From Candidatus Fermentithermobacillaceae bacterium (GTDB lineage: Bacteria > Bacillota > Sulfobacillia > Fermentithermobacillales > Fermentithermobacillaceae), in NCBI GenBank assembly GCA_012837895.1, contig DUQH01000082.1:1-64000 (forward strand): a DNA stretch of 64,000 bases, written 5' to 3'. This document shows positions 1 to 64,000 of this stretch, piece after piece. The stretch's first letter is position 1, and each line of letters opens with the position of its first letter. The position numbers and the translations under genes are program-made. The notes below the pieces were generated by a model, which did no database searches, was not told the DNA's origin, and was given only the letters and a program-made list of their open reading frames with translations.

Positions 1-357
1 ACAGCAAACAGGTCAGAATGGCGTACGTGGTACACCATTTCATGGGCCGAAAGGCTGAAGGTGAGCCAGAATGGTGCATGTAGTGCACCATTTTGTCGAT
101 GGCGAGACAGCAAACAGGTCAGAATGGTGTACGTGGTGCACCATTTCATGGGCCGGAAGGCTGAAGGTGAGCCAGAATGGTGCATGTAGTGCACCGTCAT
201 GTCGATGGCGAGACTGCAAACAGGCCAGAATGGTGCATGTGGTGCACCATTTCAGCGACCGCAAGGCCGGAAATGGACCGGAATGGTGCACGTGGTACGC
301 CGTTTTATCGTTGGTGAGACGGGAAACAGGCTAAAATGGTGCACGTAGTGCACCATT
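1..357. repeat. 53-bp-period tandem array of 23-bp inverted repeats
   Basis: Seven dyads begin at 17, 70, 123, 176, 229, 282 and 335, exactly 53 bp apart. The last copy is a perfect inverted repeat, AATGGTGCAC-GTA-GTGCACCATT; the other copies differ from perfect pairing only by transitions. The 30-bp spacers fall into two alternating types: one contains GGGCCGAAAGGCTGAAGGTGAG, degrading in later copies, written here as GGGCCGAAAGG plus CTGAAGGTGAG; the other contains GATGGCGAGAC and GCAAACAGG. The true higher-order period is therefore 106 bp. The array is cut off by the left edge of the window. Since 53 is not a multiple of 3, it is not a protein repeat, and recurrence of spacers excludes a normal CRISPR array. 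Its function is unknown. Confidence 0.9.
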
Positions 358-506
358 CCGCTGGTCTTCTATTGGCCTTCTATGAGCTAAGAGCAAAGAA
401 CCTGGGGATCAAGAGCACGCCCCCACACAGGTCGTCCACAAGCACGTCCTCATACAGGCTGTCCAGGCACAGAAAGACAAGCAGGCACGGATGGATCAGC
501 AGCTAC
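358..506. other. Non-coding stretch between repeat array and M42 terminator
   Basis: No convincing gene is visible here. Open frames that cross it have no SD and resemble no known family. A weak internal duplication (ACAGG-N2-GTCC occurring twice, about 27 bp apart near 435-465) is the only structure seen. Confidence 0.5.
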
Positions 507-554
507 AAAAAGATCAGAGGGCATTTCCCTCAAGAAAAAGGGGAAACGCCCTCC
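507..554 (-). terminator. Rho-independent terminator of the tsaD-rSAM-M42 operon
   Basis: On the minus strand a stem GAGGGCGTTTCCC pairs with GGGAAATGCCCTC (one G-U pair) around an 11-nt loop. It is followed closely by a run of five T. It lies about 60 bp beyond the stop of the last M42 gene, where a leftward operon should end. Confidence 0.8.
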
Positions 555-610
555 CGGATTCTTCCCCGGATTCTATGGCCTGCTTGCCCCGCTCTGGTTT
601 GGTGCTTAGT

Positions 611-1606
611 TCAGAAATCCAGCGGACTTTCACATGCAGCTACGCAAAGCTTGACGCAAGCTTCTACGTCACCCAGATCCACCATCTCACAGGGGCTGTG
701 GATATACCTGGACGGAATTGATATCACCCCTGCCGGTATCCCTGCCCGTGTCAGTTGGATGGCGCCTGAATCTGTGCCTCCCCGTTCCAGGACTTCCATC
801 TGGTACGGAATGCCGTTCTCCTCAGCCAGTTTCACAAGGTAATCCCTGAGCCCGGGATGGCAGATCAAGCTGGAATCTTTGACCTTGATAGCTGCGCCTT
901 TACCAAGGGATACATCCATGGTATGGGATTTGGGGGTATCACCCGTTCCCGTAACATCAAAAGCTATGCCCACGTCAGGGTTGATCCCGTAGGCAGCTAC
1001 CCTGGCGCCCCTCAGTCCGACCTCTTCCTGGCTTGCGAACACTGCGTAGATGTCATGTGCTGTTTGCTTCAATCTCTTCAAAACTTCAATCACAACTACG
1101 CAACCAATCCTGTCATCCATTGCTTTGGCTACCATGCGGTTGCCCAGGTCAATCGCAGGCTGGAAGAAAGCGGCCATGTCGCCTACCTTGACCTTCTTTG
1201 AGGCTTCTTCGCGGCTGGCGGCACCAATGTCGATATAGAGTTTTTCGAGTTTCAGGTCTTTTATGTCATCCAGCTTCTCGCATCCAATCACACCAAAGGT
1301 ACCGTTCTCGAAATACACCCGCTGCCCCAGAGAGATCACAGGGGACACTCCTCCGATATTCGCAAACCGCAGGAATCCGTTTTCGTCTATATGCGTCACT
1401 ATAGCGCCGATTTCATCCATATGGGCATCAAGGATTACCTTTTTCCCTCCGCCGCTCCCTTTCTTGAAGCATATGAAATTGCCCAGAGCGTCAACCCTGA
1501 TCTCGTCAACATAGGGCTCAACTTCTTTCCTGATAACTTCCCTTATGGGTCCCTCGGAACCCGAAGGCCCAAAAGTCTCTGTCAGTCTCTTGATAAGGTC
1601 TTTCAT
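611..1606 (-). CDS. M42 family metallo-aminopeptidase, third of three tandem copies
   Basis: 331 aa, the usual length for the M42 (glutamyl aminopeptidase/CelM/FrvX) family. These are cobalt- or zinc-dependent cytosolic aminopeptidases that usually assemble into self-compartmentalised tetrahedral dodecamers and trim short peptides. All expected metal or catalytic residues are visible: DAHMDE (His62, Asp64), MDDR (Asp164), QEE (Glu194, Glu195), Asp217 in AFDVT and His303 in RYIHSPCE. The ATG has the SD GGGAGG and overlaps the preceding gene's stop by 4 nt, so translation is probably coupled. It is the last gene before a terminator. Substrate preference (acidic versus neutral residues) cannot be read from the sequence. 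Confidence 0.93.
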   Translation of the reverse strand: MKDLIKRLTETFGPSGSEGPIREVIRKEVEPYVDEIRVDALGNFICFKKGSGGGKKVILDAHMDEIGAIVTHIDENGFLRFANIGGVSPVISLGQRVYFENGTFGVIGCEKLDDIKDLKLEKLYIDIGAASREEASKKVKVGDMAAFFQPAIDLGNRMVAKAMDDRIGCVVVIEVLKRLKQTAHDIYAVFASQEEVGLRGARVAAYGINPDVGIAFDVTGTGDTPKSHTMDVSLGKGAAIKVKDSSLICHPGLRDYLVKLAEENGIPYQMEVLERGGTDSGAIQLTRAGIPAGVISIPSRYIHSPCEMVDLGDVEACVKLCVAACESPLDF

Positions 1607-2622
1607 GGTCTGAAACCTCCCTCAACACTCTCTAAGAACTTGATGATCAATTTTCGGGCTGCTTCAAAATCTGACATTGACATGACCGAACAAGGGGTAT
1701 GTATATAGCGGCAAGGCACAGATACGGAAGCTACCGGGCAGCCTGCTTTAGCTTGCTGGATAACGCCTGCGTCATTGCCCCCTGAAGTGGCTTCCCTGAA
1801 CTGGTAAGGTATCCCCTCGTCCTCGGCAATCTTCACAAGTTGATTGAGCATTGCACGGTCAGGTATGGAGCCCCTGTCCATTATGCTCAGGGCAGCCCCC
1901 TTTCCTAACCTGGTTGCCTGGAATTCCTTGTCTGTCCCGGGTATATCAGCACAAACTGTGCCCTCAAGAGCTATGCCCATATCAGGTTCAACGGCAAACG
2001 CAGCCACCCTGGCCCCTCTCAGCCCTACTTCTTCCTGGACTGCAAACACGGCATATAGCTGTATGTTCTGCCAATCTTGTTTCAGTATCTCCAACAGAAG
2101 GGCACACCCGACCCTGTCATCCAGAGCCTTAGCTTTAACGATTCCCGGCGACAGCTCTTCGTACTCAGTGTCAAAAACCACGTAATCCCCGGGCTGCACC
2201 TTTTTTTCGGCCTGTTCCCGGGATTCTGCCCCTATATCGATAAACAACCGGTCTGTGGGTATTACCCGGGTGCGTTCATCACGTTCCTGGAGATGGATAG
2301 CTTTTGCTCCTATTACCCCAGGGATCTTTTCCTTGCCTACAAGCACCCGCTTGGAAACTAGTACCCGGGGATCTATGCCGCCTACAGGGCGAAACCTCAG
2401 GAACCCGTCTTTTTCAATGTAGGTAATGATAAGTCCCACTTCGTCCATGTGGGCATCAACCAGTACCTTTGGCCCCTGGTTGCCCTTCCTGGCGATCACG
2501 TTTCCGAGTACGTCGCATTCGTACGAAATCCCCATGGACTCAAGTTCTTTTATGATGGCAGACCGGACTTCATATTCGTTTCCGGAAACCCCTGAAAGGG
2601 ATGTAAGAGTTCTCAGATCCAT
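1603..2622 (-). CDS. M42 family metallo-aminopeptidase, second of three tandem copies
   Basis: 339 aa. M42 motifs are present: VDAHMDE (His58, Asp60), LDDR (Asp168), QEEVGLRGA (Glu197, Glu198) and RYIHTPC. At the position where the two neighbouring paralogs have a metal-ligand Asp (DVT/DVC), this copy has Glu220 (ALEGT). Both forms occur in M42 proteins as far as I recall, so this marks a different subgroup, not an inactive enzyme. The ATG at 2622 has the SD AAGGAG and lies within the 3' end of the upstream paralog (10-nt overlap). It probably digests oligopeptides in the cytosol, perhaps in a mixed complex with its neighbours. Confidence 0.93.
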   Translation of the reverse strand: MDLRTLTSLSGVSGNEYEVRSAIIKELESMGISYECDVLGNVIARKGNQGPKVLVDAHMDEVGLIITYIEKDGFLRFRPVGGIDPRVLVSKRVLVGKEKIPGVIGAKAIHLQERDERTRVIPTDRLFIDIGAESREQAEKKVQPGDYVVFDTEYEELSPGIVKAKALDDRVGCALLLEILKQDWQNIQLYAVFAVQEEVGLRGARVAAFAVEPDMGIALEGTVCADIPGTDKEFQATRLGKGAALSIMDRGSIPDRAMLNQLVKIAEDEGIPYQFREATSGGNDAGVIQQAKAGCPVASVSVPCRYIHTPCSVMSMSDFEAARKLIIKFLESVEGGFRP

Positions 2623-3674
2623 GTCTTCAACTCCTTCACAAAGCCTGCGTCAACAGACGCAATAAACCTGGCCAACAGCCTGCCTGCATCCTCCACGTCA
2701 CTTATAGCGAGGGTTTCAACAGATGTGTGCATATACCGCAAAGGAATTGAAACCAGGCCGGTTGCTACTCCTGCCCGGGTAACCTGTATTGCCCATGCAT
2801 CAGTACCTGTAGCTGCAGGGGCGATCTCGTTCTGCACTTTGACTCCAATCTCTTTGGCTGCCTTTTCAAGTGCAGCAAAAACTTTAGGATGAATGTTCCC
2901 GCCTTGGGCAAGAGCAGGCCCTTTCCCCACAGATGCGGTTCTCCACTCAGGCACTCCAGGCGTCTCACCGTGGCACACATCAATAGCTATGCCGATGTCA
3001 GGTTCGATACCGTAAGATGAGACAAGGGCACCCCTCAAGCCTATTTCTTCCTGCGTGGTAGCTACAGCGTACACATCCGCATCTACTTTGTACTTGCGCA
3101 GCTCATCAAGGCAAACCAGGATAACCGCAACCCCTGCCCTGTCGTCGAGAGCTTTGCCTGAAAACCTGTCGCCCATAAGCTCGCTGACCTGGCGCTTGAA
3201 GGTTACAACGTCGCCTACCCGGACCAGGTTCCGCACTTCTTCTTCAGGCAATCCGGTGTCAATAAACAAGTCTTCCATCTTGTGGGCTTTTCTCGCCTCT
3301 TCAGGTGAAGTGAGATGGGGCGGTTTCACCCCGATTACGCCTGTCAGCGGCCTCTTACCGTACACAATCACTTCATGGGCAGGCAAAACCCGCTGATCCA
3401 CACCGCCTACAGGGGCAAACTTGAGGAAGCCGCCTTCCTCAATCTTGGTTACAATCAGCCCGATTTCGTCCATATGTCCTGCAAGCATTATCTTAGGCCT
3501 GGGCTGGGGACCTTGCCCATACTTCACTCCTATGACGTTGCCGAGCACGTCCACCTGGACTTCATCTACCAGGCCTTCCATTGCATCTCTTGCCACTGAT
3601 GCAATGTCCATGAATTCAAATCCCGACACCCCGTGGGCCAGCGAGGCCGTCTTAAGGAACTCTCTTACGTCCAA
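2613..3674 (-). CDS. M42 family metallo-aminopeptidase, first of three tandem copies
   Basis: 353 aa from a TTG start at 3674. This start has an excellent SD (TAGGAGGG, 9-10 nt upstream) and gives the typical M42 N-terminus (DVREFLKTASLAHGVSG). The frame stays open to 3731, but starts there have poorer SDs. M42 motifs: LAGHMDE, ALDDRAG, TQEEIGLRGA, IAIDVCHGE and RYMHTSVE, so all metal and catalytic positions are kept. It follows the radical SAM gene by about 73 bp and overlaps the next paralog. The three copies are clearly diverged, so this is an old duplication and not a recent amplification. Confidence 0.92.
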   Translation of the reverse strand: MDVREFLKTASLAHGVSGFEFMDIASVARDAMEGLVDEVQVDVLGNVIGVKYGQGPQPRPKIMLAGHMDEIGLIVTKIEEGGFLKFAPVGGVDQRVLPAHEVIVYGKRPLTGVIGVKPPHLTSPEEARKAHKMEDLFIDTGLPEEEVRNLVRVGDVVTFKRQVSELMGDRFSGKALDDRAGVAVILVCLDELRKYKVDADVYAVATTQEEIGLRGALVSSYGIEPDIGIAIDVCHGETPGVPEWRTASVGKGPALAQGGNIHPKVFAALEKAAKEIGVKVQNEIAPAATGTDAWAIQVTRAGVATGLVSIPLRYMHTSVETLAISDVEDAGRLLARFIASVDAGFVKELKTWI

Positions 3675-3747
3675 TCGCCTTACCCTCCTAACCAACGTTT
3701 GTTGTATGATTAACATTCTTTGGAACTCCAAACAATCCTGCCGGTAC

Positions 3748-5088
3748 TCAAGCTAGCACAACAGCTTTTCCGGATAATTGCTCAAAGGTCTTGTAGCTTA
3801 CTCCTTCAAGATCCCTGCCCCAGGGGTCAAAAGCTCTCTTAGGAAGTGTTACCGCACCAAACTCAGAACCCTGGCCGGCGATTTCACTGTACGCGGCGAG
3901 AAAGTCCCTGACAGTAAGAAGGCCGGCAGCTTCGATATTGCCCCCGAAGAACAATGAAGGTACCCCTTCAACAGCCGTCGTTAGTCCACGTAGTTCAAGT
4001 GCATCTTCGATAACCGGTTTTGCCAGTGCTGAGGTAAGCACAAGCACCCGCCTGCGTTTCACCCTGGATTCCCGTTCCCATTCAAACCATGCTTCAAGAT
4101 CCAGGTCGTCATACATCACAAGCCCTGACGGCTGAAACCTTTGTTTGTTGATCACAGTCTCATAGAGGACACCCTGCCTGTCATAAGCTACCCGGGGCTT
4201 CTCGTGATCCCTTATCAGCTCGAAGGCTTCAGTCCGTGTCATCACTCGCCGCCTCAGCACTTCGGTGATCACGTCCCCAGGCCTGATTCCAGCTCTCCTT
4301 GCCGGCGACCTGGGCAACACATGCTCAACCACAGGGGTTACCGATGTTATCCCCGGAGGTTCAAACAGTACCGGGATTTTGAGATCCTTCTGCAGGTCTT
4401 GACTGAAACTCCTTGCTTCATCCACGTCGAACGAAGCTGCGTCCTTCCACAGGGGGTGGAGCCGGGAAAACCCAGGCGACATTATCCGTATGGACCACGC
4501 GCCTGACTCTTTCAAGAAGCTTGCAGTATTACTCACGTCGTCCCATCCGGTCACAAAGGGCAGTGCGACTATGCTTCCTTCAAACCTGACTTTCCCGCCA
4601 AGGCCCTCCACATTCCGCAAGGTGCTTTCAGGCTGTTTATCCCCCATGACCTGTTCCCTGTGGCCCACGGTGTTAAGGGATACCATGAGTTCAACCTCTA
4701 GTTCTGAAAGCAGCCCAATGAGTTCTGGATTAAGCAATGAAGCGTTGGTTGTGACCCTGATGATCCTGTCAGGGTAGTGTTGCCGCAGGAGCTTGAGGAT
4801 TTGCGGAAACTCAGGATGGGTAAGAGGTTCGCCCTCGGTAATCCTTGTGACCGACTCACCTATGACGATAGGCCCCCGGGAGCCTGTGAGCCACAATATG
4901 CTATCTTCAATCTCCTCCAGGCGCCTGGGAGGTATGGTAAACACCTCGCACGTCTCAGGATTGTAGGCGTTAGAGCAAAAAATACACTGCATGTTGCAGC
5001 GAGAGGTAAGGGGTAGTATGCCTTGCATCTGGGCATGATACAGCAGCGCTTCCATGGATGGGGGCGGTGTACGGGCAAGCTGCATCAT
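3748..5088 (-). CDS. Radical SAM protein with internal PDZ and C-terminal DUF512-like domain
   Basis: 446 aa. The radical SAM cluster motif is CNMQCIFC (Cys31, Cys35, Cys38), followed by a partial TIM-barrel region (GEPLTHPEF, RVTTNAS). A PDZ domain lies near 255-315 (SPARRAGIRPGDVI). The C-terminal about 100 residues (VLVLTSALAKPVIEDAL, FFGGNIEAAGLLTVRDFL) resemble DUF512. Known Bacillota proteins with these three parts usually carry the PDZ at the N-terminus, so the order here looks rearranged. The start overlaps the tsaD stop as ATGA, indicating coupling. The substrate is unknown; the PDZ suggests that it engages a peptide or protein C-terminus. Confidence 0.85.
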   Translation of the reverse strand: MMQLARTPPPSMEALLYHAQMQGILPLTSRCNMQCIFCSNAYNPETCEVFTIPPRRLEEIEDSILWLTGSRGPIVIGESVTRITEGEPLTHPEFPQILKLLRQHYPDRIIRVTTNASLLNPELIGLLSELEVELMVSLNTVGHREQVMGDKQPESTLRNVEGLGGKVRFEGSIVALPFVTGWDDVSNTASFLKESGAWSIRIMSPGFSRLHPLWKDAASFDVDEARSFSQDLQKDLKIPVLFEPPGITSVTPVVEHVLPRSPARRAGIRPGDVITEVLRRRVMTRTEAFELIRDHEKPRVAYDRQGVLYETVINKQRFQPSGLVMYDDLDLEAWFEWERESRVKRRRVLVLTSALAKPVIEDALELRGLTTAVEGVPSLFFGGNIEAAGLLTVRDFLAAYSEIAGQGSEFGAVTLPKRAFDPWGRDLEGVSYKTFEQLSGKAVVLA

Positions 5089-6116
5089 ATATCCTCCCCC
5101 CAGGACTGCAGCTCAAGACCGGCTGAGCACTCCATCAACAAGTTCTCCTTTTGAGGCCGGCTGCTGCCTGTCATTTGGTACTTGTAGTAACCTGCTGCTG
5201 CGATCATGGCGCCATTATCTGTACATAGTTCCCTTGGAGGCACAAACAACGGGATGTCCAGCTTTGCGGCCAGTTCCTGGCTTTTCCGCCTGAGCAGCAT
5301 ATTGGCAGCAACCCCGCCTGAAATGGCAAGGCTCCTGGCGCCTGTTTCCCTGATCAGTTCTTCTACGGGATTCAGCAGCTGATCCACTACGCCTTTCCTG
5401 AAACCGGCAGCCAGGTCACGCTTGAACTCTTCAGTCTTATCGCCTGCCTCAAACTCAAGCAATGCCCTGGTCTTGATGCCTGAAAAGCTGTAATCATATT
5501 TTGAACCGCGGATTCTTGGCAAAGGAAACGGGATCTTGTCCGCATCGCCTTTTTCGGCCAACCGGTCCAGATAGGGGCCTCCGGGAAACCCAAGCCCTAT
5601 CTCCCTGGCAACTTTGTCAAACACTTCGCCTGCCGCATCATCCCTGGTTTCAGCCAGCACAGTGAAACGCCCGTGGGATTCCATCAGGATCAGCTCAGAA
5701 TGGCCTCCTGACACTACCAGGTTGAGCGCGGGGAACTCAGGCAGCGTCTCTCCAAGGAAGTTAGCATATATGTGCCCTGCGATATGGTGAACGTCAATCA
5801 AAGGCACCTGCGCAGCGTGGGCCAGACCCTTGGCAAAACCGACCCCTACCAGCAACGAGCCCAAAAGGCCCGGACCGTTTGTAACAGCTATCAGATCAAT
5901 ATCGCTTAGGGCCACACCTGCCTGCTCAAGGGCTTCACTGCAAGCAGGAATCAGCACCTCTAAGTGTCTTCTTGAAGCGATTTCAGGCACAACCCCTCCA
6001 AATTTTGCGTGGAGGTCGGTCTGGGAAGAAACAATGTTCGATAAAAGCTGCCGGCCGTCTCTTACAACAGCGCACGAAGTATCGTCGCAAGACGTATCAA
6101 TTCCAAGTATGAGCAT
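5085..6116 (-). CDS. tsaD: tRNA N6-adenosine threonylcarbamoyltransferase TsaD
   Basis: 343 aa. TsaD transfers the threonylcarbamoyl group to A37 of ANN-decoding tRNAs, together with TsaB and TsaE. Visible signatures are LGIDTSCDDTS at the N-terminus, the metal-binding HHIAGH, and SGGHSELIL, then SFSGIKTRALLE and the C-terminal ISGGVAANMLLR and CTDNGAMIAAAG. The ATG at 6116 is chosen because it follows the SD GAGAGGTGA; a TTG 15 nt upstream would place the SD inside the gene. Its partners tsaE and tsaB lie 1.7-2.9 kb upstream, separated by the oppositely oriented pyrF. It heads the operon that continues with the radical SAM and M42 genes. Confidence 0.97.
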   Translation of the reverse strand: MLILGIDTSCDDTSCAVVRDGRQLLSNIVSSQTDLHAKFGGVVPEIASRRHLEVLIPACSEALEQAGVALSDIDLIAVTNGPGLLGSLLVGVGFAKGLAHAAQVPLIDVHHIAGHIYANFLGETLPEFPALNLVVSGGHSELILMESHGRFTVLAETRDDAAGEVFDKVAREIGLGFPGGPYLDRLAEKGDADKIPFPLPRIRGSKYDYSFSGIKTRALLEFEAGDKTEEFKRDLAAGFRKGVVDQLLNPVEELIRETGARSLAISGGVAANMLLRRKSQELAAKLDIPLFVPPRELCTDNGAMIAAAGYYKYQMTGSSRPQKENLLMECSAGLELQSWGEDI

Positions 6117-6142
6117 GCCATCACCTCTCAAAGCTTATCCCA

Positions 6143-6174
6143 ATTATACCCTGAAATCTCCGGGTCAGTGCCAA
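6143..6174 (-). promoter_or_regulatory. Possible tsaD operon promoter
   Basis: A perfect -10 hexamer TATAAT (minus strand, 6143-6148) lies about 27 bp upstream of the tsaD ATG. The best -35 candidate, TTGGCA at 6169-6174, is 20 bp away, which is longer than ideal. Confidence 0.4.
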
Positions 6175-6215
6175 TGGTTTGATTGCGGCCGGCGGACCAA
6201 CAGGCATGGATCATT

Positions 6216-6244
6216 CAAGGCACAAATCGAGCAAGGCACAAATC
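6216..6244. repeat. Short direct repeat CAAGGCACAAATC x2
   Basis: Two identical 13-bp copies (6216-6228 and 6232-6244), 16 bp apart, in the divergent tsaD/pyrF intergenic region. They could be a tandem protein-binding site or chance. A perfect TTGACA follows at 6277 in pyrF orientation, but without a good -10. Confidence 0.5.
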
Positions 6245-6366
6245 CAGGCTCAACCCTGGGCACGTCCCATACAGTATTGACACACCGGGGCATTCGTGAA
6301 ATGTTTAAGTGAAACGTGTGAGAGGACCTGTGACATCAGATTTCATTGGATAGCGGGGTAGGTAGA

Positions 6367-7281
6367 ATGCATTTTGCAGATAAGCTTATGGCGCGGATCA
6401 AAGAAACCGGATCGCGGGTTGTGATTGGCGTTGACCCTGATCCAAGGCGGCTGCTCGGGTCAGATTCCGAATTCAGGGCAGCATTCCCAGGCAAGCCTGA
6501 CGGATACCTGTTAGACGCTTTCTGTTCAACAGTCATCCAAGTAGCTAAGACTTACGCCTGCGCAATCAAGCCCCAGGCCGCCTTCTTCGAAAACATGGGG
6601 ATGCTTGGGTGGAAATCCCTCTCTCTGTGCATACAAAACGCCAGGAAGCATGGTATACCCGTGATCCTTGACGCCAAGAGGGGTGATATAGGCCACACTG
6701 CAAGCGCCTACGCCAAAGCTTATCTGAATCCTGAATCTGAGTTGTTTGCCGACGCACTCACGGTAAATCCCTATCTCGGTCCTGACACCCTGGAGCCTTT
6801 CATGAACATGGCCAAACAAAACGGCTGCGGGCTGTTCGTATTGGTGAAAACGTCGAATCCAGGTTCTCATGCGTTGCAGGACCTCAAGGTCCTGGATGAG
6901 CATGGTAGACCTTCTATCACTGTGGCGGAAAAAGTCGCCCAATGGGTAAGTAAACTCGGAAAGTCACACATAGGCAAGTCCGGATTTTCAAATATAGGCG
7001 CAGTGGTAGGAGCTACTTACCCGGAGCACCTGGAAAAGATGAGGCAGCTTATGCCGCAGTCTATCTTCCTTGTACCCGGTTACGGCGCCCAGGGCGGAAG
7101 GCCGGATGACGTAAAGGCAGCATTTCATCCTGACGGTACAGGGGCTGTGGTTTCATCCTCCAGGGGCATAATCTTCGCCTATGAAAACCAACCCGGATTG
7201 AGCCAAGACGGCATCTTTGAAGCAATGGCAAGAGCAGCCGGAAAAGCCAGGGACGACATTAATGCGGTAGCTCTCTCTTGA
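6367..7281 (+). CDS. pyrF: Orotidine 5'-phosphate decarboxylase, type 2
   Basis: 304 aa from the ATG at 6367 (a TTG at 6346 is also open). It decarboxylates OMP to UMP, the last step of de novo pyrimidine synthesis. The type-2 (longer) subgroup is indicated by GVDPDPRRL at the N-terminus, the catalytic ILDAKRGDIGHTASAYAKAYL region, VNPYLGPDTL and the phosphate-binding LVPGYGAQGG. No other pyr gene is in the window. It is a single rightward gene that splits the otherwise usual tsaE-tsaB-rimI-tsaD gene order, and it converges on rimI with a gap of only 2 bp and no visible terminator. Confidence 0.95.
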   Translation: MHFADKLMARIKETGSRVVIGVDPDPRRLLGSDSEFRAAFPGKPDGYLLDAFCSTVIQVAKTYACAIKPQAAFFENMGMLGWKSLSLCIQNARKHGIPVILDAKRGDIGHTASAYAKAYLNPESELFADALTVNPYLGPDTLEPFMNMAKQNGCGLFVLVKTSNPGSHALQDLKVLDEHGRPSITVAEKVAQWVSKLGKSHIGKSGFSNIGAVVGATYPEHLEKMRQLMPQSIFLVPGYGAQGGRPDDVKAAFHPDGTGAVVSSSRGIIFAYENQPGLSQDGIFEAMARAAGKARDDINAVALS

Positions 7282-7283
7282 GG

Positions 7284-7814
7284 CTACATCATCCATTTGA
7301 CTTCGTCTTCCTGAGGGGAGTCAGGGCTCAAGTCGTCCTTCCACATGATAATTGCATCTTCATTGGTGTCAGAATAATAGCCTTTCCGTATGCCCCTGTC
7401 CTGAAAACCGAGTTTCCTGTAAAGGTTCTGTGCCCCGTAGTTAGAAAATCTCACCTCAAGGGTCATCTTAGTAGCGCCCAGCTCCCTGGCCTTCCTAAAC
7501 GCGAATCTCAACATCTGTTCGCCGATTCCTTGCCGCCGGAATTTTGGGTTAACGGCTATGTTTGTGATGTGGGCTTCATCGAAGAACACCCACATCCCGA
7601 AATAGCCCACAAGCATCCCGTCAATACGGGCTGTGAAGTAGTGGGCATATAGATTTGCAGTAAGTTCAGAATGGAAAGCATTCCTCGACCACGGCGTTGG
7701 ATACGACTGGCGCTCGATTTCAAGCACTTCGTCAAGATCCCTTGGGGTCATCTTACTGATAACCAATTTGTCAACGTTAATCAACTCGGCCACCCTTCTT
7801 TGCCTTGCGGGCAA
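7284..7814 (-). CDS. rimI: RimI-type N-acetyltransferase (ribosomal protein S18 alanine acetyltransferase family)
   Basis: 176 aa. GNAT fold: acetyl-CoA loop VNPKFRRQGIGEQML near 90-105 and ALEVRFSNYGAQNLYRKLGF-like core (LEVRFSNYGAQNLYRKLGF). RimI acetylates the N-terminus of ribosomal protein S18 in enterobacteria; in Bacillota the homolog is usually encoded next to tsaB and may have a broader range of protein N-termini. The start is a TTG at 7814, overlapping tsaB by 38 nt; a shorter start cannot be excluded. An N-terminal extension of about 18 residues precedes the GNAT fold. It is the last gene of its operon and ends 2 bp from convergent pyrF. Confidence 0.92.
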   Translation of the reverse strand: MPARQRRVAELINVDKLVISKMTPRDLDEVLEIERQSYPTPWSRNAFHSELTANLYAHYFTARIDGMLVGYFGMWVFFDEAHITNIAVNPKFRRQGIGEQMLRFAFRKARELGATKMTLEVRFSNYGAQNLYRKLGFQDRGIRKGYYSDTNEDAIIMWKDDLSPDSPQEDEVKWMM

Positions 7815-8559
7815 GCACCACTTCCGCCTGGGATTTCCGGTAATAATCAGGAAGCGCTGAAGACGCGTCTACCACGTTGCCTTCCAGGAACATTTCCAGG
7901 CCTATCAGGCCCAATATCCCTGGCACCGGCAGCCTGAGATGGGTGTCAACCGGCCTGACACCCTCTATTCCCGCTTCACCGGCCATCTTAGAAAACTGCT
8001 CTGCAGCATCTCCTGTAATCCACACAGGCAGCGAAGGAGTACCGCCCAAATAGTCCAAGAACCGGTTTGAATCTACGGCGGTTGGAGGCACAAGCTCATC
8101 AAAACCTGACCTGGTCCGGGAATCCCCTGCTGCCTCAGGTGCTGCCTTCTCATACAAGGCGCACACAGTCTGGCTTCTGGCTCTCCCCTGCACTATACCA
8201 ACCCTCGGATAAGATGCGCATTGCCTCAGGTAAACCTGGAATGTAGGCACCTTGGCAATAGGCTTATCCAAGGCAAAAGCCAGTCCTTGGGCAATGGCAA
8301 AGCCTATCCTCAGCCCGGTAAAAGACCCGGGGCCGGCAGACACCGCCAGGCAATCCAGGTCTTCAGGGTTCCAACCAACCGTCTCCAGTGCCTGTATGTA
8401 AAGGGGAACCAACATCTTTGAATGGATCATAGGTTCTATGACTGTAAACTCACATCGTATGCCTGTATCGTCTACAAGCGCCACTCCAAGAAGTTCTGTG
8501 CTTGTTTCTATGGCTAGGACCCTAGCCGTTTTCGTTCCTGTGTCTCCAGATAGTTTCAA
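7777..8559 (-). CDS. tsaB: tRNA threonylcarbamoyladenosine biosynthesis protein TsaB
   Basis: 260 aa. TsaB is the inactive ASKHA-fold scaffold that dimerises with TsaD in t6A synthesis. Signatures are VLAIETSTELLGVAL at the N-terminus and the central LAVSAGPGSFTGLRIGFAIAQGLA, written here in part as SAGPGSFTGLRIG. The TTG at 8559 is preceded by the SD AAGGTGGG and lies inside the 3' end of tsaE (38-nt overlap). The C-terminal half is more divergent than the N-terminal half, as is usual in this family. Confidence 0.95.
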   Translation of the reverse strand: MKLSGDTGTKTARVLAIETSTELLGVALVDDTGIRCEFTVIEPMIHSKMLVPLYIQALETVGWNPEDLDCLAVSAGPGSFTGLRIGFAIAQGLAFALDKPIAKVPTFQVYLRQCASYPRVGIVQGRARSQTVCALYEKAAPEAAGDSRTRSGFDELVPPTAVDSNRFLDYLGGTPSLPVWITGDAAEQFSKMAGEAGIEGVRPVDTHLRLPVPGILGLIGLEMFLEGNVVDASSALPDYYRKSQAEVVLARKAKKGGRVD

Positions 8560-9046
8560 TAACTTCTACCCACCTTGCCTCGCTGGTTTCAAGGGTGATC
8601 CTGCACTTATTCTCTGATTTCACCGGTCTGGAATCCAAACACTCCTCGTGAAATCCGATGTTTACTTTCAATGTCGAGTCAGGCAAAGCTTCACCTGCAC
8701 GTTCGGGCCACTCTATGGCTACGACTGCAGAATCGTCAATATCATAGAGCAGGCCTGACTCTAAGATGTCTTCCTGGGTCAGCCTGTAGAAGTCAAAATG
8801 ATGTAGCACAAGCCTGCCCCGGTAAATCCTTTCCAGGACAAAGCTTGGGCTCTTTACATGTTCCTGTATGCCAAGCCCGGCAGCAATCCCTTGTACCATT
8901 GTGGTCTTGCCCGCCCCCAGGGACCCGGCCAGCAGGATTACCTCACCGCCCTTAAGCTGCTCTCCCAGGAGTTTTCCGAGACACCTGGTCTCTGACGGAG
9001 TTTCTACAACCAAAGTGCGTTTAGCTGTCTTGTTTTCCTGATGCAT
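8522..9046 (-). CDS. tsaE: tRNA threonylcarbamoyladenosine biosynthesis ATPase TsaE
   Basis: 174 aa from the ATG at 9046, which lies just past the upstream stop and has the SD GAAAGGAC. The frame is open to 9112, but that would run into the UDG gene. The P-loop [16 protein letters not shown] (near 40-55), [19 protein letters not shown] and the [12 protein letters not shown] motif identify TsaE, the ATPase that regenerates the TsaB-TsaD complex. It is translated upstream of and overlapping tsaB. Confidence 0.96.
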
Positions 9047-9060
9047 CAAACAGTGTCCTT

Positions 9061-9837
9061 TCACCTGCACAACTCTGCATGCTTTTGCTTGAGGCTCAAG
9101 AAATCCTCCCAAATCAGCCGTCTCTTGTTCCTTTCGTCCCTCAACACAGCAGCAGGATGAAACGTGACAAGATAGCTGATTCCATCCTTCTCAAACCATT
9201 TTCCCCTGTCCCTGGTAACCCTCAATCCAGGATTTATCAAAGTTTGAGAAGCCAGGGCTCCTAAGGCCACTATGATCTTGGGGCGGATTATCCTGATCTG
9301 CGCCATGAGATTTGGAAGGCACGCCTGTACCTCGTCTGGCGAAGGGAGCCTGTTCCCAGGCGGCCGGCACTTGACTATGTTGGCAATGAACGTTTCTTCT
9401 CTTGAAAACCCGTGGGACTTAAGCATCAGATCCAGAAGTTGCCCCGCCCTGCCGACAAAAGGCCTTCCCATTTCGTCTTCTGTCTTCCCAGGACCTTCCC
9501 CGACGAACATTATCTCAGCTTCCGGGTTGCCCTCGCCGAACACTACACCCCTGGCTCCTTGCCTTAGGGAACATTGCCTGCACTTAAGCACAAGCTGCCT
9601 CAGGAGAGCAAGGTCGTCAATTCCTGCAAACCGGTCCCCGGCAGGTGCTTTCGCCTCCAAATCCCGGGACAACTCCTGGCCAAGGTCCGGTTTACAACCG
9701 GTAGTCTCCTGCTGCTCCGGAAGCCTTCGTGCGCCTGGATCAGTTACAGGGGTCAATCCGTCAAACAGTGTACCCTGCCCGGGCACAGATTCGCCTCCGA
9801 ACAACGAGCGCTGGAACACGCCGGGCTTACTCTTCAC
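9061..9837 (-). CDS. Family 4 (Fe-S) uracil-DNA glycosylase
   Basis: 258 aa from a GTG at 9837 with the SD AAGGAG 9 nt upstream. The catalytic domain starts near residue 80. Motif 1 is VGEGPGKTEDEMGRPFVGRAG and motif 2 is VTFHPAAVLR; the cysteines of CRQCSLRQG, NIVKCRPPGNR and VQACLPNL suit the 4Fe-4S cluster of family 4. The enzyme removes uracil arising by cytosine deamination and is common in thermophiles and many Bacillota. About 75 N-terminal residues (proline- and glutamine-rich) are a low-complexity extension of unknown role. It overlaps the DUF483-like gene by 11 nt. Confidence 0.93.
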   Translation of the reverse strand: MKSKPGVFQRSLFGGESVPGQGTLFDGLTPVTDPGARRLPEQQETTGCKPDLGQELSRDLEAKAPAGDRFAGIDDLALLRQLVLKCRQCSLRQGARGVVFGEGNPEAEIMFVGEGPGKTEDEMGRPFVGRAGQLLDLMLKSHGFSREETFIANIVKCRPPGNRLPSPDEVQACLPNLMAQIRIIRPKIIVALGALASQTLINPGLRVTRDRGKWFEKDGISYLVTFHPAAVLRDERNKRRLIWEDFLSLKQKHAELCR

Positions 9838-10774
9838 CTGGGTCAACTCCTTGTTGCTTCGCTTCTTGCTGCAACCTAGCCAGCCGGTTCTGTATGATAT
9901 CAGGGTACTGCCTGACCAGGTTCATGTTGCTGTTCAGGTGCTCCTGGTATTTCCCGGCCAAGTCCGGATCAACCTGACTGAGAGCTTCATGTATGGCCCT
10001 GCCCATAGCTGCAGCTTCCTCGCAATCAGGCTGGCACGGGAAGAAGTCCTTGGTGAAATACGCATGTATGTCCACATCTTCGGGACGGTCAGAATGGGCA
10101 ATCTGGTATGAAGCCCTCACCTCAGGACTCAATACCCCTGAATTCCTGTCAAAGATGTACCTTTCTATGCAGCAAACAGGGAATCCAAGTATTTCCCCGG
10201 CTTTCCGCAAGAAAGCAGCATTATGTTCTTCAGGGAACACCCGGAATGAGCCGTCTGAGGAGGGATCAGGATGCTTAGCGTAAGCATACCTTATGTCTTT
10301 CCTGAGATCCTGAAGCTCCTCAAGTTCAACGGCGACATCGTCGTCGTTGAAGATGTAAATCTCCCGTATAGTCGGTCGTGCTTCTAATTCTTTCCACTTC
10401 AATCCCCATCTATCGATCCAGTCCATGTACACTTGGTACGATCTGGACTTCTCAACGACATCGCTGTATATATCGCTGAGCAGCTGCAAGCGGAAACGCA
10501 GGTCCTGTGCCTTATTCTTCTTCCGGCGCATAGTAGCCGCCCTGCTCTTTAGATAATCGGTAAGCGATTCGCCGGGAAGCCTCTGTCCTGCCATCTTCTG
10601 CCGGAACCTGTCGTCGATAGTGGCACCTAGGATACCGGCATCAGGCAATTCAGCAGGCATGATGATTTGGGCTGCTTTTCTCAGACCTAATATCACAGGC
10701 AGGAAATCATCAAACTTGGCCCGGAGAGGAATCACATGCTCATTCATAAATTCGAGATATAATTGCTGGTCCAT
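9827..10774 (-). CDS. DUF483-like cysteine-containing protein, function unknown
   Basis: 315 aa, no signal peptide or membrane segment. The central GFPVCCIERYI and later FFPCQPDCEEA cysteine motifs recall the DUF483 family, known to me mainly from archaea and some anaerobic Bacillota; the four cysteines could bind metal. The N-terminal 100 residues are basic and helical (MRRKKNKAQ). No function should be inferred. It is the first gene of the UDG-tsaE-tsaB-rimI operon. The ATG at 10774 has only a weak SD (AAGAG, too close), but is preceded by an unusual leader (mini-ORF and hairpin). Confidence 0.75.
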   Translation of the reverse strand: MDQQLYLEFMNEHVIPLRAKFDDFLPVILGLRKAAQIIMPAELPDAGILGATIDDRFRQKMAGQRLPGESLTDYLKSRAATMRRKKNKAQDLRFRLQLLSDIYSDVVEKSRSYQVYMDWIDRWGLKWKELEARPTIREIYIFNDDDVAVELEELQDLRKDIRYAYAKHPDPSSDGSFRVFPEEHNAAFLRKAGEILGFPVCCIERYIFDRNSGVLSPEVRASYQIAHSDRPEDVDIHAYFTKDFFPCQPDCEEAAAMGRAIHEALSQVDPDLAGKYQEHLNSNMNLVRQYPDIIQNRLARLQQEAKQQGVDPGEE

Positions 10775-10781
10775 GGCTCTT

Positions 10782-10822
10782 GTAGGCTGTCAGAAGGAAG
10801 CCTACTTCATCGTTCCCCCTTT
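10782..10822 (-). promoter_or_regulatory. Leader with two-codon ORF and hairpin before the DUF483-like gene
   Basis: On the minus strand a strong SD (AAAGGGGG) precedes ATG-AAG-TAG at 10810-10802, a Met-Lys mini-ORF. Its stop codon lies inside a 7-bp hairpin, GTAGGCT/AGCCTAC (10782-10805), which ends 7 nt before the ATG of the real gene. This could couple or attenuate translation. The evidence is sequence geometry only. Confidence 0.4.
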
Positions 10823-10943
10823 CTCTACAATGTTCACATCGAGTGCTTAACTTTGTTCTTCACCCAAACATCTTATCCCTTTATCTTATAGCAAAACACT
10901 TCCGGGATAACGTACACATAACTCAGTATTGCCATTGGATGCC

Positions 10944-10976
10944 AAAAACAAAAGGAGAGGATTATCCTCTCCTTTT
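10944..10976 (-). terminator. Terminator of the MutL-1 module
   Basis: Thirteen-bp arms AAAAGGAGAGGAT and ATCCTCTCCTTTT (10950-10962 and 10964-10976) are followed on the minus strand by TTTTGTTTTT. It sits just beyond the stop at 11001. The symmetry would let it also work on the plus strand. Confidence 0.92.
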
Positions 10977-11000
10977 ACTTCTACATTGACAGTCCGCGTG

Positions 11001-12122
11001 CTAGCTTTCGATTATCTCCACGTTGGCCCTGGGCACAGTTACAATCGTGCCGTCTTCCAACTTAGCCCTCAGAATTCTAACCCGGGCTTCTGACTCGATT
11101 ACCTCAAGCTCAGGCGGCAGTTCGACAATTTCAGCCAGCATACCGAAGTAAGGCTCCCTGATGATACGAATTGGTGTTCCAGGTACAAGTCCCTTGGTAA
11201 GGTCCAGACCTTCATCGTCGCCCTCAGCTTCATAACCGGGCACAATGATCTCAGGACGCATTACTCCTGCACGGATCTGGGTTGCCCCGTTGATCGACGC
11301 CTTGAAGCCGTTAAGTTTCTTGAGCAACACGAAGGTCCGGTCTGCCATCCTCATCCTGCCGAAACCTTCGGTGATGATTACGGTAACCGGGATATCTTCA
11401 TGCCCTGTAATCGCTACACCAATGTCGAAGCCGAGGTATTCGATTAGTTCGGTGTCGATTATACCGCCGGCCACAATTCCCTTTGCGCCTACTTCTCCGG
11501 CTTTCTTAATCGCCTCAGCCGTAACCAGTGAGCCGCCGACCAGGATCTTATCCTTGTCATCAGGCCTGACATTGGAAGCATCCAACACATCGTTGGGGTC
11601 TTCCACCGCGACCCTGATGACGCCCTGGGTTTCTCCGCCTACGCCAAAGATGCCCTGTATAAAAGCGCCTTCCGTTCTTACAACAACCCCTTCTTTGGGG
11701 AGAACTCCCTCGACGATTCCCTCTATATAGGCATCTATCTCAATGGGAACCGGGGGTTCACGTAAGGTGACCTGCCCGGTAACTGTTGAGATCATCTCAA
11801 TGGCCCCGTCTGTGGGCGATTCAACATGGTGCCTGATCAGCCCGAAAAACGACTTGTACTCCGCCAGGAGTTCACCTTTCTTGACAAAGTCCCCTTCGGA
11901 CTTCTGCATGAAATCAGCGATATCATCAGGGTCGACGCCCAGGATATTTGCCACGTTAACCGCCTGCGGGTTACCGGGAATGTGCGTTTTCGCAACAATA
12001 GTGTCTGGCGAAACCGCCTGTCCTTTCTCAACCAGCACTTCGCCGAGGATAGGAAGGCGGCGCGTCTTGGTGATCACCGCTCTTTCAGTTACTTTGAGAC
12101 CAGGTGTATATGCGTGTGCCAT
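11001..12122 (-). CDS. Barrel-sandwich/KOW-like protein paired with MutL-family ATPase (copy 1)
   Basis: 373 aa, cytosolic, unnamed family. The N-terminal 100 residues repeat the pattern LPILGEVLVEKGQAVSPDTIVAK / EGDFVKKGELLAEY (given here in part: GEVLVEKGQAV and EGDFVKKGELL), which looks like a biotinyl-lipoyl or barrel-sandwich fold. The middle holds SINGATQIRAG and RPEIIVPG, which are almost identical in the second copy. The C-terminus (PGTPIRIIREPYFGMLAEI, VPRANVEII) looks like a KOW/SH3 domain. The ATG has the SD GGAGGGAAGG and follows MutL-1 by 16 bp. Constant pairing with the ATPase suggests a complex. The biochemical role is unknown. Confidence 0.8.
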   Translation of the reverse strand: MAHAYTPGLKVTERAVITKTRRLPILGEVLVEKGQAVSPDTIVAKTHIPGNPQAVNVANILGVDPDDIADFMQKSEGDFVKKGELLAEYKSFFGLIRHHVESPTDGAIEMISTVTGQVTLREPPVPIEIDAYIEGIVEGVLPKEGVVVRTEGAFIQGIFGVGGETQGVIRVAVEDPNDVLDASNVRPDDKDKILVGGSLVTAEAIKKAGEVGAKGIVAGGIIDTELIEYLGFDIGVAITGHEDIPVTVIITEGFGRMRMADRTFVLLKKLNGFKASINGATQIRAGVMRPEIIVPGYEAEGDDEGLDLTKGLVPGTPIRIIREPYFGMLAEIVELPPELEVIESEARVRILRAKLEDGTIVTVPRANVEIIES

Positions 12123-12138
12123 TTATACCTTCCCTCCT

Positions 12139-13995
12139 CTAAACCTCAGCATATTTCTTGAGCGATTCCGCAGGATACATATTCATCGCAAGGAACCACT
12201 CTACCAGCTTGGCGTTCCGGGCTCTCACATCTTCGGGCAGGGCAAGCGGGCGTCCCCTGCAATCGATGATGACCCCAACCACACCGCCGTTGACATCTTT
12301 CTTGACTTCATGTCCATAGCCCCTGCCTGCATCAAACTGCCGGGACGGCCGGATCATTGCTAATGCAACTGTGTCTTCGGGAACCGGGATAACTTTCACG
12401 GAACCGAAAGGCACAGACTCTTCATATGTCTTGCCGTCAAATTCAAGGGTCACTTCCAGACAAGGAGCGCCGAACTCAGCTTTGCCGTTGGGGCCTGCAG
12501 CTGCAATTGCCGTTCCAAGCTTGACTAGGCAGTCCCTGTCAAACACCTGCATGGAAGCTTTCGGATGGATAGATGCCAGGATACCCAGCTGCGGCATCAT
12601 GAAGATTGAGTCAACCGCCAACATGGTTGTTGCCTCTGGCTGGAAAGCGTCCATAAGCATCATAGCAGCTTGTGCACGCCTGGGTGCGTGGGACAGACAT
12701 CCGCCTGAGCCGATAAGCATGCCAAGCTCAGCCATGTCGATGTATGTCTCGTCACTTCCAGTCTGTTCGAAGGTATCTCCAATGGTCCTCTGCCTGTGTA
12801 CGCCTCTAAGCCCCACTGCCAAGCTCTTGTGGTGCTCGAAAGCAAGACGCAAAGCTTCCCTTGCAATAGCTTGTTCGATGATAAGCTCGTCCAGAGTCTG
12901 CGGGATAGTGGTGGGACGGATCATCTTATTCCTGATCCTGTTCCTAAGAGCTCCTTCTTCAATGGAGAACGGAATCCATCTCATGATATTCCGCACACCT
13001 GCTTCGAGAAGCACGTTGCAGATAGAGTAGCTCATACCCAGGTTAGCTGAAACGGTTCTATTGAAGAACTCGCCAAACACTGAGAATACGTCAGTGGTTG
13101 CGCCACCTATGTCAACCCCTATGACGCTCATGTCATATTCCTGTGAAGTAGTCTGCATGCAAGCGCCAACTGCACCAGGAGTGGGCATAATGGGTATGGG
13201 GGTCCACTGCATAAGCTTGTTGTAACCAGGCGCCTGGGCCATAACGTGCTCCATGAAAAGGTTGTGAATCTCTTCCCTTGCAGGCCCAAGCACTTCGGTC
13301 TCAAGCACAGGCCGCAGGTTGTCCACGATTCTAAGGTCGGTCTTCTCACCGAGGATATTGCTGATATGTGTCCGGGCCTGCTTGTTACCGGCGAAAATAA
13401 TGGGCAGCTTGTACCCGATACCAAGCCTCGGCTTGGGTTCCGCAGCTGAGATGAGCTCACCGATTTCAGCTACGTGAGTGATGGTGCCGCCATCAATTCC
13501 TCCTGAAAGCAGAATCATGTCAGGCCTTAGCTGCCTGATCCTCTGGATCTTCTCATGGGGCTTCCTGCCGTCGTCTACTGAAATAACGTCCATTACGATA
13601 GCCCCGGCACCCAGGGCAGCCCGGGCGGCAGATTCGGCGGTCATAGTCTTAACCACACCTGCTACCATCATCTGGAGGCCGCCACCTGCAGATGAGGTTG
13701 ACATGTAGATGTCTACCCCTGAGCCGTCAGGTTGCCTTGGTGTGATTACTCCCTGTTCGTTTAGGAATGTCTTACCGGTAAGTTCTTCAATTTCCCTGAT
13801 AGCATTCCTAGCACCCATTGTAACGTCTTCAAAAGGCGCCTCAACTGTTGTGGGAGCTTCTCCCCGCACGACCAGGCGGTATTCGTCGCCGGTTTTTTCG
13901 ATAAGAATAGCTTTGGTCGTTGTGGAACCACAGTCGGTAGCTAACACAGAGTTTATCTCTCTGTCTAGCTCAAACGCATTCTTTTGCTCCTGCAC
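12139..13995 (-). CDS. MutL-family (glutamate mutase accessory) ASKHA ATPase, copy 1
   Basis: 618 aa from a GTG at 13995 with the SD GAGGGAGGGG 8 nt upstream; the frame is open to 14049 without an SD. ASKHA signatures: phosphate-1 loop ATDCGSTTTKAIL near residue 20, phosphate-2 loop GVDIGGATTDVFS near 300, plus LIGSGGCLSHAPRR. This is the GlmL/MutL family (unrelated to mismatch-repair MutL), first known from the gene between the two glutamate mutase subunits and thought to reactivate or chaperone the B12 enzyme. No B12 mutase subunit is encoded in this window, so the client here is open. Flanked by the 131-aa protein upstream and the barrel-sandwich partner downstream. Confidence 0.9.
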   Translation of the reverse strand: MQEQKNAFELDREINSVLATDCGSTTTKAILIEKTGDEYRLVVRGEAPTTVEAPFEDVTMGARNAIREIEELTGKTFLNEQGVITPRQPDGSGVDIYMSTSSAGGGLQMMVAGVVKTMTAESAARAALGAGAIVMDVISVDDGRKPHEKIQRIRQLRPDMILLSGGIDGGTITHVAEIGELISAAEPKPRLGIGYKLPIIFAGNKQARTHISNILGEKTDLRIVDNLRPVLETEVLGPAREEIHNLFMEHVMAQAPGYNKLMQWTPIPIMPTPGAVGACMQTTSQEYDMSVIGVDIGGATTDVFSVFGEFFNRTVSANLGMSYSICNVLLEAGVRNIMRWIPFSIEEGALRNRIRNKMIRPTTIPQTLDELIIEQAIAREALRLAFEHHKSLAVGLRGVHRQRTIGDTFEQTGSDETYIDMAELGMLIGSGGCLSHAPRRAQAAMMLMDAFQPEATTMLAVDSIFMMPQLGILASIHPKASMQVFDRDCLVKLGTAIAAAGPNGKAEFGAPCLEVTLEFDGKTYEESVPFGSVKVIPVPEDTVALAMIRPSRQFDAGRGYGHEVKKDVNGGVVGVIIDCRGRPLALPEDVRARNAKLVEWFLAMNMYPAESLKKYAEV

Positions 13996-14086
13996 TAAGT
14001 CTTCCCCTCCCTCACTGGCACCATGACACAATAAGACTACTTGGATCAATTACGACATCCGCCGCGAAAAATCCTCTTACATCAGA

Positions 14087-14482
14087 TCATTTTTCAGCGT
14101 CTGTGTCTTGTGATTCCATCTTTAACGCATCATCAAGCATAGATGTTCCTGATTCTTTCTGCTTTGCTACTCTTTTCAAAGCCTTCTGCTTTTTTCTTTC
14201 TTCCTCCTCTTCCATAGCGATAGCTTCAATTCGCTGAATCAGAAGCTCTACATTCTTCCTATCATCAAAAAAGTACGCATAATCTTCAAAAGTCTCGAAG
14301 AACACACCAATCATCGGTGAAAAAAAGTGCATAAGCTGGCCACCTATATAACTCAGGGGCTTGTTCATTTCCAAGAAGAAAATCGCGGGAACCGCCAGGC
14401 CGTACTGCTTTACCTTCTGCGCAATCGCTTCCACCAGCTCATCCCGCTGCTTCTCGTCAATAGGCTCGCGGAAGTTAAGCAT
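14087..14482 (-). CDS. Small unknown protein with hydrophobic core, first gene of MutL-1 module
   Basis: 131 aa. The central part (LAVPAIFFLEMNKPLSYIGG, then QLMHFFSPMIGVFF) is hydrophobic, with the conserved-looking phrase PAIFFLE-NKPLS; the C-terminal third is a charged helix (EEEEERKKQKALKRVAKQKE) rich in Glu and Lys. It may be a membrane-associated adaptor. The ATG has the strong SD GGGAGGTG. It lies between a terminator (14548-14613) and MutL-1, so it likely starts its own transcript; a TAAAAT -10-like hexamer lies near 14517-14522. I recall similar small proteins in other Bacillota, without function. Confidence 0.75.
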   Translation of the reverse strand: MLNFREPIDEKQRDELVEAIAQKVKQYGLAVPAIFFLEMNKPLSYIGGQLMHFFSPMIGVFFETFEDYAYFFDDRKNVELLIQRIEAIAMEEEEERKKQKALKRVAKQKESGTSMLDDALKMESQDTDAEK

Positions 14483-14547
14483 CCGTTCACCTCCCTGTCG
14501 ATAGCATTGTCTCTATTTTACAATATTTCAACCAACTTATCGAAACC

Positions 14548-14613
14548 TAAAAATACCACAGCAGACAGCAAGCAGCCTGGATACCCATAACCAGGCACCA
14601 TGAGCTGCTTGCC
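14548..14613 (-). terminator. Terminator after the MutL-2 module
   Basis: Nested inverted repeats GCAAGCAG/CTGCTTGC (14568-14575 and 14605-14612) and CCTGG/CCAGG surround a loop, and on the minus strand a run of five T follows at about 14549-14553. It lies directly after the stop at 14624 and separates the two MutL modules into different transcripts. Confidence 0.7.
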
Positions 14614-14623
14614 GCTATATTGC

Positions 14624-15946
14624 TCATAATAACTCTACATTAGCCCTGGGGACCACCACTTCATTCCCGTCCCTAAGCGCAACTTTGACTACAGGAACTC
14701 TGGCTTCAGTCTCGATTGCCACAGGCTCCCTGATGATCTCGCAAATCCGCCCGGTAGCCCCGAAATAGGGTTCGTTGATGATCCTTACATCCATTCCTAC
14801 CCGCAAGTCAGGATCAAACTGGACAGGTTTGGCAGGCTCATCCTCAAAATCCTCAAAAGGAGCGATGATTTCAGGCCTTATGGCCCCTGCCCTAATCTGG
14901 GTTGCACCGTTAATCGAAGCCATCCTTCCTTCAAGGGAAGCCAGGATCTCAAATGCTTCCTTCCGCATTGAGAGGTGGCCAAATCCCTCCATCAGTATAA
15001 CAGTAATGTCAATATCCTCCTGGCCGGTTATGCCCACGCCAAGCTTGACTCCAAGGGATTGGGTCAGGTTAAAGTAGTTGACCGTTCCTGTGATTACTCC
15101 CTTTACTCCGATATCAAGCGCCCTGGAAAGGGCTTCGTTGGTGGCGAAAGATCCCCCGACGATGATCTTATCTCTGCAATCCTCCGTAATCATGTCTGCT
15201 TCAAGCACCTGATCGGGGCTGCTACAAAGCATTTTGAGTTCACCGTAGGTCTCCCTGCCCAGCCCGAACACCCCGTTGAGGCGGACTCCGGTAGTGTCAA
15301 CTATACATCCCCGGTTCTCAATAATCTGAGAGACAGTGCCTTGTACGTATGCATTTACCACGACCTCTTTGAACGGCCTGGCAATTGTCACTTTGCCTGT
15401 CTCGGTACAAATCTTAGATATGATTCCTGATACGGGAGCTATCGCAGTCTTGGTGAAGAACGCCTGGGCTTCGCCCTTCTTGGCGATCATCTGGCCCTTC
15501 TTGACTTCTTGACCTACCTGCCTCAGCATGTGGTTTGGAAGTTCTTCAGGTTTGCACTTGATCTCGAAAGCCACGTCGAAGGTTATAGGCGGCTCTTCCC
15601 GTCCAAACTCTTCCCTGATAGTAATCCTTCCTGAACGGCTAGACACATCCTCGATTACACCGTCTGTAGGTGACCCAATCTCTTTCCTGCCGTACAGACC
15701 TTGTTCGGCCCTGGCGATAATGTCCTGGGTCTTGACGCGGTCGCCCACATTTTTCAGCATGCATTTGCCAAGTTCCGAAGGTTCTATACCCAATAGCCTG
15801 GCTGCTGGGATAACCCAGGGAATACCGGGCCTGAGCGCTATCTTGGCAACAGGTGTATCAGGTAATACCCTGTCTCCCTTCTTAACAAGGACTTCCCCTG
15901 GCAGGGGTAGCCGCCTTACTTTTCTTATAAGTTCTATCCGGCCCAC
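14624..15946 (-). CDS. Barrel-sandwich/KOW-like protein paired with MutL-family ATPase (copy 2)
   Basis: 440 aa from a GTG at 15946 with the SD CAGGAGA, 4 bp after the MutL-2 stop; the frame is open to 15982 inside MutL-2. Paralog of the 373-aa protein at 11001: shares LPLPGEVLVKKGD, SINGATQIRAGAIRPEII, INEPYFG and the end VPRANVELL. It is longer because it carries an additional barrel-sandwich-like block (QVGQEVKKGQMIAKKG followed by APVSGIISKI), so it seems to have two such units where copy 1 has one. No catalytic motif is evident. It probably forms a complex with MutL-2. Confidence 0.8.
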   Translation of the reverse strand: MGRIELIRKVRRLPLPGEVLVKKGDRVLPDTPVAKIALRPGIPWVIPAARLLGIEPSELGKCMLKNVGDRVKTQDIIARAEQGLYGRKEIGSPTDGVIEDVSSRSGRITIREEFGREEPPITFDVAFEIKCKPEELPNHMLRQVGQEVKKGQMIAKKGEAQAFFTKTAIAPVSGIISKICTETGKVTIARPFKEVVVNAYVQGTVSQIIENRGCIVDTTGVRLNGVFGLGRETYGELKMLCSSPDQVLEADMITEDCRDKIIVGGSFATNEALSRALDIGVKGVITGTVNYFNLTQSLGVKLGVGITGQEDIDITVILMEGFGHLSMRKEAFEILASLEGRMASINGATQIRAGAIRPEIIAPFEDFEDEPAKPVQFDPDLRVGMDVRIINEPYFGATGRICEIIREPVAIETEARVPVVKVALRDGNEVVVPRANVELL

Positions 15947-15950
15947 TTGA

Positions 15951-17846
15951 CTATCTCCTGAATAAACCGAAGAGACCGCCACGTTTCTTCCCTCCTTGTG
16001 TGTCTTCCTCTTTAGCCGGGAAGCGCTTCTGCAGCTCGTAAACAGGCTCCATGGGATAAGCGTTCATAGTTTCAAACCACGAAGTCAGTTTCTTGATCCG
16101 CTCGGAACCGCTCTCGGGCAACTCTATAGGACGGCCCCTGCCATCTAACACGATTCCCACGAGCCCTCCGTGAAGTTCAGTTTCAAAGATAGTACCCCTG
16201 CCTGCACCCACATCTATACGCCCGCCGTTAGGTACAAGCTTGCATGATACAGTGTCGCCCACTTCCAAAGAAATCACCTTGAGATCACCTGCTGTGATCT
16301 GGTGCTCCTGGACCTCTCCGCCGGGCATGGCAATGTGAATGGTAGCCAAAACACCGTTCCTGGGTGCAGGACCGACAGGCGCCACGACTGTACCAAGCCT
16401 CACCAGACAGTCTTTATCAAACACCTCAGCAGCAATTTCCGGATATACAGAAGAAAGTACTCCAAGGTGAGGCATCATGAAGATAGAGTCCACAGCTAAC
16501 TGTGTGACGCCTTCAGGCTGGAAAGCATCTATGAGCATGAGTGCAGCTTGCTGCCGCCTGGGGGCATGTGACAGCACACCGCCTGAACCCACCAGCATGT
16601 CAAGCTCCATCATATTGATAATGTCACGTCCGGAAGCTTTTGTAACCCCGGACTCGCGGCCAAATCCTACTTTTTCTTCCTCGACTTTTTTCGCAAGGCT
16701 CTTGTGGTGTTCAAAACTCAACCGCAGGGCTTCCCTTGCAAGCGCGTGCTCGACCACAAGGTGGTAGACGGTCTGGGGTATTGTGGTGGGCCTAACCATC
16801 TTGTTGGCAATCCAGTCTGAAATCTGGGACTGGTCCATGCTGAAAGGCACCCATCGCAGGATATTATCGAAACCTGCCTCCTCAAGCACATTGCATATTG
16901 AATAGCTCATTCCCAGGTTCGCAGACACTGTCCTGGTAAAGGTATCTTCGAAGTTGGAAAATACGTCAGTTGTCGCCCCGCCAATATCCACGCCTATAAT
17001 GCTTTGGTTGTTCTGTTCGGCCAGAACCATGATGAGTTTTCCCACAGCGCCGGGTGTGGGCATAATCGTTGTATCCACCAGTTCCATGAGTTCACCGTAT
17101 CCGGGAGCTTGAGCCATCACGTGGTTCATAAAGAGATCATGTATGGCTTCCCTGGCGGGCCCAAGGTTCTCAATGTCGTGACGCGGCCTGAGATTTGGGA
17201 CCAAATGCACGTCCATTGTATCTCCACATATTTGCATCACAATATCCTGGGCGTCTTTGTTGCCCGCATAAATAAGGGGCAGCTTATAAGTAGCACCAAA
17301 GCGAGGCTGGGGGTTAGCCTGTTTGATAATCTCTGCAATCAACGCCAGATATGCAACAGAACCTCCGTCTACGCCGCCTGACACCAGGATGATGTCAGGA
17401 CGCAGCTCAGTGATTCTGGTTATTTGCTCTGATTGTGATCTTCCGTCGTCTACTGATATGACATCAAGCACTACCGCCCCTGCGCCTAGGGCTGCCCTAT
17501 GAGCTGAACTGGCACTGATAGACTTAACCAGGCCAGCCACCATCATCTGAAGCCCGCCTCCGGCCGAAGACGTAGAAACGTACATATCTACACCTTTTTG
17601 GCCGTCTTTCGGCCTAATCAGGTTACCTTCCTCATCAAGAAGTGGCCTGTCTATTAGTTCTTCTACCCGCCTTATAGCTTTCTTCACACCGATCATCACG
17701 TTTTCCCATGGGGCTTCCACTGTCGTGGGCATTTCGCCGCGGGTGACCAGCCGGTATTCATCGCCTATCTTCTCAATAAGAATAGCTTTGGTGGTAGTAG
17801 AACCAACGTCTGTGGCCAAAATAGACTCAACTCTTCTGTCTTCCAT
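15951..17846 (-). CDS. MutL-family (glutamate mutase accessory) ASKHA ATPase, copy 2
   Basis: 631 aa from the ATG at 17846 (SD AAGGAGGGA). ASKHA loops: ATDVGSTTTKAILIEK near residue 13 and IGVDIGGATTDVFS near 300. It aligns with copy 1 along its whole length (STSSAGGGLQMMVAG, GAGA-VLDVISVDDGR, MPTPGAVG, LSHAPRRQQAALMLIDAFQPE), so the two are full-length paralogs. The C-terminus has an extra basic tail rich in Lys, Gly and Phe. As with copy 1, no mutase partner is present locally. Upstream is the two-helix membrane protein, downstream the 440-aa partner. Confidence 0.9.
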   Translation of the reverse strand: MEDRRVESILATDVGSTTTKAILIEKIGDEYRLVTRGEMPTTVEAPWENVMIGVKKAIRRVEELIDRPLLDEEGNLIRPKDGQKGVDMYVSTSSAGGGLQMMVAGLVKSISASSAHRAALGAGAVVLDVISVDDGRSQSEQITRITELRPDIILVSGGVDGGSVAYLALIAEIIKQANPQPRFGATYKLPLIYAGNKDAQDIVMQICGDTMDVHLVPNLRPRHDIENLGPAREAIHDLFMNHVMAQAPGYGELMELVDTTIMPTPGAVGKLIMVLAEQNNQSIIGVDIGGATTDVFSNFEDTFTRTVSANLGMSYSICNVLEEAGFDNILRWVPFSMDQSQISDWIANKMVRPTTIPQTVYHLVVEHALAREALRLSFEHHKSLAKKVEEEKVGFGRESGVTKASGRDIINMMELDMLVGSGGVLSHAPRRQQAALMLIDAFQPEGVTQLAVDSIFMMPHLGVLSSVYPEIAAEVFDKDCLVRLGTVVAPVGPAPRNGVLATIHIAMPGGEVQEHQITAGDLKVISLEVGDTVSCKLVPNGGRIDVGAGRGTIFETELHGGLVGIVLDGRGRPIELPESGSERIKKLTSWFETMNAYPMEPVYELQKRFPAKEEDTQGGKKRGGLFGLFRR

Positions 17847-17958
17847 ACCAGATCCCTCCTTGCTCCCCCTGTCACCAATCAAAAGTCAACCAAAGGCCAA
17901 TCAAAGATCAAAAAACAATGCCCTGATAAAAGCCATTCTGGAGGCAGTGTAGTGCTGA

Positions 17959-18648
17959 TTAGTCTTTCGAGCGTAATCTGCGGATGCGCCTAATCGCTGA
18001 TCGCAGCCCGCCTTTTTCTTCCTTCGCCTTCTGATCTGTAGACAGTGCTTCATCGAGAGGCTTCAATTTAGAGCTGACTATGCGAAGGATTTCATCTTTG
18101 TTAGAACCGTCTTGGTAATAGTAGAGAAAGATCCCCTCCTTCATACGTCCCCTGAAAGTCCGTATATCATGTGTAAGGAGCACACCGTCGGGAAACTCCC
18201 TATAGGCCATAAAAGCATTCCAAGGACGGATATCCCGTGCCAGGAACGTCCGGTAGCCCACTTTTTCCTCGGTAAGGATGAATGTGACGGGAAAGAGATA
18301 CGGAGCCAGGCGATTAAGGAATATCACTGAGATAACTGCTACAAAAAACAACTGGGGTACCGCCCAGTACGCAATGGCTATAGACCCGATAAACGAAGCA
18401 ATAACGAAAACGGCAACAAGGGGCCTTCTAGGCAGAAGCCAATTTATCCACCTGTAGAGTTCCACATCTTCCTTAGCTTCTTGTTCCTCCTCAACAGGAG
18501 CAATCTCCTTGGCCTCATCCTTGGCCTCCTGCTTGACCGCTCCTGGAGCTTTTTCCCGGGGTCTCAGGCCTCTTAGATAAGACGGCCTTCCGGCGGGTCT
18601 ACCCGGTTGGCTTTGCTCCGCTTGGCTATCCTTGTTTTTCCGCGGCAT
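17959..18648 (-). CDS. Membrane protein with two helices and PH/YcxB-like C-terminal region
   Basis: 229 aa. A charged, disordered N-terminus (about 65 residues, Glu- and Lys-rich) leads to two adjacent membrane helices near 75-118, then a beta-rich domain (FILTEEKVGYRTFLARDI, AFMAYREFPDGVLLTHD) that resembles bacterial PH/YcxB-type domains, and a basic tail. Both termini would face the cytosol. The ATG has the SD GGGAGG. It precedes MutL-2 by 112 bp; its place mirrors that of the hydrophobic 131-aa protein before MutL-1, suggesting a membrane tether for the module. Function unknown. Confidence 0.7.
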   Translation of the reverse strand: MPRKNKDSQAEQSQPGRPAGRPSYLRGLRPREKAPGAVKQEAKDEAKEIAPVEEEQEAKEDVELYRWINWLLPRRPLVAVFVIASFIGSIAIAYWAVPQLFFVAVISVIFLNRLAPYLFPVTFILTEEKVGYRTFLARDIRPWNAFMAYREFPDGVLLTHDIRTFRGRMKEGIFLYYYQDGSNKDEILRIVSSKLKPLDEALSTDQKAKEEKGGLRSAIRRIRRLRSKD

Positions 18649-18732
18649 TACAAACCTCCCTGAGAAATTGCTTCTTAAACACCATTCGACGATTTTTCAA
18701 TTTATCCTGCCGTAAACCACAGAGTACACCTG

Positions 18733-19869
18733 TCAGGCGTTCCAGCCTTTTATGATATCAAGCACCATACTGACAGGCAGCGCCATTCTGGTATTGCCAT
18801 CCCGGCCTTCCATAGTTTCTGCAGCAAACAACGAATTAAGGATGGCTTCTTCAGTGGCTTCAACTGAGGCAGCAAAAATCCTGCCGAGTTCCTGGGAATC
18901 ATCCCGCAGCCATTTGCCGGCAACAAAGGGTGACGGGTCTTTATGGGGCACGCGGTTGGCCGTGGAAAATGCTACGGCGAAATCGCCGCTTCCGTTCTGA
19001 AAAGTGGAGCCTATCCGCGCCAGCCCACCTCCGCACCTCTTGGCGATCCTGTGAAGCTGCCTGTCTGAAACAGGCACATCAGTTGCCAGCACAATCACTA
19101 TGGAACCAGGGGGAGCTTTACGCTGCATCCCCAAGCGTTTCTCCAGTTCTAACCCTACTGGGATTCCTGATACCCTCAGTTCTTTCATGCTGCCGAAGTT
19201 GGACATAACCAACACGCCTACAAACCAACTGTTTTCACCAATTTCTACGCATCTGGAAGATGTACCTATGCCCCCTTTGAAACCAAAGCACGACATTCCG
19301 GTACCGCCCCCCACGTTGCCTTCAGTTACCGGCCCTGATGCGGCTTGATTCAGCGCTGACAATACGTGATGTTTTTTCACGTGCCTTCCCCTGATGTCAT
19401 TGAGGAATCCGTCGTTGCATTCAAGCACCAAGGGATTCACAGTACCGGTGGTCACACCGATGTCAGGGTTGAGTTCCAGCATATATTCACAGAGGGCATC
19501 CCAAGCCTGGCCCACGCTCAAGGTATTGGTGAGCACGATAGGGGTCTCAATAACTCCCAATTCCTGGACTTGGGCAATACCTGTAGCTTTGCCAAATCCG
19601 TTTATGACATAGACAGCTCCCGGTACTTTCTCCTGGAATATATTGCCTGGATGAGGCCTGATTGCGGTTACTCCTGTTCTTACAGGCCCTTTGCCTGGAA
19701 CAAGGGGGCCTTCACCTTCTATGATGGTCGAGTGCCCTACCAGAACCCCAGGCACATCTGTAATTGCATTGTACGGCCCTGCCGGCAGCGTTCCTATAGA
19801 AATTCCAACATCCCTGCATCTAGGCTTGCTTGAACTAATGTTGCAACCTGCCCCGGCTCCATTTGTCAT
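18733..19869 (-). CDS. S58 family (DmpA/BapA-like) N-terminal-nucleophile aminopeptidase
   Basis: 378 aa. The family includes DmpA, an L-aminopeptidase/D-esterase-amidase, and beta-aminopeptidases; they are made as precursors and self-cleave before a serine. The region GNVGGGTGMSCFGFKGG followed by GTSSR contains the expected cleavage and nucleophile site (probably before the first Ser of GTSSR). ITDVPGVLVGHSTI at the N-terminus and LATDVPVSDRQL in the C-terminal half also fit. No signal peptide is seen. It is 16 bp downstream of the C26 gene and upstream of the MutL-2 module. Its natural substrate cannot be told. Confidence 0.92.
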   Translation of the reverse strand: MTNGAGAGCNISSSKPRCRDVGISIGTLPAGPYNAITDVPGVLVGHSTIIEGEGPLVPGKGPVRTGVTAIRPHPGNIFQEKVPGAVYVINGFGKATGIAQVQELGVIETPIVLTNTLSVGQAWDALCEYMLELNPDIGVTTGTVNPLVLECNDGFLNDIRGRHVKKHHVLSALNQAASGPVTEGNVGGGTGMSCFGFKGGIGTSSRCVEIGENSWFVGVLVMSNFGSMKELRVSGIPVGLELEKRLGMQRKAPPGSIVIVLATDVPVSDRQLHRIAKRCGGGLARIGSTFQNGSGDFAVAFSTANRVPHKDPSPFVAGKWLRDDSQELGRIFAASVEATEEAILNSLFAAETMEGRDGNTRMALPVSMVLDIIKGWNA

Positions 19870-19885
19870 TGCCTGATTCCCCCAC

Positions 19886-20593
19886 TCAATCCTTGAAATT
19901 CTTGGCAGCCTCTACTAAGGCTTCGAAAGGCCTTATGAAAACACGGTTATGCTTCCACATGCATTCAGGGTGCCATTGCAGCAGGAGCACAAAATTCTTC
20001 CGGCCTTCAACCACCTCGGTAACGCCGTCAAGAGCCCTGCCTGAAACAACCAGGCCCTCTCCAGGATCACGGACTGCCTGGTGATGATACGAGTTGACCG
20101 ACAGCCGTCTTTCCCCGAAAACCTCAAAGGCCAGTGAATCTTCCTCGATGATCACTTCGTGTGTACCATGCCATCTGGGTGCCTGTTGCTGGTGTTTCAT
20201 AGCCCCGCCGAGCTGGGAAGGTATGTCCTGGATCAAAGTGCCACCGGCAGCAACGTTAACCACCTGGCATCCCCTGCATATCCCCACAACCGGCATTCCC
20301 ATGTCCAAGACTCTCCTGGCTATATGCAATTCCAGTTCATCAAGCCTTGGGTTTACACCGCCCAGTTTCAGGTGAGGCCGCTCCCCATACCGGGCCGGGT
20401 CAACATCGGCGCCGCCTGGGAACAAAATGCCATCCAGTTTGGGTAGGATTTCATCAGCTTCTTCTTTGCCCACCATAGGTATGGCCAAGGGAATCCCGCC
20501 TGCTTCCAGCACAGCAGAAACGTACGTATAGGACACGACAGACGACTCTTTCTCTTCGTTCCAACTAGCTACGATACCAATTACCGGTTTCAT
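19886..20593 (-). CDS. Class I glutamine amidotransferase-like gamma-glutamyl hydrolase (peptidase C26, PuuD-like)
   Basis: 235 aa. The nucleophile elbow is GICRGCQ (Cys near 109), and the His/Glu of the triad are in LLQWHPE. FPGGADVDPARYGE and IQDIPSQL are typical of the PuuD/gamma-glutamyl-GABA hydrolase group. Such enzymes cleave gamma-glutamyl amides. There is no synthetase domain or puu gene nearby, so the substrate is open. ATG with the SD AGGGGAGGA; 50 bp downstream of ndoA and 16 bp upstream of the S58 gene. Confidence 0.93.
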   Translation of the reverse strand: MKPVIGIVASWNEEKESSVVSYTYVSAVLEAGGIPLAIPMVGKEEADEILPKLDGILFPGGADVDPARYGERPHLKLGGVNPRLDELELHIARRVLDMGMPVVGICRGCQVVNVAAGGTLIQDIPSQLGGAMKHQQQAPRWHGTHEVIIEEDSLAFEVFGERRLSVNSYHHQAVRDPGEGLVVSGRALDGVTEVVEGRKNFVLLLQWHPECMWKHNRVFIRPFEALVEAAKNFKD

Positions 20594-20643
20594 TTCTTGT
20601 CCTCCCCTTTGAGATTTACTGCCACAAACCAGCCTTACTGCAA

Positions 20644-20994
20644 CTACAGGGGCTTTAACCCCAAGGATATTGCCAAGCCTTCATCCACTTGTGCCATAAT
20701 GTGGCTGTCAAGCTTAGCTACCCTCTTCTTAAGACGTTTCTTGTCTATTGTCCTTACTTGCTCAAGCAAGATAACTGAGTCGCGTTCAAGATTGGAGAGC
20801 TTGGCAGGGAGTTCCACATGAGTTGGGAGCCTCGCCTTTTGGATCTGGGAAGTAATCGCAGAGATGATCACTGTAGGGCTGTACTTGTTTCCAATATCGT
20901 TTTGGATGATCAAAACCGGCCTGAATCCACCCTGTTCTGAACCAAGAACAGGGTTTAGATCAGCGAAGTAAATCTCACCTCTTGAAGGCTCCAA
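20644..20994 (-). CDS. ndoA: mRNA interferase toxin NdoA (EndoA, MazF/PemK family)
   Basis: 116 aa, standard size. Begins [25 protein letters not shown] (in part: [21 protein letters not shown]), with [18 protein letters not shown] and the C-terminal [13 protein letters not shown], all hallmarks of the B. subtilis EndoA group, which cuts single-stranded mRNA at UACAU. The TTG start (20994) directly follows the antitoxin stop. In many Bacillota this pair sits beside alr and acpS; here acpS and nnr are present but alr is not. Confidence 0.96.
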
Positions 20995-21318
20995 TCAAGT
21001 TTTCCTCCATCTGGCAGATACGTCATGCCGGGAATCATCAGGGGCAAGGGCACTGTACTCGTCGGCAGGTCCCCATCTGGGAAAACAGTCGAAGTCACAA
21101 GCGATTTCTTCAGCTAAGAGCCTGTTAATCTCAGCCATTTCCAGATAGCCGTTTATCATCTGCTCCCGCATGTTCTCCTTTTTCACCTTTTCCATGTAAA
21201 AGCAACAAGCTTCACGTATAAACAACGAACGGGTCTTATTTGTTTCTACTACTATGTCGTCAATACCTGCCAATATGTCTTCAGGGAATGCTACGACCAC
21301 TCTTTTCATTCTCGCCAA
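20995..21318 (-). CDS. ndoAI: Antitoxin NdoAI (EndoAI, ribbon-helix-helix)
   Basis: About 107 aa from a TTG at 21318, 11 nt after AAGGAGG; an ATG at 21309 gives almost the same protein, and the open frame to 21372 overlaps nnr. The N-terminus (KRVVVAFPEDILAGIDDIV, RSLFIREACCFYM) is a ribbon-helix-helix DNA-binding fold and MINGYLEMAEINRLLAEE is the conserved linker of the family. It should neutralise NdoA and repress the operon. The C-terminal tail (about 30 residues) is longer than in B. subtilis. Confidence 0.9.
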   Translation of the reverse strand: MARMKRVVVAFPEDILAGIDDIVVETNKTRSLFIREACCFYMEKVKKENMREQMINGYLEMAEINRLLAEEIACDFDCFPRWGPADEYSALAPDDSRHDVSARWRKT

Positions 21319-21352
21319 GATAGGTTCGGCCTCCTTATAGCCGGCCTTCTGA

Positions 21353-23131
21353 CTACTTCTGAAACCGGTCAAATTGTTGTTCTATCAGAGCCCGGGCCTC
21401 AGGCAGACATTCAGTAATATCGCCCGCCAATATGCCGTGCGATCCCTTCCGCCTCAGGGCAGCTTCCCCCGCAAGCCCGTGCCAGAAAACCCCCAACCAG
21501 GCACTTGAATAAGAAGGGAGCCCCTGGGCAGCTAAAGCGGCGATAACTCCGGTAAGCACATCACCTGAGCCCGCAGTTGCCATGTAAGGCCCGCCTGACG
21601 TATTTACAAACAGTTTTCCTGACGGCCCGGCAGTACATGTTCCTGCGCCTTTTAGGCACACAATGCTGCTTGATTGACGCGCCGCTTCCCGGGCGCAACC
21701 AGGCCTGTCCCTTTCAATCTCTTCTACACTGACCCCGGTAAGCACTGACATTTCCCCGGGATGGGGTGTCAGGATAAAGTTTCCCTGGATACCAGCCAGA
21801 TATGACAATCCTCCCAGCTGTTTCAGGGCAAACAGCGCATCAGCGTCTACCACACAGATTTTTTTCGACACTACAGGCAGGATCTCCTTCAGAAACCCTG
21901 TCTGAAAATCCCCTCTCCCCCAGCCTGGCCCGATCACCACGGCGCCGGCTTTCTCAAGGTTCCTCCATACTAGGTCAATACACTCTTGCTCCGGGTAAAA
22001 CACACCTGACGAGCCGCAAGGCACCACCATTACCTCAGGTACCATTGATGCACACACACTGTAAGCTTCACCGGGACAAAGCAAGGTAACAGTCCCTGCT
22101 CCTGACCTGAGAGCGCTCTTGGCAGATAGCACCGCAGCTCCCGCCATGCCAACAGAGCCCGCAATTACCAGGACGTGGCCTGACATCCCTTTGTGGTGGT
22201 TCCCGCGTCTTGAGGGCAGCAAAGGACCTGCTTCGACAAAGGTGGCAGCTTTGGCAAGAATCTTGATAGGCCCATTACGTTGCCCTTCCATTGCTTCACC
22301 TACAAGCCCCCCTTGGCTTGAATCACCATCTTCAGCACAATACCGGGCTACCAGGTCAGGAGGGAAAGCAAGGTTTTCAACAATTAAGTGACCTGCATAC
22401 ATCCTGCCCGGGTAACTCAAGAGCCCTATCTTTGCAAAACCCATGGTGATCGTAAGGTCTGCCTGGATACAGGGATCATAGGCATAGCCTGTGTCGGCTG
22501 AAACACCTGAAGGTATATCACATGCAACTACCTGTGCGATTTGTGAAGTGGCCCACCTGATCGCCATATCCATGGGAAACCTGGGGCCACCTTGGCCTCC
22601 GATTCCCAGGAGGGCATCGATTATGAGGTCCGGATTACCCAGGGCGTCCAGCACTTCCTGGGGGGACATAGACTCACAGGAAAAAACCTCCACAGGATAC
22701 GATGCGAGCATCTGGTAGTTCAGATGCGCTTCGTGGGGCAGCCGGTCTTGTTTCCCGAAGAAGCCCACCTTTACATGATGCCCCCTAGCAGCCAAATGCC
22801 TGGCAGCGCAAAACCCGTCCCCGCCGTTCTGCCCCTGGCCTGCTAAGACCACAATGTTCTTGCCTCTTACCGGTACTTCCCTTACCGGGATTTTCTCTAG
22901 CACGGATTTCTCTACGGGGACTCCCTGTACCAGGGCTTGTTGCACTGTGACTGCTTGTCCCTGGGCTGATGGCCCATTTTCAAGTGTCCCGGGTCGAATC
23001 CCGGCCAACCATCTCTCACAATGGTCCGCCAGCGCTCGGCCTGCGTTTTCCATGAGGATAAGGGCGGAGACGCCCAAGCGTTGAACCATGTTATCCAATT
23101 GGCGCATTTCAGCTGCAGAAACGATAATCAT
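21353..23131 (-). CDS. nnr: Bifunctional NAD(P)H-hydrate epimerase/ADP-dependent dehydratase
   Basis: 592 aa from the ATG at 23131 (SD CAGGAG); the frame is open a further 51 codons upstream without support. Repairs hydrated NAD(P)H. The YjeF-N epimerase half has MENAGRALADHC, GQGQNGGDGFCAARHLA and DALLGIGGQG; the C-terminal ribokinase-like dehydratase half has HKGMSGHVLVIAGS, GPGWGRGD, VVDADALFAL, TPHPGEMSVLTG and ATAGSGDVLTGVIAALA. The protein is longer than the usual 490-530 aa, partly because of an insertion of about 45 residues, rich in Val/Pro, between the first epimerase helix and the GQGQNGGDG loop. Confidence 0.95.
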   Translation of the reverse strand: MIIVSAAEMRQLDNMVQRLGVSALILMENAGRALADHCERWLAGIRPGTLENGPSAQGQAVTVQQALVQGVPVEKSVLEKIPVREVPVRGKNIVVLAGQGQNGGDGFCAARHLAARGHHVKVGFFGKQDRLPHEAHLNYQMLASYPVEVFSCESMSPQEVLDALGNPDLIIDALLGIGGQGGPRFPMDMAIRWATSQIAQVVACDIPSGVSADTGYAYDPCIQADLTITMGFAKIGLLSYPGRMYAGHLIVENLAFPPDLVARYCAEDGDSSQGGLVGEAMEGQRNGPIKILAKAATFVEAGPLLPSRRGNHHKGMSGHVLVIAGSVGMAGAAVLSAKSALRSGAGTVTLLCPGEAYSVCASMVPEVMVVPCGSSGVFYPEQECIDLVWRNLEKAGAVVIGPGWGRGDFQTGFLKEILPVVSKKICVVDADALFALKQLGGLSYLAGIQGNFILTPHPGEMSVLTGVSVEEIERDRPGCAREAARQSSSIVCLKGAGTCTAGPSGKLFVNTSGGPYMATAGSGDVLTGVIAALAAQGLPSYSSAWLGVFWHGLAGEAALRRKGSHGILAGDITECLPEARALIEQQFDRFQK

Positions 23132-23280
23132 GCAACCAACTCCTGCCTGACTCCTGGATTTTGCCGGATTCTGCAATGAAACAGCTTGACCCATATTCCG
23201 GTAAGCCGGAACTACACTGTTATTCGCGGCCTGGTTAGGCCGGCGGCACGCCCGGCTTCTAAGTAACCTTCGACGGGGCT

Positions 23281-23688
23281 TCAAGTCTTGGGAATCCCAA
23301 CTGCAACGGCGACAGCTATCTCCCCGTCATGGGTGATAGAAACCTGTATGTGCGCCAGTTTGTGCCGCTCCATGAGTTCCAGCGCCCTGCCCCTTAGTTT
23401 GGCTATAGGCTGCCCAGACCCGTCGCGGTCTATTTCGATGTCGGTCCACGGTACATGAGGCCACCCCTTACCAAGCACCTTCATTACCGCTTCCTTGGCA
23501 GCTATACGCCCTGCGAACCGTTGGTACCGCCGGCATGGCCGGGCCGCAGCCAAACAGTATGTCGCCTCATCTTTGCTGAAAAGCCTTTGAACAAATTGCC
23601 GGGGCCTCTTTTCGTACATCTGCTTCACGCGGGATACAACTACTACATCCAGGCCTACACGAAGGGGTCCGAGCTTAACCACATCCAT
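23281..23688 (-). CDS. acpS: Holo-[acyl-carrier-protein] synthase
   Basis: 135 aa. Transfers 4'-phosphopantetheine from CoA to ACP. The metal/catalytic residues are in VGLDVVVVSRV (Asp) and FAGRIAAKEAVMKVLGKG (Glu); VSITHDGEIAVAVAV is the usual C-terminus. The start at 23688 is preferred: a good promoter places transcription start near 23698, so the longer frame to 23733 overlaps the promoter, and GAAAGG serves as a short SD. It heads a leftward operon acpS-nnr-ndoAI-ndoA and perhaps further. Confidence 0.92.
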   Translation of the reverse strand: MDVVKLGPLRVGLDVVVVSRVKQMYEKRPRQFVQRLFSKDEATYCLAAARPCRRYQRFAGRIAAKEAVMKVLGKGWPHVPWTDIEIDRDGSGQPIAKLRGRALELMERHKLAHIQVSITHDGEIAVAVAVGIPKT

Positions 23689-23704
23689 CACGCCTTTCAT
23701 ATAT

Positions 23705-23733
23705 ATTGCAGTCGAAACAGGGCCCTTTGTCAA
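23705..23733 (-). promoter_or_regulatory. SigA-type promoter of acpS operon
   Basis: Minus strand TTGACA (23728-23733), 17-bp spacer, TGCAAT (23705-23710). The -35 is perfect, the -10 matches 4 of 6. Expected start is about 23698, only about 10 nt before the acpS ATG. Confidence 0.55.
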
Positions 23734-23848
23734 TTAAGTATCGCTATTTGTGAGCAGGAGACGCCTAGCTGCGTATTGAAAACAACATCCGGGTTCTGAG
23801 GAAAGCTCTAGGCTAGAGTTAAGCCACAAAGACAGGAGGAGCACAACT

Positions 23849-25291
23849 ATGGGCCAGATTCCTGTTGAAGTCCGTGACGAAGCTGCCCTGGAAGACTGCA
23901 GCGCAATAATTGTCGGCAAGAAAGCCTCGGCAACAGGCGAAGTGCTCTTCGGGCACAACGAAGACGATGCCGGCTACAACGTCATGATGCAGCACCTGGT
24001 TCCCAGGGCAACCCATGAGCGGGGAAAACTGCTTGAATTCGAAGCCGGATGCGCCAAGATCCCCCAGGTTGAGCAAACCTGGGCATACCTTTGGTCAGAA
24101 ACGAGAGCTAGCTGGAAGGCATCTTTCAGCGATACGTTTATCAACGAATGGGGCGTAGCAGTAGCTACTGACAACTGCTCCCCTTCCAGGGAAGACCGCC
24201 CTGAGATTACCAACGGAGGGATCGGGTACGGCTTAGGGCACCTTATCGCCCAAAGGGCCAGAACTGCCAGGGAAGGCGTTGAAATAGCAGCAGCGCTGAT
24301 AGACAAATACGGGTACACAGCGTCAGGTCGCGCATACCAGATTGTGGACAAGAACGAAGGCTGGGTGCTCCAGGTGGTGCAAGGAAAGCACTATGTGGCA
24401 AAGAGGGTTCCAGATGACGAAGTGATGTTCATACCCAATTGGTACACAATCCACCAGGTGGACTTGTCAGACAAAGATAACTACATTGCATCGGATGACA
24501 TCATTAGCTATGCCATTAGCCGTGGCTGGTACAGCCCGCAACGCCAGGGAGACTACAGCGATTTCAGTTTTGCACTAGCTTACCAGGACCCTGAAAAGAA
24601 TCAGGACGGGAACATGGTGCGCCACAAGAACGCTTTGAGGCTCATCCTCAAACGTGAACCAGAAGACCTGCGGGCGTTTTCGGTGAAACCTCCTGAAAAG
24701 CTGGGAGTTGAAGATGTAAAGGCAATCATGCGCACCCACTACGAGGGGACTGATGATGACTTGTCTGAAGGCTACCTCGTAAACCCCCACAGGACAGGCA
24801 GACGTACCATTTGCACTTCAACTACCCTTGAGAGTTTTGTGATTCAATTCAGGGAGCAGCCTGAATTCACATGCATATGGCGGACTCTGTTGAATCCGTG
24901 TACAAGCCCGTATGTACCCTGGTACCTTGGGATTACTAAGATACCTGCGGGTTACAGTTGGATATCGCCGGAAATGGCCCTGGCAAGTCACTTCAACGTT
25001 CCACAAGCTGACCTGTCATACCGTCCCGGCCGTGCGTGGTGGGCTTTCCAAAGCGTCCAAGACCTTGCCGACGCTGCATACGCCGAAGTGCTGCCGGAGA
25101 TCGAAAAGACAAGGGATGCCCTGGAACAACTGTGGGCGGACTCCCAGTCAGCCTTTGAACGGCAGGTATACGACGTATTCAAGCGCGACCCGGGGAAAGC
25201 CCGTGCAATGCTCACGGACTACACCAATGCACAAGCTGGCAAAGCATGGCGTACCTGGAGGGCATTATTTGACCAATTGATGAAGATCTAA
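23849..25291 (+). CDS. C69 family dipeptidase (PepD/PipD-like N-terminal nucleophile hydrolase)
   Basis: 480 aa. Cys17 in EDCSAIIVGKKASATGE is the expected N-terminal nucleophile, so a 16-residue propeptide would be removed autocatalytically; GHNEDDAGYN follows as in the family. Other conserved parts are GIGYGLGHLIAQRARTARE and DKNEGWVLQVVQGKHYVAKRVPDDE (in part NEGWVLQVV). It hydrolyses dipeptides in the cytosol; no signal peptide is seen. The ATG has the SD AGGAGGAG. Single rightward gene whose stop codon overlaps that of glmM. Confidence 0.94.
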   Translation: MGQIPVEVRDEAALEDCSAIIVGKKASATGEVLFGHNEDDAGYNVMMQHLVPRATHERGKLLEFEAGCAKIPQVEQTWAYLWSETRASWKASFSDTFINEWGVAVATDNCSPSREDRPEITNGGIGYGLGHLIAQRARTAREGVEIAAALIDKYGYTASGRAYQIVDKNEGWVLQVVQGKHYVAKRVPDDEVMFIPNWYTIHQVDLSDKDNYIASDDIISYAISRGWYSPQRQGDYSDFSFALAYQDPEKNQDGNMVRHKNALRLILKREPEDLRAFSVKPPEKLGVEDVKAIMRTHYEGTDDDLSEGYLVNPHRTGRRTICTSTTLESFVIQFREQPEFTCIWRTLLNPCTSPYVPWYLGITKIPAGYSWISPEMALASHFNVPQADLSYRPGRAWWAFQSVQDLADAAYAEVLPEIEKTRDALEQLWADSQSAFERQVYDVFKRDPGKARAMLTDYTNAQAGKAWRTWRALFDQLMKI

Positions 25292-26649
25292 GCGGTTGGG
25301 GGTTTCAAATTGGAAGCCCCCGACCTGATTTGCTCTGTAATCACTGATTTAAGGTAGTCAACGCACTTGTCAACCATGGCGCTATCCTGTGATTCAACCA
25401 TTATCCTGACCAAGGGTTCTGTGCCTGAGGGGCGTACCACCACCCGCCCTACGCCTTCAAGGTCCTTGCTTACCTTCCTGACAGCTGCCTGCACCTGGGG
25501 CAGGCTCACAACCTTGTCAGGGTACTGGGATTTCACGTTTACCAAGATCTGAGGCGCTTCTTTCACAACCGAAGCCAGTTCCGACAGTCTCCGGCCTGAC
25601 TTGGCAAGCACGCGTGCCAGGTTCAGGGATGTTAACATCCCGTCACCTGCCGGCAGAATGTCGCCGAAGATAATATGGCCTGACTGCTCGCCGCCCAGAG
25701 TATACCCGCCACGTTCCATCTCCTCGAGTACGAAGCGGTCTCCCACAGGAGTCCTGAGCAAGCTTATCCCGCATGAAGCCAGGTACAACTCCAGCCCTAG
25801 GTTTGCCATTACCGTTCCTACAACCGTGTTCCCAGCGAGCCGGCTGCTTGCAGCCATATCTGAAGCCATAATCGCCATTATGTGGTCTCCGTTAAGCACA
25901 TTACCCTTCTCGTCAACGGCTATACACCTGTCACCGTCCCCGTCGTATGCAAAGCCCACATCATAATCGCCCCAGGCTACCTCCTGGGCCAGGAGTGACG
26001 GGTTTGTCGAACCACACTCTTGGTTGATGTTGACCCCGTCAGGGCTGCAGTTGATAACCTTCACATTCCCACTGAGAGCCTTCCACACTTCAGGGGCAAG
26101 GTAAGATGCAGAGCCGTTAGCTGTATCAATTACAACCCTTAGCCTGGCCATGCCAGCTTCCAAGAAGTTGCTGAGAAACCCGATATAGTCTCTGACCATC
26201 CGGCTTCCGTCGATAACCCTGCCAACCTCTGCACCTACCGGCCGGGGGTAGTTGTCGGATTCCCTGAGTATCATGCGGGAAAACACTAGCTCGGTATCTT
26301 CTGAAATCTTCCTGCCGTCAGGGCCGAACACTTTGAGCCCGTTATATTCAAAAGGATTGTGGGATGCAGAAATCATCACCCCGCCGCCCATGTTGAAACG
26401 GCTCACAACAAAAGAAAGCCCCGGAGTGGTGATCACTCCCAGGCATACTGCATCTCTTCCTGTAGAAGTGATTCCTGCGACAAGAGCTGCTTCCAGCATG
26501 CCGCCGGAAATCCTTGTGTCTTTTCCTACGCAAACCGGCTTGCCCGGCGAAAGGTGCAGGCCCACAGCCTGGCCCAGTTTGAAAGCAACTTCACATATCA
26601 AATCCTCGTTAGCTATACCACGGATACCGTCAGTTCCGAACAGATTCAT
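25288..26649 (-). CDS. glmM: Phosphoglucosamine mutase
   Basis: 453 aa. Converts glucosamine-6-P to glucosamine-1-P for peptidoglycan precursors. Catalytic phosphoserine loop MISASHNPFEYNG near 100, the metal loop AYDGDGDRC (near 240), sugar-binding GGEQSGHII and the phosphate-binding RPSGTEPLVRIM are all present. The N-terminus NLFGTDGIRG is typical. The ATG has the SD GGAGGG. It is the last gene of cdaA-cdaR-glmM; in B. subtilis and others GlmM binds and inhibits CdaA. Confidence 0.98.
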   Translation of the reverse strand: MNLFGTDGIRGIANEDLICEVAFKLGQAVGLHLSPGKPVCVGKDTRISGGMLEAALVAGITSTGRDAVCLGVITTPGLSFVVSRFNMGGGVMISASHNPFEYNGLKVFGPDGRKISEDTELVFSRMILRESDNYPRPVGAEVGRVIDGSRMVRDYIGFLSNFLEAGMARLRVVIDTANGSASYLAPEVWKALSGNVKVINCSPDGVNINQECGSTNPSLLAQEVAWGDYDVGFAYDGDGDRCIAVDEKGNVLNGDHIMAIMASDMAASSRLAGNTVVGTVMANLGLELYLASCGISLLRTPVGDRFVLEEMERGGYTLGGEQSGHIIFGDILPAGDGMLTSLNLARVLAKSGRRLSELASVVKEAPQILVNVKSQYPDKVVSLPQVQAAVRKVSKDLEGVGRVVVRPSGTEPLVRIMVESQDSAMVDKCVDYLKSVITEQIRSGASNLKPPTA

Positions 26650-26745
26650 CCAAGTACCCTCCGGTTCTTTTCCATTGCCCTGTTACCTACGGCTGTACTG
26701 TTGCCTCCTGCTCTTCTGTTAGCTATGGCGTCAGGAGCTCCGGTG

Positions 26746-27960
26746 TTACCGTTTGGTCAAAGTAAGCTTGACCCGGGCGGGTTTGATGTCCACTTGCAGC
26801 ATGTCCGGGTCAGTGCCTTCAGGAGTTCGTATCCTGTAGGCAACCACCAGATCTGCAGTACCCTCGGTCCTACCGTAGGCATCTATATATACTGTTATGT
26901 CGTCCTTGGCTATTTTATCTAAGATATCGCTCCGTCCTGTAATATCTACATCCACTATCGCAGGGTCGATCTCCCACGCATAGCCCACAGGCGGAGATTC
27001 AAGTTGTACGATTACACCTTCGTAGGTCTTGGTGGTGATGTCTTCAACAATTTCAACTGTAATTAGTACACGCCCGTCCTGTACGGTTACCCCCTGGGGC
27101 AGATCAAGGGTAGCCTGATGCAGGAAGGTGCTGTCTTTTCCTGTTACGTCAATGGGTTTCGTAGATATATGCCCGATGTTTCTCAGCACCGGTTCAGGAG
27201 CCCTTATTTTCACCTGGGCAGGACTGGCTGAAACAGGTCCTACGGCAAATCCGGCCTTTGGTGTACCGCCGACTACAGCCTGTACAGGTACAATCTTTGA
27301 CGGCGGAAGAGAATTGAGGGGCACGGTAACATGCACCTGATTCGGTTCAATGCTGACTCCCGAGACTTCATTGCCGGCCCCGTCACGGGCTGACAGCTTG
27401 ACCACTGAGGTTATCGCTTCCCGCGCGCCTGAAATATCCACGATACCTTGAACATACTTGACCCTTTCTACCAACCTCTTAGGCCCTGTAACCCTTACTG
27501 TGCCGGTAGAAGGTATAGGCTCTCCCTTTTCAAAGTCTTCGTGGGGGTATCCCAGGGCTTCGATCGCCACTCCAATGTCTGCAGCGGACATTACGTCCAC
27601 GTGGAAACTGACTAGTTGGGGATTTATTTCCACGATTTTCACACCATAGGGGGCATCAACCGACAATTCAGCGGTGAACATGCCTTCACCGGCCTCAGAC
27701 AGGTTAGCGACCGCCTTTAGGCTCTCTTCATCGATCTCGTCAAGGGTCCTGGCACGTCCTTCAAAAGTAACATTGACTTTAGGAGGATCAGTCGAAACGA
27801 TGATGATCTCCTCACTGACTTCCTTGGGGACCACATCTACCGCGAAAATCCGCCTCTCCAAAGGGTTCTTATCGTTAAAGACCTGGACCCAAACGATCAG
27901 GGCCAGAATCACAGAGATTATTTTCGCTGTATAATCGTTAGTTATTACCTTCCGAATCAT
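26746..27960 (-). CDS. cdaR: CdaA regulatory protein CdaR (YbbR domains)
   Basis: 404 aa. One N-terminal membrane helix (AKIISVILALIVWVQVF, about 12-29) followed by four to five YbbR repeats facing outside; repeated phrases such as DVVPKEV, FEGRARTLDEI and VTGPKRLVERVKYVQGIVD fit. CdaR modulates the membrane diadenylate cyclase CdaA. The ATG has the SD GGAGG. Located 38 bp after cdaA and about 96 bp before glmM, the classical arrangement. Confidence 0.95.
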   Translation of the reverse strand: MIRKVITNDYTAKIISVILALIVWVQVFNDKNPLERRIFAVDVVPKEVSEEIIIVSTDPPKVNVTFEGRARTLDEIDEESLKAVANLSEAGEGMFTAELSVDAPYGVKIVEINPQLVSFHVDVMSAADIGVAIEALGYPHEDFEKGEPIPSTGTVRVTGPKRLVERVKYVQGIVDISGAREAITSVVKLSARDGAGNEVSGVSIEPNQVHVTVPLNSLPPSKIVPVQAVVGGTPKAGFAVGPVSASPAQVKIRAPEPVLRNIGHISTKPIDVTGKDSTFLHQATLDLPQGVTVQDGRVLITVEIVEDITTKTYEGVIVQLESPPVGYAWEIDPAIVDVDITGRSDILDKIAKDDITVYIDAYGRTEGTADLVVAYRIRTPEGTDPDMLQVDIKPARVKLTLTKR

Positions 27961-27998
27961 TCACCAGGCCTCCGGCTGGAAATTTGAATAACCAATGG

Positions 27999-28769
27999 CT
28001 AAGCAAGTGCTTCCAAAAGCTTTTCCCTCAAGGTCTTGGCATCAAGCCCCCTGATCAACCTTCCTCCTGACGCCAGGGAGACTGTGCCGGTTTCCTCAGA
28101 TATCACGATGGCCACAGCATCAGACACCTGGGTGATCCCCAGAGCCGCCCTGTGCCTGGAACCCAGTTCAACTGTTACAGGGTCCTGGGTTGGGGGAAGA
28201 AAACTTGCAGCTGCAGCAACCCTGTCTCCTCTTATGATGACGGCGCCGTCGTGAAGCGGGCTCCCAAACACAAAAATATTCTCAACCAGTTGGCTTGTTA
28301 CAAGGCCGTCTATGCGGATCGCATCTTCCATGTACTCCTCAAGTCCTGTTTCCCTCTCAAGCACAATAAGCCCGCCGGTTTTCTGGGAGGACAGGTTGAA
28401 GCACGCTGTGACCAGTTCATCCACTGTCTTCTCCACATCGTGTTCCTCAAGGCGGAGCAAGGATCGGGAAAACAACCTGCCGCGCCCTATCTGCTCAAGC
28501 CCTCGCCGCAGCTCGGGCTGGAACACAATGGGCAGGGCTACCAGCAGCATGGTCCTTACCTGGACCAAGATCCAGTTGATAGTGTAAAGCCTCGCCCACT
28601 GGGTGAGGGACACGAGGACAAACAGAAAAGCGACACCTTTAAGGAGCTGAACAGCTCTTGTCCCACGGATGAGCGTAAAAATCTTGTAGAACAAGTACGC
28701 CACAACTGCAATATCGACTATGGCAAGCAACACATCCTGCCAGGTGAAGAAACGAAGCTGTTCCAGCAA
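27999..28769 (-). CDS. cdaA: Diadenylate cyclase CdaA
   Basis: 256 aa. Three N-terminal membrane helices within residues 10-85, then the DAC domain with DGAVIIRGDRVAAAASFLP and GSRHRAALG (the DGA and RHR active-site motifs) and ISEETGTVS. Makes c-di-AMP from two ATP, controlling potassium and osmolyte homeostasis and wall integrity. The TTG start at 28769 has the SD AAGGGAG. It heads the cda operon; its upstream region carries a TATCAGCTGATA palindrome (28886-28897) and then the 33/33/32-bp array. Confidence 0.97.
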   Translation of the reverse strand: MLEQLRFFTWQDVLLAIVDIAVVAYLFYKIFTLIRGTRAVQLLKGVAFLFVLVSLTQWARLYTINWILVQVRTMLLVALPIVFQPELRRGLEQIGRGRLFSRSLLRLEEHDVEKTVDELVTACFNLSSQKTGGLIVLERETGLEEYMEDAIRIDGLVTSQLVENIFVFGSPLHDGAVIIRGDRVAAAASFLPPTQDPVTVELGSRHRAALGITQVSDAVAIVISEETGTVSLASGGRLIRGLDAKTLREKLLEALA

Positions 28770-28922
28770 GAACTGCCCACTCCCTTTCCTTATGTCTATA
28801 GGATATCATTCGCCCGCTGCTTAAGGAACCCTTTTTTTAGCTGTTTACTGCAGCGTTACTTGCAGAAGGAAATTCCAGGGAACAGTATCAGCTGATATCG
28901 AAGCCTATCACTTAGCCCCGGA

Positions 28923-29407
28923 CCTGGTAAAATCACCGTGTCCACCCTGCCTGGTATCGAAATTGACCACCTTTAGCGCACAGCTGGTACCAAATCCGAT
29001 CATCCCAACGCCAAACATGGGCCTAAGATCAACCAGTGCTGGCCTAACCTGGAATGGGAACCAACCACCTTTGGAGCAAACCCGGTACCAAAACCAACCA
29101 GGTTCGCCGGCAACCTGGTACCAAATTCAAGCAGGCACTGGCAGAGGTGGTATCAAAATCAACCAAGTTGATGCTTTGCCTGGTACTAAAATCGACCACT
29201 TCTACCCCAAACCTGATACCCGAATCGACCAGTTCCGGCTCAACCTGGTATCAAAACCGGCCACTCTTGGCGCAAAGCTGGTACCAGAACCGACCGCTTT
29301 CGCCACGAACCTGATACTGAAATCAACCAGCTTTGCCCCAACCTGGCACTAAAATCAACCACCTTCAGAACAAACGCGGTACCAAAATCAATCAACCTCC
29401 ACCGGTC
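28923..29407. repeat. Degenerate tandem array with regular 33-33-32 bp spacing
   Basis: About fourteen copies of a unit beginning CCTGGTACCAAAATCAACCA start at 28950, 28983, 29016, 29048, 29081, 29114, 29146, 29179, 29212, 29244, 29277, 29310, 29342 and 29375, with a shortened copy at 28923. The intervals are 33,33,32 repeated four times, giving a 98-bp higher-order period. The core holds the palindrome TGGTACCA. The units differ at many positions, yet the spacing never slips. The array fills the divergent region between cdaA and the PK-C gene. It is not coding, since 98 is not a multiple of 3. Function unknown. Confidence 0.9.
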
Positions 29408-29420
29408 ACAGTTTTCATCG

Positions 29421-29448
29421 TTTGTTTTGCTTGGTTATTGTGTATTAT
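29421..29448 (+). promoter_or_regulatory. Possible promoter of the PK-C/cupin-PGI block
   Basis: TATTAT at 29443-29448 with TTTGTT at 29421-29426 (16-bp spacer). The -10 is good, the -35 weak. It lies just beyond the repeat array and 33 bp before the next start codon. Confidence 0.4.
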
Positions 29449-29481
29449 TGGTAGTGACAGACTGGTAAAGGAGTGATTTAG

Positions 29482-30045
29482 ATGACCGTGTATTTCGACA
29501 GCCCCGGAAAACATAACACGGAAGAAGTTGCCCGGCTGGCGCTCAAACGGGCCGGGGAATTGGGCATAAACCACATAGTGGTAGCTTCAAACACAGGTTA
29601 CACTGCAAACTTCTTTGTTGAGAAGGGTCCTAAGGTCGTGTGCGTAACCCACCACGTAGGATTCCGTGAGCCCGGATTTGACGAAATGAGCCCAGAAGCA
29701 AGGGAAACACTCAAGAAGCAGGGCGCTGAAGTCTTAACCACTACCCACCTGTTCGCCAACGTGGAAAGGGCCGTCACCGGTAAGTTCGGCGGGCTCTACC
29801 CTGGAGGGCTGATTTCCCACACGTTGAGGATGTTTTCGCAGGGTACCAAAGTAGCAGTTGAGATTGCAACCATGGCCCTGGATGCAGGCCTCATCCCTTA
29901 CGGAGAACCTGTAATAGCAGTAGGAGGCACAAGCAGGGGTGCAGATACAGCCCTGGTACTCCTACCGGCTCACGCCAACGCAATATTTGACACACAAATC
30001 CTCGAGATAATCTGCAAGCCTAGAAGGCCAAAGGACACAAACTAA
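29482..30045 (+). CDS. Stand-alone pyruvate kinase C-terminal (alpha/beta) domain protein
   Basis: 187 aa. The whole protein corresponds to the C-terminal allosteric domain of pyruvate kinase, as in the small PK_C-like proteins of archaea and Bacillota; the catalytic barrel is absent. NTEEVARLALKRAGELGI, HIVVASNTGYTA and VITHHVGFREPG-like (CVTHHVGFREPG) segments support this, and IAVGGTSRGADTALVL is near the end. Function is not established; a sugar-phosphate-binding or regulatory role is a guess. The ATG has the SD AAAGGAG. It is followed after 19 bp by the cupin PGI. Confidence 0.85.
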   Translation: MTVYFDSPGKHNTEEVARLALKRAGELGINHIVVASNTGYTANFFVEKGPKVVCVTHHVGFREPGFDEMSPEARETLKKQGAEVLTTTHLFANVERAVTGKFGGLYPGGLISHTLRMFSQGTKVAVEIATMALDAGLIPYGEPVIAVGGTSRGADTALVLLPAHANAIFDTQILEIICKPRRPKDTN

Positions 30046-30064
30046 ACAAGAGGTGAGCGACAAC

Positions 30065-30865
30065 ATGATAGATCTTTCGGATATTGCAGGTTTTCCCGTA
30101 GCGTTAAAAGACGACGGCTTCCTGGAGTTTGGCCAAGGCGTGATAGTAGCTGAACCTGAAGCCAGAAGGCGCAGTGACATGGCTGAAGTATTGCTGTACC
30201 CTGAGCAAAGCGGGCCTGACGTTCTCTACCACATGTATAGGGCAACAGGCCTTGAAAGCGACAGGATACCTATGATGAATGCCGGGTTGCGCTACGATAT
30301 CACAGTGATCCATCCAGGCAAGATCGGTTCTGAATACATTAAGACCTTAGGGCATTACCACCCCATGGCTCCAGGGCAACTGTATACATATCCAGAAGTA
30401 TACCAGGTGCTTTACGGCAAAGCTCACTTTCTCATGCAAAAGGGCGGGGATGTCACAGGCGAGATTGAGGACTTCGTGATCGCCGATTTTGAGAAAGGGG
30501 ATGTTTTGCTAATCCCGCCGTTCTACGGACACGTGACAGTAAACCCTGAAAGCGGGCCTTTGGTAATGGCTAACTGGATTGCCAGGGATTTTTCCTCAAT
30601 ATATGAGCCGATCAGAGCCAGAAAAGGTATGGCGTATTATAATGTTGAATATAGGGGAAAAAGCATTTTCATGCCCAACGACAGTTACGGAACCCATCCC
30701 AAGCCGCGGCTCCAAGAACCGGTGGATATCCCGGAATTGGGCTTGTACAAGGGTAAGAGTATTTACAAGTCGCGGCAGGAAGGTGCTGACTTAAATTTCC
30801 TGGTCAAGCCCCATTTGTACGCCAAGCTTTGGCAATCTATGGGAGTTAGCCCGGCCAGGAGTTGA
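30065..30865 (+). CDS. Cupin-type glucose-6-phosphate isomerase
   Basis: 266 aa from the ATG at 30065 (SD AAGAGGTGA; a GTG at 30053 is inside the SD). Metal-binding cupin motifs: LGHYHPMAPGQLYTYPEVYQ (His-x-His and Glu) and IPPFYGHVTVNP (second His). This is the archaeal-type PGI, an iron or other metal-dependent isomerase of glucose-6-P and fructose-6-P, unrelated to the common PGI and found only patchily in bacteria. About 60 extra residues lie at the C-terminus relative to archaeal forms of about 190 aa. Context suggests a glycolysis/gluconeogenesis role together with YvcK. Confidence 0.88.
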   Translation: MIDLSDIAGFPVALKDDGFLEFGQGVIVAEPEARRRSDMAEVLLYPEQSGPDVLYHMYRATGLESDRIPMMNAGLRYDITVIHPGKIGSEYIKTLGHYHPMAPGQLYTYPEVYQVLYGKAHFLMQKGGDVTGEIEDFVIADFEKGDVLLIPPFYGHVTVNPESGPLVMANWIARDFSSIYEPIRARKGMAYYNVEYRGKSIFMPNDSYGTHPKPRLQEPVDIPELGLYKGKSIYKSRQEGADLNFLVKPHLYAKLWQSMGVSPARS

Positions 30866-30941
30866 GATGCCGGAAGTCAAGTTTTCAGACGTTGACCTAG
30901 TGGTATCTTTGAGTAGCGTCATTCTTTGAATTGAGGTCGAT

Positions 30942-31835
30942 GTGTACTTGAACCCAAATGCAAGTATCGTCATAATTACAGGGTTGTCTGGCGCCGGAAA
31001 GTCGCACGCCCTAAAAACCCTGGAGGATCTTGGGTACTTCTGTGTGGACAACCTCCCCCCGTCCCTGATTCCCAAGTTCATGGAGCTTTGCTCCCAAGGA
31101 GTAGAGCCTAGGGAGAAGATTGCCCTGGTTGTTGACATCAGGGGCGGCGAATTCTTCCAGGACCTTGCAGACGCCATGGAACAGATGACATCTTCGGGGA
31201 TAAATCCCTTGATCTTGTTCCTGGAAGCAGATGACGACACCTTGATCAAACGTTACAAACTTACACGGAGAAGGCATCCCCTTTCCGGCCAAGGGGGAAT
31301 CCTAGAGGCAATCAAGGATGAACGGAACCGCCTTAAGTCTATACGCGACCGGGCAACTACGATCGTTGACACATCGAACCTTACTCCGGCAGAGTTTAGA
31401 AAAGGGCTGCTTGAAATCATATCGCGCCATACTAAGATAAAGAAACTAATCATCACCATCATATCCTTTGGGTTCAAACACGGCCTGCCCAAAGATGCAG
31501 ATCTAGTGTTTGACGTGCGGTTTGTGCCCAACCCCCATTATGTAGCCGAATTGCAGCCTCTCACAGGGCTAGAGCTGCAGGTATCCAAGTTTGTCCTGGA
31601 TTCAGCCCTCACAAGGAGGTTCTTACGTCACCTCACGGACTTCATGGATTTCCTGTTGCCTAATTTCATTGAAGAAGGCAAGACGCACCTTACAGTTGCC
31701 ATAGGATGTACCGGAGGGCAGCACAGATCGGTAGCCATTGCGGAACACTTGAAATCCTATTTTGAGTCTAAGGAACATATGGTTGTTGTAGAGCACAGGG
31801 ATATCCATATTGGGGAATCCGGAGGTCCTGCCTAG
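30942..31835 (+). CDS. rapZ: RNase adapter/UDP-GlcNAc-sensing P-loop protein RapZ (YvcJ)
   Basis: 297 aa. N-terminal P-loop ITGLSGAGKSHALKTLEDLG, then FCVDNLPPSLIP, and the C-terminal domain with ISFGFKHGLPKDADLVFDVRFVPNP (in part SFGFKHG, DVRFVPNP) and the CTGGQHRSVAIAEHL loop. In E. coli RapZ controls glmS via small RNAs; in Bacillota the homolog YvcJ hydrolyses GTP and is linked to competence and wall-precursor status. The GTG start has GAGGTC upstream, and the stop overlaps the yvcK start. Confidence 0.96.
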   Translation: MYLNPNASIVIITGLSGAGKSHALKTLEDLGYFCVDNLPPSLIPKFMELCSQGVEPREKIALVVDIRGGEFFQDLADAMEQMTSSGINPLILFLEADDDTLIKRYKLTRRRHPLSGQGGILEAIKDERNRLKSIRDRATTIVDTSNLTPAEFRKGLLEIISRHTKIKKLIITIISFGFKHGLPKDADLVFDVRFVPNPHYVAELQPLTGLELQVSKFVLDSALTRRFLRHLTDFMDFLLPNFIEEGKTHLTVAIGCTGGQHRSVAIAEHLKSYFESKEHMVVVEHRDIHIGESGGPA

Positions 31836-32812
31836 TGAAACAACAGCTACGTCCCAAGATTGTGGTCATAGGCGGGGGTACAGGGCTGGCTACTGTCCTA
31901 AGAGGGCTGAAAATCTTCGACTATGACATTACTGCTATTGTCACAGTGGCAGATGACGGCGGCAGTTCAGGCCTGCTCCGGAAAGACATGGGGATCCTGC
32001 CCCCTGGAGATATCAGAAACTGCCTGCTAGCCCTGGCTGAAGCTGAGCCCGAAATGGCAGCTTTGTTCAACCACAGGTTCTCAAAGGGCAAGCTGAAAGG
32101 GCACAATTTCGGAAATCTGTTCTTGGCCGCCATGACAGAGATGACAGGCGACTTCCAGGAAGCGATCAGGGCTATGTCCAGGATTCTAGCAGTCAAAGGC
32201 AAGGTGTTGCCGGCCACACTGAGCAATGTATCTCTGGTGGCAGAAATGGAAGACGGCTCCATTGTGCTTGGCGAAGCGGCAATACCTCTGGCTAACGGGA
32301 GGGTCAAGAATCTCCGGTTGAGTCCTGGAAATCCCCCGGCGCTTGACGATGCTGTAGATCAGATCCGCAATGCCAACGGCATCATAATCGGACCTGGAAG
32401 CCTTTTCACATCTATTATCCCAAACCTTTTAGTCAGGGGGATAAGGCAAGCTATCCACGAATCCAATGCGTCCAAGCTTTACATATGCAATGTCATGACC
32501 CAACCAGGTGAAACTGATGACTTCACCGTATTGGATCACATACGGGCTATTGAGAAGCATGCAGGGTCACTGTTTTCCCATGTGCTGGTCAACACAGCAG
32601 GCGCTCCTGAGGATGTGCTGAGGAAGTATGCAGAAGAAGGCAAGTATCAGGTAACTGCCGATCTGGAACAACTGAAACAGGCAGGTTATGAGATCATATC
32701 CGGCGATTATCTCGCAAGAGGAGATTTGGCCAGGCACGATTCCCTGAAGCTGGCAGCTGCCATCACAGGTTTTATCGACTCCCATTGCAGGAAACAAGGA
32801 GTAACTGCATAA
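31835..32812 (+). CDS. yvcK: Gluconeogenesis factor YvcK (CofD-like, UDP-GlcNAc binding)
   Basis: 325 aa. IGGGTGLATVLRGLK and VTVADDGGSSGLLRKDMGILPPGDIRNC (in part ADDGGSSG, PPGDIRN), GNLFLAAMTEMTGDF and GPGSLFTSIIPNLLV are diagnostic of the YvcK family. It is related to the CofD phospholactate transferase but acts in Bacillota as a UDP-sugar-binding regulator needed for growth on gluconeogenic carbon and for wall synthesis. The GTG start overlaps the TAG of rapZ by one base. Confidence 0.97.
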   Translation: MKQQLRPKIVVIGGGTGLATVLRGLKIFDYDITAIVTVADDGGSSGLLRKDMGILPPGDIRNCLLALAEAEPEMAALFNHRFSKGKLKGHNFGNLFLAAMTEMTGDFQEAIRAMSRILAVKGKVLPATLSNVSLVAEMEDGSIVLGEAAIPLANGRVKNLRLSPGNPPALDDAVDQIRNANGIIIGPGSLFTSIIPNLLVRGIRQAIHESNASKLYICNVMTQPGETDDFTVLDHIRAIEKHAGSLFSHVLVNTAGAPEDVLRKYAEEGKYQVTADLEQLKQAGYEIISGDYLARGDLARHDSLKLAAAITGFIDSHCRKQGVTA

Positions 32813-32825
32813 CGACAGGTGCGTT

Positions 32826-33692
32826 TTGGATCTTATGAGAATCGAGAGAGACACGTTTTCCAGGGTACTCAAAGACGAATTATCCAGGGTTGAGATAACC
32901 AGTGCATCTCAGGCCTCGTGGGAGAATTATGCCATCAGAAGCCTCTTAGAGGGCAAAGGCGGGGCCGGTGAAGGCAAGATCCAGGCACATCTTGAACAGC
33001 CACCATCAACCCAGAGATTACAGGTAAAGCCCTACTTGCTGCGAAGACTTTTCTACCTGCGACAAAAGCTGTCAGGGGCTCAGCCTCTCAGAAGGGATAA
33101 ACTTGACGACACTCAGAACAGGAGGAGCTACCTGCGGGGTGTATTCCTGGTAAAGGGTTCGCTCTTGTCCCCTGTCCGCGGCCATCATCTCGAAATAGCC
33201 TTGCCAACTGAAGAACAAGCCTTGCTTGTAAAGAAGCTCATCGCTGACGAGGGACTCAAGAGCGGAATTATAAAACGGCGCTCTTCGTGGGTGGTTTACC
33301 TGAAGGACGCAGATGAGATTTCGCGATTCCTCGCCCTGCTAGGCGCATCCCGCTCAGTGTTGAGGTACGAAGATATCAGGGTGCAGAAGACCGTAAAGAG
33401 TTCGGTTCTGAGACAGATGAACATGGACAAGGCCAATTTGTCAAGATCCGTTGAATCGTGCGTCAAACAGATCGAAGATATCCTCCTGATCGATGAGGAA
33501 ATCGGGCTAAAGCGTCTCCCCAAAGCCCTGCGGGAAATAGCTGAGGCCCGGCTGAACAACCAGGCGCTTACCTTGGAAGAACTGGGGCAGACCCTTAATC
33601 CGCCCATATCAAAATCAGCGGTAAATCACAGGATGAGACGGATCGCTCAAAAAGCTGACAGTTTGCGGAATAAGTACAAGAGGGAGCAATGA
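32826..33692 (+). CDS. whiA: Sporulation/division regulator WhiA
   Basis: 288 aa. An N-terminal homing-endonuclease-like (LAGLIDADG-derived) domain is seen with RRSYLRGVFLVKGSLLSP and GRHLEIALP-like strands (HHLEIALP), and the C-terminal helix-turn-helix with LTLEELGQTLNPPISKSAVNHRMRRI. The endonuclease function is lost in this family. WhiA binds DNA and affects division and chromosome segregation in Bacillota. The TTG at 32826 is used here; an ATG three codons later is equally possible. Last of the rapZ-yvcK-whiA trio; no hpr/crh gene follows. Confidence 0.97.
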   Translation: MDLMRIERDTFSRVLKDELSRVEITSASQASWENYAIRSLLEGKGGAGEGKIQAHLEQPPSTQRLQVKPYLLRRLFYLRQKLSGAQPLRRDKLDDTQNRRSYLRGVFLVKGSLLSPVRGHHLEIALPTEEQALLVKKLIADEGLKSGIIKRRSSWVVYLKDADEISRFLALLGASRSVLRYEDIRVQKTVKSSVLRQMNMDKANLSRSVESCVKQIEDILLIDEEIGLKRLPKALREIAEARLNNQALTLEELGQTLNPPISKSAVNHRMRRIAQKADSLRNKYKREQ

Positions 33693-33702
33693 CCTGCTCC
33701 CT
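33681..33702 (+). terminator. Hairpin overlapping the whiA stop codon
   Basis: Perfect 8-bp stem AGGGAGCA/TGCTCCCT with a 6-nt loop holding the TGA stop. No T-run follows; instead a 13-bp sequence (CCCTATAACCGGT-like) occurs about three times up to 33740. It may limit read-through into the convergent operon, but is not a canonical terminator. Confidence 0.4.
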
Positions 33703-33780
33703 ATAACCGGTCCCTATAACCGGTGCTCCCTGTAACCGATCTTCATCCACCTTAGTTACAGTCCGCTACAGATCCGCGTA

Positions 33781-34170
33781 TCATTCTAATTCGATTTCTA
33801 CCCGTTGCCCTTCCTCATCGTCCATCACGTCAATAATCTTGCCCTTCATACCGCCATATACCAGCGCAGCTCTTAGCTGGTTGAGGTCTATGCCCATCTC
33901 GCCAAGATCTGCGCCGCCCAGGGACGCGAACTTGCTTCCTGTCCTCAGGGCCCAGTCCACCAGCCCCACAGGAAGGGTTACCATCACTTTGGGCTTGTCT
34001 TTTCCACGTTCGGTAATGCGTATCCTGAGCCATTTTGCTCTTGTTTGAACCGCCGGTTCAGGTTCTCCGGCCGCCTCAGGTTCCAGAGCTTCGAGCAGCT
34101 TCAGCGATTCGTCTACAGTTATTTTCCCCTCTTTAAGCATCTGCAATATGCGCATGCGTTCCTCTTGCAT
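33781..34170 (-). CDS. Small SHOCT-like-domain protein, third gene of DUF2089 operon
   Basis: 129 aa from the ATG at 34170 (SD AAAGGAG). The N-terminal helical hairpin RMRILQMLKEGKITVDESLKLLEALE (in part LQMLKEGKITVDESLKLLEA) is the SHOCT-like/YvlB-type motif that also starts the next protein upstream and ends the DUF2089 protein. The rest (KWLRIRITERGKDKPKV and VTLPVGLVDWALR) resembles the region seen in small Bacillota proteins next to DUF4097 genes. Likely a regulatory or interaction module. Function unknown. Confidence 0.8.
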   Translation of the reverse strand: MQEERMRILQMLKEGKITVDESLKLLEALEPEAAGEPEPAVQTRAKWLRIRITERGKDKPKVMVTLPVGLVDWALRTGSKFASLGGADLGEMGIDLNQLRAALVYGGMKGKIIDVMDDEEGQRVEIELE

Positions 34171-34184
34171 ACCAGGCTCTCCTT

Positions 34185-35279
34185 TCAAAACAAGACCCGG
34201 ATCCTGCCGTTGCCGGTCGTAGCTCTTATTCGCCCTTTCACGCCGGCATTTTCAAATCCCCGGGAACGGGCCTTGTAACGCCTCCTGTGTCTGCCTACTG
34301 CCACATCCTCCGCCACTTCCGCATCGTCCATGCCTTCAACTGTGATGCCACCTGCTCTTGCCGACAGATCCAATTCATAAGCTGCGTTGGCATCCTTGCT
34401 GACATTGATGCTTATGCGTCCGTTGGCACTGCTAAACCGCCAGTCACCTGCACCCTTTAGCTCTGCGTTGACAGACCCGTTGGCAGTTGAGGCATCCAGT
34501 TCACCGGCAGTACCCTCGTACTCTATCCTTCCGTTGGCCGTGCTCAGCCGGACCTTATCAAACCCGCAACCGGACGCCACTACCCGTCCATTGGCCGTAC
34601 CCATTAAGCAACTGCTTCCATTCAGCTTGTCAGCTGTTACCCGGCCATTGGCAGACTTCAGAGTTAACGAAGCTTTTCTGGATGCAGGTACTTTCAAGGA
34701 AAAACCTACAGACAGGCCCCTGAAGTCCAGGCCATGCTTATCAGTGGCCTTGACCTTGAGGGATAGCCTTTCCTGACTGAACTCGTAGCAGTTTTCAAGC
34801 ACCTGCCTGGCTTCATCTTCATCCTGGGCACGGATCTTCTTGATTACCGTAAGCAGGTAACCTGGCTCATCCCAAGTTTCAACATGAATCCTGCCATTGG
34901 ATGTCCAAACGCCGACCTCAAGCTCACCGTCTTCCGGGAATTCGCCCCTGATTTCCTCTGTAAACTCAAACCTTGAACCGCCAAAGGAGGTGCCTCCAAA
35001 GATCTGTGATAACACTTTCCCGATATTGCCCGCTACGCCTCCGGCAATGTCTTCTACCCTTACAGAAGCTTCTTCAACCTTTTGCCTTACAACGTCTCCG
35101 ATGTCCGTTTCAAAAGACAGCCCACGAGATAGCCCCTCTGATATCCCTTGGGATATCCCATATGACAGCCCATGGGCCTTTCCCGGTTCCAATGCGTTCA
35201 GCAGTTCAACGCCTTGTTCAGGTGTGATCTGCCCGTCTGCCACCATCTGCAAAACCAGCATTTTCTCTTCTTTGGACAT
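34185..35279 (-). CDS. DUF4097 beta-repeat protein with N-terminal SHOCT-like motif
   Basis: 364 aa. The N-terminus (EEKMLVLQMVADGQITPEQG) is the SHOCT-like hairpin; then a short repeat of GIS/GLS units (residues 35-55), and from about 110 a right-handed beta-repeat region with recurring SANGR/TANGR turns, the DUF4097 (YvlB) signature. There is no signal peptide, so it is probably cytosolic or on the membrane face. Related genes in Bacillus are tied to envelope-stress operons (yvlABCD, liaG-like). The ATG has the SD GGAGG. Confidence 0.87.
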   Translation of the reverse strand: MSKEEKMLVLQMVADGQITPEQGVELLNALEPGKAHGLSYGISQGISEGLSRGLSFETDIGDVVRQKVEEASVRVEDIAGGVAGNIGKVLSQIFGGTSFGGSRFEFTEEIRGEFPEDGELEVGVWTSNGRIHVETWDEPGYLLTVIKKIRAQDEDEARQVLENCYEFSQERLSLKVKATDKHGLDFRGLSVGFSLKVPASRKASLTLKSANGRVTADKLNGSSCLMGTANGRVVASGCGFDKVRLSTANGRIEYEGTAGELDASTANGSVNAELKGAGDWRFSSANGRISINVSKDANAAYELDLSARAGGITVEGMDDAEVAEDVAVGRHRRRYKARSRGFENAGVKGRIRATTGNGRIRVLF

Positions 35280-35346
35280 GGGACTTCCTCCTTGATTACT
35301 GCGCCCCGGTCATGTCATGGTCTTGACCGGCGAACGCCGTTCATCC

Positions 35347-35745
35347 CTACTTTGAACCAAGATTCCTCAGCAACCGGACAGCTTCTGAAGCGGTAATCTC
35401 ACCCTGGGAAAGCCTATCCAATACTTGCTTGCGTTTCCCTGCGTACTCCTCCGCGCTGGCCTGGCCTGGCTCTGAATCAACCGGATATCCGAGCGCTCTT
35501 ATCAATGCTTCAAGACGCCCGCGGACGGTCGGGTAAGAAATCCCGAGTTCCTTTTCGACTTCCCTGATGTTTCCGCGGTTCTTGATGAAAACCTCAGCAA
35601 AATACTTCTGCTCCTCGGTAAGGCTGCAAAACTTACACATCTTGAAGCGGCCTGATATGGTTGTATTGCACGCGGGACACGTCAACTGGGTCACTTCCAA
35701 AGCTTCAGAGCATACCGGGCAACGTCCGATCACTTCTCTTTTCAC
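35347..35745 (-). CDS. DUF2089 family zinc-ribbon/HTH regulator
   Basis: 132 aa from a GTG at 35745 with the SD AAGGTGG; the ATG at 35790 lies upstream of the probable transcription start. Two CxxC pairs (CPVCSEAL, CPACNTTI) and CKFC form a zinc ribbon; then a winged/HTH-like region (VEKELGISYPTVRGRLEALIRALG) and a C-terminal SHOCT-like hairpin (VLDRLSQGEITASEAVRLL). Likely the transcriptional regulator of this three-gene operon, and perhaps of itself. I infer this from domain type and gene order. Confidence 0.9.
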   Translation of the reverse strand: MKREVIGRCPVCSEALEVTQLTCPACNTTISGRFKMCKFCSLTEEQKYFAEVFIKNRGNIREVEKELGISYPTVRGRLEALIRALGYPVDSEPGQASAEEYAGKRKQVLDRLSQGEITASEAVRLLRNLGSK

Positions 35746-35769
35746 TTTGATCCCCACCTTCTGGCAATA

Positions 35770-35835
35770 ATAATACGGGCTAACTTTCAAAATGTCAATA
35801 GCTATATTAATATTGTTAAGGCTTGATATTAATAT
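35770..35835 (-). promoter_or_regulatory. SigA promoter of DUF2089 operon with twin ATATTAATAT palindromes
   Basis: Minus strand: TTGACA (35793-35798), 17-bp spacer, TATTAT (35770-35775); near-consensus. Two copies of the self-palindrome ATATTAATAT lie just upstream at 35804-35813 and 35826-35835, centres 22 bp apart (two helical turns). They could be an UP element or an operator/activator site, possibly for the DUF2089 protein. Confidence 0.8.
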
Positions 35836-35844
35836 TATTTGAAA

Positions 35845-37728
35845 TCACTGGGGTTTGTTAAAGTGTTCATAGATTGTCCTTGCGAGATGGGGTCCTATGC
35901 CCTCACTTTTCTGGAGATCCTCAAGGGAAGCTTTTTTTATTGAATCCACGCTGCCGAAAGTGCTAAGAAGCTGCCTGATTCTCGCAGGGCCTAACCCTGG
36001 AATGTCCGACAGTTCACTTTGCAGGGTCTTCTTTTTCCTGAGTTTGCGGTGATACGACAGGGCGAAGCGGTGAGCTTCATCCCTCAGACGGATAACCAGA
36101 AACAAGGCGCCCGAGTCGCGGGCTAAGATTATAGGCTCTTTGGCACCGGGAAGAAACAGTTCTTCATTCTTCTCAGCCAGCGCAGCCACAGGAATGCTGA
36201 GCCCAAGTTCGTCTAACACCTGTTTTGCTGCGTTGGCCTGGCCCTTCCCCCCGTCCACTATCACAAGATCCGGGAATACCGCAAACTTGCTTTGCCTAAG
36301 CAAGGTATTGCCCTGGCCTTCAGACTTTACCCGGTCATCCAGGCCACTCTTGAACCGCCGCCACAGAGCCTCCTGCATCATAGCAACGTCATTGGGTTTG
36401 TCTCCTGTCTTGATGCGGAAACGCCGGTAAGAGGATTTCTCGGGTTTTCCGTTGTATAGCACCACCATTGACGCTACAGCTTCTTTCCCCGAGATGTTGG
36501 ATATGTCATAGCCCTCTATTCTCATGGGCAAGCCAGGCAGGTCCAAAGCTCTGGCCAGGTCTTCCATGGCCTGTAAGTACTCGCCGGCCTCCCTCTTATA
36601 CTTGGGCATGCTTGTATCCATCATGGCCGTGGCGTTCTCCGAAGCCATTTCCACGAGTTCTTTGAACACGCCGCGTTTGGGGGTACGCAGCTTTGTCCCG
36701 ATATAGCGGTTGATCTCGTCTTCATCCTCCAAAGCAACAGGAATCACAATCTCCCTGGGCACAAAGGGGGCTTTGGGATAGTACTGGGTTATGAAAGCTC
36801 TTATCACTTCCCGGTCGTCATCCAACTCGCTCCCGGTAAGCACAAAGCCTTCCCTGCCCATGAGTTTACCTTCCCGCACCGGGAGCAGGGCCACAAAGGC
36901 ATACTTACCCGAACGTGCCAGCCCGAGCACATCCCTGTCTTTCATATCGTTGAGCACAACCTTCTGGCGCTCTGTCACATCATCAAGAGCTTGAATCCTG
37001 TCCCTTACCCTTGCAGCATTCTCAAAATCGAGATTAGAAGCAAGCTCCAGCATACGCTTTTCCAAGCGCTTTCTGACGTCTTTATGCCGCCCTTCAAGGA
37101 ACTTAACCACTTCATTGATGGTTTCCATGTATTCATCCCGGCTGATTTCGCCGGTACACGGTCCTAAACACCGCCCTATGTGGTAATTGAGACACGGCCT
37201 GGTTGCCTGGGCAAGACTCCTGTCTGAGCAAGTCCTGTATGGGAAAATCCTGCGCAAGAAGGAAAGCGTTTCCCGGACAGAGCCCGACCTGGTAAATGGC
37301 CCGAAATACCTGGCGCCGTCTTTGCTCATCCTCCTTACCACCGATACAGTGGGCCACTGGTCATTGAGGTTTATCCTCAAGTAAGGGTATTGCTTGTCAT
37401 CCCTAAGGAGTATGTTGTAGCGCGGCCTGTGCTTCTTGATGAGGTTTGATTCGAGGATGAAGGCTTCCGCCTCTGAATCCACTACGATAATCTCCAGGCC
37501 TTCCACCCTGGACATAAGAGCTTCTGTCTTTACAGGCAGGTTTGACCCGAAATATGAACGGACCCTGTTCTTGAGGTTTATTGCCTTTCCCACGTATAGA
37601 ATCTCACCGCCCTCGCCCCGGAATACGTACACGCCCGGGGAACCGGGCAATCCGTTCACGTGCTCTGCAAGCTCATGCCTGTTACCTTTGAACCCGGCCC
37701 ACATGCGGTCGATAGAACTAGGTTTCAT
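35845..37728 (-). CDS. uvrC: Excinuclease ABC subunit C
   Basis: 627 aa. GIY-YIG nuclease domain ([29 protein letters not shown], in part [12 protein letters not shown]) near 30-65, the central UVR motif ([19 protein letters not shown]), the RNase H-like C-terminal nuclease ([26 protein letters not shown]) and C-terminal helix-hairpin-helix repeats ([29 protein letters not shown]). Makes both incisions in nucleotide excision repair. The ATG has GGAGG and overlaps the uvrA end by 11 nt. Confidence 0.98.
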
Positions 37729-40609
37729 CCCCGCCGGCCTCCGTCATCCCACTAGCTGCGGCTGGTTGAAGGGGAGACAGTACGCTGAGTACGTGCTTGA
37801 GGTATTGGCCTGTGTATGAAGAGGGACATGCAGCTACTTCTTCGGGAGTGCCCTCGGCAACTACAAACCCGCCTTTCTCCCCGCCTTCAGGCCCCAGGTC
37901 GATTATGTGGTCTGCAGTCTTGATCACATCCAGGTTATGTTCGATTACAACCACGGTGCTGCCTGCATCTACCAACCGCTGCAATATGTTCAGGAGTTTA
38001 CGCACATCTTCAAAGTGAAGTCCTGTAGTGGGCTCATCCAGGATGTACAGGGTTTTCTCGTTGCCCCGCCTGGACAGCTCAGATGCCAGCTTTACCCGTT
38101 GGGCTTCGCCGCCTGACAAGGTGGTTGCAGGCTGTCCCAGCTTTATATACCCCAACCCTACGTCGAACAGCGTCTTTAGTTTGCGTTGGATCACAGGCAC
38201 GTTCTTAAAGAACTCAAGCGCTTCTTCGACTGTCATGTCAAGTACATCAGCTATCGTCTTGCCCCTGTATTTCACCTCAAGTGTCTGGCTGTTGTACCGC
38301 TTCCCGTGGCACACCTCGCAGGGCACATATACATCGGGAAGAAACTGCATCTCGATGCGGAGAATACCATCGCCTTTGCACGCCTCGCACCTGCCGCCTT
38401 TCACGTTGAAACTGAATCTGCCGGGTTTGTAACCTCTCATCTTAGCTTCAGGCGTCATGGCGTAAAGCTGCCGGATGTCAGTGAAAACACCTGTATATGT
38501 AGCAGGGTTCGATCTTGGGGTGCGGCCGATGGGCGACTGGTCTATGTTTATCACTTTCTCCAACTGTTCAACTCCCTCGATCCCGTCATGGTCACCTGCC
38601 CGTTCCCTGGCCCCGTGTAATGCTGAAGCCAGTTTCCTGTGGAGGATAATGTCTACCAGGGTGCTCTTGCCCGAACCCGACACTCCTGTAACACACGTAA
38701 ACACGCCCAAGGGGATTCTCACGTCTATGTTTTTCAGGTTGTGCTCACGGGCCCCTACGATCTTTATGAACCTATCTGAGGTACGCCGCTCCTTGGGAAC
38801 GGGGATTTCCTTCTTGCCTGAAAGATACGCCCCTGTGAGCGAATCCTGGCAGTTCATCACATCGGCTACGGATCCTGCTACTACAACATGGCCCCCGTCT
38901 TTGCCTGCACCGGGCCCGATATCTACTACGTAGTCAGCAGACCTGATTGTTTCTTCGTCATGTTCCACCACGATTACTGTATTGCCCAGATCTCGCAACC
39001 GCTCCAAGGTGCCCAAGAGTTTCCCGTTATCCCTGGCGTGAAGCCCGATGCTGGGCTCATCTAACACATAGAGCACCCCTACCAGGCCAGAGCCAATCTG
39101 GGTTGCAAGGCGTATCCTCTGGGCTTCGCCGCCTGAGAGACTGCCTGCCTGCCTGTCTAGAGTAAGGTAGCCAAGACCCACGTTTAGGAGGAACTCCAGA
39201 CGTGCGCCGAGTTCCTTTATTATCTGCCGGGCGATAAGGGTTTCACGCTGCGTCAGCTTTAGCCCCCGGATGAACTCAAGCGCCCTTTCACACGACATGC
39301 CGGTAAGTTGAGCTATGTTGAGCCCGCCTACAGTAACCGCCAAGGCTTCAGGCTTGAGCCGCTGCCCGTTGCACACATTGCAGGGCACAGTTGCCATGAA
39401 CCCTTCAATCCACTGGCGGATGTAATTGCTTGACGTCTGCTTGTACCGCCTTTCAAGGTTGGCTATCACTCCTGAGTAAGTAACTGCGCGGTCATACATC
39501 CTGCCGTACCTGTTTTCGTAATGGAACGGGATCTTGTGGTCAGGAGCTCCGTACAAGATGATATGTACATGTTCAGGCGACAGATCTTGTATGGGCGTAT
39601 CTGTGGAAAAGCCAAAATAGTCAGCAACAGCCTCCAGCAGTTGATAGTAGTAGCTGTCTGGAGTACCGTTCCGCGGCGCTACTGCGCCGTCGGAAATCGA
39701 CTTCCTCTTATCGGGAATGATCATGTCAGGATCAAGTTCCATGTTGACACCCAGGCCGTTACAATCCGGACACGCTCCAAAGGGGCTGTTGAATGAGAAC
39801 AACCTGGGTTCAAGTTCCGGGATAGAGATGCCGCAATCAGGGCATGACAAGGTCTGGCTGAATATCAGGTCCCGCTTGTCTTCGCCAAACACTTCGATAA
39901 CCACCAGGTTCCCTGAAAACGATATGGCAGTTTCAATAGAGTCGATAAGGCGTGGCCTGATACCATCCCTGATTATCAACCTGTCAACCACGGCTTCTAT
40001 AGTGTGCTTCTGATGCCTGGACAACCGTTTCCCCACGAACTCTGAAACCTCTGCAGTAACACCGTCCACCCTGGCTCTTATGAAGCCTGCCTTTTGGATA
40101 TCATCAAAGACCTTGCTGTATTCGCCTTTTCTCCCTACCACCAGTGGAGCTAACACCGAAAACCGGGTTCCTTCAGGCAAGGACAACACCTGATCTGCGA
40201 TTTGATCCACCGTCTGCTGGGAAACAGGCTTGCCGCATTGGGGGCAGTGGGGATGCCCAATCCTGGCGTACAGAAGCCTGAGGTAGTCATATATCTCAGT
40301 GACCGTGGCCACAGTAGAGCGCGGGTTGCGGCTGCCTGCCTTCTGGTCTATTGAAATGGCCGGCGACAACCCTTCTATCCGGTCCACGTCAGGTTTGTTC
40401 ATAAGCCCCAGGAACTGCCTGGCGTAAGCAGACAGGGATTCAACGTACCGTCTCTGGCCCTCGGCATATATGGTGTCGAAAGCCAGGGAACTCTTCCCTG
40501 AACCCGACAGCCCTGTTATCACCGTCAAGGTGTTCCTGGGAATCTCCAGGTTTATGTTCTTAAGGTTATGCTGTCGCGCACCCTCAATTACCAGCTTACC
40601 GTTTTGCAT
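37718..40609 (-). CDS. uvrA: Excinuclease ABC subunit A
   Basis: 963 aa. Two ABC ATPase modules with P-loops [15 protein letters not shown] (near 33) and [15 protein letters not shown] (near 645), signature motifs [13 protein letters not shown] and [13 protein letters not shown], and zinc-binding cysteine pairs ([33 protein letters not shown]). It recognises DNA damage and loads UvrB. The ATG overlaps the uvrB end by 14 nt. The C-terminal tail of about 25 residues is longer than usual. Confidence 0.99.
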
Positions 40610-42611
40610 CTTTGCGTCTCCTTAGCTTGGAAGGCTTGTCTATTTGCTTCTCTAGTTCAAATATCATGTCCCTCAGCAGTGCCGCCCTTTCAAATTCAAG
40701 GTTCGATGAAGCTTGTTTCATTTCCGCCATGAGCTCAGCGATAAGCTCTGGCACAGCTTGCTTTGGAATCTCATCAAAACTCTTGTCTTTGAGTACAGCT
40801 TCAGGCTCTAGGGGCTTGCCGTGTTGGATTACATCGTGAATTTGCTTTTGGACGGTCTGTGGAACAATCCCGTGCTTTTGATTATATAAAGTTTGTTTGG
40901 TCCTGCGCCGCTCTGTTTCTTTGATCGCCCGCTCCATGGAACCGGTGATGGTATCTGCATACATTATGACCTTGCTGTTTACGTTTCTTGCAGCCCGGCC
41001 GATAGTCTGTATCAGCGAAGTCTCAGACCTGAGAAAGCCTTCTTTGTCAGCGTCAAGTATGCAAACCAGAGACACTTCAGGCAGGTCCAGCCCTTCCCTG
41101 AGAAGGTTTATCCCTATTAGCACATCAAATACTCCCAGGCGCAAGTCCCTGATAATTTCCATTCTTTCTATGGTTTCAACATCAGAGTGCATGTACCTTA
41201 CTTTGAGCCCGATTTCACGCAAATATTCTGTCAGGTCTTCAGCCATCCGTTTGGTTAAGGTGGTAACCAAGACCCGTTCATTCCTGGCTACGACCTTCCG
41301 TACTTCACCGATTAAGTCATCTATCTGGTTCTTGACAGGCCTCACTTCCACCACGGGGTCAACCAGCCCTGTAGGCCTTACTACTTGCTCTGCAATCTGG
41401 GTTGCCCTCTCAAGTTCAAAATCGCCAGGCGTGGCAGATACGTATATCACCAGCCCGACCTTGTCCATGAACTCGTCAAAAGTAAGGGGCCTGTTGTCGA
41501 AAGCTGACGGCAGCCTGAAGCCGTAGTTCACCAGTGATTCTTTCCTTGAACGATCCCCTGCATACATTGCCCGGATCTGGGGAATGGTCACGTGGGATTC
41601 GTCTATTACAACCAGGAAATCTTCAGGAAAGAAGTCCAGGAGGGTATAGGGGGGCTGGCCCGGCGCCCGCCCGGTAAGGTGCCGCGAATAGTTTTCAATC
41701 CCGGGACAATACCCCATTTCTTCGAGCATTTCCAGGTCAAACCTTGTACGTTGCTCCAACCGGTATGCTTCAAGTATCTTGCCCTGATCCCTCAGTTCTT
41801 TGAGCCTGTGGTGGAGTTCTTCTTCAATAGAGCTGATGGCGTCACGCATCTTCTCATCTTTCACCACATGGTGCTTAGCCGGGTAAATCATGATGTGGTT
41901 CATCTCTGAAAGCGCCCTGCCTGTGAGCACTTCAAACTCAAGCAGCCTTTCGATTTCATCCCCAAACAGTTCAACCCGTACAGCCGTGTCAGAATAGCCT
42001 GCCGGGAAGATTTCGATGGTGTCGCCTCTTACCCTGAAAGTGCCCCGCTGGAAGTCGATATCGTTCCGGGTATACTGGATATCCACAAGCCGCCTGAGAA
42101 TCGCATCACGATCCCTGACCATCCCTGTGCGTAAGGACAACCCCAGGTCCCTGTAGTCTTCAGGGGAGCCCAAACCGTATATACACGACACGCTGGCCAC
42201 AACCAGCACATCCCGCCGCTCAAAAAGGGCGCATGTTGCAGAGTGCCTGAGCTTGTCGATCTCTTCATTGATCATCGCATCTTTTTCTATATAGGTATCA
42301 GTTTGAGGTAAGTACGCCTCAGGCTGGTAGTAGTCATAGTAACTCACGAAATACTCCACTGCGTTGTCCGGGAAAAAGTGCTTGAACTCAGTTGCAAGCT
42401 GGGCTGCCAGGATCTTGTTATGTGAAATCACCAAAGTGGGCCGGTTAAGCCTGGCTACGACATTGGCAACGGTAAAGGTCTTTCCTGATCCGGTTACCCC
42501 AAGCAAAATCTGATGCTTGTGGCCTTGCTTTACCCCTGAAATCAAAGTCTCGATAGCTTCAGGCTGGTCCCCTTTGGGAGTAAATTCAGATATCAGTTCA
42601 AATGATCGCAT
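40596..42611 (-). CDS. uvrB: Excinuclease ABC subunit B
   Basis: 671 aa from the ATG at 42611 (SD GGAGGA). Helicase-like: P-loop [14 protein letters not shown] near 40, the beta-hairpin region [12 protein letters not shown], motif [14 protein letters not shown], motif [11 protein letters not shown], and a C-terminal UVR motif ([20 protein letters not shown]) that meets UvrC. First gene of uvrB-uvrA-uvrC, with a strong promoter immediately upstream. Confidence 0.99.
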
Positions 42612-42631
42612 TGCCATTCCTCCGTTCACTC

Positions 42632-42660
42632 ATTATAACTTCACGGGACAATGCAATCAA
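42632..42660 (-). promoter_or_regulatory. SigA promoter of uvrBAC
   Basis: Minus strand TTGATT (42655-42660), 17-bp spacer, perfect TATAAT (42632-42637). The expected transcription start is about 42625, giving a leader of roughly 15 nt. A sequence GAACATTTGATT overlapping the -35 is only a poor match to a GAAC-N4-GTTC LexA box. Confidence 0.78.
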
Positions 42661-42709
42661 ATGTTCTATATATGTCTGGAGGGATACAGTTGAAAACCGC
42701 CATGACCTG

Positions 42710-43993
42710 CTATTTGTCAGAATCCTGCCCGTTGTCATCCTTGCCCCTTATCATGTTCCTGATGAACCTGAGCAGGGGACCTTCATGACTGGACCCGGCC
42801 ATAGCCTTGTCGTCAGGTTGGGGTACAGGGATAAGTCCCAGCGCTTCGTCAGATTCCCGGTGCACTTCTGCCCTGCGCAGTTCTCCGCTTTCACGGGATT
42901 CGGAAATCCACAAGGTAAGAGGCCCGGATGTGCCCTCAAGGGCAGCTTCAAGCGAACGCCTGTCGCTTATCTGTACATCGTTGACCAGGCGGATCACGTT
43001 GCCACTCCTTAGGCCTGCGTCCCTTGCGGGACTGCCTTCTGCCACGTCCAGCAGTAACACACCTTCCTCAACAGGCGTATACATTGGCTTTTGCCCGTAC
43101 TCCTCACGGAGCCCTGCCCTGATGACTATCTCATGGCCGATAGGGGCAAAAAGGGTAGCTACCCATGCAAACAGCTGCCACTTTGACGCCGCAACCGATA
43201 GGATAAGAAGTATTATGCTGAACAACACGAGGTTCTTTGAGGTGACTTTCGCCTTATCCCTGGGATTCCTGGCTAGGGCAATATCCCCGTAGCCGAGGGC
43301 AGCTATTATGGGCATCATGGCGAATACAGGCTCGCCAGGGCCAGGAATGTCAGGTGCCTTGATCAGCGGCCACCAGTCGGGCAAATATATCAAGTCAGGC
43401 ACCTGTGACAGGTCAGGCACCTTAATCAGAAACAACACTATCAGGGGGATGGGCCAGAACCGCTGCAAAGCGAAACCGCCCACCACCTCCCCGTTCTCAT
43501 GGGAAAGGTACAGCGGGGTGGAGCATGTGTGCCCTGACAGCAGGATAAGAAAAGCTTCTGCAGCATGGAGGCAAGCTACAAGCGCCATTAAGGCGGGTAC
43601 ATTCACCTTAGGCCATCCGAATATCAAATGACTTAAGGCAGCAAGCCCACCTGCATAAGAAAAGCAGAGCAGCCTGGGACTGAACAGGTAGAGAACCAGG
43701 GCAACAGGCATCAAATACGCAATGCCGCTGTCTGTTACAGACACACCGACAAACACCAGCAACAAGCTGGCAAGAAGCCCTCCGAGCAATCCTAGCCCAA
43801 CCGCAGTGAGTGTCTGCCAAAAAGCTTTGTTTGACGCCGTCCCGTACAGCTTTTCCTCAGTCCGCTGGATCCTTGCATACTGGCTGGCAATCAACCCCAG
43901 CACCACAAGGTAAAGCACATCAACAGCTGCGTTCGAGAATATGCCCGGGTACGAACGCAAAACCGATTTAACCAGCTCAAACAGAGGGCCCAC
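42710..43993 (-). CDS. minJ: MinJ-like polytopic membrane protein with C-terminal PDZ domain
   Basis: 427 aa from a GTG at 43993 (SD AAAGGGG), 31 bp after the ctp stop; the longer open frame overlaps ctp. About seven to eight membrane helices occupy residues 15-300, followed by a PDZ domain (GVLLLDVAEGSPARDAGLRSG-type, here SPARDAGLRSGNVIRL) near 320-400 and a polar tail. Order ftsEX-ctp-this-uvrB matches the minJ (yvjD) neighbourhood of Bacillus, where MinJ bridges DivIVA and MinD at the division site. No minCD or divIVA is in the window. A general PDZ membrane protein is the alternative. Confidence 0.75.
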   Translation of the reverse strand: MGPLFELVKSVLRSYPGIFSNAAVDVLYLVVLGLIASQYARIQRTEEKLYGTASNKAFWQTLTAVGLGLLGGLLASLLLVFVGVSVTDSGIAYLMPVALVLYLFSPRLLCFSYAGGLAALSHLIFGWPKVNVPALMALVACLHAAEAFLILLSGHTCSTPLYLSHENGEVVGGFALQRFWPIPLIVLFLIKVPDLSQVPDLIYLPDWWPLIKAPDIPGPGEPVFAMMPIIAALGYGDIALARNPRDKAKVTSKNLVLFSIILLILSVAASKWQLFAWVATLFAPIGHEIVIRAGLREEYGQKPMYTPVEEGVLLLDVAEGSPARDAGLRSGNVIRLVNDVQISDRRSLEAALEGTSGPLTLWISESRESGELRRAEVHRESDEALGLIPVPQPDDKAMAGSSHEGPLLRFIRNMIRGKDDNGQDSDK

Positions 43994-44024
43994 ACCTATT
44001 GCCCCTTTCGTACAAGTGCCTGGA

Positions 44025-45149
44025 TTACGACGCTCCTGAAAGCTCAGCCCTGGCCAGTTCAACAGCTTTGGCCAGCTGTTCATCGTCCCCTTCTACCATT
44101 ATGTCCGGCTCAAGCCCTTTGCCATTAATCGAACGGCCGTTAGGAGTAAAATACTCAGCTATGGTCACTTTTACAACAGAACCGTCCTTGAGTTTGAACG
44201 AATTCTGCACCAGGCCTTTGCCGAAAGTGGTAGTGCCTATCAGTGTTCCCACCTGGTAATCCTGAATAGCTCCTGCCAGGATTTCAGAAGCGCTGGCCGT
44301 TCCCCCGTTGACCAATACGAACAAAGGCTTATCCAACCCGGGCCCCTTGGAGGTGTAACTTGTTTCTTCAAAAGACTTGCCCTTAACCGTCACCACATTG
44401 CCTTCAGGAACGAACAACCTGGCAATATCGATGCACCTGTCGAGCAACCCGCCACCGTTGTAGCGCAGGTCCAGGATGTATGCTTTAGCGCCCTGGGCGT
44501 CGAGTTCACGCATGGCTTCTGCCATGGCAAAGCTGGAATGCTCGTTGAAGGTTATTAGTTCAATGTAGCCTATCCCTTCTTCTTTCATGGAGTAGTCAAC
44601 TGCAGGGATGGTTATGTCTTCCCTTACAATAGCCACGTCAAACATATCCCCGTCCCGGTATATGGTGATCACCACTTCAGTGCCTGCAGGCCCCCTGATG
44701 AGAGCTGCTGCTTCATCACTGCTGGATACAGGCTTACCGTCAACTTTTATTATGAAATCATTGACTCTGAGGCCGGCCGCTTCTGCAGGCGTGCCCTTCA
44801 TAGGCGATACGATGCATACCCCGCCGTCTTTCTCAGTTATGGTCACACCGATTCCTGAATACTCGCCGCTTGTGCGTATATAGAACTCAGCCCATTCCTC
44901 CTGGGTCATATACACAGAGTACGGGTCGCCCAAGGCTGCCACAACGCCCCTGGCGGCGCCCTCCAGAACCTGTGCCTGGTCGAAGTCTTTGTAGTAGGCT
45001 TGTTCAAGCAGCCGTACAATGCCGAGAACTTTGCCCACCGGAGTGAACTGTATCAAAGCATATGCGCCAAGGCCGCCAGTTAGCAAGGCCGCTACAAGAG
45101 CACTGATGATGCATAACCTTACCGCCTTTGACCTGGATATCGTATCCAC
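44025..45149 (-). CDS. C-terminal processing peptidase (S41, CtpA/CtpB family)
   Basis: 374 aa. N-terminal membrane anchor or signal (LCIISALVAALLTGGLGAYAL, in part), a PDZ domain near 95-170 (GTPAEAAGLRVNDFIIKV), then the S41 protease core with the Ser of NGGTASASEI and the Lys of TFGKGLVQ, the catalytic dyad. It would act outside the membrane. In Bacillus the paralog CtpB cleaves SpoIVFA during sporulation. The start is GTG with a weak SD. The gene is preceded by the terminator of the ftsEX operon, so it has its own start of transcription, then minJ follows. Confidence 0.94.
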   Translation of the reverse strand: MDTISRSKAVRLCIISALVAALLTGGLGAYALIQFTPVGKVLGIVRLLEQAYYKDFDQAQVLEGAARGVVAALGDPYSVYMTQEEWAEFYIRTSGEYSGIGVTITEKDGGVCIVSPMKGTPAEAAGLRVNDFIIKVDGKPVSSSDEAAALIRGPAGTEVVITIYRDGDMFDVAIVREDITIPAVDYSMKEEGIGYIELITFNEHSSFAMAEAMRELDAQGAKAYILDLRYNGGGLLDRCIDIARLFVPEGNVVTVKGKSFEETSYTSKGPGLDKPLFVLVNGGTASASEILAGAIQDYQVGTLIGTTTFGKGLVQNSFKLKDGSVVKVTIAEYFTPNGRSINGKGLEPDIMVEGDDEQLAKAVELARAELSGAS

Positions 45150-45200
45150 TTACATCACCGCTTTCCTGGTTTCCAAGATACACACGTGGAAGCAAACTAA

Positions 45201-45212
45201 CAGACTAGTCTG
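45201..45212. promoter_or_regulatory. 12-bp palindrome upstream of ctp
   Basis: CAGACTAGTCTG is a perfect palindrome 52 bp before the ctp GTG, and related GACTA/TAGTC half-sites recur at 45222 and 45237. It may be an operator; this rests on symmetry only. Confidence 0.3.
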
Positions 45213-45345
45213 AAACTACCGGACTAAGTTATATTCAGTCTAGCACATCTGGATGATTCGCTTCTATATCTGACAAGGCCAAAGGCAAGCTGTGATATGG
45301 CGGAAACACGAGGCAATATTGACGCTGGCCGGATTCCACCACGTT

Positions 45346-45384
45346 GAAAAAACCAGGCTGCCAGGCGGAAACTGCCGGCAGCCC
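45346..45384 (-). terminator. Terminator of ftsE-ftsX-M23 operon
   Basis: Minus strand stem GGCTGCC/GGCAGCC (45377-45383 and 45356-45362) with an inner GGC/GCC pairing, followed after TGG by six T. It lies 40 bp beyond the M23 stop. Confidence 0.88.
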
Positions 45385-45423
45385 CAAACATGCTCCGGTC
45401 TTAGCTTGGTTATGCGTCCTATC

Positions 45424-46575
45424 CTAGAACTGAACCCACTTCCTTGGATCATCTGTGGCGCCGTTTACGCGCACTTCAAAGTGGAGGTGGGGGCCTGTGG
45501 ACATACCCGTGCTCCCTACCAGGGCGATTGTCTGCCCTCGCGTCACCACGTCACCCTTGTTTACAAGCAGTTTTGAACAGTGGGCGTAAAGGGTAGATAT
45601 GCCTCCCCCGTGGTCTATGACCACGTAATACCCGTAACCCGAATCCCTGGTGGCCACGATGACAGTACCATCCTCTGCGGCTTTAATAGGAACACCGCTG
45701 TCCACCGCAATGTCAATGCCGGCATGGAACCTGTAATACTGCAATACAGGATGCCACCTGTTGCCGTATTCAGAGCTTACCCAGCCGCCTTGAACAGGGC
45801 GTATCATGGCAAGCCCTTCCTTCTTCTCACGTTGGTGGCCCTGGGCCTGTAGATCCCTGATCACCTGTTCCAAAGCTTTGGATTCCCGCTCGATTTGGTC
45901 AAGGGCTTCCTCAAGTTGCTTGCGGTCCTGTTGGATCTGGGCCAAGTACCGCTCCCTGTCGGCGCTGCGGGAGGCAACTGCAGCCCTCTTTTGCTCTTGC
46001 TGGGCCTTTGCCACCGTAAGATCTTGCACATCTTGTTCTAGCAGCTCTTTCTTTTCGGTGAGTTCCTGCTTGAGTGCCTTGTATTCTTCTATTAGCCGTG
46101 CATCGTCCTGGGCAATTTCGCGGAGGTAATAGAGCCTGGCCATGAACTCAGATACGCTCTTTGAGTCGAGGAGGACTTCAAGGTATGAAGTTCTACCTGC
46201 CTTGTACATGCAAACCAGCCTGTCGCAAAACAGGTCCTTTTTTTCTTGTGTCTTCTTTTCTACCTCGGCGATTTCTTTCTCAGTTTCTTCTATCCTGTCT
46301 GCAAGATACTGTATCCTGGCCAGCAGGTAGTCAAGTTCTCTCTGGGCAAGTTCAAGTTCAAGTTCAAGCTGTTCAAGTTCCTTGATTACAGAGCTTTCTG
46401 AGCGCCGTTTTGCCTCGATTTGTTTTCTGGTTTCTTCGATCTCTTTCTGCATTTGCTCAAGTTCTGCATATTTCTCATCCAGTATGCCTGCCCGGGCAAC
46501 CGGAAGGGCGTGTACTGCCAATGCCAGCAAAACCAGGCAAAACACGCAGAAATAAACGGTTCTTCCTCTCCTCAT
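45424..46575 (-). CDS. Secreted coiled-coil M23 peptidoglycan hydrolase (EnvC/PcsB-like FtsEX partner)
   Basis: 383 aa. Signal peptide (about residues 1-30, ending near PVARA), then about 220 residues of coiled coil rich in Glu, Lys and Gln, then an M23 LytM-type domain with HPVLQYYRFHAGIDIAVDSG (His, Asp) and GPHLHFEVRVNG (His-x-His), so all zinc ligands are present. Directly downstream of ftsX, 21 bp away: it most probably is the extracellular hydrolase whose coiled coil is controlled by FtsEX, as EnvC and PcsB are in other bacteria. The ATG has GGAGG. Confidence 0.94.
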   Translation of the reverse strand: MRRGRTVYFCVFCLVLLALAVHALPVARAGILDEKYAELEQMQKEIEETRKQIEAKRRSESSVIKELEQLELELELAQRELDYLLARIQYLADRIEETEKEIAEVEKKTQEKKDLFCDRLVCMYKAGRTSYLEVLLDSKSVSEFMARLYYLREIAQDDARLIEEYKALKQELTEKKELLEQDVQDLTVAKAQQEQKRAAVASRSADRERYLAQIQQDRKQLEEALDQIERESKALEQVIRDLQAQGHQREKKEGLAMIRPVQGGWVSSEYGNRWHPVLQYYRFHAGIDIAVDSGVPIKAAEDGTVIVATRDSGYGYYVVIDHGGGISTLYAHCSKLLVNKGDVVTRGQTIALVGSTGMSTGPHLHFEVRVNGATDDPRKWVQF

Positions 46576-46596
46576 ATGTATGTGCCTCCGGTAACT

Positions 46597-47481
46597 CTAG
46601 ACTCTAAGATGCCGCCTCACTGAAAAAGCTGAGCCTGTAAGCCCAACCATGACACCTGTCAAAGCCATTATCCCGAACATGTCCCATATGGACCTGCTAT
46701 CCAACCCTACTATTGGCATGAAGGGTATAAACTCGGCGATCTTCCCGGCAACCCAGTTGTAAGCCCCAAGGGCAAACCCTGTTCCCAGAGCGCTGCCCAG
46801 AAACCCGAGGAAAATCCCTTCAAACAGAAAAGGCATCAGCACGAAACCGTCAGTAGCCCCCACAAGTTTCATTATCCCGATCTCCTGCCTCCGGGCGTCA
46901 ATAGCAAGCCTGATAGAGTTGGCTATGACCATCACAGACACAAGACCTACAACCAGCATCCCGCCCAGGGACAGGTATTGCACGGCTTTGCCTACTTGCA
47001 CAAGCCGCTTTGATACTTCTTCCTGATACATTACATCGTCTACAACGTCAATGCTCTTAAGCGCTTCCACCACGCCGGGAATCTCCTCTGCGCCTACAGT
47101 CTTGATCCTGACGCTAGGCGGGAGGGGGTTGTCCTCTTCCAGTGAATCAAGCACCGACGCTTTATCCTTGAACATCTCCCTGAGTTCTTCCAGGGCGTCT
47201 TCCTTGCTGACGAACTTCACTTCACTCACACCCGGCATTTCCCGTATCTGGGTCGCGGCGCTTGCCAGTTCTGAGTAAGTAGCTTCTTTGTTCATATAAG
47301 CTTGGATCTCCATCTGAGTTTCAGCCATCTGATACATAAAACCTAGGTTGATGCTGACCAGGAAACTTGTCCCAAGCAGAAAAAGGGCGAATCCTGTTGT
47401 AAGCGCAGAAAGGAATGACGAAAGCTTGTTCCGCCATATACTGCGGAAAGCTTGAGAAAACATGTATCCTATGAGTCTCAA
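46597..47481 (-). CDS. ftsX: Cell division ABC transporter-like permease FtsX
   Basis: 294 aa. Four membrane helices: one near 22-45, then an extracellular domain of about 120 residues (the expected contact for the hydrolase), and three in the C-terminal half (YLSLGGMLVVGLVSVMVI, ...). ANSIRLAIDARRQEIGIMKLVGAT is the FtsX signature coupling region. The TTG overlaps the ftsE stop. FtsEX transmits ATP hydrolysis to cell-wall hydrolases. Confidence 0.97.
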   Translation of the reverse strand: MRLIGYMFSQAFRSIWRNKLSSFLSALTTGFALFLLGTSFLVSINLGFMYQMAETQMEIQAYMNKEATYSELASAATQIREMPGVSEVKFVSKEDALEELREMFKDKASVLDSLEEDNPLPPSVRIKTVGAEEIPGVVEALKSIDVVDDVMYQEEVSKRLVQVGKAVQYLSLGGMLVVGLVSVMVIANSIRLAIDARRQEIGIMKLVGATDGFVLMPFLFEGIFLGFLGSALGTGFALGAYNWVAGKIAEFIPFMPIVGLDSRSIWDMFGIMALTGVMVGLTGSAFSVRRHLRV

Positions 47482-48158
47482 TAGTTATACGCCCCTCTTC
47501 TTTCATCCCGCACAAGGGTACCGTCCCTGAGTTCCACAACCCGCTTTCTCAGCTTGTTGACGATATCCTGGGCGTGGGTAGCTACAACCAGCGTTGTCCC
47601 GTAAAGACTGGCACGTTCCAGGAGATTGAAGATTTCCATGGATGTTTTGGGATCGAGGTTGCCTGAAGGCTCGTCCGCAAGCAAGATATCAGGATTCCTC
47701 ACAAGCGCCCTGGCTATAGCTATCCTTTGCTGTTCGCCCCCTGAAAGCTCGCTTGGAAAGGCATCCCGCCTGTCCAGCAGGCCAACAAGGTTGAGTACCT
47801 GGCTGACTCTCCTGTTTATTTCGCGCCTGGGAGTGCCTGTAACCTCAAGGGCAAAGGATACGTTTTCCCAGGCGTTCTTCTCCTCTAGGAGTTTGAAATC
47901 CTGGAACACCACGCCAATCCTGCGCCTGAGGTAAGGGACCTCACGCCTGCGTATTCTTGACAGGTCCTTCCCCAGAACAAACACCTGACCGCTGGAAGGA
48001 GTCTCTTCCCGGTACATCATTTTTATAAGGGTCGATTTGCCGGCGCCGCTTGCGCCCACTACAAAAACAAATTCGCCCTTTTCTATATGCAAAGACACAC
48101 TGTCAAGGGCCTTTACACTGCCGTTATATACCTTAGAAACATTTCTTACGCTAATCAA
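47478..48158 (-). CDS. ftsE: Cell division ATP-binding protein FtsE
   Basis: 226 aa from a TTG at 48158 with the SD AGGTGA; this gives the typical N-terminus ISVRNVSKVYNGS. A GTG at 48170 is less well placed. Walker A VGASGAGKSTLIKM, Q-loop VFQDFKLLEEKNAWENV, signature LSGGEQQRIAIARALV, Walker B DILLADEPSGNLDP. It partners FtsX. Confidence 0.98.
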   Translation of the reverse strand: MISVRNVSKVYNGSVKALDSVSLHIEKGEFVFVVGASGAGKSTLIKMMYREETPSSGQVFVLGKDLSRIRRREVPYLRRRIGVVFQDFKLLEEKNAWENVSFALEVTGTPRREINRRVSQVLNLVGLLDRRDAFPSELSGGEQQRIAIARALVRNPDILLADEPSGNLDPKTSMEIFNLLERASLYGTTLVVATHAQDIVNKLRKRVVELRDGTLVRDERRGAYNY

Positions 48159-48196
48159 AGAGTATGTCACCTGCCGGAGTCAGCAACCACTGCACT

Positions 48197-48225
48197 GTTA
48201 TATGATTCGACACAATCTGACCCAA
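48197..48225 (-). promoter_or_regulatory. Possible ftsEX promoter
   Basis: Minus strand TTGGGT (48220-48225), 17-bp spacer, TATAAC (48197-48202), 39 bp before the ftsE TTG. A 7-bp inverted repeat GTTCCCG/CGGGAAC (48230-48259) without a T-run lies between it and the transketolase stop. Confidence 0.45.
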
Positions 48226-48285
48226 TCCTGTTCCCGAAAAAACTGGAAAAGCCGGGAACCTGCATAATTCTGCTCTAGATCTCCT

Positions 48286-49269
48286 TTAGCCCTTTGTAAG
48301 CTCACGCGCGACCTTGCAATAATGTTCGGAAGTTAGCCCGTAATGCTTCATCAATTCTTCAGCTGATCCTGATTCCCCGAACTCATCGTTTATCCCCAAA
48401 GTGACGACAGGAACAGGATGGTTGCAGGCCGTGACCTGGCACACCGCGCTACCTAAACCTCCGATTACGCTGTGCTCCTCGCAAGTGACCATGGCCTTGC
48501 TGCACCTTGCGATCTTAACCAGCAGGTCTTCATCAACCGGCTTTACCGAAGCCATATCTGCAACCAAACACGATATACCTTCGCCTTCCAGGGTGCGTGC
48601 CGCTTCCAGGGCCAGCCCCACAGTGATACCGCACGCAACGAAAGCAACATCGAAAACGCGATCCCCTTCCAGTACAGCATTGTACCTGCCTTGAATCTCA
48701 GGCTCGGGCCACAGTACCAGCCCTTTGCCAATCTCAAACCCGGCATCCTGGGGGTATACCTGGGGCGTTTTTGCCCTGCCCAGCCGTATGTACACCGGGC
48801 CTTGGTGGGCAGCAGCAGCCATGACCGCGAGACGGGTTTGCCTGGCATCACATGGCACAAGCACTGTCATCCCAGGGAGTGCCCTCATAAGCGCGATATC
48901 TTCCAAAGCTTGATGGGTAGCACCGTCTTCCCCCACAGTGATCCCCGCGTGGGAAGCGGCAATCTTCACGTTGAACCCGGAGTAAGCAATAGACTGGCGG
49001 ACCTGATCGTACGTCCTGCCTGTTGCAAACACTGCAAAGGTTGACGCAAAAGGAAGCTTGCCTGAATGGGCCAGGCCGGCTGCGATCCCAATCATATTTG
49101 CTTCTGCTATCCCTACATTGAAGAACCGTTCAGGAAACTCCTTGGCGAAAACAGAAGTCCTGGTTGACGAAGACAGGTCAGCGTCAAGCACCACAATGTC
49201 AGGATTCTGCCTGCCCAGCTCTAACAAAGTCTCCCCGTACGCGTCCCTTGTTGCCTTCATTTCAGACAT
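48286..49269 (-). CDS. Transketolase, C-terminal subunit (split enzyme)
   Basis: 327 aa. Equivalent to the pyrimidine-binding and C-terminal domains of transketolase: VLDADLSSSTRTSVFAKEFPERFFNVGIAEANM (in part ERFFNVGIAEANM), the GEDGATHQALEDIALMR loop and VYIRLGRAKTP. The N-terminal half is the separate gene 34 bp upstream, so the active enzyme is a heteromer. It transfers two-carbon ketol units in the non-oxidative pentose phosphate pathway. ATG with the SD AAAGGTGAT. Confidence 0.96.
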   Translation of the reverse strand: MSEMKATRDAYGETLLELGRQNPDIVVLDADLSSSTRTSVFAKEFPERFFNVGIAEANMIGIAAGLAHSGKLPFASTFAVFATGRTYDQVRQSIAYSGFNVKIAASHAGITVGEDGATHQALEDIALMRALPGMTVLVPCDARQTRLAVMAAAAHQGPVYIRLGRAKTPQVYPQDAGFEIGKGLVLWPEPEIQGRYNAVLEGDRVFDVAFVACGITVGLALEAARTLEGEGISCLVADMASVKPVDEDLLVKIARCSKAMVTCEEHSVIGGLGSAVCQVTACNHPVPVVTLGINDEFGESGSAEELMKHYGLTSEHYCKVARELTKG

Positions 49270-49303
49270 CCCATATCACCTTTTTCAATGCTTATCTTAT
49301 TTC

Positions 49304-50149
49304 CTAGATGGCCTCTAGTTGCTCCAACGCTTCCTCCAGCTGGCCGGCGTTTGGCGTCTTCCCATGCCAGTCTTTCTCGCCTTCCATGAAGCTGACTCCC
49401 TTGCCTTTCACGGTGTCAGCCACTATCACTGCAGGCTTGCCTTTGACATCCAGCGCCTGCCTGAACACATCCATGAGCAGATCAACCTTGTGGCCGTCCA
49501 CCCTGAACACATGCCAGCCAAAGGCTTTGAACTTGTCATCTATGGGGGACACGCCCATGACGTCTTCTACCTTTCCGTCTATCTGAAGCCCGTTGTTATC
49601 AACGATGGCTATGAGGTTGTCGAGTTTGTAGTGGCTTGCAGCCATGGCGGCTTCCCAGACCTGGCCTTCCTGGCATTCCCCGTCACCCAGGAGTACCCAC
49701 ACATTGTAATCCTTTCTATCCAGCTTGCCTGCCAGGGCCATGCCTACTGCCATGGAAAGCCCCTGGCCCAAAGAACCTGTGGACACTTCTACCCCAGGCA
49801 CTCTCTTACAGTCTGGGTGGCCTTGGAGAGGCGAACCTAGTTGCCTGAGGGTATCCAGCCACTCCTCCGGGAAAAAGCCACGTCTGGCCAGGGCCGAGTA
49901 GAGCACCGGCGCCGCATGGCCCTTGCTCAAAACAAACCTGTCCCGGTCGGGCCAATCCGGCTCATCATGCTTGACCCTCAATACGTCCCCAAAGTACAAC
50001 GCTGCCACTATGTCTGCACTTGAAAGGGAACCGCCGGGATGGCCTGACCCTGCTTTAGCGGTCATCTTAACAATGTCAATCCTGATTTCCCGGGCCTTTT
50101 GCTTAATAAACTGTATCTGACTCTTCTTGCTCCCTGCTGTGTGCATCAT
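49304..50149 (-). CDS. Transketolase, N-terminal subunit (split enzyme)
   Basis: 281 aa from the ATG at 50149 (SD AAAGGAGAG; the open frame extends 20 codons further without support). The thiamin diphosphate domain: AGSGHPGGSLSSADIVAALYF, SKGHAAPVLYSALA, TGSLGQGLSMAVGMAL and the GDGECQEGQVWEAAMAA-to-NNGLQIDG ThDP/Mg loop. Split transketolases are common in archaea and anaerobic Bacillota. It overlaps wecG/tagA-like by 47 nt. Confidence 0.97.
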   Translation of the reverse strand: MMHTAGSKKSQIQFIKQKAREIRIDIVKMTAKAGSGHPGGSLSSADIVAALYFGDVLRVKHDEPDWPDRDRFVLSKGHAAPVLYSALARRGFFPEEWLDTLRQLGSPLQGHPDCKRVPGVEVSTGSLGQGLSMAVGMALAGKLDRKDYNVWVLLGDGECQEGQVWEAAMAASHYKLDNLIAIVDNNGLQIDGKVEDVMGVSPIDDKFKAFGWHVFRVDGHKVDLLMDVFRQALDVKGKPAVIVADTVKGKGVSFMEGEKDWHGKTPNAGQLEEALEQLEAI

Positions 50150-50927
50150 GTAACTCTCCTTTTTCCCTTGTCCGGTCAAACCAACTTTGCAGCTGAATCC
50201 TGGCGGCAAACTCCAACAGCCCCAGGTTACGTTTGATCCTTGCAGGCTCCAAAATCATCCTCCAGAGCCATTCCAACCCCGCTTGTTGTATGCGAACAGG
50301 AGCTCTCTTCTTGGTCCCTGAAAGTATATCCAGTACTCCTCCCAGCCCGATTCCTACTTTAGCTCCCAAACGGTTCCTGTGTTTCCAGACGAACTTCTCC
50401 TGCCTGGGAGAACCCATGGCACAGAAAACCACATCCGGCCTGGCGGCAGCGATCTTTTCGACTACCTGTTCCTCTTCTTCCGGCTTAAAGTAACCGTGGT
50501 GTGTACCGCATATTCTGACGCCCGGTATTGACCTGATCACGTTTTCGGCAGCTTTTTCTGCCACCCCGGGCTTGCCGCCGGCAAAGAAGAATCTCGGGGA
50601 AGGTTTTTTCCTTAAGAGGGCATAGGCGAGATCAACTCCTGTAACCCTTTCAGGCAGCTCAACGCCTTGCTTCCTGGCAGCCCAAAGGATGCCCGTCCCG
50701 TCAGGCACCACTAGGTGAGCGTTCTCTAGGATTTCCATGAATGCCCGGTCTCTTTGGGCAGCTATGACCATGATCGGGTTTGCAGTCACCACAAGCCTGG
50801 TGCAATTGTCTTCCCGGGTCATCATCCAGTCCAAGGCATTCATTGCACCTTGAAAGGTTATAGGATAGAATTCCACGCCCAAAATTCTTACAGACAAGTC
50901 AGCATTCACCCTTTTCTGATACACCAT
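50103..50927 (-). CDS. WecG/TagA/CpsF family glycosyltransferase
   Basis: 274 aa from the ATG at 50927 (no clear SD; the frame is open to 51008). GT26 family: RLVVTANPIMVIAAQRD, VPDGTGILWAARKQG, RVTGVDLAYALL, FFFAGGKPGVAEKAAE and GVGGVLDILSG-type (GIGLGGVLDILSGTKKRAPVRIQ in part) motifs. Members transfer N-acetylmannosamine or related sugars onto undecaprenyl-linked intermediates for teichoic acid or other envelope glycans. Transcribed into the split transketolase; divergent from csaB, another envelope gene. Confidence 0.93.
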   Translation of the reverse strand: MVYQKRVNADLSVRILGVEFYPITFQGAMNALDWMMTREDNCTRLVVTANPIMVIAAQRDRAFMEILENAHLVVPDGTGILWAARKQGVELPERVTGVDLAYALLRKKPSPRFFFAGGKPGVAEKAAENVIRSIPGVRICGTHHGYFKPEEEEQVVEKIAAARPDVVFCAMGSPRQEKFVWKHRNRLGAKVGIGLGGVLDILSGTKKRAPVRIQQAGLEWLWRMILEPARIKRNLGLLEFAARIQLQSWFDRTREKGELHDAHSREQEESDTVY

Positions 50928-50996
50928 GAGTATCTTACGCCACTTTTCTACAACAAGTCCATCCAATCCTCTGTTTTCACGCCTAGCTAATGCTGC

Positions 50997-51025
50997 TTGG
51001 GGGAGCAAGGTTTTTCTGTTATGAT
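50997..51025 (+). promoter_or_regulatory. Possible csaB promoter
   Basis: TTGGGG (50997-51002), 17-bp spacer, TATGAT (51020-51025), about 60 bp before the csaB GTG. The -10 matches 5 of 6, the -35 only 3 of 6. Confidence 0.42.
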
Positions 51026-51085
51026 CCCGTCAGAAGCTAAAAGGTGGGAAGTACCGGTTGTGCCGGGGAAGCGGGGTGCTTAGAT

Positions 51086-52177
51086 GTGAAACGTATCCTC
51101 CTATCAGGATACTACGGCTTTGGCAACACGGGAGACGAGGCGATTCTCGCTTCCACGGTCAAAGCTCTTAGAAAAGCACGCCCGGAGCTCGAGCTCATGG
51201 TGTTATCGGAACACCCTGAAGAAACCGGTAGCACTTACGGCGTAAGAGCATTCCACAGGATGAACCCGGCCCAGGTACTAAAAGCGGTTAACCTGGCGGA
51301 TCTTGTGGTTTTCGGCGGGGGCAGTCTGCTCCAAGACCTTACTTCTCTAAGGTCCCTGATTTACTATCTTTCGATCATCCGTGTGTCGCACTTGGTTGGG
51401 AAGCCTGTAGTGGTGTATGCAAACGGGATTGGCCCTATCAGTTCCAAGATAGGCAGGGTTCTCACCAGGCACACGCTATCAAGGGTCAAGGCAATAACCG
51501 TGAGGGATGTTGAATCCAAGGCCGAACTGAGAAAGCTCGGAGTGCCGTTAGAGGTACAAGTAACTGCAGATCCGGCCTTTCTGCTGGATCCGTCGTCTGA
51601 TCACGTGGCTGAGTCAATCCTCAAAGAGCACGGGGTAGATTCTTCCAAAGGGATAGTATGGATAGCTTTGCGCCACACGAACACCCCGCCGTGGTACCTG
51701 CAGCAAGTCGTGGATCTGGTAGGCTGGTTGAGACAAGAAAGTCTAGAGCCGTGTTTTCTGGCAATGCAGCAGCGTGACCTCGGGGTTGCTCAAATCCTCA
51801 ACCGGGAGCTGGTTTCGTCCGGGCAAGAGCCCATGGGTACAGTCTCGGGCATTTCGCCTGAAGATGCCTTGAGTATCCTGGAGAAGGGAGAGTACTGCCT
51901 GGGGATGCGCTTGCACACGTTGATACTCTCAGCCAGGGTCCAGGTTCCGTTCATGGGAGTAGAGATAGACCCGAAAATCGGTGCTTTCTGCAGGGGTGCC
52001 GGTTGCCCGGTACTGCCAAATCCTGATCCTGCCCGGCCCAATTTCAACATGAGGGATGAATTTGAGGCTTTCATGCAAGACGGGGATAACTTAAGGCAGG
52101 CGCTTCAGCAACACCTGCCACGATTCCGCTCCCTGGCCCAGCAAAACATAGACATGGTTTTGGCTTGTCTTGAGTGA
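51086..52177 (+). CDS. csaB: Polysaccharide pyruvyl transferase CsaB
   Basis: 363 aa from a GTG at 51086 with GGGGTG upstream. VKRILLSGYYGFGNTGDEAIL (in part SGYYGFGNTGDEAIL), VFGGGSLLQDLTS, YANGIGPIS, VTVRD-type ITVRDVESKAELRKLG and GMRLHTLILSARV are typical of CsaB. It adds pyruvate ketals to secondary wall polymers so that SLH-domain S-layer proteins can bind. This implies an S-layer in the organism. Single rightward gene, ending 24 bp from the convergent 139-aa gene. Confidence 0.95.
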   Translation: MKRILLSGYYGFGNTGDEAILASTVKALRKARPELELMVLSEHPEETGSTYGVRAFHRMNPAQVLKAVNLADLVVFGGGSLLQDLTSLRSLIYYLSIIRVSHLVGKPVVVYANGIGPISSKIGRVLTRHTLSRVKAITVRDVESKAELRKLGVPLEVQVTADPAFLLDPSSDHVAESILKEHGVDSSKGIVWIALRHTNTPPWYLQQVVDLVGWLRQESLEPCFLAMQQRDLGVAQILNRELVSSGQEPMGTVSGISPEDALSILEKGEYCLGMRLHTLILSARVQVPFMGVEIDPKIGAFCRGAGCPVLPNPDPARPNFNMRDEFEAFMQDGDNLRQALQQHLPRFRSLAQQNIDMVLACLE

Positions 52178-52201
52178 CGTCCCCGGACCTACCGTGTCGT
52201 A

Positions 52202-52621
52202 CTACTCTGTTTTGAACCCGCCTCTAACCATGACAATCACATCGGTTGTGGCCCTAATTCCCCTTCCGTCATCCCTGGGAACAAGCAACAGGTGGTTGGC
52301 AGGGACTGCCTCGCCACCCTTGAGATCCACGCCCTGGGTAACGTCGCACAGGCCTCCAAGGTCTGAATCTATTACAGTAGCTTGTCCGCCCCTGAGGATG
52401 ATTTCAGTGCCTGAATACCCTCTCAGGATTTGCCCCGGGGCAAGTTCAATCACAGACATCTTTAGCCTTGATTCAACATACGCCCTGGTAACTAAGGGGT
52501 CACCTTCGCTCCCCGGCAACGGCATGTCCGAAGCAGCAAACCCTTTGCCGAACCATCCAAGGGCAGCGCCTAGTGATACCATCAAAACTGCATAGACTAA
52601 ACCTTTCTTCTTGCTTGCCAT
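52202..52621 (-). CDS. Small membrane-anchored or secreted protein of unknown function
   Basis: 139 aa. N-terminal membrane helix or signal (LVYAVLMVSLGAALGWFG), then PLPGSEGDPLVTRAYVESRL and a beta-rich region with LAPGQILRGYSGTEIILRGG. I do not recognise a named family, although the phrase GDPLVTRAYV recalls conserved Bacillota proteins. The ATG has AAAGGAG and follows prfB by 17 bp, so it is cotranscribed. It would act on the outer face of the membrane. Confidence 0.75.
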   Translation of the reverse strand: MASKKKGLVYAVLMVSLGAALGWFGKGFAASDMPLPGSEGDPLVTRAYVESRLKMSVIELAPGQILRGYSGTEIILRGGQATVIDSDLGGLCDVTQGVDLKGGEAVPANHLLLVPRDDGRGIRATTDVIVMVRGGFKTE

Positions 52622-52638
52622 TTTGGGCTCTCCTTTCC

Positions 52639-53740
52639 CTACCCTAATGCATCCTGCCTCAGTTTGGCGTATATGAAATCGTCAATGTCACCGTCCATTA
52701 CCCTTTCTACACTGCCGGCTTCAACTCCGGTACGGTGATCCTTGACCAAGGTGTATGGTTGGAACACATAAGACCTTATCTGGCTGCCCCATGCTATCTC
52801 CTTTTGAGGCCCTCTGAGCGCCTCGATTTGCTTGAGCCGCTCTTCTTCCTTTAGTGCCAGGAGCTTCGCTTTGAGCATCCTCATAGCTACCGCCCTGTTA
52901 GAGTGCTGGGAGCGTTCGTTTTGACACGTCACGACTATACCCGTGGGGATGTGGGTTATCCGTACCGCAGAATCGGTCTTGTTCACATGCTGCCCGCCGG
53001 CACCTGAAGACCTAAAGGTGTCAATCTTGAGTTCTTCAGGGTTGAGGTCTATCTCGGCCTCTTCCTCGATTTCAGGCAACACATCAACTGACGCAAAAGA
53101 AGTATGGCGCCGCTGGTTTGCGTCAAACGGGGAAATCCTTACAAGCCTGTGGACCCCCTTCTCAGTGCGCAGGAAACCGTAGGCATAGTCTCCCCGGACA
53201 GAGAAGCTAACGCTCTTGAGTCCCGCCTCCTCTCCTGGGAGTATATCGAGGGCTTCCATCTGGAACCCTTTGCGTTCCGCCCAACGGGAATACATCCGGT
53301 AGAGCATGCTCACCCAATCCATAGCTTCTGTGCCGCCTGCACCTGCATGGAGGGTTACAATTGCATCCCTTGAATCGTATTCACCTGACAGAAGCGTCTC
53401 AAGTTCGAAGTCCCGGACCCTAGCGGCAGCTTCTTGCGCTGATTTAGTGAGATCGTCCAGAAGTCCAATATCCCCTTCTTCCTGAGCCAGCCGGGCAATC
53501 TCTATGTTGTCGGTGACTAATGTCTCAAGTTCCTTGTACCGCTTGATTTTGTTCTCAATCCGGCTGATCCCGGTGCCTACTTTCCTTGCTCTCTGCTGGT
53601 CCTGCCAGATTGACGGATCTTCCATCTGCTTCCTCAGGGAATCAAGTTGCTGTTCAAGCCCTGGAAAGTCAAAGAGACCTCCCGATATTGCTTAATCTCT
53701 CCTGCAAGGCCTCAAACTCGCTTATGACCTGTTCATACAT
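52639..53740 (-). CDS. prfB: Peptide chain release factor 2 with programmed +1 frameshift
   Basis: 366 aa when read through a +1 shift. Translation starts at the ATG at 53740 (SD AGGGGGA), gives 23 codons ending RSL, and meets CTT-TGA-C, with the in-frame TGA at 53671-53669; an internal SD-like GGGAGG lies just upstream. Slipping by one base (skipping 53671) enters the long frame beginning DFPGLEQQL. RF2 motifs are intact: GGQHVNKTDSAVRITHIPTG (GGQ) and the SPF stop-reading tripeptide in ISPFDANQRR. The shift is the known autoregulation of RF2 and is not a mutation. Between secA and a small anchored protein. Confidence 0.97.
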
Positions 53741-53784
53741 GCCAATTCCCCCTAAACCTGATTTGGATATGGTGTTCAACTACA

Positions 53785-56523
53785 CTACCCGAGTTTACCA
53801 CAGCAATGCTTGTATTTCTTGCCGCTCCCGCACGGGCAGGGCGCATTGCGCCCAACCTTCCGCGCAGTTTGCTGTACAGAGGGTTTACCGCCGGCAGGCC
53901 CCGCCCGGGTACCCAGATCTAACCTTGCCGGAGCAGGCGCCTGGGTTTGGCGCCGCCTGACAGGTTCACCGCTTCGCGACAAAGTCACCTTGAAAATATA
54001 AGCTACGGTGTCTTTTTCAATGCTTTGAACCATAGCTTGGAAAATCTCGTAACTCTCTTTTTGGTATTCAAGGAGGGGATCCCTCTGGCCGTATGCCCGG
54101 AGGCCGATCCCTTGCCTAAGGCTTTCCATGGCCTGGAGATGCCCTATCCACTTTTGGTCAACTACCCTCAAGAGTATCAGGCGCTCGATTTCCTGCAAGT
54201 GTTCACCCAGGTCTTCAGCTTTTTGCTTGTATGCCTCATGGAAAATCTGTGTAACAGATCCAAGAGCTTCTTCCCTGGATCCGGCCTGTTCAAACACGGC
54301 GGTGAAATCTGCTTCAGGCAGCATCTCCCTCAGGTAAGATTCCAGGCCCGCGAAGTCAACTTCTGCTTGAGACACACCGGGAGCCCAGAACAGTTCAAAA
54401 CCCAACCCGATCGACCTATCCATCATCCCCTGCACTATGCCTGAGAGTTTGTCGCTCTCGAGCACTTCACGTCTCTGGGCGTAAATCACTTCCCGCTGTT
54501 TGTTCAAAACGTTATCGTATTCAAGCACATTCTTCCTGATCGAGAAGTTATGAGCTTCTATCCTTTTCTGGGCAGTCTCCACCGACTTGGTGATAAGCGG
54601 GTGTTCTATAGGTTCGTCTTCGGCAAACCCCATCTTCTCCATTACGCTTCCAATCATGTCCCCGCCAAACAGCCTCATGAGTTCGTCTTCTATGGACAAA
54701 TAAAACCTTGAAGAACCAGGGTCACCTTGCCTGCCGGCCCGTCCCCTCAACTGGTTGTCTATGCGCCTTGCTTCGTGCCTCTCTGTCCCGATCACATGAA
54801 GCCCGCCCAAGGCTACAACCTCATTGTGCTCACTGTCTGTGAGCTTTCTAGCTGCCTCATATAGCTCCTGGTACCGCTTCCTTGCCTCTATTACAATTTC
54901 CAGGTACTCATCTGTTTCCCCTGAGTCTATCTTGGCAAGCATTGCCTGGGGAAGCACCTTTTCAGAAGCTATGGCGATAACATCAGGCTCAAAACCTTCT
55001 CTCTTCAGGCTGGACCTGGCCATGAACTCAGGGTTCCCTCCCAGGAGTATGTCCGTGCCCCTACCTGCCATGTTGGTAGCTATTGTCACGGCTCCCTTTC
55101 GCCCGGCCTGGGCCACTATCTCAGCTTCCCTTTGGTGGTGTTTGGCGTTGAGTACTTCGTGCGGAATTCCCCTGGTCTTCAGCATGCGGGATAAGACTTC
55201 GGATTTTTCCACTGACCTGGTACCTACAAGCACAGGCCGGCCGCTCTTGTGAAGCTCAGCTATTTCTTCCACGACAGCATTGAACTTAGCTTTCTCTGTG
55301 GCCCAGATGGAATCTGGCATAGCAGTCCTTATAAGAGGCCTGTTAGGCGGTATAGACACCACATCCATGTTGTAGATCTCGATAAACTCTGACTCCTCAG
55401 TGGCAGCCGTTCCTGTCATTCCTGCCAGCTTCTTGTACATCCTGAAGAAATTCTGCACGGTTATGGTGGCAAGGGTGTCAGACTCCTCCCGGACTGTAAC
55501 CCCTTCCTTAGCTTCTATGGCCTGGTGGAGCCCGTCAGAGAACCGCCTACCCGGCAGTATACGGCCTGTAAACTCGTCAACTATGAGCACTTCGCCGTCT
55601 TTCACCACATAGTCCACATCGCGGTGCATGAGCTCTTTGGCTTTGACTGCCTGCTTGACGTAATGCTCGATACCGATATTTGCTTCTGAAGAAATGTCGT
55701 CAATTCCAAGGAAATCCTCAATGAGCTCAATGCCTTCTTCGGTGAACGCAACCGTCTTGGCCTTTTCTTCTACCGTGTAATGCTTATCCCTAACCAACCG
55801 GTCAGCCAGCAGTTTGAACTTGCGATACCTGTCTGTGGAGCCCTCTACCTGGCCTGAAATGATTAGGGGAGTCCTAGCCTCGTCTATGAGGATTGAATCG
55901 ACTTCGTCGATTATGGCGTAATCAAGGGTGCTCTGGACCAAGTCCTGCTTGCGCAAAGCCATGTTGTCCCTCAAGTAATCGAAACCGAATTCGGTGTTGG
56001 TCCCGTATATTATCGGGCAGGAATAAGAACGCTGTTTCACAACAGGGTCCATGCCCGGGACCACCAATCCTACGTCCAAGCCCAGGAAACGGTAGATTTG
56101 GCCCATCCATTCCCTGTCCCGTGAAGCAAGGTAATCGTTTACCGTGACCACATGGACGGTAAAACCCCCTATTGCGTTAAGATATGCAGGTAAAGTAGCG
56201 ACCAGGGTCTTGCCTTCTCCTGTCTGCATTTCTGCGATCCTGCCCTGGTGTAAGACAGCTCCGCCCATTATTTGCACATCAAAATGCCTCATATCAAGCA
56301 CGCGCCTGCCTGTTTCGCGAACCACAGCAAAAGCTTCAGGAAGCAAGCTGTCAAGGGACTCGCCTCTTGAGACTCGCTCACGGAACTCACCGGTCTTGGC
56401 CTGGAGTTCTGAGTCAGTTAGTTTCCTCATATCAGGCTCAAGTTTAGATACAGTCTCAACAGTACGGGACAGCTTGCGTAATTCCCGTTCATTGGAGTTA
56501 AACAGATTTCTAAACAAAGACAC
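53785..56523 (-). CDS. secA: Preprotein translocase ATPase SecA
   Basis: 912 aa. Walker [20 protein letters not shown]-type loop near 103, [19 protein letters not shown] (Walker B region), [29 protein letters not shown] and [10 protein letters not shown], and a C-terminal zinc-binding SEC-C motif ([13 protein letters not shown]). Drives Sec-dependent export. The GTG has AAAGGGGA. secA-prfB is a conserved Bacillota order. The linker before SEC-C is Pro/Arg/Ala-rich. Confidence 0.99.
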
Positions 56524-56582
56524 AACTATCCCCTTTTCACGTTTGAGGTTACCGGGCGCAACACTTTTCCTCTTAGACGTGT

Positions 56583-57155
56583 TCAGCTAATTCTAGCATC
56601 CTTTTGGGTATCAGGGAAACCGCGGTGCAGCGTGTGAAGGACAAACCACAACACGCCGGCGGCCATCAAAATGTCACCGACGCTGAAGGTAGTAGGGTCT
56701 TTAGAAAGGAATCTCCATCCGAAAATATCCGCAAGAAACCTCAGTCTCACGCCGTCTGGAATCACCTGGTGGGTAAGGCTTAAGCCCAAGTCTTGCACCT
56801 GGCTCTCAAGCAAGCTCATCCCTATTCCGTGAGGGTCAACAGGCATCCTGCCCCCGTTAGTTATTATGGCCACGAAGTTGAGAAACATCCCTGCAGCCAT
56901 GGGAGTAAACCCGGGAAGCTTGAGGTTTGGATATAGCCCGTAGAAAAGCATAAGGTAGGTGACTAACGATATTGCAGTACATAAAGCAGGGGAAGGCTCA
57001 ACCTTTCCTTGTAGCAACAAGATGGAACCGAACTTAACCGCGAAAGAAGCTGCAATCCAAGGGAAACGCTCAAGTCTTAACTCGCCAAGCCTTGACAGTT
57101 TCCCCCCTGATAACACGCCGAGCACAAGCGAGAGTAACACCACAAACCTAAACAA
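56583..57155 (-). CDS. DUF5317 family membrane protein
   Basis: 190 aa. About five hydrophobic segments: near 1-20, 30-50, 62-78, 83-105 and a C-terminal one near 160-178. The phrase [19 protein letters not shown] is characteristic of DUF5317, common in Bacillota and usually near HD-GYP genes. The TTG start has AAGGA. Lies 4 bp after the HD-GYP gene and upstream of secA. Function unknown. Confidence 0.85.
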
Positions 57156-57159
57156 ACCA

Positions 57160-58410
57160 TCACTTCCTTAGGAGCTCATGATCAATTATCTTGAGCATAG
57201 CTTCTACCACTTTAGGATCGAATTGCGTTCCTGAGCACCTAAGCAACTCTTCCTTTGCTTCCTCATATGACATTTTCTCTTTGTAAGGCCTGTCTGTAGT
57301 CATCGCATCAAAGGCGTCAGCACACGCGATTATGCGGGCACCTAAGGGGATTTCCTCAGCGGCCAGCCTGTCAGGGAAGCCTGTTCCGTCCCATCGCTCG
57401 TGATGATGCCTTACCCATTGTTCGCCTTTTCCGAGGAACTTCATAACCTTAATTATGTCTGCACCGATTTCACTGTGCTTCTTCATCTCTTCGTACTCGT
57501 TGTAAGTAAAAGGGCCTTCCTTCTTCAACAGGCTGTCTGACATGCCCACCTTGCCAACGTCATGGAGCAGCCCCACGTACTTGATGAGTTCCACCTCTTC
57601 GTCGCTGAGTCCCAGGAGCTTGGCAAGTTTGCCTGAATACTCTGAAACCCTTACTGAGTGACCATGGGTATATGAATCCCGGGCATCCAGGGCGGTACTC
57701 AAGGCAGCAGCCATTTCGTTGTAGGTTTCCCAAAGGTCAATGTATTTTTGGAGGGAAACCTTGGTAACTATGAGGGGCAGGTAAAAAAACACGAGCACCG
57801 GAGGGCTTGTCTGCTGGACTACCAGCACCATGAGCGCACCCACAGGGAACAAAGCAAACATGTTTGGAAGCATCCACACGATGTTACGGCGCCATATTGA
57901 TGAAAACGACACTCTCATGTCGAGGGCAATTCCTCCACCGATCAAGCAGGCATTAAGGAGGGTAAAAGCTGAAGCGGCCAGTATGAAAGCAACTAAACCT
58001 TTCGGGAATTCAATGTTTCCAAATCCGCCATAAACCATGAAGTATATTTGGGAGAATACATAAGCGCATATGGTTAAGACGCCCCTGTTAAACATTACCA
58101 CGGTTGTCGGCACTTCAAGGGACAAATCTCTCTTACGCAAAGTAGCCACGGCAGCCACCCACATCCCCACTGCCGGCCCATATAGCACAATCACTGTGAG
58201 TATCAAGGGGGTAGCCATAGAGGCAGTGCCTTTTCCTCTGGGGAACGGTACTGCTGCGGCTTCGCCGCACGCAACCAAAACGGCGAGGAAAAGCACTTCA
58301 GCTAAGTGACCGCCATCCTCAAATCTGGGGATATTGGTTGCGAGAAGGAAAATGCCCAGGCCTGCAATGCCCCAAGCGTATGCGTTAAAGAGTCTGAATC
58401 CTTTTTTCAA
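57160..58410 (-). CDS. Membrane-bound HD-GYP domain phosphodiesterase
   Basis: 416 aa from a TTG at 58410 with the SD GAGGTG (an ATG at 58425 has none). Seven to eight membrane helices (MASE-like sensor) occupy residues 10-220, followed by the HD-GYP domain: ARDSYTHGHSVRVSEYSGKLA, LLHDVGKVG (HD), HSEIGADII, HHERWDGTGFP (HHExxDGxGYP variant) and ACADAFDAMTTDRPYK. The metal ligands are intact, so cyclic-di-GMP hydrolysis is plausible. DUF5317 follows at once. Confidence 0.93.
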   Translation of the reverse strand: MKKGFRLFNAYAWGIAGLGIFLLATNIPRFEDGGHLAEVLFLAVLVACGEAAAVPFPRGKGTASMATPLILTVIVLYGPAVGMWVAAVATLRKRDLSLEVPTTVVMFNRGVLTICAYVFSQIYFMVYGGFGNIEFPKGLVAFILAASAFTLLNACLIGGGIALDMRVSFSSIWRRNIVWMLPNMFALFPVGALMVLVVQQTSPPVLVFFYLPLIVTKVSLQKYIDLWETYNEMAAALSTALDARDSYTHGHSVRVSEYSGKLAKLLGLSDEEVELIKYVGLLHDVGKVGMSDSLLKKEGPFTYNEYEEMKKHSEIGADIIKVMKFLGKGEQWVRHHHERWDGTGFPDRLAAEEIPLGARIIACADAFDAMTTDRPYKEKMSYEEAKEELLRCSGTQFDPKVVEAMLKIIDHELLRK

Positions 58411-58449
58411 TCCCGGACACCTCATAGAAGGGCCGACAGCCCCCAGTCA

Positions 58450-58527
58450 TTATCCCATCTGGAAACAAGCAGCTCCAGCCAAAAGAAGCGTAAGAATGGC
58501 AAGAATCGCCTTAAGAACCTTGTTCAC
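58450..58527 (-). CDS. Possible 25-residue hydrophobic peptide
   Basis: GTG at 58527 preceded 6 nt upstream by GGGGGG, then 25 codons: two Lys in the first six residues followed by a single hydrophobic helix rich in Leu, Ile and Ala, ending Cys-Phe-Gln-Met-Gly. It could be a small membrane peptide coexpressed with the HD-GYP gene. Too short to assign by homology, and the rest of 58528-58682 shows no gene. Confidence 0.35.
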   Translation of the reverse strand: MNKVLKAILAILTLLLAGAACFQMG

Positions 58528-58682
58528 CAGAAACCCCCCGTTACCTGCTTGTATCCGAACCGCTAATTCAGATCCACCTTGGCTCCGCTGGAAAACATTC
58601 CGGGCTGTCGGCACTATGTATCTGTTCTACATGATAGTCCAGTTTCCTCTTGATAACCAGCCAAAATTGTGACTAAGACAGT

Positions 58683-59333
58683 CTAATTGTCTAACAACAT
58701 AGGAAACTTGCGGTTAATAGCATCTAAGGTAGCTCTCACCACAGCCTCCCTCTCGTCGTAAGTAATCGGGCAAGAACCGCTAAGCATTGCCTCCTTCCCG
58801 TTCTCAACCAGGGTGACTGTCACAAGTGCTATCTTGGTCGATTTAGAGTGAGCTACAGTGACATCATTCAACACAATCTTCACCCTAGGCCTCATCAGTT
58901 TGGACAATGCATCCAGAGTTGCCTCTGCAGCAAGCCGGAGCCACCGTGTAGGTGTAGGAATCCCTGTTGCATTCCCCGACACCAAGGCATTCCCCAAGCC
59001 CAGCTCGACTGTCACTTCGGCCTCGTCCTTGCCCGATGTGAGGGAGACTCTCGTTAGCACCAGCCTGTCCTTGTCCCTGATATCCCCTTCCTGGCCCAAC
59101 TGGGCTATTGAAATCTTCCGCCTGTCTAATGTCTCGCCACAAGCTGCCAGGATCGCCGATTCGATATCCCTTGCTATGTACCTGGGAGAACGCCCTGGAC
59201 GTGCCAGTACATGGACTTCGTCGACTTCGCCATCCTTGCCAAACACTGCCCTGCAAGCTATGACGTCTTTGATCTTCTCAACAGTGCTCTCAATCTTCCT
59301 CGCTCTAGCTAACTCATCAGGCATTACTGACAC
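58683..59333 (-). CDS. Conserved-type hypothetical cytosolic protein
   Basis: 216 aa, no membrane segment. Two-part appearance: an N-terminal domain (DEVHVLARPGRSPRYIARDIESAILAACG) and a C-terminal domain starting near 95 (DEAEVTVELGLGNALVSGNATG) that has the look of a dodecin/dsRBD-like alpha-beta fold seen in Bacillota hypothetical proteins. I do not know a function. The start is either GTG at 59333 or ATG at 59324. Part of the run hpf - NTP-transferase-like - this gene - HD-GYP. Confidence 0.8.
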   Translation of the reverse strand: MSVMPDELARARKIESTVEKIKDVIACRAVFGKDGEVDEVHVLARPGRSPRYIARDIESAILAACGETLDRRKISIAQLGQEGDIRDKDRLVLTRVSLTSGKDEAEVTVELGLGNALVSGNATGIPTPTRWLRLAAEATLDALSKLMRPRVKIVLNDVTVAHSKSTKIALVTVTLVENGKEAMLSGSCPITYDEREAVVRATLDAINRKFPMLLDN

Positions 59334-59392
59334 CCCGTATCCTTAATGGCATGGCCGGACTACCATCCCGGGACAGGGGAGTTACAGCGGCG

Positions 59393-60508
59393 CTACCTAT
59401 AACCTTCGCTTTCGCTTACCACCATCTCAGCCAAAATCCACAGCCCTGCGGCAACAAGGCTGTGCCCTCCGAGAATAACCGGTATAGGTGATTCCAAGGC
59501 ACACCGTGTGAACTCCCTTACCCACTCGTCGCCAATCAGTTCATATCTGCCCAGATCAGACTGGAACCTATCCCAGTCTGAGACCTGTTTGTTCAGGTGG
59601 GCAAAGACTACCCGGCTGTCAATGAAAGCCAGGTCACATACTCTTGAGACGCATTCGAAGAATTTGCATGGGCCAAGTTCTTCAATCATGTACCCGATAA
59701 GCGAAACCACTTCGCCCCGTTCATCACGTCCAAGAGCCTTCATACCTCTTTCTTCGGAATACACGCGCATTCTGTGAACCATATTTGTGTTAATATATTG
59801 AATTACTGACGGGCCCACCCTTCCAAACACTGCGATCTCACGGGAGTCCTGCCTCAGAATCCTCAGGGCCTGCTCCAGCCTGTCCCTGGGCCAGTCCAAT
59901 GATTCAATGGCCTTAAGTGTCCTGGGCCCACAGTCAGGATGCATCCCGAGAATCTGAATATCCACAGGTGTGTCAAGGTCGAAGTTGATCCGGCCTGAAT
60001 TGGGAATCAGAATCCGGCGCATGCCTATGCCACGGAGCAAATTGCCTAAAGAGTTGTCTGACTCAGGAAGGTCAATCTCATCGATAGCGCGGGCGGGCGT
60101 AAAGGCAACCAGATCTGCAGATTGGACATTGTTTACAACTACAACGTTTTTGTTTGTCTTAAGGGAGAGGGCGATTTCATTAAACTCCCCGGCAGTCATG
60201 AGAGGAGCAGCAGCTCCTCCCATGTAAATCACCCTGTCCAAGTTGTACTTAACGATCAGTTCTCGGAGCCGGACACCAAAATGAAACCGCCGCTTGTCTG
60301 AGTCGAAATCTACTTCTGCATGCTGCGATGCTTTGCCTGCCAGACCTTCATTGTTGGTTACCAAGATCACCCGGCCGATTTCTGAAGCCTGCGCCAATTT
60401 GGCCAGGGTATCCAGCACCACTTGGGTACGGACATGTCTTATTATCTTATCGAGGGATGTCTGAGCTTGTCCTCCTTCAAAAACAACAGCAGTTACTGAA
60501 CGGTCCAT
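59393..60508 (-). CDS. Putative nucleotidyltransferase-like protein, function unknown
   Basis: 371 aa. The first half (TAVVFEGGQAQTSLDKIIRH, VILVTNNEGLAG, YMGGAAAPLMTAGEFNEI, DTPVDIQILGMHPDCGPR) looks like a GT-A/MobA-type nucleotide transferase core, with DTPVD as a potential metal site. The second half (from about 200) holds RIGR-like PSVIQYINTNMVHRMRVYSEERGM and VFAHLNKQVSDWDRFQSDLG. No motif defines a substrate. The ATG has GGAGG and is 21 bp after hpf, so the two are cotranscribed. Related unnamed proteins exist in Bacillota in my memory. Confidence 0.75.
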   Translation of the reverse strand: MDRSVTAVVFEGGQAQTSLDKIIRHVRTQVVLDTLAKLAQASEIGRVILVTNNEGLAGKASQHAEVDFDSDKRRFHFGVRLRELIVKYNLDRVIYMGGAAAPLMTAGEFNEIALSLKTNKNVVVVNNVQSADLVAFTPARAIDEIDLPESDNSLGNLLRGIGMRRILIPNSGRINFDLDTPVDIQILGMHPDCGPRTLKAIESLDWPRDRLEQALRILRQDSREIAVFGRVGPSVIQYINTNMVHRMRVYSEERGMKALGRDERGEVVSLIGYMIEELGPCKFFECVSRVCDLAFIDSRVVFAHLNKQVSDWDRFQSDLGRYELIGDEWVREFTRCALESPIPVILGGHSLVAAGLWILAEMVVSESEGYR

Positions 60509-60529
60509 GCAATGCCTCCGTTCCCGGAG

Positions 60530-61048
60530 TTACATATTCTCAGGCTCGATGAGCCCGAAGTTTCCGTCTTTGCGCTTGTAGATCACATTTACGACTCCTG
60601 TTTCACCGTTGGGGAATACGAAAAAGTCGTGGCCCAGAAGTTCCATTTGAAGCGCAGCTTCTTCCGGCGACATAGGTTTCATGGAAAACCGCTTCACCTT
60701 GACTATTTTGCCGGTTTCGGGCTCTTGCTTTCCCTGGTCAAGCTTTATCTCAGGCCTATCACGCCTTAGCAGCCTGGTCTTGTATTTCTCGAGCTGGCGC
60801 TCCAGTTTCTCCACTACAAGATCAACCGATGAAAATGCATCCTGGCCAGATTCTTCAGCCCGCACGATCATGCTGTTGAGAGGAATGGTGACTTCTACTA
60901 CATATCTGCCCCGCACAGTTGAAAAGGTAACCTGGCACACCGCAGGATCGTGCCTACTGTATTTTTCAAGCTTGCTGAGCCTTTTCTCTGCATACTGCCG
61001 GAGTGCAGGTGCTACATCTATGTTCTTCCCTCGGATATTGATCTCCAT
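60530..61048 (-). CDS. hpf: Ribosome hibernation promoting factor, long form
   Basis: 172 aa from the ATG at 61048. N-terminal S30AE domain (INIRGKNIDVAPALRQYAEKRLSKLEKY in part; YVVEVTIPLNSMIVRAEE) binds the decoding centre; the C-terminal domain (RFSMKPMSPEEAALQMELLGHDFFVFPN) dimerises 70S into 100S ribosomes. Typical single long HPF of Bacillota. Divergent from the cold-shock gene across a 330-bp region with DnaA-box-like sites. Confidence 0.98.
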   Translation of the reverse strand: MEINIRGKNIDVAPALRQYAEKRLSKLEKYSRHDPAVCQVTFSTVRGRYVVEVTIPLNSMIVRAEESGQDAFSSVDLVVEKLERQLEKYKTRLLRRDRPEIKLDQGKQEPETGKIVKVKRFSMKPMSPEEAALQMELLGHDFFVFPNGETGVVNVIYKRKDGNFGLIEPENM

Positions 61049-61199
61049 CCCGCATACCCCCAACTGAAGTATTTGCCTTATAGTTATTCCCTATGAAGGA
61101 AACTGACACCTTCAAATGCGTTCTATGGGAATCATACCTCATATACTAATCTTCGATATATTGTAGCCCAAGTCAATACGCCTAATCGACACATATTGA

Positions 61200-61273
61200 C
61201 AATCCACAGATATATCCCCAATCGAAAACCGGGTTTTAACTGGTTATCAACACAATTACCCACATTATCCACA
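61200..61273. promoter_or_regulatory. Cluster of DnaA-box-like 9-mers
   Basis: In the same orientation: TTATCAACA (61244-61252, 8/9), TTACCCACA (61256-61264, 8/9), TTATCCACA (61265-61273, perfect), and a weaker CAATCCACA (61200-61208, 7/9). The region is AT-richer than its surroundings. It lies in the hpf/csp divergent region, just upstream of the csp promoter. There is no dnaA or dnaN nearby, so it may be a DnaA-regulated promoter or a titration site. Confidence 0.6.
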
Positions 61274-61291
61274 GAGATAACCGATTGAGTG

Positions 61292-61320
61292 TTGACTCTT
61301 GGTCATGGGAATGCTATAGT
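61292..61320 (+). promoter_or_regulatory. SigA promoter of cold-shock gene
   Basis: TTGACT (61292-61297), 17-bp spacer, TATAGT (61315-61320). The leader from about 61327 to the ATG is near 69 nt and can form a stem GACGACG/CGTCGTC (61347-61371), which could be a cold-responsive element; the SD AGGAGG follows. Confidence 0.8.
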
Positions 61321-61395
61321 CCGAACACGAGCTAAAAGCTCCAAAAGACGACGTGGCCGGGACCCGTCGTCGGGAATTAGGAGGAATGTCCCGAA

Positions 61396-61596
61396 ATGCA
61401 AGGTAAAGTAAAATGGTTCAACGCGCAAAAAGGCTATGGTTTTATTCAACGTGATGACGGACCAGACGTGTTCGTCCATTATTCGGCAATCCTGGATGAA
61501 GGGTTCCGTACGCTCAATGAAGGTGATCTTGTAGAATTTAACATCATCGAAGGGCCTAAGGGTCTTCAAGCTGCCAATGTAAGCAAGATTGAGTAA
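61396..61596 (+). CDS. csp: Cold-shock domain protein
   Basis: 66 aa, standard size. RNP1 KGYGFIQ and RNP2 DVFVHYSAI, with VKWFNAQKG at the start; a single CSD OB-fold that binds single-stranded RNA and DNA. The ATG follows AGGAGG with 11-nt spacing. Own promoter and own terminator, so monocistronic. Confidence 0.98.
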
Positions 61597-61611
61597 ACGT
61601 GGCCAACGTGC

Positions 61612-61648
61612 GCCCCGGCATCTATTTGCCGGGGCTTTCATATTTTTT
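61612..61648 (+). terminator. Terminator of csp
   Basis: GCCCCGGCA/TGCCGGGGC with a 6-nt loop, then TTTCATATTTTTT. It overlaps by two bases the stop of the convergent fliT-like gene and lacks the matching T-run for the other strand. Confidence 0.93.
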
Positions 61649-61988
61649 ACAGGGCACTGTCAAACCGCCTGTTGCCCCGCAATCCCCTGGAATAGGCCAT
61701 GAGTACCCTGAGTTTGTTAGCGATCTCAAGCATTTCCCGGTTATCCCGGTCCATTTCTTCCTTTATGAGCTCAGCAATCTCAGCATCCAGCTCACTTATG
61801 CAAAGGGCGACTTCCCTTGCCAAGATCTTCTGGGTATCGGTGAATGCAGCCTTGTCTCTTGAGCCAATCCGCTCAAGTACTGCACCGCGCTTGTCTATAA
61901 GCACCCTCAGGTCCTGGAAGTTGCCTTCCCTAGCTGAGTCCCTGGCCTGAGCTGTAAGTGCCAGGAGATCCTTGAACGCTTCAACCAT
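61647..61988 (-). CDS. fliT: FliT-like flagellar chaperone
   Basis: 113 aa, all helical, charged (EEMDRDNREMLEIANKLRVL). There is no diagnostic motif; the call rests on size, helicity and position directly after fliD and fliS, where fliT sits in Bacillota. FliT protects FliD before export. It overlaps fliS by 8 nt. Confidence 0.65.
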   Translation of the reverse strand: MVEAFKDLLALTAQARDSAREGNFQDLRVLIDKRGAVLERIGSRDKAAFTDTQKILAREVALCISELDAEIAELIKEEMDRDNREMLEIANKLRVLMAYSRGLRGNRRFDSAL

Positions 61989-62382
61989 AGTTACGCACCG
62001 CTTCCTGCCAGGCGTCCCTGATCTGGGTCATAACATTCATAGCCTCATGTACCGGTCCTGATTCCTTCCGTATGTTAGCTTTGAGCAGACACGAATACAC
62101 GAAACAGTAGAGGGAGTTAAGCCTTGCGGCCAGGTCTCCCACGGTCAGATCCAGGGCTCCCCTTAACTCATCTGTGATTTCCTGGGCACGCACAAGTTTT
62201 TCATTGGCCCCTGTGTAGTCTTTCTCCTCGATGCACCTTATAGCTTCCTTCATGCTCCTAAGGCAAACATTGAGCAGCATCAACACAAGTTCGGCGGGGG
62301 AAGCTGTCTCGATGCTCGACTGCCTGTAAGCGTTTGCCACCTTCTGCCTGTCGGCAACATTGGCTGCGTACAACAAGTTCAA
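61981..62382 (-). CDS. fliS: Flagellar export chaperone FliS
   Basis: 133 aa. The N-terminal NAYRQSSIETASPAELVLMLLNVCLRSM (in part AYRQSSIETASPAELVLMLL) and GALDLTVGDLAARLNSLYCFVYSCLLKANI (in part AARLNSLYCFVYSCLL) are the FliS signatures. It binds the flagellin C-terminus in the cytosol. Downstream of fliD by 33 bp. Confidence 0.96.
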   Translation of the reverse strand: MNLLYAANVADRQKVANAYRQSSIETASPAELVLMLLNVCLRSMKEAIRCIEEKDYTGANEKLVRAQEITDELRGALDLTVGDLAARLNSLYCFVYSCLLKANIRKESGPVHEAMNVMTQIRDAWQEAVRNYG

Positions 62383-62415
62383 TCACCCGGTCTTTCAATA
62401 TCTGTCACACAAAAC

Positions 62416-63777
62416 TCACATAAACAATGACTGCATCTGTTGGGTTATGTATAAACCCTGGGTGTTCATCTGGATTAAGAGGGATTCCAGGGCGGTGAAC
62501 TGCTTTCTCAGGTTTACAAGGCGCACTTGCAGACGTCTCTCCAGGTTTTCAATCTGGCGGGATATGTCCTTATCCTGTGATTCGAGCCTGGCTTCTCTCA
62601 GGGGTAAGAACCCGTCATGGCCCACATACATCTGCAGTGCTTGCTTCAGTCTCGTCAACACGCCTTCTGAACCGGCTTCATCTTTCCCAAGTAGCGATGC
62701 AACTGCATCCCTGTTTGCAACAAGCGCTTCCCTGAGTTTCGACTCGTCAAAGGACAGTTTGCCATCACGTGAATATGAGCCGATACTGCCTGTACTTATC
62801 CCTATGTCACCTACAAACCTGAACCCGGGAAGGCTGTCTGCTACTTCCCTGAAAACCGTTTCCCTGATTTGGCTGAGCAACCTTTGAAGCAGGGGATCGC
62901 CGAACAGCAAACCTGCAGTCCTTGTTTCGCTGTCATACGAATTGTACTTAGCCGCCAGGTCCAAGAAGCTGTTGTATTCGTTCACCAGTTCACGCACTGC
63001 GTCTACCAAGGCATCATCGTCATAGCCAACCGAAACGGAAGTAGCCCCGGTCGTTAGAAGGTTCAGGGTCACGCCAGGGATAGCGTCTTTGACCTCGTTT
63101 GAACTCCTTTGGAACCTGATGCCGTTTATCTTGAACGTTGCCCCGGCAGGCTCCTGTCCTTCAACAGTCCTTAATCCAAGATCCAGACTTTGTGGATCCG
63201 GGCTTTCTTGTTGGAAAGTAATCTCTTGTCCTGTGGATACCCCGGTCAACACAAGGGTGTACTCTGAAGGCACAACCTCCAACACTGAAGCTTGGATTCC
63301 AAGGTTCTCTACACTGTTGATCCGCGCAGCAATCGAGTTGAGGCTGTCGTCCCCGGCAATATCGATCTCCTCAGTAACCCCGCCTATACTCAGCACCAAC
63401 CTGCCTGAAAAGCCTAAAGCGTCATCAGGGGATCCGGTGAAACTGCGTGATTGAAGTGTGTGAGCTCTTGCAAGATTTATCACTTCAATCTCATAAGTGC
63501 CGGGCACGGCATTCGCGGAAGCGTTAGCGGTAACCACTGCAGGACCGGCTGACCTGGCTGCTTTCCCGGTGTAGACTTGCTGTTCCAGAAGTGGCCTCAT
63601 CTTCGCCATAAGCGACTCGATTTTGGACTTGAGAGCATTCCAGGCTGCCTTTCTGTCAGATATCATCCTCTGCTTAGCTTCCAGGGCGACTACCGGCTGC
63701 CGTTCAAGTCTCATAAGTTCCTGGATGATGGTTTCAGTATCCAGGCCTGTCACATTGAAACTAACGGGGGAGCTCAA
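62416..63777 (-). CDS. fliD: Flagellar filament cap protein FliD
   Basis: 453 aa from a TTG at 63777 with the SD GAGGTGG; this gives the usual SSPVSFNVTGLDTETIIQELM-type start (in part). The N-terminal FliD_N helix region (residues 8-100), the central D2/D3 domains, and the C-terminal coiled coil (RLESQDKDISRQIENLERRL) ending in LLIQMNTQGLYITQQMQSLF. A GTG at 63786 is an alternative. It caps the filament and folds flagellin outside the cell. Confidence 0.96.
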   Translation of the reverse strand: MSSPVSFNVTGLDTETIIQELMRLERQPVVALEAKQRMISDRKAAWNALKSKIESLMAKMRPLLEQQVYTGKAARSAGPAVVTANASANAVPGTYEIEVINLARAHTLQSRSFTGSPDDALGFSGRLVLSIGGVTEEIDIAGDDSLNSIAARINSVENLGIQASVLEVVPSEYTLVLTGVSTGQEITFQQESPDPQSLDLGLRTVEGQEPAGATFKINGIRFQRSSNEVKDAIPGVTLNLLTTGATSVSVGYDDDALVDAVRELVNEYNSFLDLAAKYNSYDSETRTAGLLFGDPLLQRLLSQIRETVFREVADSLPGFRFVGDIGISTGSIGSYSRDGKLSFDESKLREALVANRDAVASLLGKDEAGSEGVLTRLKQALQMYVGHDGFLPLREARLESQDKDISRQIENLERRLQVRLVNLRKQFTALESLLIQMNTQGLYITQQMQSLFM

Positions 63778-63888
63778 ACAGACCACCTCGCAAAACAGTG
63801 TTCAGTCTCCGCTGGGAATTCCATTATTATGTAGCGGCGGTGAACTTCAATCAGGTAGCTAATCGGAGAAATCACCGGGGCAGTTTAG

Positions 63889-64000
63889 TCAAATTCCGTC
63901 AGACAGCTCCTTCTCAAGGCCGTCCAAAACATCCAGCACCGGGTCTTTGGCCTCCATCATCTCCCTGGTCACTTCGATTTCAACTTCTTCCCGCAAAATC
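63889..64000 (-). CDS. Partial CDS, C-terminal end of unknown protein, cut by window edge
   Basis: The minus-strand frame enters from beyond 64000 and reads 36 codons to a TGA at 63889: acidic, ending LDVLDGLEKELSDGI. It lies upstream of fliD in the same direction, so a flagellar or associated gene is possible, but no family can be told from this fragment. The 63778-63888 gap shows no gene or clear promoter. Confidence 0.5.
   Translation of the reverse strand, partial: ILREEVEIEVTREMMEAKDPVLDVLDGLEKELSDGI

Follow-up and report, generated by a model that had tools for sequence, protein, structure and literature searches.

An array of inverted repeats (dyads) spaced in whole turns of the double helix lies at the start of the window (the whole 64,000-nucleotide stretch of contig DUQH01000082.1 analyzed here), and arrays of this kind adjoin genes of a protein family in which a winged helix-turn-helix (HTH) is joined to a nuclease-like domain. 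The best explanation, with a probability of roughly one half, is a phased-dyad DNA platform combined with a nuclease-linked mobile element, perhaps now kept by the host. Neither junk repeats nor an RNA seems an apt description of the system, which has the appearance of a genome element of a new kind. Genomes, contigs and loci are designated by G, C and L numbers, G000 being the Candidatus Fermentithermobacillaceae genome that contains the window.

Dyad arrays spaced in whole helical turns

The window array occupies positions 1-357 and contains seven dyads of 23 bp, each with one to four mismatches to AATGGTGCACGTGGTGCACCATT, whose starts (17, 70, 123, 176, 229, 282 and 335) follow one another in exact 53-bp steps, as the initial annotation of this DNA had described. 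The alternation of two 30-bp spacers, A and B, which gives a 106-bp unit, proved equally real: TRF found 85% matches at period 106 versus 66% at period 53, and the final two spacers are diverged A and B versions. The array begins at base 1 of its contig (G000:C104) and has thus been cut by the assembly; covariance model R1 gave hits in it, and its 100% match is G000:C104:1-357. The features of this region are as follows.

1..357, no strand: orphan dyad array with helical phasing, truncated at base 1 by the end of the contig (covariance model R1 hits)
17..39, no strand: dyad 1 (A-type unit), AATGGCGTACGTGGTACACCATT, three mismatches to the consensus
70..92, no strand: dyad 2, AATGGTGCATGTAGTGCACCATT
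123..145, no strand: dyad 3, AATGGTGTACGTGGTGCACCATT
176..198, no strand: dyad 4, AATGGTGCATGTAGTGCACCGTC
229..251, no strand: dyad 5, AATGGTGCATGTGGTGCACCATT
282..304, no strand: dyad 6, AATGGTGCACGTGGTACGCCGTT
335..357, no strand: dyad 7, array end, AATGGTGCACGTAGTGCACCATT
505..553, minus strand: inverted repeat resembling an intrinsic terminator of the flanking peptidase gene, which it separates from the array (sequence reading: gagggcatttccc / gggaaacgccctc plus an A-run on the plus strand)
611..1606, minus strand: flanking peptidase gene (M42-like by sequence reading), an ORF with orthologs in G001-G005; a site marker outside the system

A terminator-like element similar to that at 505..553 also follows the orthologous peptidase gene in G004, G002 and G001. 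In G002 and G004, only the terminator and then the next gene are present 3' of the peptidase gene, with no array, and no single dyad was found at the window's own site in array-less species. Elsewhere in the window, the intergenic segment 42630-42748 is without an array, and its G001 ortholog (L163) has a three-dyad array.

Further copies of the dyad, for which a search of the genome and its relatives had been suggested, are abundant: G000 has about 20 arrays in total, including that of the window, and relatives also carry them. The genome-wide dyad pattern gave 95 hits, versus 0 for a reversed-pattern control, an occurrence far beyond chance. Many arrays of G000 sit at contig ends, implying that the repeats break the assembly; two such ends (L068 on C95 and L070 on C42) have common spacers, which suggests that they are the two sides of one array beside a nuclease gene. 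Named records with pattern hits place the dyad family in Candidatus Fermentithermobacillaceae. Each of the five genomes of the genus has arrays (G003 weakly), as do two of the three genomes of a sister genus, where the dyad is AGTGGCTCAC-N3-GTGAGCCACT. Every array is intergenic. No shared function was found among the domain-searched neighboring proteins and no common orientation among the flanking genes; a regulon of one pathway was rejected because these genes are unrelated. CRISPR arrays were likewise dismissed, as the repeats vary and the spacers are related within arrays, and no cas genes occurred among the domain-searched neighbors.

The spacing of the dyads was analyzed in seven genomes, which supplied 63 arrays and 468 dyads. 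Every one of the 285 interior spacings fell at 42-43 bp (35), 52-54 bp (244), 63-64 bp (4), 75 bp (1) or 95 bp (1, equal to 42+53, with one dyad skipped or lost), and off-pattern spacings were confined to array ends. The values from 42 to 75 bp correspond to four, five, six and seven turns of about 10.6 bp. In 20,000 random draws, the observed mean phase at 10.6 bp was never reached with one count per array, and it was reached 42 times with one count per genome-value pair. In the unit consensus, AWTGGTGCAY-N3-RTGCACCATT TTGGC..N..CCGAAAACC, the A-tract lies about three turns from one dyad center and two from the next. Such whole-turn spacing of sites is that of helically phased protein-binding arrays, and it implies that the array acts as double-stranded DNA, on which dimers would be aligned on one helical face.

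Conservation and the RNA and minisatellite readings

Several arrays have spacers that have diverged completely while the dyads have not. In L175, L180, L059 and L192, spacer identity is 30-37%, which is the random level, dyad cores are 76-93% identical, and the spacing is still 53 bp; the dyads and their spacing are evidently held by selection rather than drift. This combination speaks against a neutral minisatellite spread by slippage and recombination, in which units would decay evenly and spacing would drift, and we consider such an origin very improbable. Near-identical neighboring units in some arrays (L058 and L060) indicate that units do duplicate, but none of the 285 interior spacings is off phase, and unit order is equal at 99% identity. 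Highly variable copy number with random spacing among close strains, named at the outset as the mark of a minisatellite, was not what the comparison of G000 and G001 revealed: at two loci of 99% identity, the seven comparable units are unchanged and in the same order. The phasing refutes neutrality unless the mutational process itself makes 10.6-bp steps. In one G001 array (L150:4660-4926), an IS-like sequence interrupts the repeats, which are intact in the 99%-identical G000 locus L063.

A structured RNA or processed hairpin transcript appears just as improbable. The dyads could form hairpins on either strand, but the arms were paired in 85.3% of cases versus 85.8% in shuffles, and this lack of covariation argues against an RNA hairpin. 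The initial annotation had read many arm deviations as keeping G-U pairing on one strand; this impression was misleading, since 65 units contain 113 G-U versus 94 A-C cells and neither strand is preferred. Neither compensatory changes nor an Rfam match for the array was found, the spacing is quantized in turns of B-DNA, and a terminator-like repeat stands between the window array and its neighboring gene. Of the two natures originally offered for the array, a multimeric DNA-binding array or a structured RNA, the former is strongly supported by helical-turn spacing, conserved dyads and dispersed intergenic copies, and the latter finds no support in covariation, strand bias or Rfam.

A winged-HTH nuclease family beside the arrays

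The presence of a dedicated DNA-binding protein near other copies, also raised as a check on the array, was borne out. Unannotated gaps beside arrays in G000 (L068, the gene at 3412-4197), G001 (L158) and the sister-genus genome G012 (L171) encode one protein family, with identities of 80% and about 50% between members. These proteins begin with a MarR-like winged HTH, and the C-terminal half matches phage homing-endonuclease PHROG 9084 and 559 in all 22 aligned members and PHROG 7140 in 20 of them. Pfam, NCBIfam and PADLOC gave no family beyond weak HTH matches; no Pfam nuclease family passed, and the nuclease match at the sequence level is that to the PHROGs. Invariant residues (E142, D144, E155, Q160-H161, D181 and K184) lie in the motifs E-x-D, E-x-x-G-x-Q-H, T and D-x-x-K. 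Phage relatives have the same two-domain layout, and a predicted model (pLDDT 72) of one of them, rather than of the cellular protein, matched I-Bth0305I (3r3p, E 0.011) and Vsr (1vsr, E 0.026) in Foldseek, both E-values being weak and both probabilities 1.00. The conserved acidic and histidine residues, together with this fold, seen via the phage relative, are those of EDxHD/Vsr-like nucleases, and the enzyme is best grouped close to the EDxHD homing endonucleases. Among 154 genomes of the class, 36 have the family, in 1-11 copies; no intron was seen. Purifying selection acts on the genes (dN/dS 0.09-0.15). Several paralogs have a reported in-frame stop (L240 in G000:C40, G000:C64, L222 and L239), suggesting gene decay or turnover.

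Genes of this family and arrays are linked. Within 1.5 kb, an array is present at 19 of the 28 paralog loci, compared with 6 of the 89 control windows (p = 2e-10), and a same-contig control gave 10 of 17 versus 2 of 25; the filter detected no array at the remaining nine paralog loci, and just 4 of the 16 class members that are more distant have one. For most paralogs, the adjoining arrays consist of a different dyad, with spacings of 32, 42 or 64 bp, and the best periods of paralog arrays deviate from n x 10.6 by no more than 1.5 bp in 16 of 19 cases (p = 6e-7, the orthologs among them not being independent). In another family of the order, paralogs adjoin the dyad GTGCCAAC at exactly 42 bp, the gene in G015 and G016 being followed by CAGTGCCAAC-N3-GTTTGCACTG dyads at exactly this spacing. 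A paralog clade of G000, G001 and G002 is followed by TGG-N11-CCA dyads at 32, 32 and 41 bp, which in these three species add up to 105 bp, or ten turns. The side of the array is constant within clades: downstream in the GGTGCAC, GTGCCAAC and TGG clades and upstream in others; arrays directly precede the gene in about half of the clades of paralogs and follow it in the remainder. Protein and dyad similarity were correlated (Mantel r 0.30, 24/5000). Beside a distant family member in the closed 3.6-Mb genome G037, a large array of 75-bp period with long inverted CAGATTCTGCGCGT arms was observed (L287, 20-1065).

Between a potD-like gene and a MATE gene, G000 and G001 have both nuclease gene and array. 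The same interval in G002 has neither and contains one perfect dyad, whose flanks on both sides correspond to those lying outside gene and array in the occupied allele; this lone dyad could equally be a single target or a collapsed array. The mechanism proposed here, comprising binding, cutting and spreading, is an interpretation of the dyads, phasing, conservation, gene-array linkage and single-dyad empty site found in the sequences. A sequence-specific protein would bind as one dimer at each 23-bp dyad, and dyads three to seven whole turns apart would place the dimers on one DNA face, where they could assemble together. The cognate protein would be the winged-HTH protein with a Vsr/I-Bth0305I-like (EDxHD) nuclease domain, usually encoded beside its own array, and the window array would be an orphan copy of the GGTGCAC subfamily. 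The nuclease most likely acts at or near the dyads, and arrays, sometimes with the gene, may be spread, expanded or collapsed as breaks are repaired or as dyads recombine with one another. The empty site, dispersed orphans and tandem duplicates are what suggest that nuclease action and dyad-to-dyad repair move the arrays. The outcome would be a nuclease-linked mobile element resembling REP/RAYT in its logic, which the host may now keep.

Orphan arrays are the main unexplained point of this model. No GGTGCAC-subfamily gene was detected in G002 (93% complete) or G004 (80%), both of which have many intact arrays, or in G007, which has one; missing assembly, another binding protein or host use could account for them, and another protein may maintain the arrays in these three genomes. 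The conserved dyads of G002 and G004 would fit a platform that structures or regulates the host chromosome, with long-lived sites for a nucleoid or regulatory protein (domesticated, or with a different HTH) and the nuclease family as a parasite or as the ancestral source of the DNA-binding domain. Up to three species also retain arrays at orthologous sites (L058/L157/L175, L066/L187, L062/L193 and L152/L176) at a synonymous divergence around or above 0.7, but at other sites their presence differs between sister species, the flanking genes lack a common function or orientation, and the gene-array linkage recurs with different dyads, which together leave this platform a serious but minority candidate. 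Autoregulation or titration, in which the adjoining array keeps a harmful nuclease repressed or sequestered, with orphan arrays serving as decoys, would suit the upstream arrays of about half the clades and the large excess of dyads over genes; it is rather doubtful, given that the GGTGCAC clade has its arrays downstream and orphan arrays persist where no gene was detected. We therefore favor, from comparative sequence evidence, a nuclease-linked mobile or domesticated array system that probably acts like REP/RAYT with a different enzyme.

Relation to known systems and significance

Plasmid iterons and the ParR/TubR centromere arrays are phased repeated sites that load many dimers on one face, as is predicted here; unlike them, the present arrays have many chromosomal copies and a nuclease domain, and no replication or partition gene was seen alongside. 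The Neisserial NIME elements (dRS3/RS) are also intergenic, with conserved inverted repeats of about 20 bp and variable spacers, and in this they resemble the arrays; we know of no fixed helical spacing or adjoining nuclease family in them. In Cohnella thailandensis, about nine loci (L200-L208) have the dyad GTGGTGCAY-N3-RTGCACCAC at exactly 51 bp, but they were rejected as the same system, since no nuclease-family gene was found near the arrays or in the genome. The GTAGGGTGCA-type palindromes arrayed at 39-44 bp in Nitrosomonas (L113 and L118) and Desulfobacterales (L108) are probably ordinary REP sequences.

REP/REPIN/BIME elements and their RAYT enzymes combine short palindromic intergenic repeats in tandem arrays with an enzyme beside its own repeat type (PMC3116915, PMC3733652). 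The present system shares these properties, including the location of each enzyme copy beside its own repeat type, as well as dispersed orphan copies and paralogs with different repeats in one genome. It differs in its whole-turn spacing, in its winged-HTH plus EDxHD-like nuclease, and in dyad arms that vary independently rather than as a conserved hairpin; the unit consensus has no GTAG or CGTC tag. RAYT as the partner enzyme was ruled out, because the Y1 transposase (PF01797) had no matches in the array-bearing G000-G004 and G012, being present only in G007 and G010. With EDxHD homing endonucleases such as I-Bth0305I, which dimerizes on a target of nearly 60 bp (PMC3943268), and with Vsr, the family shares its C-terminal PHROG match and fold; it differs from these homing endonucleases in being bacterial and chromosomal, in using a MarR-like winged HTH for DNA binding, and in its multi-dyad arrays. 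No description of the combination of nuclease and phased array was found in the literature covered, to which most subscription journals did not belong. A wider reading, held tentatively and at somewhat below even odds, is a class-wide undescribed element in which winged-HTH proteins with EDxHD-like nuclease domains, each with its own phased dyads, home or spread via these dyads and seed dozens of orphan arrays kept by the host.

By sequence comparison alone, these findings connect a dispersed repeat of bacteria with a family of nucleases, and they reveal a repeat spacing that keeps to the helical pitch of DNA from genome to genome. If the proposed model is true, REP/RAYT would not be the sole enzyme-linked palindrome system, homing-type nucleases would have a new life on bacterial chromosomes, and the paralogs with different dyads would provide a natural set for reading winged-HTH specificity.
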